Source: Ferruginibacter sp.
GTDB taxonomy: Bacteria > Bacteroidota > Bacteroidia > Chitinophagales > Chitinophagaceae
Direction: 5' to 3'
Assembly: GCA_025359625.1 (NCBI GenBank)
Contig: JANYFT010000089.1
Location: forward strand, 1-37,516
DNA: 37,516 bases
Made by a program: the position numbers and the translations under genes
Notes under the pieces: model-generated
Database searches by the model: none
Seen by the model: only the letters and a program-made list of their open reading frames with translations
What the model was told of the DNA's origin: nothing
Shown: piece by piece, positions 1 to 37,516 of the stretch
Position numbering within the stretch: the stretch's first letter is position 1
How the letters are laid out: each line of letters opens with the position of its first letter

Positions 1-36
1 ATTAAAAATTGTTTTAGCCTTTGCCTGCTCACTCAT
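1..36 (-). CDS. 5' end of a leftward gene cut by the window edge
   Basis: An ATG on the minus strand at 34-36 opens a frame of twelve codons (MSEQAKAKTIFN) that runs off the left edge without a stop. The polar, Lys/Gln-rich beginning suits a cytoplasmic protein, and the upstream minus-strand sequence contains a weak -7-like TACCTTTA. Too little is visible to name a family, and it could be a chance frame. Confidence 0.3.
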   Translation of the reverse strand, partial: MSEQAKAKTIFN

Positions 37-135
37 ATTTTGTAAAGGTAGTTATTTACCCCTTTGCGCTTTTATATACCCAGCATAACAATATATAGTT
101 GATGAAAAATACCGGCCTTTTATACCCCTATATCC

Positions 136-2340
136 TTACTCCATTTTTTTATTATATGCCTTAATGAAAATTGCCCCCAGGTTTTTGTAGGGAGGGATAT
201 AATCATCCCAGCTTTCCCGAACTTCTTTGTTGGGATCTGCATAAAATACTTTAGTTAATGCAGCCCACATATCTTTCCAAACAAGAGTATTGCCACTCAC
301 CAATGCCTGGTTGAGGTAATTAATTATTGGTCTGTTGATATCCCCCTTACCTATTTCTTTGGTAGAAATAATATGCGCATCAGGACAAACAGACAAAATC
401 TTACTAAGGTTTTTATACCCGCCGCATGAACCCAGTAAAATTATTTTTGCACTTCCTGCCATTCTGTTGATGGTGCCAGGTAACCAATAACTATGTCCCC
501 GGTGAATTACAATAGATGGAGAAATGTCTTTTTTATTTAAATATTTAGTTAAATGGGCCTGTGCAGTGTCATCCAAATTTTTGTCGCTGTTTAATGGCAG
601 GTTAGCATAAATCCATACTCGTTTTCCTTTTAAAGATTTTATTTCTACCCATTCTTTTAGCGTAGTTATCTTCCAGTCTTTTGCAGAAAAAGTATTCATA
701 AATCCTGCGTAATTGGTTTTACCATCTTCATCACCATAAAAAAATACCTGTTGAATAATCCTGCCACTGTCATCAGTAAGGTATTTATTATCTATTGTAT
801 AAATAGATGGGATACCTATTTCGCTGGTGAGGTCAACATTATTACTATCGGATGATAAAAAAATTGTTTTCAGTAAATTGTAAATTACTTTGCCCCTGGT
901 GTTACTTTCATTACTGCTGCGTTGCTCATTATTGCTCACATTATTTAAAATATTTTGCAACAGGTCTTTGTCTTTTATGCTACTGTAACTATCGGCCACA
1001 TCAACGGCGTCTTCGAGGTTATTGGATTTATCGAGGTTAGCAACAAATGCCTTCATCAATACAGTAGCTTTATCCTGTGGCATTGTCTTTAAAAAAACAT
1101 CCAACTGGTTGAAATTAGCGGCCATTTTAATAAACTTCCTAAAAAAATCCATATTAACACTTAGCAATAATTCATCGCCCCTTGGCAAGGCACCCATCTT
1201 TTGAAGTAACCGGTTAAAGCTGTGTTTATAACTGGAAGTATAAATATCATTTTCACCCATTACAATTACATAATAAAGATCCTGGGCAGATAGAGGGTCA
1301 ATGGCCTTCATCCTGATAGCAAGATTATTTTGTTCGTGCAATTCGTTGATGGGTGTTATAAAATGTTGATTCGCTTTTTTCTGCAACATTTCCCTTAACC
1401 CATTTGGGCCAAACATTGCAACTGGTGTATCTTTTGCAATTAGCCGTTGCTGGTAGCTTATTTCTGTTTTTACCAATAGTTTAAAATATCCAAGGCTGTC
1501 ATATTTTTGTTCCCCATTACCAATGTATTTTTTTATACTGTCAATAGATTGCTTTCCTTGTAAAATATCATCTAAAAAAGGATAATAGAACAGGGCATTA
1601 GGCGTATGGCTGATTTTAGCTATTGCCTTCACCATTGGATCGGTGTTTTTCTGTATTAGTTTACCCTCCGGAGAATTGGCCGAAGAAGCATAATCGTACA
1701 ATTGTTTTGGATTATTAATACTGGCCAATACTACCAGGCTGTCTGCAAAAATTTCATTAACAAATGGCCGTATGGCAGAAAGAATTTTATCGGGATATAA
1801 AGCGCAAAATTTTAAAAATAAAATATTTTTGCTGTCCTTATATCCTTTATTATTTTTAAATATTTCAGCATTTATTTTTCCAATTTCATAAGGCACTGCC
1901 TCAATGTAAGGCGCCATACTCAGGGTATCTATATTAGCTTTTAATATCTTCTCAAAATTATCTATCAGCATCGGGCCCAGAACCGGATTTAATTTTTTAG
2001 TTACCCACTCTGTTCTAAAATTTATTATCACTTCCTGTATATAGTTTAGCTGCCGTATCTTTTCATTGTTGGTGGCAACCTTATTAGTTGTTTCAATAAA
2101 ATCCTGCAAGGCATTAATTTTTCTTATCAAAGCATCCGTCACCTGCAGGTTAACTTCATCATTACCCGATACTTTAACCATGCCATCAAGTTTTCCGTCC
2201 GCCTTGTCGCATTTAATTTGCTCTTCATTTATCCGCTCATGGTTTCGCTGGCGCTGAATGGGAATAACTGCAGAATCTGACAAACCAAATGCATTACCGA
2301 CAACAAGTAATAAAACAAATTGTAAAAAATATTTCTTCAT
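136..2340 (-). CDS. Large secreted protein with C-terminal clan CD-like (caspase/gingipain-type) Cys-His domain
   Basis: This 734-residue protein begins with a Sec signal peptide (KKYFLQFVLLLVVGNAFG), so it should be periplasmic or exported. The middle (about 40-520) is helical and polar and matches no family I recognise. The last about 200 residues look like a caspase-haemoglobinase fold. A hydrophobic strand leads into HRGHSYW (His613, His616), and a second strand IILL runs into GSCGG with Cys639, 23-26 residues later. That is the usual order of the His-Gly and Cys motifs in clan CD peptidases (caspases, gingipains, CHAT). The function is inferred from these motifs only. No T9SS tail is visible. 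It is transcribed away from the two-component genes next door and has no clear terminator. It could instead be an inactive scaffold with this fold. Confidence 0.7.
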   Translation of the reverse strand: MKKYFLQFVLLLVVGNAFGLSDSAVIPIQRQRNHERINEEQIKCDKADGKLDGMVKVSGNDEVNLQVTDALIRKINALQDFIETTNKVATNNEKIRQLNYIQEVIINFRTEWVTKKLNPVLGPMLIDNFEKILKANIDTLSMAPYIEAVPYEIGKINAEIFKNNKGYKDSKNILFLKFCALYPDKILSAIRPFVNEIFADSLVVLASINNPKQLYDYASSANSPEGKLIQKNTDPMVKAIAKISHTPNALFYYPFLDDILQGKQSIDSIKKYIGNGEQKYDSLGYFKLLVKTEISYQQRLIAKDTPVAMFGPNGLREMLQKKANQHFITPINELHEQNNLAIRMKAIDPLSAQDLYYVIVMGENDIYTSSYKHSFNRLLQKMGALPRGDELLLSVNMDFFRKFIKMAANFNQLDVFLKTMPQDKATVLMKAFVANLDKSNNLEDAVDVADSYSSIKDKDLLQNILNNVSNNEQRSSNESNTRGKVIYNLLKTIFLSSDSNNVDLTSEIGIPSIYTIDNKYLTDDSGRIIQQVFFYGDEDGKTNYAGFMNTFSAKDWKITTLKEWVEIKSLKGKRVWIYANLPLNSDKNLDDTAQAHLTKYLNKKDISPSIVIHRGHSYWLPGTINRMAGSAKIILLGSCGGYKNLSKILSVCPDAHIISTKEIGKGDINRPIINYLNQALVSGNTLVWKDMWAALTKVFYADPNKEVRESWDDYIPPYKNLGAIFIKAYNKKME

Positions 2341-2494
2341 AAAGACTTTTCAACTGCAAAGATGATTAAAAATGCTATACCGTTTTAATCGGGTGATTTG
2401 AGGGTAATGCCAGTTTAGCAAAGCTACTGCATGTGGTTAACAATTTGATAATATTAGAACCCTTTTGAACTGATACTTTATTAAACTGATAGAC

Positions 2495-2502
2495 TACTTT
2501 TG
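2495..2502 (+). promoter_or_regulatory. -7 box (TACTTTTG) for the response regulator gene
   Basis: TACTTTTG matches the Bacteroidota -7 consensus TAnnTTTG exactly. No TTG lies at the usual 19-21 base distance upstream; the nearest TTTG is 27 bases away. Transcription from here would begin near 2509, which rules out the in-frame TTG at 2500 as the start and supports the ATG at 2518. Confidence 0.5.
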
Positions 2503-2517
2503 TGCATCGAAAAAAGT

Positions 2518-3192
2518 ATGAGTATTGTTAAAAAAATATTAATTGCCGATGATGAACCAGACATTCTGGAGATCATACAATTTAATCTGCAAACGGAAGG
2601 TTACGAAGTTTTTACTGCTAAAAATGGGGATGAAGCGATAGAGCAGGCAAAGAAATATCAGCCCGACCTCATCATTCTTGACATTATGATGCCGGGTAAA
2701 AATGGCATTGATGTTTGTAACATTCTCCGCTTGCTGCCTGCCTTTAAGGAAACGCTAATTATTTTTTTATCTGCATTAAGCGATGAAGGAACAGAGATAC
2801 GGGGATTGGAAACAGGTGCCGATGATTACCTTACCAAACCCATCAGCCCTAAAGTTTTATTAAGCAAAGTAAATGCACTTTTTAGAAGGCTAAATAAAGA
2901 AGGTAATGATTTGCTGCAACATGGGGACCTGAAAATAGACCGGGAAAAATATATTATTAACTACCAGGGCAACGATATAATCCTGGCCCGCAAAGAATTT
3001 GAATTGCTGGCGTTGCTGGCCTCTAAACCAGGCAAAGTTTTTTTACGAAACGAAATATTAAACCAGGTATGGGGCACCGAAGTTATAGTAGGCGACCGTA
3101 CAATTGATGTGCACATTCGTAAAATTCGTCAAAAACTTGATCTAGATTGTATCACTACCGTAAAAGGAGTTGGGTATAAATTTGAATTGTAA
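2518..3192 (+). CDS. OmpR/PhoB-family response regulator
   Basis: A 224-residue cytoplasmic two-component regulator. The receiver domain (about 5-120) has the acidic pair DD at 11-12, phospho-acceptor Asp55 in LIILD, and the conserved Lys in YLTKP. The C-terminal winged helix (about 130-224) has the OmpR-type ending with RTIDVHIRKIRQKL and KGVGYKF. I chose the ATG at 2518 over the upstream TTG at 2500 because a -7 promoter box overlaps that TTG. The partner kinase is almost certainly the gene at 3955, with a membrane protein between them. The pairing resembles PhoB/PhoR of other Bacteroidota, but the signal is not shown by the sequence. No phosphate-transport genes are nearby. Confidence 0.95.
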   Translation: MSIVKKILIADDEPDILEIIQFNLQTEGYEVFTAKNGDEAIEQAKKYQPDLIILDIMMPGKNGIDVCNILRLLPAFKETLIIFLSALSDEGTEIRGLETGADDYLTKPISPKVLLSKVNALFRRLNKEGNDLLQHGDLKIDREKYIINYQGNDIILARKEFELLALLASKPGKVFLRNEILNQVWGTEVIVGDRTIDVHIRKIRQKLDLDCITTVKGVGYKFEL

Positions 3193-3298
3193 AAATTGAT
3201 CTGCTTTAATTGAAGTGCTCTACTTTAACCACCCGCTTATCATCCAATCATACCGTTTTACTAAAACAGTTTAACTTACACTTGTTTAATAATGGAAC

Positions 3299-3880
3299 AT
3301 GAAAACAAGTAGTAAAGCTGCCAGCTTACACCAGGAACTGGTGAATAGCGAATCTCACGGAATAGGGGTTTTATTCCGTATTATTTGTATAACCGCAACC
3401 TTCGTATACGAATTTGGATTGTTAATAGTATTTACTTTTTCAATATTCTACTATAGTTTTCAACAACCAGTGCTAAAACAACTATTAAAAATATTCAGTC
3501 ATATCGGTATCTACTTTTTAATAGCCGGCACTTACGCCTCTCTTATCATCATCTTTGTTAATAACCAATTTGGGGATTCAATTCTCCTTGCTTTATGGAG
3601 CCTTACAATATTGGGAATTAATTTTAAAATTTCATTTGCCGGTAAATTTGAAATTTTATCTACAGGTATTTATCTTTTATTGTGTTTACTTTTATTGGCA
3701 GGAGGCAAAACTTTCTTTATAGCAATGCCCTCAACAATTATTGCGCTTATTTTAACTGGCAGTGTTATTTTATTGCAGCGAAGTTATTTTATAGATTTGG
3801 GGAAAATACAAGTTTCATCAGGCGTATCACATTTGTTTGTCCTGTTTGCAGGCATTTGTCATACTGTTGCAGTATTATAA
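3299..3880 (+). CDS. Hemolysin III / PAQR-family membrane protein with degenerate metal site
   Basis: A 193-residue integral membrane protein with about seven hydrophobic segments, slightly short for bacterial hemolysin III (usually about 205-220). Family motifs can be followed throughout: ELVNSESHG near the N-terminus (Glu13, Asn16, His20), SHIGIYFLIAGTY in the third helix, and SHLFVLFAGICH at the end. In this family a zinc ion is held by the first His and a C-terminal HxxxH, with an Asp nearby (as in AdipoR). Here His20 and His178 are present, but the Asp position is Ser67 and the first His of HxxxH is Ser174. Metal binding and hydrolase activity are therefore doubtful. It lies between a response regulator and a sensor kinase on the same strand, which suggests an accessory or sensing role (inference). 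Confidence 0.8.
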   Translation: MKTSSKAASLHQELVNSESHGIGVLFRIICITATFVYEFGLLIVFTFSIFYYSFQQPVLKQLLKIFSHIGIYFLIAGTYASLIIIFVNNQFGDSILLALWSLTILGINFKISFAGKFEILSTGIYLLLCLLLLAGGKTFFIAMPSTIIALILTGSVILLQRSYFIDLGKIQVSSGVSHLFVLFAGICHTVAVL

Positions 3881-3954
3881 GCTGTAGAGCGCTAATTTTT
3901 TTCTGAGGTAGAAAAAAATACTTACAATGGTTATCAAAAAATAATTTTCATATA

Positions 3955-5010
3955 ATGTTTCCAACAAAGAATCTCTCTCCGCAACAACTTTCTGCTATTA
4001 CGGCAATGATAATAGCTATCCCGATAAGTACAGCCATTTATTATTTTGAACCGGTTTGGTGGTCGTCAATGATTTGTTTTATCATCATTTTTTCGGGAAG
4101 TTATGGATTGATATTATTTATGGTGCAGCAGTTTGTTTATCGTAAAATAAAACTGATCTATAAATTAATTTATCAAACCAAGGCCACTAAAAGAGAAGAA
4201 TTTTATTATAAAAATATATTGCCACAAAAAAGTATTGATGAAGTAAGACAGGATGTAGAGACATGGGCCGAGCAGCGGAGGGCTGAAATTGAATTATTAA
4301 AACAAAACGAAGTTTACCGCAAAGAGTTTTTGCAAAACTTATCGCATGAATTAAAAACGCCCATATTTGCTATACAGGGATATGTAGATACTTTACTAAA
4401 CGGCGCATTGGAAAACCCTGAAGTAAACATGAAATTTTTGGGTAGCACTTCCAGGAATATTGACAGGCTTGTAAACCTGGTAGATGACCTCGATGAAATA
4501 TCAAAGTTGGAACGTGGCGAACAACAACTATATAAAGAAAACTTTATAATTCAGGAGCTGGTGAAGGATGTTTATGAATCGCTTTTAATTAAGGCAGAAG
4601 AAAAACAAATAAAAATGGTTATTAAAAAAGGATGTGAAGTGCCTTTAACTGTTTTTGCCGATAAAGAAAAAATAAGGCAGGTATTAATAAACCTGGTAGA
4701 GAATGCCGTTAAATATGGCAAACAACATGGCACCATTGAGGCCAGTGCTTATAAGATTGATGGCAAAAGAATTTTAATTGAAATAAGTGATGATGGCAAT
4801 GGTATTGCCGAAGAACATTTGAGCAGAATATTTGAACGTTTTTACAGGACAGACCTTGCACGAAGCCGTAAGGTAGGTGGCAGTGGTTTGGGGCTTGCCA
4901 TTTGTAAACACATCATCGAAGCCCACCTCCAGGCTATACATGTTCGCAGTGCGATTGATGTAGGTACTACTTTTGGTTTTACTTTAGAAACCAAGAAAGA
5001 TCAGGGATAG
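3955..5010 (+). CDS. Membrane-bound sensor histidine kinase
   Basis: A 351-residue two-component kinase. Two membrane helices (about 13-31 and 36-58) are separated by only a few residues, so there is almost no periplasmic sensor domain. A helical linker (about 79-120) leads to the dimerisation domain with phospho-acceptor His131 in NLSHELKTP. The ATPase domain follows with the N box at NLVENAVKYG (Asn250), the G1 box DDGNG (279-283), an F box IFERFYR, and the G2 box GGSGLGL (308-314). All catalytic motifs are intact. It most likely phosphorylates the regulator at 2518. With no extracellular domain it probably senses within the membrane or through a partner, and the PAQR protein encoded just upstream is a candidate (inference). 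Confidence 0.93.
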   Translation: MFPTKNLSPQQLSAITAMIIAIPISTAIYYFEPVWWSSMICFIIIFSGSYGLILFMVQQFVYRKIKLIYKLIYQTKATKREEFYYKNILPQKSIDEVRQDVETWAEQRRAEIELLKQNEVYRKEFLQNLSHELKTPIFAIQGYVDTLLNGALENPEVNMKFLGSTSRNIDRLVNLVDDLDEISKLERGEQQLYKENFIIQELVKDVYESLLIKAEEKQIKMVIKKGCEVPLTVFADKEKIRQVLINLVENAVKYGKQHGTIEASAYKIDGKRILIEISDDGNGIAEEHLSRIFERFYRTDLARSRKVGGSGLGLAICKHIIEAHLQAIHVRSAIDVGTTFGFTLETKKDQG

Positions 5011-5189
5011 TATATTTTGCTGATTAACTAAGTGGATAATATCCTGATCCAGTCTCAACGTACCGGGGCAGACGGAGGGTTAAACAAAATTTCCTTTAGA
5101 AAAAATAAAGTGCTTTTAAAGTGGAAGTTAAGATTCCTTAATCTAATGGTATTGGTACTAATCCCTAAAATCATACGTTCCCATTTTTA

Positions 5190-5257
5190 GTTGTTACAAC
5201 AACATATTAAGTTTATGTTTTGATAACTTAATGTTTACAATTACTACACATTGTAAA
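5190..5257. promoter_or_regulatory. Three consecutive inverted repeats upstream of the 5284 operon (operator candidates)
   Basis: Three perfect inverted repeats lie side by side: GTTGTT/AACAAC with 2 bases between (5190-5203), ATTAAGTT/AACTTAAT with 11 between (5206-5232), and TTTACAAT/ATTGTAAA with 8 between (5234-5257). The last ends two bases before the -7-like box at 5260, so a bound protein would block or position RNA polymerase. The arms differ from each other, so they need not bind the same protein. AT-rich DNA yields some chance palindromes, but three in 68 bases at a promoter is notable. Confidence 0.5.
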
Positions 5258-5259
5258 AT

Positions 5260-5267
5260 GACCTTTG
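5260..5267 (+). promoter_or_regulatory. -7-like box (GACCTTTG) for the metallophosphoesterase operon
   Basis: GACCTTTG followed by C resembles the Bacteroidota -7 element TAnnTTTG with one mismatch. It would start transcription near 5274, about ten bases before the TTG start codon at 5284, giving a very short leader. A clear -33 TTTG is not visible. The inverted repeat 5234-5257 occupies the spacer region. Confidence 0.4.
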
Positions 5268-5283
5268 CGTTAAACTATATCCG

Positions 5284-6135
5284 TTGGAAAAAAGAAAACT
5301 TGATGTAGCAGTAATTTCAGATGTACACCTTGGCACTTATGGTTGCCGTGCAAACGAATTGTCCCGATACCTTTCTACCATTGACCCTGCCATCCTGATT
5401 TTAAACGGCGATATTATTGACATTTGGCAATTTAGTAAAAAGTACTGGCCTGCAGGACACATGCAGGTGATAAAACAAATTACAAGTATGCTTAGCCGTG
5501 GCATAAAAGTATATTATGTTACAGGTAACCACGATGAAATGTTGCGCCGCTTTGAAAATTTTTCTATTGGTGATTTTCACATTGTAAACAAGTTGGTCAT
5601 TCATCACAGCAACAGCAAACGAAGCTGGATATTTCATGGTGATGTGTTTGATGTAATAATGCAACACAGTAAATGGCTGGCAAAGCTGGGAGCTGTTGGT
5701 TACGACATGTTAATTTACATTAATGCCTTTATTAATTACATTAGTAAAAAAATGGGTAAGGGGAAAATTTCTTTATCAAAAAAAATAAAAAACTCTGTAA
5801 AAGGCGCCATAAAGCACATCAATAATTTTGAACAAACTGCTGCTGACATTGCCATTGAAAAGGGATATGATTATGTTCTGTGCGGCCATATACACCAACC
5901 CTGCAACAGAAAAATTACAAATAACACAGGCAGTGTTATCTATCTTAATTCAGGCGACTGGATTGAGAATTTGACTGCTTTGGAGTATTGCAATAATGAT
6001 TGGGGTATTTACCATTACCAGCAAGATAAATTAGTACATGAACTGAATGATACTTTTTATGCTGACGAAGCTGCATACCTGCGTACAGCAGAACTATTTA
6101 AAATAATGATGGAAGATTTTGTTATAGCATCTTAA
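5284..6135 (+). CDS. LpxH-like metallophosphoesterase (UDP-2,3-diacylglucosamine diphosphatase type)
   Basis: A 283-residue calcineurin-like phosphoesterase. Its metal-binding motifs are all present: Asp13-x-His15, GD with Asp43 followed by Asp46, GNHD (81-84), His118 in FHGD, and GHIH (201-204). This pattern is found in LpxH-type enzymes, which split UDP-2,3-diacylglucosamine in lipid A synthesis. The internal helical insert (about 125-185) also fits Bacteroidota LpxH-like proteins. The start is a TTG: an in-frame stop lies at 5254-5256 with no ATG between, and the DxH motif requires a start this far upstream. The glycosyltransferase follows after 10 bases, so the two form an operon probably acting on an envelope glycolipid (inference). 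The precise substrate is uncertain. Confidence 0.85.
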   Translation: MEKRKLDVAVISDVHLGTYGCRANELSRYLSTIDPAILILNGDIIDIWQFSKKYWPAGHMQVIKQITSMLSRGIKVYYVTGNHDEMLRRFENFSIGDFHIVNKLVIHHSNSKRSWIFHGDVFDVIMQHSKWLAKLGAVGYDMLIYINAFINYISKKMGKGKISLSKKIKNSVKGAIKHINNFEQTAADIAIEKGYDYVLCGHIHQPCNRKITNNTGSVIYLNSGDWIENLTALEYCNNDWGIYHYQQDKLVHELNDTFYADEAAYLRTAELFKIMMEDFVIAS

Positions 6136-6145
6136 AACATTTTTT

Positions 6146-7198
6146 ATGAAAATATTATACGCCATACAAGCAACCGGCAACGGCCATGTTAGCAGGGCCA
6201 ATGAAATTATTCCGCTGCTGGAAAAAAAATGTGAACTGGATATTTTATTAAGCGGCACACAGGCTGATGTAGGATTAAATCATTCTATTAAATTTAAAAG
6301 AAAAGGATTGAGTTTTATATTTGGCAAAAAGGGCGGTGTTGACTTATATAAAACATTAGGTCAAATGCAGTCTAAAAAATTTTTATCCGAAATAAAAAAT
6401 CTTCCGGTAGAAGATTATGACCTTGTGATAAATGACTTTGAACCCATCAGTGCCTGGGCCTGTAAAATAAAAAATATACCCTGCATTGCCATGAGCCATC
6501 AATTTGCCGTATTGCATAAAAATGCCCCAAGGCCTGCAACAACAGATTTTTTTGCCACGATGGTTTTAAAATATTATGCCCCCTGTAAAACGGGTGTAGG
6601 TTTTCATTTTAAAAGTTATGGTGACAATATTTTTACACCAGTAATACGAAGTGAAATACGCAATGCGACTACCCAAAATCTTGGTCACTACACAGTTTAT
6701 TTACCTGCGTATGATGATAAAAAACTAATTGAGTTTTTTAAAAACTTTAAAAAAATTCAATGGCATATTTTTTCTAAACATACAAAAAAAAGTTACCGGG
6801 AGGGGAACTGCTGGATAAGACCTGTAAGCACTGTTGAATTTACAGCAAGTTTTGTAAGTTGTGAAGGCACCGTATGCGGGGCCGGTTTTGAAACGCCTGC
6901 TGAAGCATTGCAAATGGGCAAAAAGGTTTTAGTAATTCCTATGAAGCACCAGTACGAACAGCATTGCAATGCTGCAGGTGCCCAGGAATTAGGCGTGCCG
7001 GTAATTAAAAGCTTAAAAAAGAAACACGCTTATAAAGTTGAAAACTGGCTAAATGAAAAAAATAGCCTCAAGGTTAATTTTCCTGATGAAACTGATAAAA
7101 TAATAGACCTGGTACTTTCCTACGCACCTTCAAAGAAGATAAGTAAACCGGTAACAAAAGATTTAATGGTGAAAAGTTTTTCAATGGCAGTGCGGTAA
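6146..7198 (+). CDS. Glycosyltransferase of the MurG/GT28-like type (Glyco_trans_1_3 family)
   Basis: A 350-residue cytoplasmic glycosyltransferase with GT-B fold. The N-terminus has the glycine-rich loop GNGHVSR (11-17) after the first strand, as in acceptor-binding domains of this group. The C-terminal donor domain contains SCEGTVCGAGFETPAEAL and then VIPMKHQYEQHCNA, matching the nucleotide-sugar binding region (usual form GG..T..EAL..G.P.l..P....Q..NA). There is no signal peptide or membrane helix. It follows the LpxH-like gene by 10 bases and is surely co-transcribed, which suggests a role in glycolipid or surface-polysaccharide assembly. Sugar and acceptor cannot be told. Its end meets the convergent gene at 7207 with an 8-base gap and no obvious terminator. 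Confidence 0.85.
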   Translation: MKILYAIQATGNGHVSRANEIIPLLEKKCELDILLSGTQADVGLNHSIKFKRKGLSFIFGKKGGVDLYKTLGQMQSKKFLSEIKNLPVEDYDLVINDFEPISAWACKIKNIPCIAMSHQFAVLHKNAPRPATTDFFATMVLKYYAPCKTGVGFHFKSYGDNIFTPVIRSEIRNATTQNLGHYTVYLPAYDDKKLIEFFKNFKKIQWHIFSKHTKKSYREGNCWIRPVSTVEFTASFVSCEGTVCGAGFETPAEALQMGKKVLVIPMKHQYEQHCNAAGAQELGVPVIKSLKKKHAYKVENWLNEKNSLKVNFPDETDKIIDLVLSYAPSKKISKPVTKDLMVKSFSMAVR

Positions 7199-7206
7199 AG
7201 TTTTAT

Positions 7207-8307
7207 TTACTGACCCAATATTTTTGTTGCCGCAAGCAATTCATTGGCTGGTTTTGAAATGGGATGTTCTGCTGTAAAGTTTTCTCCCAGATAGTGGGCA
7301 ATAGTTTGTGCAAAGGTTTTGTTTTTCAATTGTACTTTATATTTTACTTCGCCTAATGGCTGAATGTTTGGCCCCAACTGCATCATCCATGTTTCGTCCG
7401 ATCCTGGCGTAAATGTTCCATGTCTCATCCAATTATTTTTTTTATCTCCCCTGCCATGATCGGTTGTTATAAAAATGGTCGTTTTATTTTTATAAAAATC
7501 ATCGCTTTGTATCATACTCCATAATTCAGCTAAAAATTTGTCAAACAAATTAGCCTGGTTAAGATACTTATCATATTCCCCGTGATGGGCAAATTCATCC
7601 GTTTGCCCAAACCCGATGTACATCACCCTTGGGTGTTTTTTTATTGCATATTCTGTTGCCAAATTAAAAGTAATCAGATCAGCTCTTGTAGGTAATTTCT
7701 TATACATTGAATTTTCCTGGATAGAATTGGTGAGTTGTTCTGTTGCTGTTAAAAAATCATCCTGCTCCGGCGTATATCCACAGTTCAGCGGTATCTTATT
7801 TTTGGTTCCATTGGCAATGTATGAAAAAAGTTTCCAGGAGGCGAAAAGTGCTACACTATTTTTATAAGCTGATAAAGTATTCAGGTAGGTGAGTATATTG
7901 GAGTGCTGATTATTTTTGGGTTGGTTAAATGCAATTCTAATATCAGGATACCCCGTTAAAAACTCATTGTATCCTGCATAAGACATTCTATAAAAATTGG
8001 CAACTGAAACACAGTTATCATAATTTCTATTACCCCACATCTGACCCTTTAGGGCTATAAAATTCCAGGTAAACGGCATAAGTTTTTTACGCCTCTCTTC
8101 CGTTGTAGGTGCCCAATACAAATATTGCAGGGTAGCCGTATCTTTTACATACTGTGTGTTAAAAAGAATGGCTGAATCTGCACCATTAAATAATTCCTGC
8201 CATCTAAACCCATCTGTTGTAATTATAAAAATATTCTCGCAGTTGGTGGCTTGTTGTGAAAAAGATATTTTTGTTGTGAGCAGAAGGATTACCAGTAAGT
8301 ATTTCAT
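7207..8307 (-). CDS. Secreted alkaline-phosphatase-superfamily phosphodiesterase/phosphatase
   Basis: A 366-residue exported hydrolase with a signal peptide ending near residue 17 (KISFSQQ). The metal-site residues of the alkaline phosphatase/NPP superfamily appear in order: Asp32 in TTDGFRW, Asp237 and His241 in GQTDEFAHH, Asp283-His284 in TTDHGRG, and His296 in RHG. Aligning SYAGYNEFLTG with the NPP motif TFPNHYTLVTG puts Ser109 at the nucleophile position, so the enzyme is probably active on a phosphomonoester or phosphodiester in the periplasm. The substrate is unknown. The small lipoprotein gene lies 55 bases upstream on the same strand and may be co-transcribed. Confidence 0.85.
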   Translation of the reverse strand: MKYLLVILLLTTKISFSQQATNCENIFIITTDGFRWQELFNGADSAILFNTQYVKDTATLQYLYWAPTTEERRKKLMPFTWNFIALKGQMWGNRNYDNCVSVANFYRMSYAGYNEFLTGYPDIRIAFNQPKNNQHSNILTYLNTLSAYKNSVALFASWKLFSYIANGTKNKIPLNCGYTPEQDDFLTATEQLTNSIQENSMYKKLPTRADLITFNLATEYAIKKHPRVMYIGFGQTDEFAHHGEYDKYLNQANLFDKFLAELWSMIQSDDFYKNKTTIFITTDHGRGDKKNNWMRHGTFTPGSDETWMMQLGPNIQPLGEVKYKVQLKNKTFAQTIAHYLGENFTAEHPISKPANELLAATKILGQ

Positions 8308-8362
8308 TGCAGAGTGTTTTGTAAAATACCATCTTTGCTATAACCAAATAGTAAAGACAGTT

Positions 8363-8788
8363 TTATCTTACTGTTAACACTGCATTATTCCGGATTGATA
8401 TTAATAAATTCTTAGCCTCGGGCAATAACACGGTAGCACCACGTTGTCCTTTTTGTATGAATGAAAAATACATACAGGAAACATCATTCATCCTAAAATT
8501 AATATCCTGCACTACCATATCCTTTTTAAAAAAATGCAGTGAGCCATCATAACCACATTTTGCATTTGCTTCTGTTGATGAAGCCGCAATTAAATGGGTT
8601 AATTGTTCCAGTATTTTTTTGTCGCTCACAATTTTCACTGCAATTACTGTGTCCATTGTTCCATCACCTTTAAAATAATTTATAGCTACACTATCGGCGT
8701 TGCTTATACGCTCTTTAATTTGTATGTTAGTGCTGTTACATGAAGTTAAGGCAATAATAAAGCTAAAAAATATTACTCCATTTTTCAT
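8363..8788 (-). CDS. Small lipoprotein of unknown function
   Basis: A 141-residue protein with a lipoprotein signal peptide ending in ALTSC (Cys17), so it should be lipid-anchored in the envelope. The mature part alternates short strands and has two other cysteines (CGYDG, SCMYF). I do not recognise the family. It is 55 bases upstream of the secreted phosphatase gene, and its own start is 32 bases downstream of a leftward terminator (8821-8860), so it begins a new transcription unit. A weak -7-like TATCTTTA lies just before the start codon on the minus strand. Confidence 0.75.
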   Translation of the reverse strand: MKNGVIFFSFIIALTSCNSTNIQIKERISNADSVAINYFKGDGTMDTVIAVKIVSDKKILEQLTHLIAASSTEANAKCGYDGSLHFFKKDMVVQDINFRMNDVSCMYFSFIQKGQRGATVLLPEAKNLLISIRNNAVLTVR

Positions 8789-8820
8789 TTGTTAAAGATA
8801 TAAAAGCAATAATATTACTT

Positions 8821-8860
8821 AGATAAAAAAACAAACCACCCGATAAGAATACCGGGTGGT
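8821..8860 (-). terminator. Leftward intrinsic terminator with no gene directly in front of it
   Basis: A perfect 8-bp stem (ACCACCCG at 8835-8842, CGGGTGGT at 8853-8860) with a 10-base loop is followed on the minus strand by a run of seven T after TTG. It ends leftward transcription entering from above 8860, but the nearest leftward gene in that direction (9197) already has its own terminator at 9107-9142. Confidence 0.8.
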
Positions 8861-8963
8861 ACAAGCGTAAAAATTTGCTCTTGCTTAAGGAAACTTGTTT
8901 TAGATTGCTATGTTGAAAGAAGTTGTACTTACGTATTCTTGAAACTGTAAGTTGAAATAAATA
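8825..8963 (-). ncRNA. Candidate small RNA between two leftward terminators
   Basis: No convincing protein frame occupies 8861-9106, yet a strong leftward terminator ends it. A minus-strand -7-like ATATTTTG at 8970-8977 would start an RNA of about 140 nt near 8963. The box is shifted from the consensus and no -33 TTG is visible. No known RNA family was recognised; read-through leader for the lipoprotein gene at 8788 is the main alternative. Confidence 0.3.
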
Positions 8964-9106
8964 TGTTACCAAAATATTATTGCTGCATTATGGAAATGTT
9001 ATTAAAAAAATTAATTGGCTATTCCCTTTATTGAAAATTAAACCGCCCAGTAATTCATTTTTACTCTGAATTATACTAATCAGTTTTTAAAAATATATTT
9101 TCAGGT

Positions 9107-9142
9107 TTTTAAAAATAAACCACCCGATATTTCTATCGGGTG
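9107..9142 (-). terminator. Terminator of the Oar-like receptor gene
   Basis: A perfect 9-bp stem (CACCCGATA at 9121-9129, TATCGGGTG at 9134-9142) with loop TTTC is followed on the minus strand by a T-rich stretch. It lies 54 bases past the stop of the TonB receptor gene and shares the CACCCG...CGGGTG stem core with the terminator at 8821-8860. Confidence 0.85.
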
Positions 9143-9196
9143 TTAAAATAGCTATAAAATTATTTATCTGTTTTTTTTGAACGAGTCATTTAACTT

Positions 9197-12100
9197 TTAA
9201 AAATTATACTTAATTCCCATCTGTCCCTGCCAGCGGGAATTAAAAGGATCGACTGTGTAATAATGGTTGTCAATCCCGCTAGGCTTAACGAAATTAAATG
9301 AAGGTACATAGCCTGTAGATGGTGCACCAACCTTGTGTGTTCCGTCACTTACAAATTTCAAGAAGTTTACAGTGTAGTTATTAAGGTTGGTTACAAAAGT
9401 TACATGACCCCAATCACTGTTAATAAGATTCAGCACATTAAAGATGTCGAGGCTTATCTGCAGTGATTTGGATTTATTGGTCTTGCTTAACTTAAATTCA
9501 TGCATCAGTTTCATATCAAGATCATGGTTCCAGGGTGTACGCAATGCATTGCGTACTGCATACTGGCCACGGTGGCTACTTAAATATTTATCACTGCTAA
9601 TAAAAGCATCTAAATCTGTCCACTGTTGCGCTGCAGTATAAGATCCCTTATCCATTAAAATAATATCCGATTGATTTTTTGGGATATAAGGTAAAGGGGC
9701 ATTTGAACCTGAACCAAATGAAGCTGATTGATAAATTAAGCTGTAAGGGCTTCCTGATGTACCTGCATAAAAGAATGATAATGAAGTAACGTTAGTTTGG
9801 TTCCAAACCAAATTACCCGACAATGTAGCCACGATCCTATTGCGTAGGTCAAAATTTGAATAGGCAAGTGGGGAATTACTGGGCGTATTGCTGGGGTTAA
9901 CATTGTAACTGCTTTCCCATGAATTACGAATACCATTGGTAATATCCTTGCTCATGCCATAAGTATAGGCTGCACTCCAATTCATATTAAGTAAATGCTG
10001 ACCCAATTTAATGTTATTGGTAAACTTGGATATTTGTGCTGTAAGATTATACCGATATCCTTCTTTCGTATTGGTTAAAAAATACACGTTGGAATAAGCG
10101 CTGTTATATTTTCCGCCAACATATACGGGTATTTGTGTTGGGCCTGTTGAGTAGTAGGCTACAGAATCTTTCAAATTAATTTGCTCATACTTTACATCAT
10201 AAATGGTTTTGGTGTACAATGCATCCACGGTAAACTTGTAGCCGTTCCCAAATTTAAAGTCTGCTGCAATGCTGCTGCGCCACACTGTTGGCAACTTAAA
10301 GTTATTATCAAATACATCTATCTCACGAGTAGTGCTTCTTGAAGCCCCTCCGTATGCAGTTACAGTGTCTCTTAATCCCTGTGGGTTGATAGCTAGCGGA
10401 ACCACTTGTCCAGGTGTAGTACCCGAAGGGCCGGTTGGGCCATTCCAGTCTATATTTCCATAAGTACCCCCATTTAAAGTATAAGCATAACCATACCAGG
10501 CAAATGGTACCCTTCCGGTAAATATACCAGTACCACCACGAATTATAATTGACTGATCTCCTTTAAGATCGTAGTTAAATCCAATACGGGGAGACATCAC
10601 TACCCTTGAAGGTAATTTGCCGGTCAAATCTTTAAACGGTGTATTAGTATAGGTTGGATTAGCCGAAACATAACCCGCAGAATTTGTTGTTTTTAATCCA
10701 GGATCTAAATAAGGTTGAGAACCTACAAAAGAATAATCCAATCTAATACCTGGAGACACTTTAAATTTTTTGTTCACACTAATTTCATCTTGCGCATATA
10801 CACTTGTAAGCGCTACAGAAAATGGATTAGGAGGATTATTATAAATAGCATCTCTATTATTGGAAAGTTTAGGGTCTAATATAAATGCACCACGTATACG
10901 GCTTGGGTTATCTGCCAGGAAACTATTAACGCCCCTGTTGTATTCCCAGCGTCCATTATAAGAATTAATAAATCCGTAGGTAAGGCTATAAAACTCATTG
11001 TGTGTGCCAAAAGTAAATTTATTGATACCCTTTGTTACGGTAACATTATCACTCACTTCAATGGTACGTTGCTTTAAATTATAGATAGAAGCTTCTCTCC
11101 ATGTACCTAAAGTAATACGTCCGTTATCAATATCAATATATGGTGCAATAGGTCCGGGAAAATCTCTAAACTCATGCACATTGATATAACTTACATTTAG
11201 TTGGTTGCTAACATTACTACTTAACTTGGTTTTTAATTCCGCCACCAGGTTTAAATTCTTGGTGTGTTGTGTAAAGTCAGTAGAACCGAATTGAAAGTTA
11301 TTGGAAGACCGCTCCAGGTTATTACCAACTCCTTCAGTATAAATTGCCCTCAACATCAATGAATTCTTGTTGTCCAGTTTAAAATCTAACCTTGCAAAAA
11401 CTTTATCACTTTTTGTAAATATTTTATTGGCTCCTATATAATTTCCAGGATCATATCCGTATTTGGTTTTTAATTGATTAGCTATAGCTTCTACCTCTGC
11501 CAATGTTGCGGCAGCCCCTGGATCACCAATATTATTGCTGCTTGGTTCCTGCTTGTCAGTATGCTCATAGTTAACTATAAAAAAAGCTTTGTTTTTTACT
11601 ATCGGCCCACCTATTGTAGCTCCATATTGATAGTCATGAAAATCAGAACCAATTTTTGATTTTAATCCATCCACGCTTTTACCAACCAATGCCTGATTTC
11701 TTCCATAACCATATACCGAACCGTGAAAATCGTTACTGCCACTTTTTGTAACAGCATTGATACTACCACCGGTAAAGTTTCCTATTTTAACATCATAGGG
11801 AGCTAATTGAACCTGCACTTCTTGAATAACGTCAATACTATACGGTGTGGTACGGGTACCGGCACCTGCTGTTCCACTTTGGCCACCACCGCTTGTACCT
11901 CCTGCGGAATTGCTAAAGCCAAACGCATCATTGTTGACAGCTCCATCAAGAGTTACGTTATTGTACCTAAAGTTTGTACCTGCATAGGAATTGTTATTTG
12001 ACTGCGGTGTCAAACGTGTAAAGTCGCTCAGACTTCTGCCAATGGTAGGTAAAGTATTTAGTTGCACCTTGCCAATATTAAACCCGCTGATGTTTCTTTT

Positions 12101-12472
12101 TGTTGCTGATACAACCACTGCTTCAAGGCTGGATGTATTCAATTTCATCACCACATTCAAATCAGGGTTACCACCTAAAGTAAGATTGACATCGCTTGCC
12201 TGTTCATCTTTATATCCAACAAAAGTAATAGCGATTGTGTAGGGCCCACCAGGTTTTAAGTTCGTAACATTAAAAAGGCCATTCTTATTAGTTTGTGTTT
12301 TACTTACTGCACCAGTAGGCACATGGGTTAGCTGGATAGTAGCACCGGGAATAAAAGTACCCTTTTCGTCACTTACCCTGCCACTTATGGTAGAAACTGT
12401 TTCTTGTGCAAAGGTATTTATAGACAAAAAAATCAGTACCGTAGAAAACAACTTTAATAAACCTCTTTTCAT
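9197..12472 (-). CDS. Oar-like TonB-dependent outer membrane receptor
   Basis: A 1091-residue outer membrane protein. A signal peptide (to about residue 22, NTFAQ) is followed by a carboxypeptidase-regulatory-like beta-sandwich (about 26-115, GRVSDEKGTFIPGATIQL ... FVGYKDE). A plug domain comes next (about 118-250, with TLDGAVNNDAFGFS and GGSINAVTKSGSN), then a long beta-barrel ending in the aromatic strand GIKYNF. The plug wording matches the Oar/OmpA-related TonB receptors of Bacteroidota and myxobacteria rather than SusC, and no SusD partner is adjacent. The ligand is unknown; in this family, large substrates such as peptides are possible. It appears to be a single-gene unit, with a terminator just downstream and 274 bases without a gene upstream. 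Confidence 0.92.
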   Translation of the reverse strand: MKRGLLKLFSTVLIFLSINTFAQETVSTISGRVSDEKGTFIPGATIQLTHVPTGAVSKTQTNKNGLFNVTNLKPGGPYTIAITFVGYKDEQASDVNLTLGGNPDLNVVMKLNTSSLEAVVVSATKRNISGFNIGKVQLNTLPTIGRSLSDFTRLTPQSNNNSYAGTNFRYNNVTLDGAVNNDAFGFSNSAGGTSGGGQSGTAGAGTRTTPYSIDVIQEVQVQLAPYDVKIGNFTGGSINAVTKSGSNDFHGSVYGYGRNQALVGKSVDGLKSKIGSDFHDYQYGATIGGPIVKNKAFFIVNYEHTDKQEPSSNNIGDPGAAATLAEVEAIANQLKTKYGYDPGNYIGANKIFTKSDKVFARLDFKLDNKNSLMLRAIYTEGVGNNLERSSNNFQFGSTDFTQHTKNLNLVAELKTKLSSNVSNQLNVSYINVHEFRDFPGPIAPYIDIDNGRITLGTWREASIYNLKQRTIEVSDNVTVTKGINKFTFGTHNEFYSLTYGFINSYNGRWEYNRGVNSFLADNPSRIRGAFILDPKLSNNRDAIYNNPPNPFSVALTSVYAQDEISVNKKFKVSPGIRLDYSFVGSQPYLDPGLKTTNSAGYVSANPTYTNTPFKDLTGKLPSRVVMSPRIGFNYDLKGDQSIIIRGGTGIFTGRVPFAWYGYAYTLNGGTYGNIDWNGPTGPSGTTPGQVVPLAINPQGLRDTVTAYGGASRSTTREIDVFDNNFKLPTVWRSSIAADFKFGNGYKFTVDALYTKTIYDVKYEQINLKDSVAYYSTGPTQIPVYVGGKYNSAYSNVYFLTNTKEGYRYNLTAQISKFTNNIKLGQHLLNMNWSAAYTYGMSKDITNGIRNSWESSYNVNPSNTPSNSPLAYSNFDLRNRIVATLSGNLVWNQTNVTSLSFFYAGTSGSPYSLIYQSASFGSGSNAPLPYIPKNQSDIILMDKGSYTAAQQWTDLDAFISSDKYLSSHRGQYAVRNALRTPWNHDLDMKLMHEFKLSKTNKSKSLQISLDIFNVLNLINSDWGHVTFVTNLNNYTVNFLKFVSDGTHKVGAPSTGYVPSFNFVKPSGIDNHYYTVDPFNSRWQGQMGIKYNF

Positions 12473-12746
12473 AATTGTTAAATTTCAGCAAAGAGACAAA
12501 ATCAATGTTAAGCAAAAGTGAAGCTAACGTTACCGAAATGTTACGCCTATATTAAGTGAATGTTATGAAGATGATTGATTGGAAGGAATTTATGGTTGAA
12601 AGCCTTTTACTTAGAAATACGCTCAGGCTTCTATCATGTTGTACGGTAAGAACATTTAGACAAAAAACCAGGCATTCAAATATAGCTGGCTTTGTATATA
12701 GGTAAAGGATATCTAACTCATTTGAGATTAAAAATCTGGTGGCTGA

Positions 12747-13766
12747 TTAACTATTTATATAATCACCCAAAATTTTCAAAAAATGTTCGTCAATTAAATC
12801 TGCACTATGGTTAGTAAAAAAAGTATTCAATTTATTCTCCTCTATCTCAAAGGCTTCTTTTATCGACTTTTTCTTTAAAGTTAATTTCTTTACCTGGTTA
12901 TTTTGTATAGTCAAAACATAATATATATTTTCATCAACAAACTCATCATAGCTGTTTCCTGTTGTGATCAATCCATTTGTAGAATAGTCAGACTTAATAA
13001 ATTTCGTTTTAGTTAATTTATAAATTTTGTATTTACTACCAGCAGATAACACCTGGAAGAAATGTAGATTATCAATAGCAGAAACCATTTCAAAAACAAA
13101 AGGCTCATTAGATTGGTTGTATAATGTAAAAGATTTAATCTGTTCCTTATCTACTACTATTGCAGACTTTTGATCGTTTGTCAGAATAAGGCCACCCCCC
13201 AACTTATCATAGTTAAAAAGATAAGCCTGGTTTTTTATTTCTAAATTGTTTGAATCAATTACAGAGCCTTTTACCCAGTTATTGAAAAGATACCGGGTCC
13301 CCTTGGTTTCTTCTTTTTCCCTTCTGATAGGGAATGATGCCCCATTAAATTTAGCTTCCCCTCCCTGAGTGGCATTGCTGGTATTATATGCGGGGCTAAA
13401 ATTAGTATGCCCGGTAATTGCATCATCTATTGAGTTATTTATATTGGAGGAGTTGTTTGTGGTATTACTTTGATTAGGGCCGCCTTCCTTTAACACAACC
13501 TGTAGGCTTTTATTTTTATCTACTTTAACCGCTGCATCTTTGTAGCCTTTGCAACTAATAAGAAGTATTGAATAAGCATCTGCCCGAAGACTGAAAGCAC
13601 CAATGGAATCAGTATAAGTCGTTGACTTGTCTTGCTTATCCTGAACTAAAGCAAAAGGGAGCGCAATTCCTTTTTCATTTTTAACCGCACCCGTTACTGT
13701 AATAGTTTGCGCAATTGCAATTTGAAATGTTGTAAGCAACAAAAGGAAAAAATTGATTTTTTTCAC
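12747..13766 (-). CDS. Secreted protein with carboxypeptidase-regulatory-like N-domain and unknown C-domain
   Basis: A 339-residue exported protein. The signal peptide ends near residue 20 (FQIAIAQ). Residues about 22-95 form a CarboxypepD_reg-like beta-sandwich (VTGAVKNEKGIALPFALVQ ... CKGYKDAAVKV), but no plug or barrel follows. A low-complexity Asn/Ser linker (about 97-115) leads to a C-terminal domain (about 150-339) rich in strands and lysine that I do not recognise. The start codon is GTG at 13764-13766, the only one placing the signal peptide at the N-terminus. It lies between the SusCD operon terminator and the Oar-like receptor, in the same direction as both. A surface-exposed or periplasmic role is likely, with no more specific call. 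Confidence 0.75.
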   Translation of the reverse strand: MKKINFFLLLLTTFQIAIAQTITVTGAVKNEKGIALPFALVQDKQDKSTTYTDSIGAFSLRADAYSILLISCKGYKDAAVKVDKNKSLQVVLKEGGPNQSNTTNNSSNINNSIDDAITGHTNFSPAYNTSNATQGGEAKFNGASFPIRREKEETKGTRYLFNNWVKGSVIDSNNLEIKNQAYLFNYDKLGGGLILTNDQKSAIVVDKEQIKSFTLYNQSNEPFVFEMVSAIDNLHFFQVLSAGSKYKIYKLTKTKFIKSDYSTNGLITTGNSYDEFVDENIYYVLTIQNNQVKKLTLKKKSIKEAFEIEENKLNTFFTNHSADLIDEHFLKILGDYINS

Positions 13767-13852
13767 CGTACATATTTTATATTTATAATAATTTTTAGAA
13801 CAAGCAGATCACGAAAATAAAATTAGCTATTTGAAAAGATATTAAAATAAAT

Positions 13853-13884
13853 AAAAAGCCCCAAATTAAGTTTGAGGCTTTTTT
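13853..13884 (-). terminator. Terminator of the SusC/SusD operon
   Basis: A stem of AAAAAGCCCCAAA with TTTGAGGCTTTTTT (one mismatch, loop TTAAG), flanked by A and T runs, lies 21 bases past the stop codon at 13905. On the minus strand the hairpin is followed by TTTTTATTTATTTT. The symmetric flanks mean it could also work in the other direction. Confidence 0.8.
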
Positions 13885-13904
13885 ATTATCAATAATTTAA
13901 CTAA

Positions 13905-14768
13905 CTAATTCAACACAATGGTTTCGTTAATTAAACGTGGTGCACCAGTATTATAAAAATAGTTTAATGTGATTGTTTTAGTTGCAGGATCATATTTATT
14001 TACCTTACCCGCCTGTGGAAATACAGCACGGGATTCTCCCACCAAAACAAGACTGTTATCAGGGTTAATTGTAATGGTTAATCCCTCACCTAAATCGGCT
14101 AATATATTACCGGTTACAGTGGTAGCATTTACAGTATTTAAATCTGCATCATAGTCAAAAGGAAACGGTCCTAAAGTGGGATGAACTCTTATACCACTAA
14201 CATGATAATTTCCCTGAAATACGCTTCTTAAAGTAAGTAAAATAACAGCCGTATTTAAATTGCTTGCTATCGTGGCGCCCTGAGCATCATTAATTTTAAA
14301 TGCGAGTCCGTTTTTCTTTGTAAAGTCAACTTTATCCCCAGCAAAATTTACCCTGAAACTAACAAACTGCTGTCCTGGGTTAATGGTTATTTTACCTGCA
14401 TCCTGAACAGTATATAAGGAAGGGTCCAATTGCTTATATGCAACAACTGGTGTTTGAGCCGCATTAAAACTATCCAAACCTGCGGAATAAGGAACAACAG
14501 TTAAAGTGACCGGACTATTTAAGGTTATACTTGCTACAGACAAGGTTACTTCTACACTAGCGGTATCTTGCGCAGTACCAAACACAGAGGCTATAATAGG
14601 TACCTGACCAAAGCCCTTGTATTGAAAACCAACCAAAGCCGGACTGTGGGCATAACTTTCTGTTCCTTTCCTGTCTTTGAGACAGGATGTAAGAAAACAA
14701 AAAGATATCATTATTAGCACTATATAAAAAGTGCTTCCCGTTTTTATAAAAATTTTATTTCTTTTCAT
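13905..14768 (-). CDS. SusE-position surface lipoprotein with DUF1735-like domain
   Basis: A 287-residue lipoprotein whose signal peptide ends in FLTSC (Cys29). I chose the ATG at 14766-14768; the frame extends upstream only to a TTG, and the positively charged MKRNK followed by a hydrophobic stretch makes a proper lipoprotein signal. The mature part (about 40-175) has the beta-sandwich pattern of DUF1735/BT_3987-type N-domains (ASVFGTAQDTASVEVTLSVAS ... VSFRVNFAG). A C-terminal part (about 190-287) resembles the second domain of these proteins. Such lipoproteins follow susCD and help bind the ligand at the cell surface. It is the last gene of the operon, 48 bases after susD and just before the terminator. 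Confidence 0.85.
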   Translation of the reverse strand: MKRNKIFIKTGSTFYIVLIMISFCFLTSCLKDRKGTESYAHSPALVGFQYKGFGQVPIIASVFGTAQDTASVEVTLSVASITLNSPVTLTVVPYSAGLDSFNAAQTPVVAYKQLDPSLYTVQDAGKITINPGQQFVSFRVNFAGDKVDFTKKNGLAFKINDAQGATIASNLNTAVILLTLRSVFQGNYHVSGIRVHPTLGPFPFDYDADLNTVNATTVTGNILADLGEGLTITINPDNSLVLVGESRAVFPQAGKVNKYDPATKTITLNYFYNTGAPRLINETIVLN

Positions 14769-14816
14769 TATTACTAAATTTTCAGTGAGCAATTATTTTA
14801 TTATTGTTTCCTTTAA

Positions 14817-16388
14817 TTACTTATCCCAAAAAATGGGCGTATTAAACAAGTCTGAAGTTGTTTGTGTAGGCACATTAGATGCATTTGTATTTAATTCAGT
14901 TTGAGGGTATAAATACCTGATTGGAATTGTAGGTCCTACATGATTAGCTGCTTTTGAAAGCCCCAAAATATCTGATGTTGGAAAACCAGTCCTTCTGTAA
15001 TCAGTCCATGCCTCTACCCAATTTACGCTGTTTAATGCAGCCCACTTTTGAGTAATTATAAGTTGAATTTTATCAGTTGCAGCATCCCAATTTACATATT
15101 CGGGTGAAGTAACTGCTGAAAGAAGCCCATCTGTTCCAGTTAAATAAAAAGCTGCATCATCAGCATCAACAGCAACATCTTTATTTGGATCCAAATAAAT
15201 AAAATTTTGCGTAACGGCAGATTCGTAAAGTGACTGAGCATTACCAGTTATCCATCCCCGCTGTGCAGCTTCTGCCTGAATGAACAGGCTTTCAAAATCT
15301 GACATAATCAATTGATCTTGCGAAGCTGATTTTACTGTTCCTCCAAATCCACCACCAATGGCTGAACTTTTTGTGTTTACAACAGCATTGGGATCACCAT
15401 CGAAATTACCAGCTACAGTTGTACCAGTTAAAGGAACATAATAAGAAATTTGTCTCTCATCACCTGTACTTTTGTAAAAATCTATTGCGTAAGTATTTGC
15501 CCTATAGTAAGCAGCATTATTAGTAGGATTGCCGGTTGAGGTTTGAAAATTAGCAACAAAAGGGCTAATTTGATCTGCGGAAGCAGCATATTTAGGATTT
15601 ACAGAAGCCGTTAATTTAGCCCCCATAAAACCTCTGCCGTTTGCGGTAATCTTAGCTATTTCGCTGGTTCTATAAGCATCATCAATTGCCTTGTATTCAT
15701 GCAGCAAAATTTTTAATTTAACTGTATTGGCAAACTTTACCCATTTGTCCAAACGAATACTGGGAGTTGATCCGGTTCCCCGACCAAACATAATATCATA
15801 TTGATCGTCCGTTTTACTTACTGTAGCAGCTTGAGACGTATAAAACTTTTTTGCTGCATCAAAATAAGTTACGGCGCTATCTAACTGTTTAACCAAGTCA
15901 TTATAAATATCCTGTCCTTTATCATATTTTGGCTGAACTTTTCCAGCCACATCGAAAGCTTCAGAATAGGGCACATCGTTATAAATATCTACGAGTGTAG
16001 AAAAATGCAAGGCTTTCATAGTTTTACCAACACCCACATAAAATGGCAAGCCATTCAGTTTACCTTGTTTCTCTATATAATCATACCTGTTCAGTGTATT
16101 ATACATTCTGCCCCATTCAACATCGGTATAGTTATTTGGTATCGCATAGCTTTCAGTTTCACCGTCAGATACATAGTTTCCGCTTCTGGACCAAAATCCC
16201 ATCAAATTATTTACTTTCAAATAATCGTTCCCTATATCATGAGCTGATCCATCTAACGCCGCAGATAAAACTACGTTGGGTGTTACCGAAGTAGGTTGAT
16301 TTGGATTCTGATTAACATCCAGAAAAGACTTTTTACAACCAAGAGCAAAAACCATGGTTATAAAAAATAATATCATTGTTTTTTTCAT
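14817..16388 (-). CDS. SusD/RagB-family nutrient-binding outer membrane lipoprotein (SusD-like_2 type)
   Basis: A 523-residue lipoprotein with lipobox ALGC (Cys18), anchored in the outer membrane and facing outwards. The N-terminal KKSFLDVNQNPNQPTSVTP and the later helical repeats (YIEKQGKLNGLPFYVGVGKTMKAL, DVPYSEAFD, WVKFANTVKLKIL) are typical of SusD-like_2 proteins, the all-helical TPR-based lids that close over their SusC partner. The C-terminal part contains QKWAALNSVNWVEAWTDYRRTGFP and ends in the conserved RYLYPQTELNTN region. It lies 41 bases downstream of susC. The ligand cannot be told, since no degrading enzyme accompanies the set. Confidence 0.93.
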   Translation of the reverse strand: MKKTMILFFITMVFALGCKKSFLDVNQNPNQPTSVTPNVVLSAALDGSAHDIGNDYLKVNNLMGFWSRSGNYVSDGETESYAIPNNYTDVEWGRMYNTLNRYDYIEKQGKLNGLPFYVGVGKTMKALHFSTLVDIYNDVPYSEAFDVAGKVQPKYDKGQDIYNDLVKQLDSAVTYFDAAKKFYTSQAATVSKTDDQYDIMFGRGTGSTPSIRLDKWVKFANTVKLKILLHEYKAIDDAYRTSEIAKITANGRGFMGAKLTASVNPKYAASADQISPFVANFQTSTGNPTNNAAYYRANTYAIDFYKSTGDERQISYYVPLTGTTVAGNFDGDPNAVVNTKSSAIGGGFGGTVKSASQDQLIMSDFESLFIQAEAAQRGWITGNAQSLYESAVTQNFIYLDPNKDVAVDADDAAFYLTGTDGLLSAVTSPEYVNWDAATDKIQLIITQKWAALNSVNWVEAWTDYRRTGFPTSDILGLSKAANHVGPTIPIRYLYPQTELNTNASNVPTQTTSDLFNTPIFWDK

Positions 16389-16429
16389 AATTCGTATTTT
16401 AAATTCTTGTAATTATTATTGTCAGTATC

Positions 16430-19400
16430 TTAAAAAGTGACGGTTAGATTAGCTCCAAAAATCCTGGTGGGTGGCGTTTGCGATTCATTAGTTCTACCAA
16501 CAGCATTGCCATTATTGGAATTAAATTCGGGATCAGTATACTGATTAGCTTTGGGTCTAACCATTAACATATTTCTACCCACCAAACCAATAGTTAACCT
16601 TTTAATATAGTTGAGTCTCCTTAAAACAGCTTCAGGGAAATCATAAGTAATGCCAACTTCTCTAAGTTTCCAAAAAGCAGCGCTTACTACAAAAGGGCTG
16701 CCAATGTTTGTTCCATATACTAAATCAGGCCAAAAACCATGGTTAGAAGTATTGCCGCCATTATCTACCGCTATTGTGGTATTATCAACATATTTTCCAT
16801 TCTGACTAACGACAGAATTAGGAAATATAAAACGTTGCCGTCCATTTTCGGCAGAAAAATTTGAAACTCCTTCAAAAGCAAGGTTTGTTCCAATTTCATT
16901 CATAAAATAATTCCCTGACCGGTAATCGGCAACAGCAGATAAAGTAAAGCCTTTGAATGTGATTGAGGTAGTAATTCCTAAAATATCAGTTGGGTTAGTA
17001 GAACCAAAAACAGTTGCGACTGGATTTACCGAAGGCCTTCCTGTTATTCCGTCTACTATAACTTTACCTGAAGCTGAATCTCTTACCCAATCATTTGCTT
17101 TAATCACTGGATAAGACCGTCCTTTTATAGCATAAATACCACCTCCTAAACCGTTAGAAAATCCGCTCAATTCCAACTCATCTACACCAGGCAGTAATTC
17201 TTTTACTACATTTTTATAGTGTGAATAGGTGACGCCTAAATTCCATGTAATATCTCTTGTTTTTATTGGCACTAATTTAAGATCAAGTTCAATGCCCTGA
17301 TTGGTAACAAGACCAGCATTTACAACTTTTTGTGTAAATCCGGTTGCTGAAGAAATAACTGCAGTTAAGCTTTGATCTTTTGTTTCACTTGAATAATAGT
17401 CTCCAGATAAGTTTATGCGGTTATTTAGAAAACCTAATTCGCCTCCAACTTCATATTCGGTTGTTACTTCTGGTTTAATTAATGGATTTAAATAAGTATT
17501 TGATTGACTATAACCACCTGTTGAACCATACGGAAAACCTAAAGGTGTAACAAAGGGATTTATTAATGAATAAGCTCCATAAGGATTACCTCCTAAATTA
17601 ATATTAGCCACTTTTGAAATTCCACCTCTTATTTTTCCATAAGTAAGTGTCTTACTGTCTTTCAAACCATTAATAGCCTGCGTGAAGATAAAAGAAAGAT
17701 CTGCTCCGGGATATTGAAAATGCTGTTGGCTTGGGTCTAATACAGAATTCCATTCATCCCTATTTGATATATGTAGGAATAAATAATTTTTATACCCAAC
17801 AGTAGCATCTTCAAAGATTGAATATTCTTTTTGTTTAAATGATTTTTCATGATAAGTAGGAACCCCCAGCACACTTCCTATATTATAATCACCGGGAAAC
17901 TGGAGATTATCTCCCTGAAGATCTATAAAGCGTTGATAACGTTGAGCCACATTAAACCCTACAAATCCCTTCAAAGAAAAATTACCAAAATCTTTATTAA
18001 AAGTACCAATTAAATCATTGTTTATCCTTTGCTCAAATAATGTCTGATCATAAGAAGACGGCGCTAAATATTGCTGAGAGCTTGGTACATTGCCCGCTCC
18101 CTGCGGATCGGCTATTGCCCAAGGTTCAAAAGTAATTCCAGACCTAGTGAACTTCAATTGCTGGGTGGTTTGTGTAACACCTATCCTGTCAGAAACAGTT
18201 AGCCAGGATGCAATTTTATAAGAAAGATTTAAATTACCTAACACATCGTAATTCGTTGCTTTTCTTCTGGAATTATTAATTGTCCAGTATGGATTTGTTG
18301 CATACGCATTAAAATAGCTGTTTGGGTTGCCATATTTACTGGTAGGATCCTTAAAATCGTTTAATGGGATATAAGAAGGTGTATTTAATAATTCAAAATA
18401 AAGCTGGCGGCCTGTGAAAACACCACCAACTCCCTGGTTATAACTTAAACCAGCAACATCTATATTAGCCTGATTATAGGATACACTATAATCTGCTTTA
18501 AAACGGCCGTATTCTCTTGTTCCACCTACTCTGATATTATCCCTGCGTGATTTATCTTTAGGTACCACACCGGTAATATTAACATCCTGAAAACCCATAT
18601 AAAATGTACCATGATCATCTCCAGAAGAAAAACTAACATCAAATTGGTTAGTAATACCTTTTTTAAAGAAATTCTTTATTTGATTTGGTTTAGCAGAATA
18701 ATCTGTAAATAAGGAATCATAGTGATCCACTGTGGTGCCATCGGCTGCAAATACCGGAGAAATTGCCAACAATATTTTGCGGCCATCATAAGCAGGACCG
18801 TAACTTTCATTTTCGTAGGGCACAGGGTTTATAGTACCATTAGGGTTTACAAAACCTTGCCCGGCACTTTCACCTCCGTATCCGCCAAACCTCTGTTGCA
18901 GTCCCGGTAAATATGATACCTCTTCTATAGAAGTGGTGTTGCTTACTACAATAGAAGGTTTGCCTTTTGTGCCATGCTTGGTAGTGATTATCAATACTCC
19001 ATTTGAAGCTTTAGAACCATAAATAGCAGCAGCAACAGCACCTTTCAATACAGTTACATTATCCACATCTTCTGGATTAATCTTATTTATGTAATTTACT
19101 TCATCAATTGGAACACCATCCAAAACCAACAAAGCCTGATTATTACCAGTAAGTGATCTGTTACCTCTTAATACGATACGTGTATTAGGGTTTACACCAT
19201 TACTTGTTAAATTTACCTGTAATCCTGAAACCTTACCTGCTAATCCTGTAGAAATATCTGTAACTTTTGCCTGGGTTAGTTCTTTAGTATTTATTTTAGC
19301 AGTAGCATACCCAAGTTCTTTTGCCTGCCTTGTCTGACCAAAAGCTGTCGTAACAATAATCGTTGCTAATTCTGTATTATTTCTGACTAAGGAGGCATTT

Positions 19401-19666
19401 ATTATGGTGTTATTACCTACAGTAATTTCCTTTGTAGATAAACCAATGCCGCTAAAAATTAATTTTGCCCCATCCGGAACAGAAATCTGGTACATTCCGT
19501 TAGCACCTGCGGCTACTCCCGTTTTTGAGCCTTTCAATTTAACAGATGCTCCTTCAATAGGGCTTCCTTTGTCGTCTATTACTGTACCGGTGACCACCCG
19601 GTTTTGCGCCAATGCCAATACTCCACAGAGCATTAACATTGTGAACAATGATGCAAATCTTCTCAT
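16430..19666 (-). CDS. SusC/RagA-family TonB-linked outer membrane transporter
   Basis: A 1078-residue outer membrane transporter. The signal peptide ends at ALAQ (about residue 20). The carboxypeptidase-regulatory-like domain (about 23-92) begins RVVTGTVIDDKGSPIEGASV. The plug (about 110-230) includes both SusC signatures: LLVLDGVPIDEVNYI and LKGAVAAAIYGSKASNGVLIITTK. The remainder is a beta-barrel ending FGANLTVTF. With its SusD partner it should import an oligomeric nutrient using TonB energy. It heads a three-gene operon (SusC, SusD, DUF1735-type lipoprotein). No anti-sigma factor, hybrid sensor or glycoside hydrolase is adjacent, so this is not a complete polysaccharide utilisation locus. 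The leader upstream is long and AT-rich. Confidence 0.95.
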   Translation of the reverse strand: MRRFASLFTMLMLCGVLALAQNRVVTGTVIDDKGSPIEGASVKLKGSKTGVAAGANGMYQISVPDGAKLIFSGIGLSTKEITVGNNTIINASLVRNNTELATIIVTTAFGQTRQAKELGYATAKINTKELTQAKVTDISTGLAGKVSGLQVNLTSNGVNPNTRIVLRGNRSLTGNNQALLVLDGVPIDEVNYINKINPEDVDNVTVLKGAVAAAIYGSKASNGVLIITTKHGTKGKPSIVVSNTTSIEEVSYLPGLQQRFGGYGGESAGQGFVNPNGTINPVPYENESYGPAYDGRKILLAISPVFAADGTTVDHYDSLFTDYSAKPNQIKNFFKKGITNQFDVSFSSGDDHGTFYMGFQDVNITGVVPKDKSRRDNIRVGGTREYGRFKADYSVSYNQANIDVAGLSYNQGVGGVFTGRQLYFELLNTPSYIPLNDFKDPTSKYGNPNSYFNAYATNPYWTINNSRRKATNYDVLGNLNLSYKIASWLTVSDRIGVTQTTQQLKFTRSGITFEPWAIADPQGAGNVPSSQQYLAPSSYDQTLFEQRINNDLIGTFNKDFGNFSLKGFVGFNVAQRYQRFIDLQGDNLQFPGDYNIGSVLGVPTYHEKSFKQKEYSIFEDATVGYKNYLFLHISNRDEWNSVLDPSQQHFQYPGADLSFIFTQAINGLKDSKTLTYGKIRGGISKVANINLGGNPYGAYSLINPFVTPLGFPYGSTGGYSQSNTYLNPLIKPEVTTEYEVGGELGFLNNRINLSGDYYSSETKDQSLTAVISSATGFTQKVVNAGLVTNQGIELDLKLVPIKTRDITWNLGVTYSHYKNVVKELLPGVDELELSGFSNGLGGGIYAIKGRSYPVIKANDWVRDSASGKVIVDGITGRPSVNPVATVFGSTNPTDILGITTSITFKGFTLSAVADYRSGNYFMNEIGTNLAFEGVSNFSAENGRQRFIFPNSVVSQNGKYVDNTTIAVDNGGNTSNHGFWPDLVYGTNIGSPFVVSAAFWKLREVGITYDFPEAVLRRLNYIKRLTIGLVGRNMLMVRPKANQYTDPEFNSNNGNAVGRTNESQTPPTRIFGANLTVTF

Positions 19667-20313
19667 GTGTAATAAATTTTTTGTTTGTAAATTTTTAAAA
19701 TAAAATCTAAATTCTTATAAAAAAGAGATTTTAAGAAATTAACATTTTTTTAATAAAGACCACTTAAAGGAAGGATTTGCTGCGTTACCCACAAAATATT
19801 TGTTAAAAAATTAGTATTTTTTTAAACTTTTTAAATTTTAGGGAAATTGGCAATAATTAATTTTATTTATCAAAATAGTAAGAATGATAAAATAATTTGA
19901 AAATTATACTAATAATTAGGGAATATATTAACCCTAATGCTAACTTAAATAGACAGTTATCATTACAATTAACTTAGATATATTTAAAGAAAAAAATGGA
20001 TTTTTGCAAAAAAGAAAAAATATTTCCTGCAAAAAATTTATTAGACCCAATAAATTTAGAATGACGGGGAATCTTAAAATCCTGGAGGTGGCTTAAATTT
20101 TTTAATGCCACATTATTTAATAAGAGCCAGAAAATATAAACCAACAAAGCCGATTTTAACTTACTATACAATTTGACGGAATATGACATGTATAATATTA
20201 CACTTGTACCATAACTTGCGATAGCTTTTACGTTATGTAAATTTTCAAAATAATTTTAGACAGCTTCAAATAACTCTATAATATATTTTGCATTAAATTC
20301 TGACCACCAACAG
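19667..20313. other. Gene-free AT-rich region upstream of susC
   Basis: This stretch of about 650 bases holds no credible gene. A 71-codon minus-strand frame (19974-20189) has no family signal and lies in very AT-rich DNA. A minus-strand -7-like ATATTTTG at about 19792-19799 could start the susC transcript with a leader of about 120 nt, but lacks a -33 TTG. A 7-bp inverted repeat (ATTAGGG 19915-19921, CCCTAAT 19932-19938, 10 bases between) is a possible operator. No terminator for the mutase gene (stop at 20314) is obvious. Confidence 0.4.
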
Positions 20314-22380
20314 TTACATATTTCTTCTATACTCACCACCCACACTGTATAAAGTATGGGTAATTTGCCCAAGCGAACAATACTTTACGGTCTCCATTAA
20401 TTCAGTAAATAAATTACCGTTTGCTACCACAACATCCTGTAGTCGTTTTAACATCATGGCAGTTTTTTGTTGATGACGTTCCTGAAATAAGGTTACTGAT
20501 TTTATCTGGAACTCTTTTTCTTTTGAGGTACTTCTTATCACTTCTGTTGGCAAAATAGTTGGGCTGCCATTCTTATTTAAAAAAGTGTTTACCCCCACAA
20601 TAGGATAATCACCCGTATGCTTTTGCGTCTCATAATACAAACTTTCTTCTTGGATTTTATTGCGCTGGTACATACGTTCCATTGCACCCAGCACGCCCCC
20701 TCTTTCACTTAATCGTTCAAACTCAGCCAGCACAGCAGCTTCTACCAGGTCCGTTAATTCTTCTATTAAAAAAGCACCTTGGTTTGGGTTTTCATTTTTT
20801 GCAGTACCCAGTTCCCTGTTGATAATTAACTGGATGGCCATTGCCCTGCGTACGCTTTCTTCAGTAGGCGTTGTGATAGCTTCATCATAAGCATTCGTAT
20901 GCAGCGAATTACAATTATCATAAATGGCATAGAGTGCCTGTAGGGTTGTGCGTATATCATTAAAATCAATTTCCTGCGCATGCAATGAACGGCCAGATGT
21001 TTGAATATGATATTTTAATTTTTGGGAGCGGCTATTGGCTCTGTATTTATATTTCATCGTCTTGGCCCATATTTTTCTTGCCACCCGGCCAATCACACTA
21101 TATTCGGGATCCATGCCATTGCTAAAAAAGAAGGATAAGTTGGGTGCAAAATCATCAATGTTCATACCCCGGCTTAAATAATATTCTACATAAGTAAAAC
21201 CATTGGCCAGCGTAAAAGCCAATTGGGTAATGGGGTTGGCACCGGCTTCTGCAATATGATAGCCACTGATGCTTACACTGTAAAAATTCTGCACTTTATT
21301 TTCTATAAAGTATTCCTGCACATCACCCATCAATTTCAAAGCAAACTCTGTTGAAAAGATACAGGTATTCTGCGCCTGGTCTTCTTTTAAAATATCCGCC
21401 TGCACCGTTCCTCTTACGGTTGCCAAAGCATGCGCTTTTATTTTTTCATACACTTCTTTTGGCAAAACATCTTCCCCGCTTAAACCAAGTAAGCGCAGGC
21501 CTAAACCATCGTTGCCTTCTGGCAAATAACCAGCCCCCCCGCCCCCCGAAAGAGAGTTCTCAGATTCTACTACATTTGTTACATCATTTGCATTATTAGA
21601 AGTGGATGCAATTTTTTGTAATAGGGTATGATGTATTGCGTTGCCATCTTCACTAATGTATTTGGGTAATTTTTCAATTTCATATTTACTTTCAATCAGT
21701 TTATTTACTTCTTCCCTTAAATTATTTTCAATGATATATTTTTCGCATTGTTGATCAATAGCAGCATTCATAAAAAATGCCAGCAACATGGGTGCAGGGC
21801 CATTGATGGTCATGCTAACAGAAGTTTTAGCATCGCACAAATCGAACCCGCTGTACAACTTTTTTGCATCATCTACGGTAGCAATGCTTACACCGCTGTT
21901 GCCAACCTTACCATAAATATCAGGCCGGTGAGCCGGATCTTCGCCATACAGTGTAACACTGTCAAATGCAGTGCTGAGGCGCTTTGCAGGCTGGCCAAGG
22001 CTAACATAATGGAACCGCCTGTTGGTTCTTTCAGGGCCACCTTCGCCTGCAAACATTCTTGTTGGATCCTCGCCTTCTCTTTTTAAAGGGAACACGCCAG
22101 CGGTAAATGGAAATTCTCCCGGTACATTTTCCTGCAACTGCCACTTAAGTATATCTCCCCAATCTTTGTATTTGGGTAAATACACTTTACTTATTTTTGT
22201 GCCGCTTAATGATTGGTAAGTTAACTCTTGTTTTATTTTTTTGCCCCTTACATCAAATTCAAAAAAATCACTTTCATATTGTTTCAATATGGCAGCCCAT
22301 TGCTCCATCAATTTTTTAGCATCAGGATGCAATTGCTTTTTCAGTTGATCGTATTTTTTTTTCAGTTCGTTTATTTGCAT
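20314..22380 (-). CDS. icmF: Mutase subunit of a split isobutyryl-CoA mutase (IcmF C-terminal part)
   Basis: This 688-residue protein corresponds to the acyl-CoA mutase domain of IcmF, the coenzyme B12 enzyme that interconverts isobutyryl-CoA and n-butyryl-CoA. The family wording is clear: [22 protein letters not shown] (58-79), then [23 protein letters not shown] (88-110). The FPFTAGVF stretch is of the IcmF type, unlike the RPWTIRQYAG of methylmalonyl-CoA mutase. [40 protein letters not shown] and [16 protein letters not shown] follow. It has no B12-binding domain or GTPase; these are encoded at 23645-25090. It starts 11 bases after the nuclease gene. A glycine-rich loop ([15 protein letters not shown]) is encoded by a GC tract (minus-strand G6CG7 at about 21534-21547), unusual for this AT-rich DNA. 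Confidence 0.93.
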
Positions 22381-22391
22381 ACACCAGGCAG

Positions 22392-23648
22392 TTATTTTCG
22401 TTTAGCAGATCCGGTTGTTTTCAGATTTATTTTTTTAAGAAACCGGTTTACTTCATCCTGCAGTTGCTTTGCAGAGGGGAGTTTATCTTTAAAGTTTTTG
22501 GGCAACGATTTGCTGAAGGTATATTCACTTACACCAATAGGATGATTGATATTGGTTAGTGCATAATCTACTTCTACATTATCTTTTCCGCCACATAAAA
22601 TAATACCCACGGATGGATTATCATGTTGCTGCCGCAATTGTTTATTTACCATGTTAAGGTAGCCGTTCATCTTACCGCTATGGGCCATTTCAAATTCATC
22701 CATTTTTAAATCGATCACAATAAAACTCCGCAAATACAAATGATAAAACAACAGGTCGACAAAATGTTCTTTTTTCCCTGTCATTAATTTTACCTGCCTT
22801 CCAACAAATGCGAAGCCTGCGCCCAACTCCATAATAAATTCCTGGATGTGTTTAATAAGATGATCTTCCAGTTCCCTTTCACTTACATGTTCGCCCATTT
22901 GAGGAAACCTGAAAATATAAGGGTCTTTCAAAATCTGGTTAGCCAGGTCGGCCTGCGGCTTTGGTAATGTTAAATGAAAGTTGGAAGCCTTTTTTGTTTT
23001 ATGCTGCCGCAGGTATAAGTCTGTATCTATCTGGTATTGCAATACGGCACGGCTCCAATTATTTTCGATGGTTTTATTGATGTACCAAAAGCGTTCTTCA
23101 TAGTTATTTATCTTATCCATCAAAGTAACATGATGCCCCCATGGAATATTGATCAGCACTGGGTTTGAGAGATAATATATCTTATTGCTGAATTGTGCAA
23201 CAGGCTGTTGCACAATTGAACTCTCCGCAATTTTTATTAGTTGGCCAACAGGTTGCGGGCGGCTTATTTTTGTATCGCCCTTTTTAATAACCGCAGCAGG
23301 CTGCTGTGTAATAACTGAAACCTTTTTATTTTTTGCCAATTGTGCAACAGGCTGTTGCACAATTAGCAAATCAGGATATGACACTGCATATTTTTGCATG
23401 TACTTCAGGCTTCTTATTGAAAAGCCCTGCATGTCAGGAAACTCCTTTTGCAAATCATCTGATAACTGCCCTATCACTTTTGTTCCCCATCCTTCTGCTT
23501 CAATTTTATCTGCTATTTGCTTCCCGATATACCAATACAGTATCAGCATATCATTGTTTACCTTCAATGCAGTTTGCAACCGGCTTTGATGAATATTGCT
23601 TTTTAATTCACCCAGCCATTGGTTATATTTTTTTACAGGTGTTTTCAT
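22392..23648 (-). CDS. YhcG-family (DUF1016) PD-(D/E)XK nuclease-like protein with internal repeat block
   Basis: A 418-residue protein. The N-terminal DUF1016 domain (about 8-92, with [10 protein letters not shown] and [14 protein letters not shown]) precedes four repeats (about 95-153) and the diverged native copy NIPWGHH (167-172). The DUF1016 core ([17 protein letters not shown]-like LKDPYIFRF) and the nuclease domain (about 255-390) follow: [12 protein letters not shown], Asp298 in HFVDLLFYH, then Asp313-Leu-Lys315, where most relatives have Glu-x-Lys. The fold belongs to the PD-(D/E)XK nucleases. The biological role of YhcG proteins is poorly known; some lie near restriction systems. 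The start codon overlaps the stop of the preceding icmF half as ATGA, so it is translationally coupled in the mutase operon. It has no evident metabolic link and looks inserted (inference). Confidence 0.9.
23191..23364. repeat. Four tandem 48-51 bp repeats with palindromic cores inside the YhcG-family gene
   Basis: Centres lie at 23204, about 23252, 23300 and 23351 (spacing 48, 48, 51 bases, all multiples of three). The outer copies, 23191-23217 and 23338-23364, are identical perfect palindromes of 27 bp with half-site AATTGTGCAACAG around a central G. The third copy keeps CAGCAG-G-CTGCTG (23294-23306), and the second keeps only CCAACAGGTTG. Each encodes a form of IVQQPVAQ (copies ITQQPAAV and SRPQPVGQ are the diverged ones), joined by charged linkers. 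In mRNA each outer copy would fold into a strong hairpin. Confidence 0.9.
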
Positions 23649-25090
23649 TTTTCTTCATTCATCATTTTTATTACGCCATCTAATTGATATAGTTTAGTGG
23701 CAATAGCAGCCTGTTCGTCTGTCCATGTGTTATATGCTGTAATGGTTTCTGCAATTTCTGCCAGGTACCTTACCCGCTTTGGCGGAATGATAGTTGATTG
23801 ACTTACTGTATTTTTTACATGTGCTTGGTGCTCAATTTCGCCATTGAATTGAACACTTGTTTTCTCTGCTATTTTTTCCATCAATCTCTCAAACAATTCG
23901 TTTATGCCGGCATCATTAAACTGTGCGGCAATGGTTCTTGCAATGGGCAGTTCTTCGTCTTTGGTATTCCATAAACCGTGGCTGCGTTTGTATTGTTTGC
24001 GTACATCATGCAGGGCATCCAATGCACCGGTCTTATCAAATTTATTGATGCAAATCACATCGGCATAATCCAGCATATTTATTTTTTCCAGTTGTGACGG
24101 GGCTCCATATTCTGGTGTCATCACATACATGCTGATATCTACATACTCCAAAATAGACGCATCACTTTGCCCCACACCGGCACTTTCTACAATTATAAAA
24201 TCATATCCTGCTGCCTTGCAGATTTCAATAGCTTCCCGTACATATTTGCTCAATGCTTTATCACTTTCCCTGGTGGCAAGGCTACGCATATATGCCCTTG
24301 GTGAAGAAATCGAATTCATGCGAATACGATCTCCTAATAATGCACCACCCGTTTTTTTCTTGGATGGATCAACTGAAATTACAGCGATGGTTTTATCTGT
24401 ATAGGCATTTAAAAAACGGCGTACAATTTCATCTGTGACAGATGATTTACCAGCACCGCCTGTGCCGGTGATGCCGAGAACGGGGCACTTATGCATTAAA
24501 ATTTTCGGGCTGTTTTCTTTTAGATTGTTAATATATCCTGTAATATTTTTGCCGTTTTCTGTAAGTGTAATTGCCCTGGCAACTTTTTTAATATCCCGAT
24601 TTTCTCCTAACGCAAAACTATCTGAAGCAGGGGTTTCAAAGACTTCAACTTCTGGGAACAGGAAGGTTTCGCTGCATTTATTTATTACATCCTCAATCAT
24701 ACCTTCCAAGCCCATCTGCCTTCCATCATCGGGACTATATATCCTGGTGATGCCATAGTTGTGCAATTCCTTAATTTCTCCTGGCAAAATTGTTCCGCCG
24801 CCACCGCCAAATATTTTTATGTGGCCGCAATCATTTTCGTTCAGCAGATCTTTCATGTATTTAAAAAACTCTACATGGCCTCCCTGATAACTTGTAATGG
24901 CAATGCCGTGCACATCTTCTTCAATGGCACATTCCACAATTTCATGTACGCTCCTGTTATGACCCAGGTGAATTATTTCTGCGCCCTTGCTTTGCAGAAT
25001 ACGGCGCATTATATTGATGGCGGCATCGTGTCCGTCAAACAGGGCTGCGGCGGTTACAATACGTATTTTATTTTTTGATACAAAGTTCAT
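23645..25090 (-). CDS. icmF: B12-binding and GTPase subunit of a split isobutyryl-CoA mutase (IcmF N-terminal part)
   Basis: A 481-residue protein matching the first two thirds of the IcmF fusion. The cobalamin-binding domain (about 8-140) has FDGHD with Asp19-x-His21 as the lower cobalt ligand region, then SYQGGH and FGGGGG. The MeaI-type chaperone GTPase (about 200-430) has the P-loop GTGGAGKS (209-216), the SVDPSKKKTGGALLGDR switch region, ESAGVGQSD, and the base-specificity motif NKFD. The C-terminal tail IPPKRVRYLAEIAETI ... ATKLYQLDGVI is the IcmF linker that normally continues into the mutase. Here it stops at 23645, inside the start codon of the nuclease gene. It is first in the operon, with a promoter at 25128-25160. 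The GTPase protects and reloads the B12 cofactor of the mutase encoded at 20314-22380. Confidence 0.93.
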   Translation of the reverse strand: MNFVSKNKIRIVTAAALFDGHDAAINIMRRILQSKGAEIIHLGHNRSVHEIVECAIEEDVHGIAITSYQGGHVEFFKYMKDLLNENDCGHIKIFGGGGGTILPGEIKELHNYGITRIYSPDDGRQMGLEGMIEDVINKCSETFLFPEVEVFETPASDSFALGENRDIKKVARAITLTENGKNITGYINNLKENSPKILMHKCPVLGITGTGGAGKSSVTDEIVRRFLNAYTDKTIAVISVDPSKKKTGGALLGDRIRMNSISSPRAYMRSLATRESDKALSKYVREAIEICKAAGYDFIIVESAGVGQSDASILEYVDISMYVMTPEYGAPSQLEKINMLDYADVICINKFDKTGALDALHDVRKQYKRSHGLWNTKDEELPIARTIAAQFNDAGINELFERLMEKIAEKTSVQFNGEIEHQAHVKNTVSQSTIIPPKRVRYLAEIAETITAYNTWTDEQAAIATKLYQLDGVIKMMNEEK

Positions 25091-25127
25091 AATTGATACA
25101 ACATTTAAGCATTAAAAGATGCGTTGA

Positions 25128-25160
25128 CAAATTTATAGTCCGGCTACTTTATCAACCAAA
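25128..25160 (-). promoter_or_regulatory. Promoter of the split icmF operon
   Basis: On the minus strand a -33 TTTG (25157-25160) is followed after 21 bases by TAAATTTG (25128-25135), an exact match to the Bacteroidota TAnnTTTG. The transcript would begin near 25121, giving a leader of about 30 nt before the ATG at 25090. Confidence 0.7.
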
Positions 25161-25487
25161 TCGTAAAACCCAACATCACTTTGCTATTTAAATTCTAACC
25201 GGGGGAAACTTAATTAAAAGGTATTGCATCAAGGAATTTTTATTGTTGAAAGTGACTAACTAACCATAGTGTAAAAATACATACAAAGAGATCGAAAAAT
25301 AACAGTTGCCTTCTTTTCTGATTGCAGGTTTTGAACTTACTATTTCTTTTAAAAGATCAGAAGAAATATATGCAGTTACTTACTCCCATTCATTTTAACC
25401 AATATGATTACACTTTATACTCCTTCTTTGAAGTAAAAATCAGGGCCCTCATTACTAAAAAATGCAGGATAGGCATATTTAATTATT
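25161..25487. other. Gene-free stretch between the icmF promoter and rsmA
   Basis: About 330 bases with no protein frame of note, no tRNA-like fold and no clear hairpin terminator after rsmA, whose stop is at 25488. Apart from the icmF promoter just to its left, nothing recognisable was found in it. Confidence 0.5.
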
Positions 25488-26240
25488 TCAGCTCATTTTA
25501 AATGTTAGTGCGGCAAAATCTTCTACGCTTAAAGCCTCTGCACGTTTATTAAAAATTTCATCCAGTAAAACCTCTGTAGTAAACAAACTTTTTACCGCAT
25601 TGCGCAATGTTTTACGGCGTTGGTTAAATGCTGTTTTTACCAGCACTTTAAAAGCCCGGTCACTTTTTACATTAAGTGTGGTAGTCTTTCTTTTTAGCTT
25701 TATTACGCCACTTTGTACTTTTGGTGGCGGATTAAAACTTTGGTTGCTTACGTCAAACAAATATTCCACTTCGTAAAAAGCCTGTATCAAAACACTCAAC
25801 ACACCATACACTTTATTACCCTCTTTTGAAGCAGCACGTTGCGCTACTTCTTTTTGAAACATGCCAATCACCACAGGCACTTTATCTTTCCAATCCAATA
25901 CCTTAAATAAAATTTGTGTTGAAATATTATAAGGAAAATTACCAATCACGGTAAAGGGTTCTTCAAAGGGTTCTTCAATATCTAAAAAGCTCTGGCTAAT
26001 GATATGATCGTTTAAAACGGGATATGCTTTTTTAAGATAAGCCGTTTTTTCATCATCCAGTTCTACTGCTTTAAAATTAATGCCGGGCAACTGCACCAAG
26101 TGTTTGGTTAATGCACCACCTCCAGGGCCAACTTCAAGCAAATTGTTAAACTCATCTTCTTTTAGTGCTTCAATAATTTTCTGAATGATAAGTTCATCTT
26201 TTAAAAAATGTTGCCCTAATGATTTTTTTATTTTAAACAT
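25488..26240 (-). CDS. rsmA: 16S rRNA dimethyladenosine transferase RsmA (KsgA)
   Basis: This 250-residue SAM-dependent methyltransferase dimethylates two adjacent adenines near the 3' end of 16S rRNA during small-subunit assembly. Motifs run in the family order: KKSLGQHFL at the N-terminus, SAM-binding LEVGPGGGALT, acidic VELDDEK, catalytic GNFPYNIST (NLPY in most homologues), MFQKEVAQR, and FNPPPKVQSGVI. The small C-terminal helical domain is complete, including FNQRRKTLRNAVKSL. I placed the start at the ATG 26238-26240 (MFKIKKSLGQ); the frame continues 26 codons upstream, but that extension is hydrophobic and not part of the family. pdxA is divergent, 113 bases away. Confidence 0.96.
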   Translation of the reverse strand: MFKIKKSLGQHFLKDELIIQKIIEALKEDEFNNLLEVGPGGGALTKHLVQLPGINFKAVELDDEKTAYLKKAYPVLNDHIISQSFLDIEEPFEEPFTVIGNFPYNISTQILFKVLDWKDKVPVVIGMFQKEVAQRAASKEGNKVYGVLSVLIQAFYEVEYLFDVSNQSFNPPPKVQSGVIKLKRKTTTLNVKSDRAFKVLVKTAFNQRRKTLRNAVKSLFTTEVLLDEIFNKRAEALSVEDFAALTFKMS

Positions 26241-26353
26241 GTGCAATGTTACTGATTGTATGTAATGCTGTAAAAATACAGATAATGCCATGAAGTGGCT
26301 ACAAACTATGTATTGCACAATGTTGTATTTTTACAACTTAATTTTTTGTTGAT

Positions 26354-27442
26354 ATGATAAATGAAAATAAACCAGTAATTGGTTTAACCTGTGGCGATAT
26401 TAATGGTATTGGTTTAGAACTGATCATAAAAACCGTAGGCGATGCCCGGCTGCTTGAAATATGTACCCCAGTTATATTTGCTAATAATAAAGTGCTTAAT
26501 TTTTACCGTAAGGGTTTACCTGAAATAAATTTTAATTTCTCCAGTGTTAAAGATGCTACCCGTGTAAATCATAAACAGGTAAACCTTTACAATTGCTGGG
26601 AAGATGAAGTAGCCGTTACTCCTGGCCAGCTAACTGCCGCAGGCGGAAAGTATGCAGTGCAAAGTTTGGTTATTGCTGCGGAGGCTTTAAAAGATGGTAA
26701 AATAGACGGCCTTGTCACAGCACCGATTCACAAAAAAAATACACAATCGGAAGAGTTTAATTTTACCGGGCATACCCCTTATTTGAAAAATTTATTTGGA
26801 GTGGCTGATGTAGGCATGTTTATGGTGGCCGAAAATATGAGGGTAGCTTTAGTTACTGAACATGTGGCAGTAAAAGATATTGCACCATTAATTACAAAGG
26901 AAGCTATCCTAAGCAAATTGCAAATAATCAACAATTCATTAAAAAAAGACTTTGGAATTGATAAGCCTAAAATTGCTGTATTGGGTTTAAATCCCCATGC
27001 AGGTGATGAAGGACTGGTGGGCAAGGAAGAAGAAGAAGTCATCAGGCCTGCTATTAAAGAAGCAAAGCATAAAGATATTTTTTGCTTTGGCCCTTATTCG
27101 GCAGATGCTTTTTTTGCAAGAGGGCAATATGAAAAATTTGATGCGGTTTTGGCCATGTACCACGACCAGGGTTTGATCCCTTTTAAATCGCTGGCAACCG
27201 GTGAAGGTGTTAACTACACCGCCGGTCTTGATGGCATACGCACATCGCCTGACCATGGTGTGGCATTTGATATTGCAGGCAAAAACAAAGCAGATGAAGC
27301 CTCTTTCAGGGAAGCTATTTTTAAATGTGTAGACATCATCAATGCCCGGAAAGAATATGCAGACCAGCGTAAAAACCCTTTAAAGAAAATGAGTGCTGCA
27401 TTTGTAGCCAATGCCAGAGATGAAAAAATTACTGAAGAATAA
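26354..27442 (+). CDS. pdxA: 4-hydroxythreonine-4-phosphate dehydrogenase PdxA
   Basis: A 362-residue metal- and NAD-dependent dehydrogenase that oxidises 4-phosphohydroxy-L-threonine in the deoxyxylulose-phosphate route to pyridoxal phosphate. The N-terminal GLTCGDINGIGLELIIK is the Bacteroidota form of the PGDPAGIGPE motif. TAPIHKKN and FTGHTPYL carry the substrate-contact Lys and the first metal His. The other metal histidines are in LNPHAGDEGLVGKEE and AMYHDQGLIPFK. GEGVNYTAGLDGIRTSPDHGVAFDIAGK completes the signature. The length is slightly above the usual 330 because of a short Lys-rich C-terminal tail. It stands alone, divergent from rsmA and convergent with the LolA-like gene. Confidence 0.95.
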   Translation: MINENKPVIGLTCGDINGIGLELIIKTVGDARLLEICTPVIFANNKVLNFYRKGLPEINFNFSSVKDATRVNHKQVNLYNCWEDEVAVTPGQLTAAGGKYAVQSLVIAAEALKDGKIDGLVTAPIHKKNTQSEEFNFTGHTPYLKNLFGVADVGMFMVAENMRVALVTEHVAVKDIAPLITKEAILSKLQIINNSLKKDFGIDKPKIAVLGLNPHAGDEGLVGKEEEEVIRPAIKEAKHKDIFCFGPYSADAFFARGQYEKFDAVLAMYHDQGLIPFKSLATGEGVNYTAGLDGIRTSPDHGVAFDIAGKNKADEASFREAIFKCVDIINARKEYADQRKNPLKKMSAAFVANARDEKITEE

Positions 27443-27511
27443 AGTGGAATGTCTGATCTCGGATTTTATGATGTCTGATTTTTCAGGCCGTGGATTTTTA
27501 TTTATTTTATG

Positions 27512-28216
27512 CTATTTAAAGACGTCCTCCTTTACTCCTTTATTAATGAGGTAAGAACTAAAAGTTATTTCTGCTTTGCCATTTCTGCTCTTGGCTTTAT
27601 CTGCTGCTGATCTATTATTTTGTGTTCCATCATCAAAGTCAAATGTTACTCCCTTTGGTAATTTATAATCTTTGGTATCAAAAGAAAAAACAATTTTATC
27701 TGGTAAACCAAAAGCAGCATATTTTCCGTAACTCATTTCTAACTCATAACTGCCATTGGCCCTGGTAGTGGTTTTTGCCCTTCTTATTACAAGTGCTGCT
27801 TCATCAATATACACAGTAGATAATACTACATCTGCATTATCATCTTCCGGCAATAATTTAACCACCCGTACAGTTGTATTACCAATTTCATCAGTACCTG
27901 CATCTATAGCTGTGTATTTACTGCCACTTAAAATATTATTCAGATTGATGCTTACAGCACCTTTGGGTACAAATGAAATCCCTTTTTCATTTTTTATTTT
28001 CAATTTGTTAGGCTTTTTAAAATACACTTTTACATCTGCATCCGGCACTTTTAAAAACGAAACATTGGTGATCATCCGGGCTGTTGCTTCGTAGTCATTT
28101 ACCTTGTCAATATTGCCTTTTACTTTTGTAATTAATGTATTTACATCCTGTGCGTTTATTGTAAAAGCAGGTATCACTGCAATCAACAATTGTATAAGTT
28201 TAACTGATCTGATCAT
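27512..28216 (-). CDS. LolA-like periplasmic protein (outer membrane lipoprotein carrier fold)
   Basis: A 234-residue exported protein with a signal peptide ending near residue 22 (AFTINAQD). The mature part has the LolA/LolB/RseB-type pattern: an initial helix (VNTLITKVKGNIDKVNDYEATARM) followed by an antiparallel half-barrel (VKVYFKKPNKLKIKNEKGISFVPKG ... VVLSTVYIDEAALVIRRAKTTT ... FGLPDKIVFSF). This fold holds lipid or lipoprotein acyl chains. I use the ATG 28214-28216; the longer frame begins with a TTG inside the permease gene. It follows the permease stop by 10 bases, so it is the third gene of an ABC operon. The association hints at moving a lipid-bearing substrate across the envelope, but it is not the housekeeping LolA-LolCDE arrangement. 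Confidence 0.75.
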   Translation of the reverse strand: MIRSVKLIQLLIAVIPAFTINAQDVNTLITKVKGNIDKVNDYEATARMITNVSFLKVPDADVKVYFKKPNKLKIKNEKGISFVPKGAVSINLNNILSGSKYTAIDAGTDEIGNTTVRVVKLLPEDDNADVVLSTVYIDEAALVIRRAKTTTRANGSYELEMSYGKYAAFGLPDKIVFSFDTKDYKLPKGVTFDFDDGTQNNRSAADKAKSRNGKAEITFSSYLINKGVKEDVFK

Positions 28217-28226
28217 TTTAATTTTT

Positions 28227-29120
28227 TTAGGATAGAATATCTTTCTTTTTAAAAACCACAACCGAAGCGGTTATCAATATAAAAATGTGGGCTATTAATA
28301 TAAGCAAGCTTTTTCTGATGGCTGGCCAGTTTTCAAGACTGCCTTTAATTGTTTTTCCATCCATATCGGTACCTATATAAAAAAATCCTTTCCACCCAAC
28401 CAGGTAAGATGTAAAGAGGTATGGCTTTACATTTTTATCAATAATGGGTACATTGATGTTTGAAATAATAGTGCATACAATAACAATACAAACAGTGGCA
28501 ATGATTGGGCCAATGGAATTTTCTGCAAAGATAGACAGCAGTAAAGACAAGGCAGCAATTACAGTGAGGGCAACAGTTGCATAAGCAAAAGCAGCAGAAT
28601 AACGCCACATAATATCATCACGGGTAATCAGCAATATCTGCGATTCATCTCCTTTAGATCTGAAAACGAGCATATCGCCTGCGCCAAATATAAACAGGCT
28701 TAAAAACAAGGCCGTAATTGCCATCCATAACAATAAAAAAATAGTAAAAATAGTTGCAGCAGCAAATTTCACCAATATAATTTGTGTACGACTAATGGGC
28801 TTTGATATCAGCAGCCTGAGCGTACCCATATTGGCTTCGCCTGATATGGAATCGGCTGCAATCAAAGCAATTAATATGGGTACCTGAATCAACAAGGTAT
28901 TCAATATTATGTAACACATAAAGTAGCCATTGATCGCTTGTACCCGATCGAAAGTAAAGGTATCTTTTACACTTTGCAGCATCAGGTCCATATAGCTTTG
29001 GCCATCTGCCTTAAACGCAAATTGAAAAATAAATACAATGGCAGCTACAGCTACAAATGCAATATAAGTTCTTGGTCTTTTGGATATTTTAAACAGCTCA
29101 ATTTGCAAAAGCTTCCACAT
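28227..29120 (-). CDS. ABC-2 type transporter permease
   Basis: A 297-residue inner membrane protein with six predicted helices. The first (YIAFVAVAAIVFIFQFAF) is followed by a periplasmic loop, and the conserved GEANMGTLRLLISKPISRTQIILVKF lies on the cytoplasmic side before the third helix. This GTL.lLLskPisR.. pattern is typical of ABC-2 permeases. I prefer the ATG at 29118-29120 (MWKLLQIELFK), overlapping the ATPase gene by 23 bases; an ATG 39 bases earlier would give a longer overlap. Its partner ATPase is directly upstream and the LolA-like gene directly downstream. Substrate unknown. Confidence 0.85.
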   Translation of the reverse strand: MWKLLQIELFKISKRPRTYIAFVAVAAIVFIFQFAFKADGQSYMDLMLQSVKDTFTFDRVQAINGYFMCYIILNTLLIQVPILIALIAADSISGEANMGTLRLLISKPISRTQIILVKFAAATIFTIFLLLWMAITALFLSLFIFGAGDMLVFRSKGDESQILLITRDDIMWRYSAAFAYATVALTVIAALSLLLSIFAENSIGPIIATVCIVIVCTIISNINVPIIDKNVKPYLFTSYLVGWKGFFYIGTDMDGKTIKGSLENWPAIRKSLLILIAHIFILITASVVVFKKKDILS

Positions 29121-30027
29121 GTCCGGATTGGGTTGTAAGTGATAAAAAATAATTTTCAAGGGAATGGCTTGAGTTTACAGAGAGTAGTTGCACTCCCATG
29201 GCAACAAGGTCAATTATAAGTTGTGGCACTTCTGTTTTATTCATCATCAACTGCAACTGAATTTTTTTTTGTATAAAAAGAGCCCATTTAGATTGCAGTA
29301 ATAATTGTTTTGCACCCGCATTATCAAGGGTATCAATTTCAATCAGTGTATGTGCTGGATCCAATAAAGCAGCAACATTTCCTTCCACCATTTTATTGCC
29401 TTTGTGTATTATAATCATGCGGTTGGCAATTAGTTCTATTTCGCTTAACAAATGAGAAGATATCAATATCGTTTTGCCCAATTCCCTGCTAAGCCGTAAA
29501 ATAAGGTTACGCATGTCTGCTATTCCCTGTGGATCTAATCCATTAGTGGGCTCATCCAGGATGATCAATGCCGGATTGTGTACCAGCGCAACAGCTATAC
29601 CTAAACGCTGTTTCATTCCCTGGCTAAAAGTTCTTACATTATCTTTTGCCCGCTCTTCCAGCCCAACCATTTGCAGTTGCTGCATCAATAATTTTTGGCT
29701 TACTTTAATACCGCTCATTTTGGCAAATATGGAAAGATTATCATAGGCAGATAAATATTTATAAAGATCAGGTTTTTCAATGACGGCACCTACCTGTTTT
29801 AAAATTTCTGACCGGTGTGCAGACAATTTTTTTTCAAATAAATTAATCTCTCCGCTGGTAGGTTTTATAAGGGTTAGTAACATTCTTATAGTGGTTGATT
29901 TACCTGCACCATTCTGGCCAAGGAAACCATATATGTCGCCTTCATTAACAGTAAATGACAGATCATTTACTGCGTAAGTATCACTAAATTTTTTGGAAAG
30001 ATGATTCACCTCAATGATCAATGCCAT
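29098..30027 (-). CDS. ABC transporter ATP-binding protein (BcrA-like)
   Basis: A 309-residue cytoplasmic ATPase. Walker A is GQNGAGKS (37-44), the signature is FSQGMKQRLGIA, Walker B is LIILDEPTNGLDPQG, and the switch His is in ISSHLL. The order and the Q-loop region (VGAVIEKPDLYKYLSAYDNL) are of the BcrA/NatA export type. The C-terminal about 90 residues form an accessory domain common in this group. It begins a three-gene operon with the ABC-2 permease and LolA-like protein. Relatives export antibiotics, ions or envelope components; gliding protein GldA also belongs to this group, but the neighbours here do not support that assignment. Confidence 0.92.
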   Translation of the reverse strand: MALIIEVNHLSKKFSDTYAVNDLSFTVNEGDIYGFLGQNGAGKSTTIRMLLTLIKPTSGEINLFEKKLSAHRSEILKQVGAVIEKPDLYKYLSAYDNLSIFAKMSGIKVSQKLLMQQLQMVGLEERAKDNVRTFSQGMKQRLGIAVALVHNPALIILDEPTNGLDPQGIADMRNLILRLSRELGKTILISSHLLSEIELIANRMIIIHKGNKMVEGNVAALLDPAHTLIEIDTLDNAGAKQLLLQSKWALFIQKKIQLQLMMNKTEVPQLIIDLVAMGVQLLSVNSSHSLENYFLSLTTQSGHVEAFAN

Positions 30028-30116
30028 AATCCTTTATTATTATTAAACGTAAAACGGATAGTTGAACAAATTGTTCGGCAAGATGAAGGTGCCTTTTAAA
30101 TTTAATTTTTCAAAAA

Positions 30117-30147
30117 TTTGTTTATGTAAAATAAAGCATTACTTTTG
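30117..30147 (+). promoter_or_regulatory. Promoter of the small T9SS-tagged protein gene
   Basis: TTTG at 30117-30120, 19 bases, then TACTTTTG at 30140-30147: a full match to the Bacteroidota -33/-7 consensus. Transcription would begin near 30154, leaving an unusually long leader of about 160 nt before the ATG at 30314. Confidence 0.75.
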
Positions 30148-30313
30148 TCTTAAGAAAGTTGCTTACCGCACAATCTCACAATAACCACACCTACTATCTT
30201 TTTTCCGAATTCCCAATCCTACAGAATTACATATTTATACCCAATTTGCTGTGTATTAACTACCTGAATTATTTATTCATTTAGCTTATTACTTATCTCA
30301 AAATACACACAAG

Positions 30314-30748
30314 ATGAAATCAATTTTAACTACTTTATTTTTATCATTTGCAATAATTTCAACTAACGCCCAGGGAAATTTAGATGTAGCCACTCAATTA
30401 GGCACAAATGTTTACAACGCTAAAGCAAACAGGCTGCTTACTAATAATGCTACTTCTTCAACAACAGGTAACATACCTCATAGTGACATCAAAAAGGGAA
30501 TAACTATCATGCCTAATGCTGCTACACAAGATGTAAAAATCATTTTTAAAACAGACAAAGCCGCTGCTGCAAAAATTATAGTATTGGACGAAAGCGGCAA
30601 AAAGGTTTTGCACCAGGATACACAAATAGCCGAAGGAAATAACAATATCAATATTGACAATTTCCATACTTTAAATGATGGCACTTATACTATACAATTA
30701 ATCAGCAATTCCGAAACTTACACTTCCTCATTTATGATTTGGAAATAA
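30314..30748 (+). CDS. Small secreted protein consisting mostly of a type IX secretion sorting domain
   Basis: A 144-residue protein. The signal peptide ends near residue 20 (AIISTNAQ). Residues about 62-144 match the T9SS type A C-terminal sorting domain: ITIMPNAATQDVKIIF, then AAAKIIVLDESGKKVLHQ, then GNNNINIDNFHTLNDGTYTIQLIS and a final SFMIWK. Only about 40 Asn/Thr-rich residues lie between signal and sorting domain, so there is no recognisable cargo. It would be exported, recognised by the T9SS and perhaps attached to the surface or released. It is a single-gene unit with its own promoter (30117-30147) and terminator (30777-30804). It could be a short adhesin, a leftover sorting tag, or a regulator of the secretion system. 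Confidence 0.8.
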   Translation: MKSILTTLFLSFAIISTNAQGNLDVATQLGTNVYNAKANRLLTNNATSSTTGNIPHSDIKKGITIMPNAATQDVKIIFKTDKAAAAKIIVLDESGKKVLHQDTQIAEGNNNINIDNFHTLNDGTYTIQLISNSETYTSSFMIWK

Positions 30749-30776
30749 TTATTTGATAACCAAGCACAAACAAAAT

Positions 30777-30804
30777 GCTCTTCTTTAAAAAGAAGGGCTT
30801 TTTT
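30777..30804 (+). terminator. Terminator of the small T9SS-tagged protein gene
   Basis: GCTCTTCTTT pairs with AAAGAAGGGC (one G-T pair) around a very short A loop at 30777-30798, followed by six T. The T run touches the stop codon of the convergent regulator gene at 30803. Confidence 0.85.
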
Positions 30805-31102
30805 ATTGCCCGGAATTATTGGGATGCATATATGTCTGTAAAGCCTTTACATAAATCTCAAAAGCATCAATGCCTGCCTTTGTGACCTTACAGATTGTTT
30901 GCGGATAATTATTACTGAATTGTTTTATTACTTCAATATACCCTGCTTCTTTTAGCTTATTTATCTGCACACTTAGATTACCTGCAGTAGCGTTTGTTTT
31001 TTCTTTCAAAAAAGTAAACTCTGCTTCCTTAACACTAATCAGTAAACTCATTACTGCTAAACGCAACTGTGAGTGCAATATGGGATCCAGCTCATTAAAC
31101 AT
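30803..31102 (-). CDS. Winged-helix transcriptional regulator (HTH_34 type)
   Basis: A 99-residue DNA-binding protein made almost entirely of one winged-helix domain. LHSQLRLAVMSLLISVKEAEFTFLKEKTNATAGNLSVQINKLKEAGYIEVIK gives the helix-turn-helix and recognition helix, followed by the wing and a C-terminal dimer helix (AGIDAFEIYVKALQTYM). This matches small MarR/ArsR-related regulators of the HTH_34 group, which usually control a neighbouring membrane protein. The gene for a multi-helix membrane protein lies 35 bases upstream on the same strand, so the two are co-transcribed. A perfect palindrome upstream of that gene (31761-31775) is a plausible operator for self-regulation (inference). No metal- or ligand-binding residues stand out. 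Confidence 0.88.
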   Translation of the reverse strand: MFNELDPILHSQLRLAVMSLLISVKEAEFTFLKEKTNATAGNLSVQINKLKEAGYIEVIKQFSNNYPQTICKVTKAGIDAFEIYVKALQTYMHPNNSGQ

Positions 31103-31137
31103 TGGCTTTTTGTTTCTTTTGAGATTTATTCCACCAA

Positions 31138-31725
31138 TTAATTAGTAGTTATTTTTTTATATTTCATACGCAACAAATACCCTGGAATAATATAGCTTAT
31201 TAAAATGGAGACTGCTGTGATTAATATATTGCTATCATAATCTAAGTAGGCTGATAAAATCGCCAATAGCCATGCTCCAATTCCTCCCCATACCAACGGC
31301 GTAAATTTTATCAATCTTCCGGTAACAAAGCAACCTATCCCATAAAGCAATATATAAAATGTAAAGGCATTTTCATACCCAATTTTTGCGAAAATTAACC
31401 CCAATGCCAAGTAAGTTATGCCGATACTCATCCATAAATGATCAATGCTTTCATCTATATAGGTTTTCACTTTTGTCTTTTTATCCTGCTGGCTACCCAA
31501 ATAAACAGAACCGGCAATACCAATTATAATCATCAGCCAGGCATAATAATGATATTGATAATGTACAATGTTTTTTAAAAAATATTGAAGCAAACAGGCA
31601 ATAAAAACTACCCAGCCCCATAACAGAAAAAAAACACTGCTGTCGGCCACAGTGTTTTTTGTTTTGAGGATCATACTTTGAATTAAATCAATACTTTGCT
31701 GCGGAGAAAAATTTTCCTGTTGCAT
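31138..31725 (-). CDS. Multi-helix inner membrane protein paired with HTH_34 regulator
   Basis: A 195-residue membrane protein with a short cytoplasmic N-terminus (MQQENFSPQQSIDLIQSMI) and five or six hydrophobic helices (for example VFFLLWGWVVFIACLLQYFL, AWLMIIIGIAGSVYLG, MSIGITYLALGLIFAKIG). The helices are separated by a charged loop (SQQDKKTKVKTYIDESIDHL), and the C-terminus is Lys-rich. I do not assign a function. Such proteins commonly accompany HTH_34 regulators in Bacteroidota, where the first gene encodes the membrane protein and the second its regulator, as here. Confidence 0.8.
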   Translation of the reverse strand: MQQENFSPQQSIDLIQSMILKTKNTVADSSVFFLLWGWVVFIACLLQYFLKNIVHYQYHYYAWLMIIIGIAGSVYLGSQQDKKTKVKTYIDESIDHLWMSIGITYLALGLIFAKIGYENAFTFYILLYGIGCFVTGRLIKFTPLVWGGIGAWLLAILSAYLDYDSNILITAVSILISYIIPGYLLRMKYKKITTN

Positions 31726-31760
31726 AATTTTAGTTTTCTGCTTTTAGTGTATGGTTCTGC

Positions 31761-31775
31761 TTTCAACTATTGAAA
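31761..31775. promoter_or_regulatory. Palindromic operator candidate upstream of the membrane protein/HTH_34 operon
   Basis: TTTCAA-CTA-TTGAAA is a perfect 15-bp palindrome 36-50 bases upstream of the start codon at 31725. It sits inside a larger inverted repeat (GTTTTCTG 31733-31740, CAGAAAAC 31777-31784). A site of this size suits a dimeric winged-helix regulator such as the one encoded second in the operon. Confidence 0.45.
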
Positions 31776-31799
31776 ACAGAAAACCAAAATAACAATGGC

Positions 31800-32441
31800 C
31801 TAATTACATTCTTTAATCAACGTTTCTACCCTTTCTTTACCCCAATTTGGACTTATTTCGCTTGCAGGTTTAAACGTAGCGTATTTATCCAATGCTGTTT
31901 GTAACTGAGGTTTAGCCGTTGCGCAGCCTCCACCAAATTGCTCTGGTGTATATTTTAACCCCTGCCCTTTTAAAAAATATGGGCGGGGATTGTTGTGGTC
32001 TTGTTGCATAGCTGCATCCATATTACTGCTGCTTTCCTGACCATACTCCTGCCATCTTTGCATTGGATCTACCATCATGTGGCAACTGGCAATCATACTT
32101 TTAATGCAGGAGATTTCAGAATTATTGGGGGATAAAGAATCTGCTTTTGAAATTAACAGGGTGGCCTTATCTGCGTACCCATCTGTTTTACTTTTATCCT
32201 GTCCTAAAAATCCATAATTCACCTGGCAAAAAGCGGCGTAGTAATATGGAAGCCATTGATTTTTTTCTGCAGCAGCAATTCGTTCAAAATTATTGGAAAC
32301 AATTAACAGGTTTGCAGGATTTTTAAAACTGCTATCCATTGCTGCAAGGTTTTTTTTCATGGCATCTGTAAATTTTTCGCTTTGTGCAAACACAACTATT
32401 GTTGAAAGAAACAAGACTGTTGAAAGAAATAATTTTTTCAT
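31800..32441 (-). CDS. Secreted TPR-like protein of unknown function
   Basis: A 213-residue exported protein with a signal peptide ending near residue 19 (TIVVFAQSE). I use the ATG 32439-32441 because the frame upstream adds 19 residues with no signal-like character. The mature part is helical and has the look of tetratricopeptide-type repeats: NPANLLIVSNNFERIAAAEKNQWLPYYYAAFCQ, DKATLLISKADSLSPNNSEISCIKSMI, and AQ-rich pairs around NPRPYFLKGQGLKYTPEQFGGGCATAKPQLQTALDKYATF. Three or more cysteines are present in the mature region. It follows the TonB receptor gene by 124 bases on the same strand and may be its companion, but I recognise no specific function. Confidence 0.75.
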   Translation of the reverse strand: MKKLFLSTVLFLSTIVVFAQSEKFTDAMKKNLAAMDSSFKNPANLLIVSNNFERIAAAEKNQWLPYYYAAFCQVNYGFLGQDKSKTDGYADKATLLISKADSLSPNNSEISCIKSMIASCHMMVDPMQRWQEYGQESSSNMDAAMQQDHNNPRPYFLKGQGLKYTPEQFGGGCATAKPQLQTALDKYATFKPASEISPNWGKERVETLIKECN

Positions 32442-32565
32442 TTTTTTTTGATTTGATGAATGATGAATTAATTTATTAAAATACCCAATTATGTGCAATT
32501 TCTAAAAGTGATGATCTTTTATAACGAATGCTGCTTTTCTGCATTTTCAATTTTTTCCGATCTGT

Positions 32566-34818
32566 TTATAAATTATTATTAATAGCATCCTGTGTTCTGT
32601 CAATACCAAAACTCAGAAAACAACCTATAAATACAAACCTTTTAGCTGGCGGTGTTATCGCTTCTTTTCGGCTGCCATTGTTGTTATAATTATAATTATA
32701 AACCTGGTTTTGGCCTAATACATTGGATACCCCCAATACCCACACAGCAAAGGTTTTGGTATTTTTATTACCAATATTGGGAAGATAATTTACACTAAAA
32801 CTCATGCTGTTATAATTGATCGTCTTTCCTGCATCTGTAATGACATATTTATACTGCGCATCTTTGGCAATACGATAATAAGGCCTGCCTGTGGCAAAAT
32901 TATAACTAAGGTTGAACTGCGTTTTTATTGGTAAAAAGAACCGCTTAAATACAAACGCAGCCGTATGTGTTGCTGCAAAAGAAGGTTGAATTGCGGAAGG
33001 ATAATTCAGGAAATCTCTTTTGGTATTGAGGTAAGAATAAGAGATCCAGTAATCAACATTTTTGATCGTTTTTTTATCCCGCCAAAAAAATTCAATTCCC
33101 TTTGCATCTCCATAACCATTGTTATTTGCTACTACTTCACGACCATTAAAGCTGCTATCTGTTTTATACAATTTATCATATTTTTTGTAGAATACTTCGG
33201 TTCTTAGAGTATAGTCTTTTGTTTGTTTGGTATACTGAAATATATAATGGGCTGCTTTAGAATAATCTATCGCTGCCAGTGCAGGTAAATATTTTCTTTC
33301 AGGGTTTTGATAAAAGATACCATAAGCAAAAGATGCCTGGCTATTTTCAGCTACTTTGTAAGCCAGCGAAATTCTTGGGGCAATATTCCATTTATTGATG
33401 ATGGCCGAATGTTCTAAACGGGTGCCAATTTTGGTAGCTAAATTATTGGTTAAATAAATATCTGTTTCTGCAAATGCTGCGACCAGATGATCATTTACCT
33501 GCTGGGTAAATTTTGTACCATCATATAAGGTATAGAATGTTTTTTCATTGCTATAAAAATAATCACTACCAAAGCGAATGGCATTGAGCCCCTTAAACTT
33601 TTTTTCAAAGACCACTCTTGCCTGCGCATATTTTGCTTTATTGACAAGATCAAAGTTTTTATAGGAATACAATGGGTTATTACCAGTAAATTTTTCGTTT
33701 CCGGCATCCTGTACCTCATTGCTGATATTATCTTTATTGGTACTAAAGCTAATGCCAGTATTAATTCTCCAGCCATTACCAATTCTGTCTTTCCAATTGA
33801 TGTTTTGATAAGTGTTGATATTATCAATAGAAAAAGCATCTTTTAAAACAAGTGAATCAATGTCTGCAGACCGATAGCCGGTTTTATTGGTACTCAAGTA
33901 ACCATAATATTTTATAAAACCCCCATTCTTTGTTTTAATTCTAAAATTGACATCGCCCTGTTTAGCAAGTGGCACCAGAAAAAAATCCTGCTTTTGCTTA
34001 ATCACATTAAAAGCCAGCCATAAATTGGTGTAATTGAAGGATACACCCCAGGATGATTTTTTATCTTTTGCCAAATGCTGGATACCGCCGCCAACACCCA
34101 CAACGGAAATACTTACGTCTGCTTCTGTTTTTTCAGGCAGGTCTTTGCTTTCTAAAATTAGTGCGGAGGAAAGTGCCTGCCCGTATAAGGCGGAGTAGCC
34201 TCCCGTGCTAAAAACTGTGCCCTTAAATAAAAAGGGATTAAAACGTCCCCTGGTAGCAATTCCAGGTGTACTGCTGAAAAAGAAATTGTTTACCAGATTG
34301 CCATCCATATAGATTTTACTTTCTGTAGCTGTACCGCCTCTTACAAACAGCCCTTCACTTTCACCTACCTGCTGAGTGCCAGGCAAAGATTTAAAGGCAC
34401 TGGTAATATCGCCATTAGCGCTTGGGGTAGTCACAATATCAATATCGCTTAATATAGCGCCCTTATTTTTGTCACTGGCTTCGAAGGAACCTGCAGAAAT
34501 TACTACCGCTTTTAATTCAGTAATCTGTTCTTTTAAAGCGAGGTCTTGCTTGATAGACAGGGAACCAATTGTTATTTTTTGCGCTACCGCATTGTACCCC
34601 GAAATACTGGCTTCCAAAAGTTGATCTCCTTTTTCTGTTGTAGTAAAAGAATATTTGCCCAAAGAATCAGTTGTTGCCCCATCATATGTATTTTTTAAAA
34701 CTATGCTTACGCCAAACAAAACTTTATTCTTATTATCCGTAATACGTCCTGATATAATAACCTGTGCTTTACTATCAAAAAAAGCTACCAGTAATATAAA
34801 AAATAGTAGTTGTTTCAT
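32566..34818 (-). CDS. TonB-dependent outer membrane receptor
   Basis: A 750-residue outer membrane receptor. The signal peptide ends near residue 18 (FFDSKAQ). The carboxypeptidase-regulatory-like domain (about 20-95) is GRITDNKNKVLFGVSIVLKNTYDGATTDSLGKYSF. The plug (about 105-225) contains FKSLPGTQQVGESEGLFVRGGTATESKIYMDGNLV and FSTGGYSALYGQALSSALIL. The beta-barrel finishes near residue 740; the last strand (KRFVFIGCFLSFGID) is followed by a short polar tail. The size and plug match siderophore- or metal-type receptors better than SusC, and no SusD partner is nearby. It has its own consensus promoter (34836-34867) and a leader of about 10 nt. Confidence 0.92.
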   Translation of the reverse strand: MKQLLFFILLVAFFDSKAQVIISGRITDNKNKVLFGVSIVLKNTYDGATTDSLGKYSFTTTEKGDQLLEASISGYNAVAQKITIGSLSIKQDLALKEQITELKAVVISAGSFEASDKNKGAILSDIDIVTTPSANGDITSAFKSLPGTQQVGESEGLFVRGGTATESKIYMDGNLVNNFFFSSTPGIATRGRFNPFLFKGTVFSTGGYSALYGQALSSALILESKDLPEKTEADVSISVVGVGGGIQHLAKDKKSSWGVSFNYTNLWLAFNVIKQKQDFFLVPLAKQGDVNFRIKTKNGGFIKYYGYLSTNKTGYRSADIDSLVLKDAFSIDNINTYQNINWKDRIGNGWRINTGISFSTNKDNISNEVQDAGNEKFTGNNPLYSYKNFDLVNKAKYAQARVVFEKKFKGLNAIRFGSDYFYSNEKTFYTLYDGTKFTQQVNDHLVAAFAETDIYLTNNLATKIGTRLEHSAIINKWNIAPRISLAYKVAENSQASFAYGIFYQNPERKYLPALAAIDYSKAAHYIFQYTKQTKDYTLRTEVFYKKYDKLYKTDSSFNGREVVANNNGYGDAKGIEFFWRDKKTIKNVDYWISYSYLNTKRDFLNYPSAIQPSFAATHTAAFVFKRFFLPIKTQFNLSYNFATGRPYYRIAKDAQYKYVITDAGKTINYNSMSFSVNYLPNIGNKNTKTFAVWVLGVSNVLGQNQVYNYNYNNNGSRKEAITPPAKRFVFIGCFLSFGIDRTQDAINNNL

Positions 34819-34835
34819 GCAATTAAATTATATCA

Positions 34836-34867
34836 CAAACATAAAGTAGTTTATTTTATAAACCAAA
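34836..34867 (-). promoter_or_regulatory. Promoter of the TonB receptor gene at 34818
   Basis: On the minus strand TTTG (34864-34867) is followed after 20 bases by TATGTTTG (34836-34843), matching the Bacteroidota consensus exactly. Transcription should begin near 34829, about ten bases before the ATG at 34818. Confidence 0.8.
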
Positions 34868-34974
34868 TTAATTAATTGTTTTAATTTTATTTTTAGGCTA
34901 TGGATAAGGGTTAGTAAATGATAAAAAATAGGTTGTAAATTATTGATAGTCAAGTTTATACTTATCTACTACCC

Positions 34975-34982
34975 TACGTTTG
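34975..34982 (+). promoter_or_regulatory. -7 box (TACGTTTG) for a rightward small-RNA candidate
   Basis: TACGTTTG matches TAnnTTTG exactly on the plus strand. The -33 position holds TTTA rather than TTTG. It points away from the TonB gene and lies about 320 bases before radA, which has a closer promoter of its own. Confidence 0.45.
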
Positions 34983-34988
34983 GTTATT

Positions 34989-35117
34989 TGGTTAATGCTT
35001 AAAAACTTATTAACATCCCAAAAGATTTATTTTTTTATGTGTCTGCAATTTGTAATTTAGCAATAGAATTTAATGGGTTAGTAAGTACAAAGGGTTAGCA
35101 GAAATGCTAACCCTTTT
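34989..35117 (+). ncRNA. Candidate small RNA ending in a strong hairpin
   Basis: Between the TonB receptor and radA, an exact -7 box (34975-34982) and a terminator-like hairpin (35089-35117) enclose about 130 nt with no protein frame. Inside, GGGTTAGTAA occurs at 35075-35084 and again outside at 34908-34917, and GGGTTAGCA forms one arm of the hairpin. No known RNA family was recognised. It could also be only the far upstream control region of radA. Confidence 0.35.
35089..35117 (+). terminator. Orphan terminator-like hairpin with GAAA loop
   Basis: A perfect 12-bp stem (AAAGGGTTAGCA 35089-35100, TGCTAACCCTTT 35105-35116) is closed by the stable tetraloop GAAA and followed by one more T, giving a run of four T. 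No gene runs into it from either side. The short T run makes it a moderate terminator; it may instead be a stable RNA end or a protein-binding site. Confidence 0.55.
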
Positions 35118-35268
35118 ACTTTGCAGTAATACTTCTTTATTTCATCTGCCCTTCTTTAATAAAAAATTCGTTTTAACTTCCTTCACTAAATATTTATTGT
35201 GATCATTACTTTTAAAAAAGATCCAAGCATTATGGTTTGAATAAATTCTCTCAAAATCAAAAAATAAA

Positions 35269-35297
35269 TTGTACTAAAATTTTCCTTTTTACTTTTA
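35269..35297 (+). promoter_or_regulatory. Likely radA promoter
   Basis: TTG at 35269-35271, 18 bases, then TACTTTTA at 35290-35297, one base off the -7 consensus. The ATG at 35302 follows within five bases. Initiation about seven bases past the box would therefore begin transcription at or just inside the start codon, so either the transcript is almost leaderless or the true promoter is further upstream. Confidence 0.4.
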
Positions 35298-35301
35298 CAA
35301 A

Positions 35302-36696
35302 ATGAGTAAGACCAAGTCAGGATTTTTTTGCCAAAATTGTGGATATGAAAGTGCCAAGTGGGCGGGTAAATGTCCTTCCTGTAATAACTGGAATACGTTT
35401 GTTGAAGAGGTTATTGTAAAAGGCAATGATAAAAAAGAAATCAATGAATGGAAAGAATACAATGGCGTTGGAAAATTAAAGACCATTTCGATCAATAATG
35501 TAAGCAGTGCAGAAGAAAAAAGAATTGTTACAACAGATGCAGAAGTAAACCGTGTTTTAGGTGGTGGCATTGTTATGGGAAGTATTGTACTGGTGGCAGG
35601 AGAACCGGGAATTGGAAAATCTACTTTGTTTTTGCAAATTGGTTTGCAACTAAAGGACGTGATTACCTTATATATAAGTGGTGAAGAAAGTGAGCAACAA
35701 ATAAAAATGCGGGCTGATCGTGTTGGGATTAAAAGTGATAATTTTTATTTGCTTACGGAAACCAACACCCAAACCATCTTCCAGGAAATAAAAAAATTAA
35801 AACCTCAATTGGTGATTGTAGATAGTATACAAACATTGCAGTCACCTTTTGTAGAGAGCGGCCCCGGCAGTGTGAGCCAAATAAGGGAATGTGCAGCCGA
35901 ATTACAACGCTTTGCCAAAGAAACAAACACGCCAGTTTTTTTAATTGGGCATATCACCAAAGATGGCAATATTGCCGGCCCGAAAATATTAGAGCATATG
36001 GTAGATACGGTGCTGCAGTTTGAGGGGGACCGTCATTACGCTTACCGCATTTTAAGAACTTTAAAAAACCGTTTTGGTTCTACTTCCGAACTGGGTATAT
36101 ACGAAATGACCGGCGAAGGCATGAGGGCTGTAAGTAATCCTTCTGAAATTCTCATTACACAAAAAGAAGAACAGCTAAGTGGCATTGCCATTGCCGCTAC
36201 TATTGAAGGCATACGGCCTTTATTAATAGAAGGACAGGCATTAGTAACACAAAGTGTATATGGCACTCCTCAACGCACTGTAAGCGGATTCGACCTGCGC
36301 AGGTTACAACTATTACTGGCCGTGCTTGAAAAACGTGGTGGCTTTCATTTTGGCGTAAAAGATGTGTTTGTGAATATTGCAGGAGGGATAAAAGTAGAAG
36401 ACCCTTCAATTGACCTGGCCATTGTTTGTGCATTGTTGAGCAGTTATGAAGATATCCCAATTAATCAGCATTATTGTTTTGCAGGTGAAGTTGGACTAAG
36501 TGGTGAGATAAGAGCAGTCAACAGAATTGAACAACGGATTGCTGAAGCAGAAAAACTGGGCTTTGAAAAAATAATTGTAAGTAAATACAATGCAAAGTCG
36601 TTAGGTAAAATAAAATCCAGCTCCTCTTCCGGTCAAGCTGGCATTGAAGTAATACCATTAGCTAAAGTAGAAGAGTTGTACCAATATTTATTTTAA
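35302..36696 (+). CDS. radA: DNA repair protein RadA (Sms)
   Basis: A 464-residue cytoplasmic ATPase that helps process recombination intermediates by driving branch migration with RecA. The N-terminal zinc finger has Cys10, Cys13, Cys24 and Cys27 (CQNCGYESAKWAGKCPSC). The RecA-like core has Walker A GEPGIGKST (100-108) and Walker B LVIVDSIQT. The RadA-specific KNRFG motif lies at 255-259. The C-terminal Lon protease-like domain (about 285-464) includes DLAIVCALLSSY and GEVGLSGEIRAV. Length and motifs are as expected. The comF-like gene follows after 63 bases on the same strand. Confidence 0.97.
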   Translation: MSKTKSGFFCQNCGYESAKWAGKCPSCNNWNTFVEEVIVKGNDKKEINEWKEYNGVGKLKTISINNVSSAEEKRIVTTDAEVNRVLGGGIVMGSIVLVAGEPGIGKSTLFLQIGLQLKDVITLYISGEESEQQIKMRADRVGIKSDNFYLLTETNTQTIFQEIKKLKPQLVIVDSIQTLQSPFVESGPGSVSQIRECAAELQRFAKETNTPVFLIGHITKDGNIAGPKILEHMVDTVLQFEGDRHYAYRILRTLKNRFGSTSELGIYEMTGEGMRAVSNPSEILITQKEEQLSGIAIAATIEGIRPLLIEGQALVTQSVYGTPQRTVSGFDLRRLQLLLAVLEKRGGFHFGVKDVFVNIAGGIKVEDPSIDLAIVCALLSSYEDIPINQHYCFAGEVGLSGEIRAVNRIEQRIAEAEKLGFEKIIVSKYNAKSLGKIKSSSSSGQAGIEVIPLAKVEELYQYLF

Positions 36697-36759
36697 CGAT
36701 CACCAAAATTGAAAAGGGAAAGGCTTTGAATATAAAATTGTTTCAATTACATTAGAGTA

Positions 36760-37461
36760 ATGCCGCTATTAAAAACAATATTTTCAGATACCCTGCATCT
36801 CTTTTATCCGCATATATGCACAGGATGTGGAAGTGATCTTTTAGAACAAAGTAATTTGCTTTGTTTAAGATGCGTAACCAATTTACCCGAAACCAATTTT
36901 GCCCAACATGCTAATAACCCGATTGAAAAAATATTTTGGGGACGAATTTCATTAGCAGCGGCTCATAGTGAATTTTATTTCTCCAAGGAGTCGTTGATTC
37001 AACAACTGATCCATCAGCTTAAATATAAAGGCAACACAACCATAGGTTTTTATTTGGGCGAATTGATGGGCAAAACTTTATTGAGCAGCAACCGCTTTAA
37101 TAATATAGCTGCCTTAATCCCCTTACCGTTATATCCTGATAAAGAACGAAAACGTGGCTACAACCAGGCAGCTATTATCTGCGATGGAATGTCTGCTGTA
37201 ATGAACGTTCCTGTTATAAAAAACAATGTACTTCGCCAGCGATATACAGATACCCAAACAAAAAAGCACCGCATTGAAAGATGGGAAAATGTAGCAGGTA
37301 GTTTTATTATAAAAGACGAAACAAAACTAAAGGGTAAACATTTATTATTGGTAGATGATGTGATAACTACTGGTGCAACTCTGGAAGCCTGTGGCAGTAT
37401 GATTGCAGCAATTGAAGGCGTGAAATTGAGTATCGCAACATTGGCGCATACAACAAAATAA
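36760..37461 (+). CDS. comF: ComF-family phosphoribosyltransferase-like protein
   Basis: A 233-residue cytoplasmic protein with an N-terminal zinc finger (Cys20, Cys23, Cys35, Cys38; CTGCG and CLRC) and a C-terminal type I phosphoribosyltransferase fold. The PRPP-binding motif LLLVDDVITTGATLEAC is near residue 205, and LIPLPLYPDKERKRGYNQA is the second family signature. ComF takes part in natural DNA uptake in some bacteria, probably at the single-strand import step; in many Bacteroidota its role is untested. Placement next to radA fits a DNA-processing role. The stop is 55 bases before the right edge. Confidence 0.93.
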   Translation: MPLLKTIFSDTLHLFYPHICTGCGSDLLEQSNLLCLRCVTNLPETNFAQHANNPIEKIFWGRISLAAAHSEFYFSKESLIQQLIHQLKYKGNTTIGFYLGELMGKTLLSSNRFNNIAALIPLPLYPDKERKRGYNQAAIICDGMSAVMNVPVIKNNVLRQRYTDTQTKKHRIERWENVAGSFIIKDETKLKGKHLLLVDDVITTGATLEACGSMIAAIEGVKLSIATLAHTTK

Positions 37462-37516
37462 TACCCTGTTATCAAAAAAAATTACAATTGAATAAATAAC
37501 TAATTTTGAACAATGA

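Follow-up and report, generated by a model that had tools for sequence, protein, structure and literature searches.

In the stretch of Ferruginibacter sp. DNA analysed here (37,516 nt, contig JANYFT010000089.1; hereafter the window), the B12 enzyme IcmF, known as a fused isobutyryl-CoA mutase, is encoded in two halves, and a nuclease gene lies between them. The locus raises the question of how the nuclease came to occupy this position, and what has become of the enzyme around it. From sequence comparison we consider it probable that the nuclease gene in the middle is mobile and homing-like, lives in the icmF linker and splits its host gene.

The split locus and its three genes

The three genes are read on the minus strand, from 25090 to 20314, in the order first IcmF half, nuclease, mutase half. 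The features of the locus are as follows:

23645..25090, minus strand: IcmF first half, 481 aa, with B12-binding domain, MeaI/MeaB-type GTPase and linker start (ORF and profile matches)
22392..23648, minus strand: DUF1016/YhcG PD-(D/E)XK nuclease gene, 418 aa, icmF-resident clade (profiles, tree, alignment)
20314..22380, minus strand: IcmF second half, 688 aa, the acyl-CoA mutase part (ORF and profile matches)
23645..23648, minus strand: ATGA, the nuclease start overlapping the first-half stop (sequence)
22381..22391, minus strand: 11-nt gap from nuclease stop to mutase-half start (sequence)
23645..23780, minus strand: 5' border tract of the type carried along with the nuclease (measured on the mosaic allele G022, projected onto the window)
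22120..22380, minus strand: 3' border tract of the same kind (measured on G022, projected onto the window)
23193..23215, unstranded: perfect palindrome TTGTGCAACAG.CTGTTGCACAA, which encodes QQPVAQ inside the nuclease gene (sequence)
23340..23362, unstranded: second copy of the palindrome TTGTGCAACAG.CTGTTGCACAA (sequence)

The gene order and reading frames had been described in a first-pass annotation, along with the ATGA overlap upstream and the 11-base gap downstream of the DUF1016 gene; the former are confirmed by the ORFs, the profile matches and further loci, and the latter can be read directly in the sequence. The ATGA overlap is present in 7 of 13 resident nuclease genes, with GTGA in one and other spacings in five. 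A downstream border (..AATAA.TG.CTGGT.TATG) similar to that of the window occurs, as compared by eye, in G504 and in the nuclease-free G016 and G486. A scan for promoters and terminators found 18 promoter-like sites (18.5 in shuffles) and 7 weak terminator-like sites (4.8 in shuffles), and since these counts are near the shuffle level they do not prove an operon, although we infer that the three genes share one transcript. The window genome is in 461 contigs and is 93.6% complete; within it no second icmF was seen, the remaining icmF matches being two pieces on one contig with 37% and 44% identity.

The first half consists of B12-binding and MeaB domains and matches the IcmF model NF045497 over positions 1-467, and the second half contains MM_CoA_mutase and matches the same model to its end at 1076. 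Their bit scores are 659 and 1101, neither of which reaches the single-chain cut-off of 1500 bits (NCBIfam), while all three parts of the model (B12, GTPase and mutase) are present across the two. Aligned with the IcmF of C. metallidurans (4xc6; variant 8ssl), the first half runs out at chain position 500 and the second takes over at 529, which places the break in the inter-domain linker. The split form has the same three parts in the same order as that enzyme, as described in the accessible text of PMC10481361, and retains its conserved residues, but is made of two chains rather than one, interrupted in the linker that precedes the substrate-binding domain. The first half carries the DGHDA motif at residue 19 and a P-loop near residue 209. 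Conserved residues are kept at 97.6% (N-terminal half) and 98.9% (C-terminal half) in split rows, as compared with 98.9% and 99.3% in held-out fused rows. Both halves look conserved and functional by this measure, and the two subunits would be expected to reassemble into an active enzyme.

The 418-aa nuclease matches DUF1016_N (7e-38) and YhcG_C (9e-59), both above the gathering score, and shares both domains (PF17761 and PF06250) and the active-site residues of the DUF1016/YhcG family. The D...(D/E)xK site is present, and D298 and K315 are invariant in 44 aligned homologues. Values of dN/dS are 0.04-0.09 in the five of six pairs that gave a value. By dS, the nuclease is less diverged than the compared icmF halves in four pairs; the fifth (G000/G040) is saturated and goes in the opposite direction, and the sixth gave no value. 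A search of solved structures with the nuclease profile found no sequence match. The fold model (mean pLDDT 75, pTM 0.49) weakly resembles EndoMS-type repair endonucleases and Can2 nucleases (best E 1e-5, query TM-score 0.23).

One nuclease lineage at one icmF site

The icmF of Ferruginibacter is usually one fused gene. The first-pass annotation had proposed comparing related loci, and fused, split and split-with-nuclease states are all found in this genus. It had also named, as the finding that would count against an insertion, ancestral unfused halves bearing no relation to DUF1016 genes; this was not seen, as at least 8 of the 84 genomes with a match to the mutase part are split and 5 of these 8 have the nuclease, one of them only as a contig-end fragment (contigs ending inside icmF were scored neither fused nor split).

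The same arrangement was found at 12 further loci, distributed over several genera of Chitinophagaceae and one other family, and as a fragment in G504, whose contig opens on the C-terminal end of the nuclease, with the mutase half next. The 12 include the named strain Terrimonas sp. NS-102 (G334) and the single-contig 4.7-Mb genome G332; in two others (SJ21 and G632) the contig ends within one of the halves. The hosts of nuclease-split icmF are some soil and water bacteria. The survey of the family was based on a subset of the matches in 341 genomes, and for this reason no family-wide split rate is given. The number of residents is a lower bound, since one (G084) was missed by the genome contig scan.

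The seven nearest relatives of the nuclease (77-46%) all lie between icmF halves, among 80 of 171 loci from 84,980 species genomes, and icmF is absent from the stretch examined around each of the other 73. In 394 genomes of the family and 396 of the order, profile searches found 33 loci in addition to the window, of which 7 have icmF halves. In a tree of 36 chosen rows the residents fall in one clade (13 residents plus two others, support 96/100), the two others (G374 and G151) being located outside icmF; a constraint that makes the residents by themselves a clade is neither rejected nor favoured (p 0.149). One lineage therefore occupies the same icmF site across species, with two members elsewhere, and the icmF genes that bear it are interrupted while those of close relatives are uninterrupted. 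What the first-pass annotation had missed is that this nuclease turns up repeatedly, as a mobile resident, at the one icmF site.

Histories of the icmF body, its borders and the nuclease

The body of icmF and the borders of the insertion have different histories. These were compared in 26 of 81 rows, all from Ferruginibacter, using groups defined by split state after a first tree had been seen. The body (956 columns, 26 taxa) rejects the six split alleles as one clade (dlnL 232.8, p-AU 4e-61), whereas the borders (101 columns, about 50 residues on each side) unite the split alleles (100/99). Body groups of mixed state are rejected by the borders, both for G022 with G044 (p 1e-11) and for G492 with G016/G486 (p 0.0003). 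The borders are an imperfect tracer of transfer: the border tree sets fused G493/G047 and G406 beside the splits (91/79 and 94/91), and a seven-row fused body clade that includes G493/G047 is weakly rejected by the borders even when split rows are left out (p 0.044). On the wider body trees (81 and 80 rows, enriched for split loci, with G632 dropped from the smaller as too short) split alleles have fused sisters, and there are at least 14 fused/split changes over the 80 rows.

One allele, that of G022, is a fused-type icmF converted only around the insertion. On the 5' side the switch is found some 60-130 nt before the nuclease start and the 3' border tract is about 180-300 nt, and the mosaic is also visible at third codon positions. 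This pattern indicates transfer of the nuclease along with co-conversion of flanking icmF sequence. The nucleases of G000 and G022 are 77% identical; the residents are old, and no very recent transfer was caught. The earlier proposal that the nuclease gene entered the icmF linker without loss of function is supported: fused sisters and the G022 mosaic argue for entry into fused alleles there, and both halves look conserved. The very first insertion may have been into an already split gene.

Loss of the nuclease is represented by several stages. The G453 nuclease has a 58-aa in-frame deletion that removes the (D/E)xK strand, G372 is split with only a nuclease relic, and 11 loci are split with no nuclease ORF. 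In eight of these (G488, G199, G405, G431, G473, G404, G472 and G452) no nuclease remnant was found, and in the other three (G016, G486 and G460) tblastn nuclease matches were not significant. Complete, relic and empty sites occur within one body clade of five, and the series fits a cycle of invasion, decay and loss.

A probable mobile gene, its alternatives and its relatives

If the middle gene moves in a homing-like manner, it would bring its own start, the ATGA of which stops the upstream half, and its own stop with a new start for the downstream half, so that insertion would turn one enzyme gene into a three-gene operon yielding two enzyme subunits that reassemble. Spread to the uninterrupted icmF of other species would occur by recombination through icmF sequence on both sides, copying the nuclease and about 60-300 nt of border on each side. 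Free-standing homing endonucleases start their spread by cutting the uninterrupted allele, and here the trigger would most likely be cutting of the uninterrupted linker by the nuclease; the gene would drive its own spread. After occupation the nuclease would decay and vanish, leaving the split icmF as a scar. The traces described above suggest species-to-species movement like that of a selfish homing gene.

Alternatively, the nuclease could be a passive passenger, perhaps with a role in anti-phage defence, that landed once in icmF, and the split allele could have spread by ordinary homologous recombination or gene transfer. We regard this as unlikely, though it predicts the same mosaic pattern and has several observations on its side: PADLOC lists the family as PDC-S02, a sequence label for a candidate defence protein whose models the nuclease matches (best 3e-131); the same split in G087 is filled by an AAA_15 ATPase of a type often met in defence systems, and G591 has a fragment that resembles it; and the borders of some fused alleles also conflict mildly with the body. 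However, a driving gene predicts what is seen: a single clade that has occupied the same site repeatedly, converted tracts with the nuclease at their centre, decay to nuclease-free splits, and an intact nuclease-type active site. A useful defence gene is not required to stay at one site. No close relative of the resident nuclease was found among plasmids (464 of 72,556 records match, all <60% identity), phage records (15 of 50,697, all <60% identity) or viral contigs (three loci at 40-44%, in a search that requires an exact short peptide).

It is very improbable that the split is ancestral in these families, with icmF re-fused many times and the nuclease entering a gap between two genes. Nuclease-free splits without remnants do make up whole groups in some genera (G405, G431, G473), but the strong border/body conflict sits with the split alleles, 8 of 9 fused-only groups are not rejected by the borders (the ninth weakly, p 0.02), and the fused form is common in Ferruginibacter; we therefore rejected a generally ancestral split as the main account.

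Domestication of the nuclease, to balance subunit levels or regulate the enzyme, is scarcely credible, even with tight coupling on both sides in most residents and strong purifying selection on the nuclease. The earlier suggestion of a role for the nuclease gene in maintaining the subunit ratio was abandoned in view of the 11 splits with no nuclease ORF, the relic in G372, and two genomes, G065 and G096, in which the icmF halves are on separate contigs; the active-site deletion in G453 also argues against domestication. An assembly error, frameshift or intron/intein artefact, which the 461 contigs of the window genome might suggest, is excluded in practice by the 12 further loci with their named strain and single-contig genome, by complete frames with their own starts and stops, and by the lack of any Rfam match in the window (gathering threshold; group I and II introns) or splicing domain in either half.

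The homing-like reading can be compared with several known systems. 'Fractured genes', reportedly described by Dassa in 2009, have split inteins and a free-standing endonuclease between gene halves; the icmF locus likewise has a nuclease gene between two halves, but no intein pieces are reported at their ends. I-Ssp6803I, an intron-borne bacterial homing endonuclease, shares the PD-(D/E)XK catalytic class, while in the window no intron was matched. This class is one of six homing families, according to the accessible part of PMC3943268. Close parallels are free-standing homing endonuclease genes that split host genes: Aeromonas phage Aeh1 has mobE within nrdA, and mobA interrupts a topoisomerase gene of T4. 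In T-even phages the start of mobE shares bases with the stop of the gene before it, and homing co-converts the flanks (PMC2988022, available sections). As in Aeh1, an enzyme gene is divided in two by a nuclease gene, but there the setting is a phage, the nuclease is of the HNH family and the split enzyme is experimentally active (same sections), whereas the icmF case, described from sequence, involves bacterial chromosomes of many species, a PD-(D/E)XK DUF1016/YhcG nuclease and a B12 enzyme. In the accessible text of PMC1189080 the DUF1016/YhcG family has unknown function and no obvious gene association save one type I restriction cluster, whereas at the icmF locus a single clade is bound to a particular gene and position. 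Other DUF1016 genes are found in restriction operons, which speaks against the homing-like reading. No literature report of homing was found for this family.

Phages are known to have homing nucleases that split a gene and leave its halves working. The icmF case recurs in the chromosomes of cells and affects a B12 enzyme of metabolism; its nuclease belongs to a family labelled either as being of unknown function or as a defence candidate, for which split icmF gives a testable function. We see an even balance for and against the idea that the widespread bacterial family DUF1016/YhcG represents, wholly or in part, a new family of free-standing homing endonucleases, with a Chitinophagales lineage that splits a metabolic enzyme gene, spreads between species, decays and leaves permanent splits; if true, selfish nucleases would be a route from multi-domain to multi-subunit bacterial enzymes. 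The natural two-chain IcmF asks whether GTPase and mutase need covalent joining, and fused, invaded, decaying and scarred alleles are available as a natural series.

The split icmF locus

In the window, icmF is coded in two halves with a DUF1016/YhcG PD-(D/E)XK gene, here called the resident nuclease, between them. The coordinates proposed in the first-pass annotation are correct, as are its ATGA overlap between the first half and the nuclease gene and its 11-nt gap between the nuclease gene and the second half:

25090-23645, minus strand: IcmF first half, 481 aa (ORF call; Pfam B12-binding and MeaB)
23648-22392, minus strand: nuclease gene, 418 aa (ORF call; Pfam DUF1016_N and YhcG_C)
22380-20314, minus strand: IcmF second half, 688 aa (ORF call; Pfam MM_CoA_mutase)

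The first half covers positions 1-467 of the NCBIfam IcmF model NF045497, and the second half reaches its last position, 1076. Because the halves align with the solved structure of C. metallidurans IcmF up to chain position 500 and from position 529, respectively, the break is placed in the linker, which the IcmF structural paper colours as its own region between the GTPase and substrate-binding domain (PMC10481361). Two copies of a perfect palindrome coding QQPVAQ lie inside the nuclease gene (23193-23215 and 23340-23362), with no third site in the window's genome when searched with up to 2 mismatches; similar palindromes, judged by eye, occur in the emptied splits of genomes G016/G486 and G460.

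A match to the mutase part (1e-100) is present in 84 of 93 Ferruginibacter genomes, and among the matches listed icmF is a single frame of ~1100-1200 aa in most. Leaving aside contigs that end inside the gene, icmF is split in at least 8 of these 84 genomes:

G000 (the window's genome), G022, G040, G502: complete nuclease between the halves
G504: split icmF, nuclease C-terminus at the contig end
G016, G486, G488: split icmF, no gene between the halves

Fourteen icmF loci are occupied in all, namely those of G000, G022, G040, G502, G504 (fragment), G334 (Terrimonas sp. NS-102), SJ21, ACE13, G453, G332 and G438, and those of G084, G591 and G632, which belong to another family.

Positions that are invariant across one half of the fused rows are kept in split rows at 97.6% for the first half (28 rows) and 98.9% for the second (30 rows); the same positions are kept at 98.9% and 99.3%, respectively, in 26 held-out fused rows. 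The window's genome showed no second icmF. It had been suggested that passage through the nuclease gene keeps the two subunits in ratio. The halves are on different contigs in G065 and G096, so they need not adjoin, and there is no need to assume that the nuclease gene balances them.

Movement of the nuclease with its borders

When 84,980 species genomes were searched with the four nearest nucleases (80 of 171 relatives kept), the seven closest of the relatives kept (77, 74, 72, 61, 60, 56 and 46% identity) were without exception situated between icmF halves, and no icmF was found near the remaining 73 within the stretch examined (up to 6 kb on each side). Profile searches at 1e-105 of 396 order genomes and 394 family genomes gave 33 nuclease loci besides the window, and at seven of them both icmF halves lie within 1.5 kb of the nuclease. 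Of the other 26, only two are more than 50% identical to the nuclease of the window: those of G374, where no icmF match passed the thresholds applied, and G151, whose icmF is fused and whose nuclease is located elsewhere in the genome. A tree of 36 nucleases places these two with the 13 complete residents in one clade (support 96/100); the residents alone as a clade are not the best tree, and are not rejected (p 0.149). Some DUF1016 ORFs are longer than the family norm, at 556-571 aa (L233, L234, L235 and L236 in G517, G595, G244 and G334).

For 26 Ferruginibacter taxa, we compared a body alignment (first-half residues 1-400 plus the second half beyond 80; 956 columns) with a border alignment of the 101 columns adjoining the insertion. 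The border tree unites six split alleles (100/99), a clade that the body rejects (dlnL 232.8, p-AU 4e-61), as it does even the grouping of G000 and G022 alone (p 5e-6). The body instead pairs G022 with fused G044 (96/99) and joins G016/G486 with fused G492 (100/98), and the borders reject both (p 1e-11 and p 0.0003). As a control, nine fused-allele groups were tested against the borders, and eight were not rejected (lowest p 0.085). The exception, a seven-row body clade including G493/G047, is weakly rejected (p 0.020; p 0.044 without the split rows). Since this clade is rejected, and since fused G493/G047 and G406 are drawn nearest to the split clade in the border tree (91/79, 94/91), fused alleles too show some conflict at their borders. 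Judged from these alignments, the conflict among split alleles is far stronger, and the trees indicate that the nuclease moves together with its icmF borders.

The G022 allele is a mosaic. Of the 19 40-residue windows that start at residues 1-361 of its first half, 15 match fused G044 with 98% identity or more (the remaining four are in a variable stretch), and beyond these the sequence switches to the G000 type. The first three windows of the second half are 80, 88 and 98% identical to G000, versus 34, 55 and 82% for G044, after which the G044 type returns. Third codon positions switch along with the protein sequence, and informative nucleotides place one switch point ~60-130 nt before the nuclease gene begins and the other within the second half, ~180-300 nt from its start. 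This would be the expected trace of a cut recipient repaired from an occupied donor; ordinary recombination could leave the same pattern.

Likely mechanism, age and loss

The most likely mechanism, by analogy, is that of free-standing homing endonucleases. The nuclease would be translated by coupling from the icmF message and, we infer, would cut icmF alleles that lack the nuclease gene; repair would then copy the gene in with its borders, and the host would survive because the linker tolerates the break. A review of T4-type elements (PMC2988022) describes the same consequences as are proposed for the icmF-resident nuclease: the case of mobE in Aeh1 nrdA, where the two host halves assemble into an active enzyme; flanking sequence that is co-converted; and a start/stop overlap at mobE. 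YhcG itself is described as of unknown function and without obvious gene association except for one restriction cluster (PMC1189080). Among open-licence PMC titles and abstract openings, no description of a DUF1016/YhcG homing or icmF-splitting nuclease was found.

Nuclease dS is lower than that of the comparable icmF halves in four pairs: G040/G502, G000/G022, G334/SJ21 (second half only) and ACE13/G453 (0.32 vs 0.52 and 0.67). G000/G040 goes in the opposite direction, with saturated dS, and G084/G632 gave no value. For the five pairs that gave values, dN/dS of the nuclease ranges from 0.04 to 0.09. In G453, a 58-residue in-frame deletion takes out the (D/E)xK strand, which is kept in its close relative ACE13.

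On a larger icmF body tree of 80 rows, in which splits are over-represented, the fused/split state changes at least 14 times and nuclease presence at least 10 times. One body clade of this tree holds G332 (complete nuclease), G372 (a 261-nt relic that retains parts of the start and middle as well as of the C-terminus, with a best tblastn match of 1e-6), and G404, G472 and G452 (none left). As complete, relic and empty sites share this clade, loss of the nuclease with the split persisting is likely here. The G016/G486 gap contains a palindrome resembling the intra-nuclease one and a G504-like 3' border (by eye; tblastn matches not significant), and no nuclease trace was found in the other nuclease-free splits.

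Other insertions and breaks

In G490 (L079:2656-6061), an argC-like and an argD-like gene (named from Pfam matches) are separated by a DUF1016 gene that belongs to a different clade. An argD-like protein match is present in 31 of 59 Ferruginibacter genomes (G490 is not among the 59), and in 27 of the 30 argD-like loci given the argC-like gene precedes by 0-481 nt, with no relative of the G490 nuclease present; for the other three, no argC-like gene was seen within the stretch examined. This one case suggests that insertion into packed housekeeping operons is not peculiar to icmF.

Breaks of other kinds were also seen. In three loci of another family (L262 in G061, L049 in G081, L051 in G093), the first IcmF part stops after the GTPase, at about residue 415, and in G061 the mutase part and linker are ~11 kb away. 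G252 (L250) has a mutase half without a first half within the 8 kb read, and a first-half match somewhere in the genome. Unlike in the linker splits, a 24-nt gap breaks the IcmF frame of G085 (L048) within the mutase part. The fused IcmF of G037 (L053:2804-6910; 1368 aa) carries an in-frame DUF559 domain (PF04480) between the B12 and GTPase domains, bordered by repeated SPPKGETLKD-like peptides. In G087 (L044:2671-4336), the nuclease's place between the halves is taken by two genes, one for a 374-aa AAA_15 ATPase that in PADLOC weakly matches AbiLi, GajA and Old, and a 182-aa one with no family match. The ~440 nt between the resident nuclease and mutase half of G591 (L229:2896-3334) contain a fragment similar to this ATPase (46% over 37 aa, E 4e-4).
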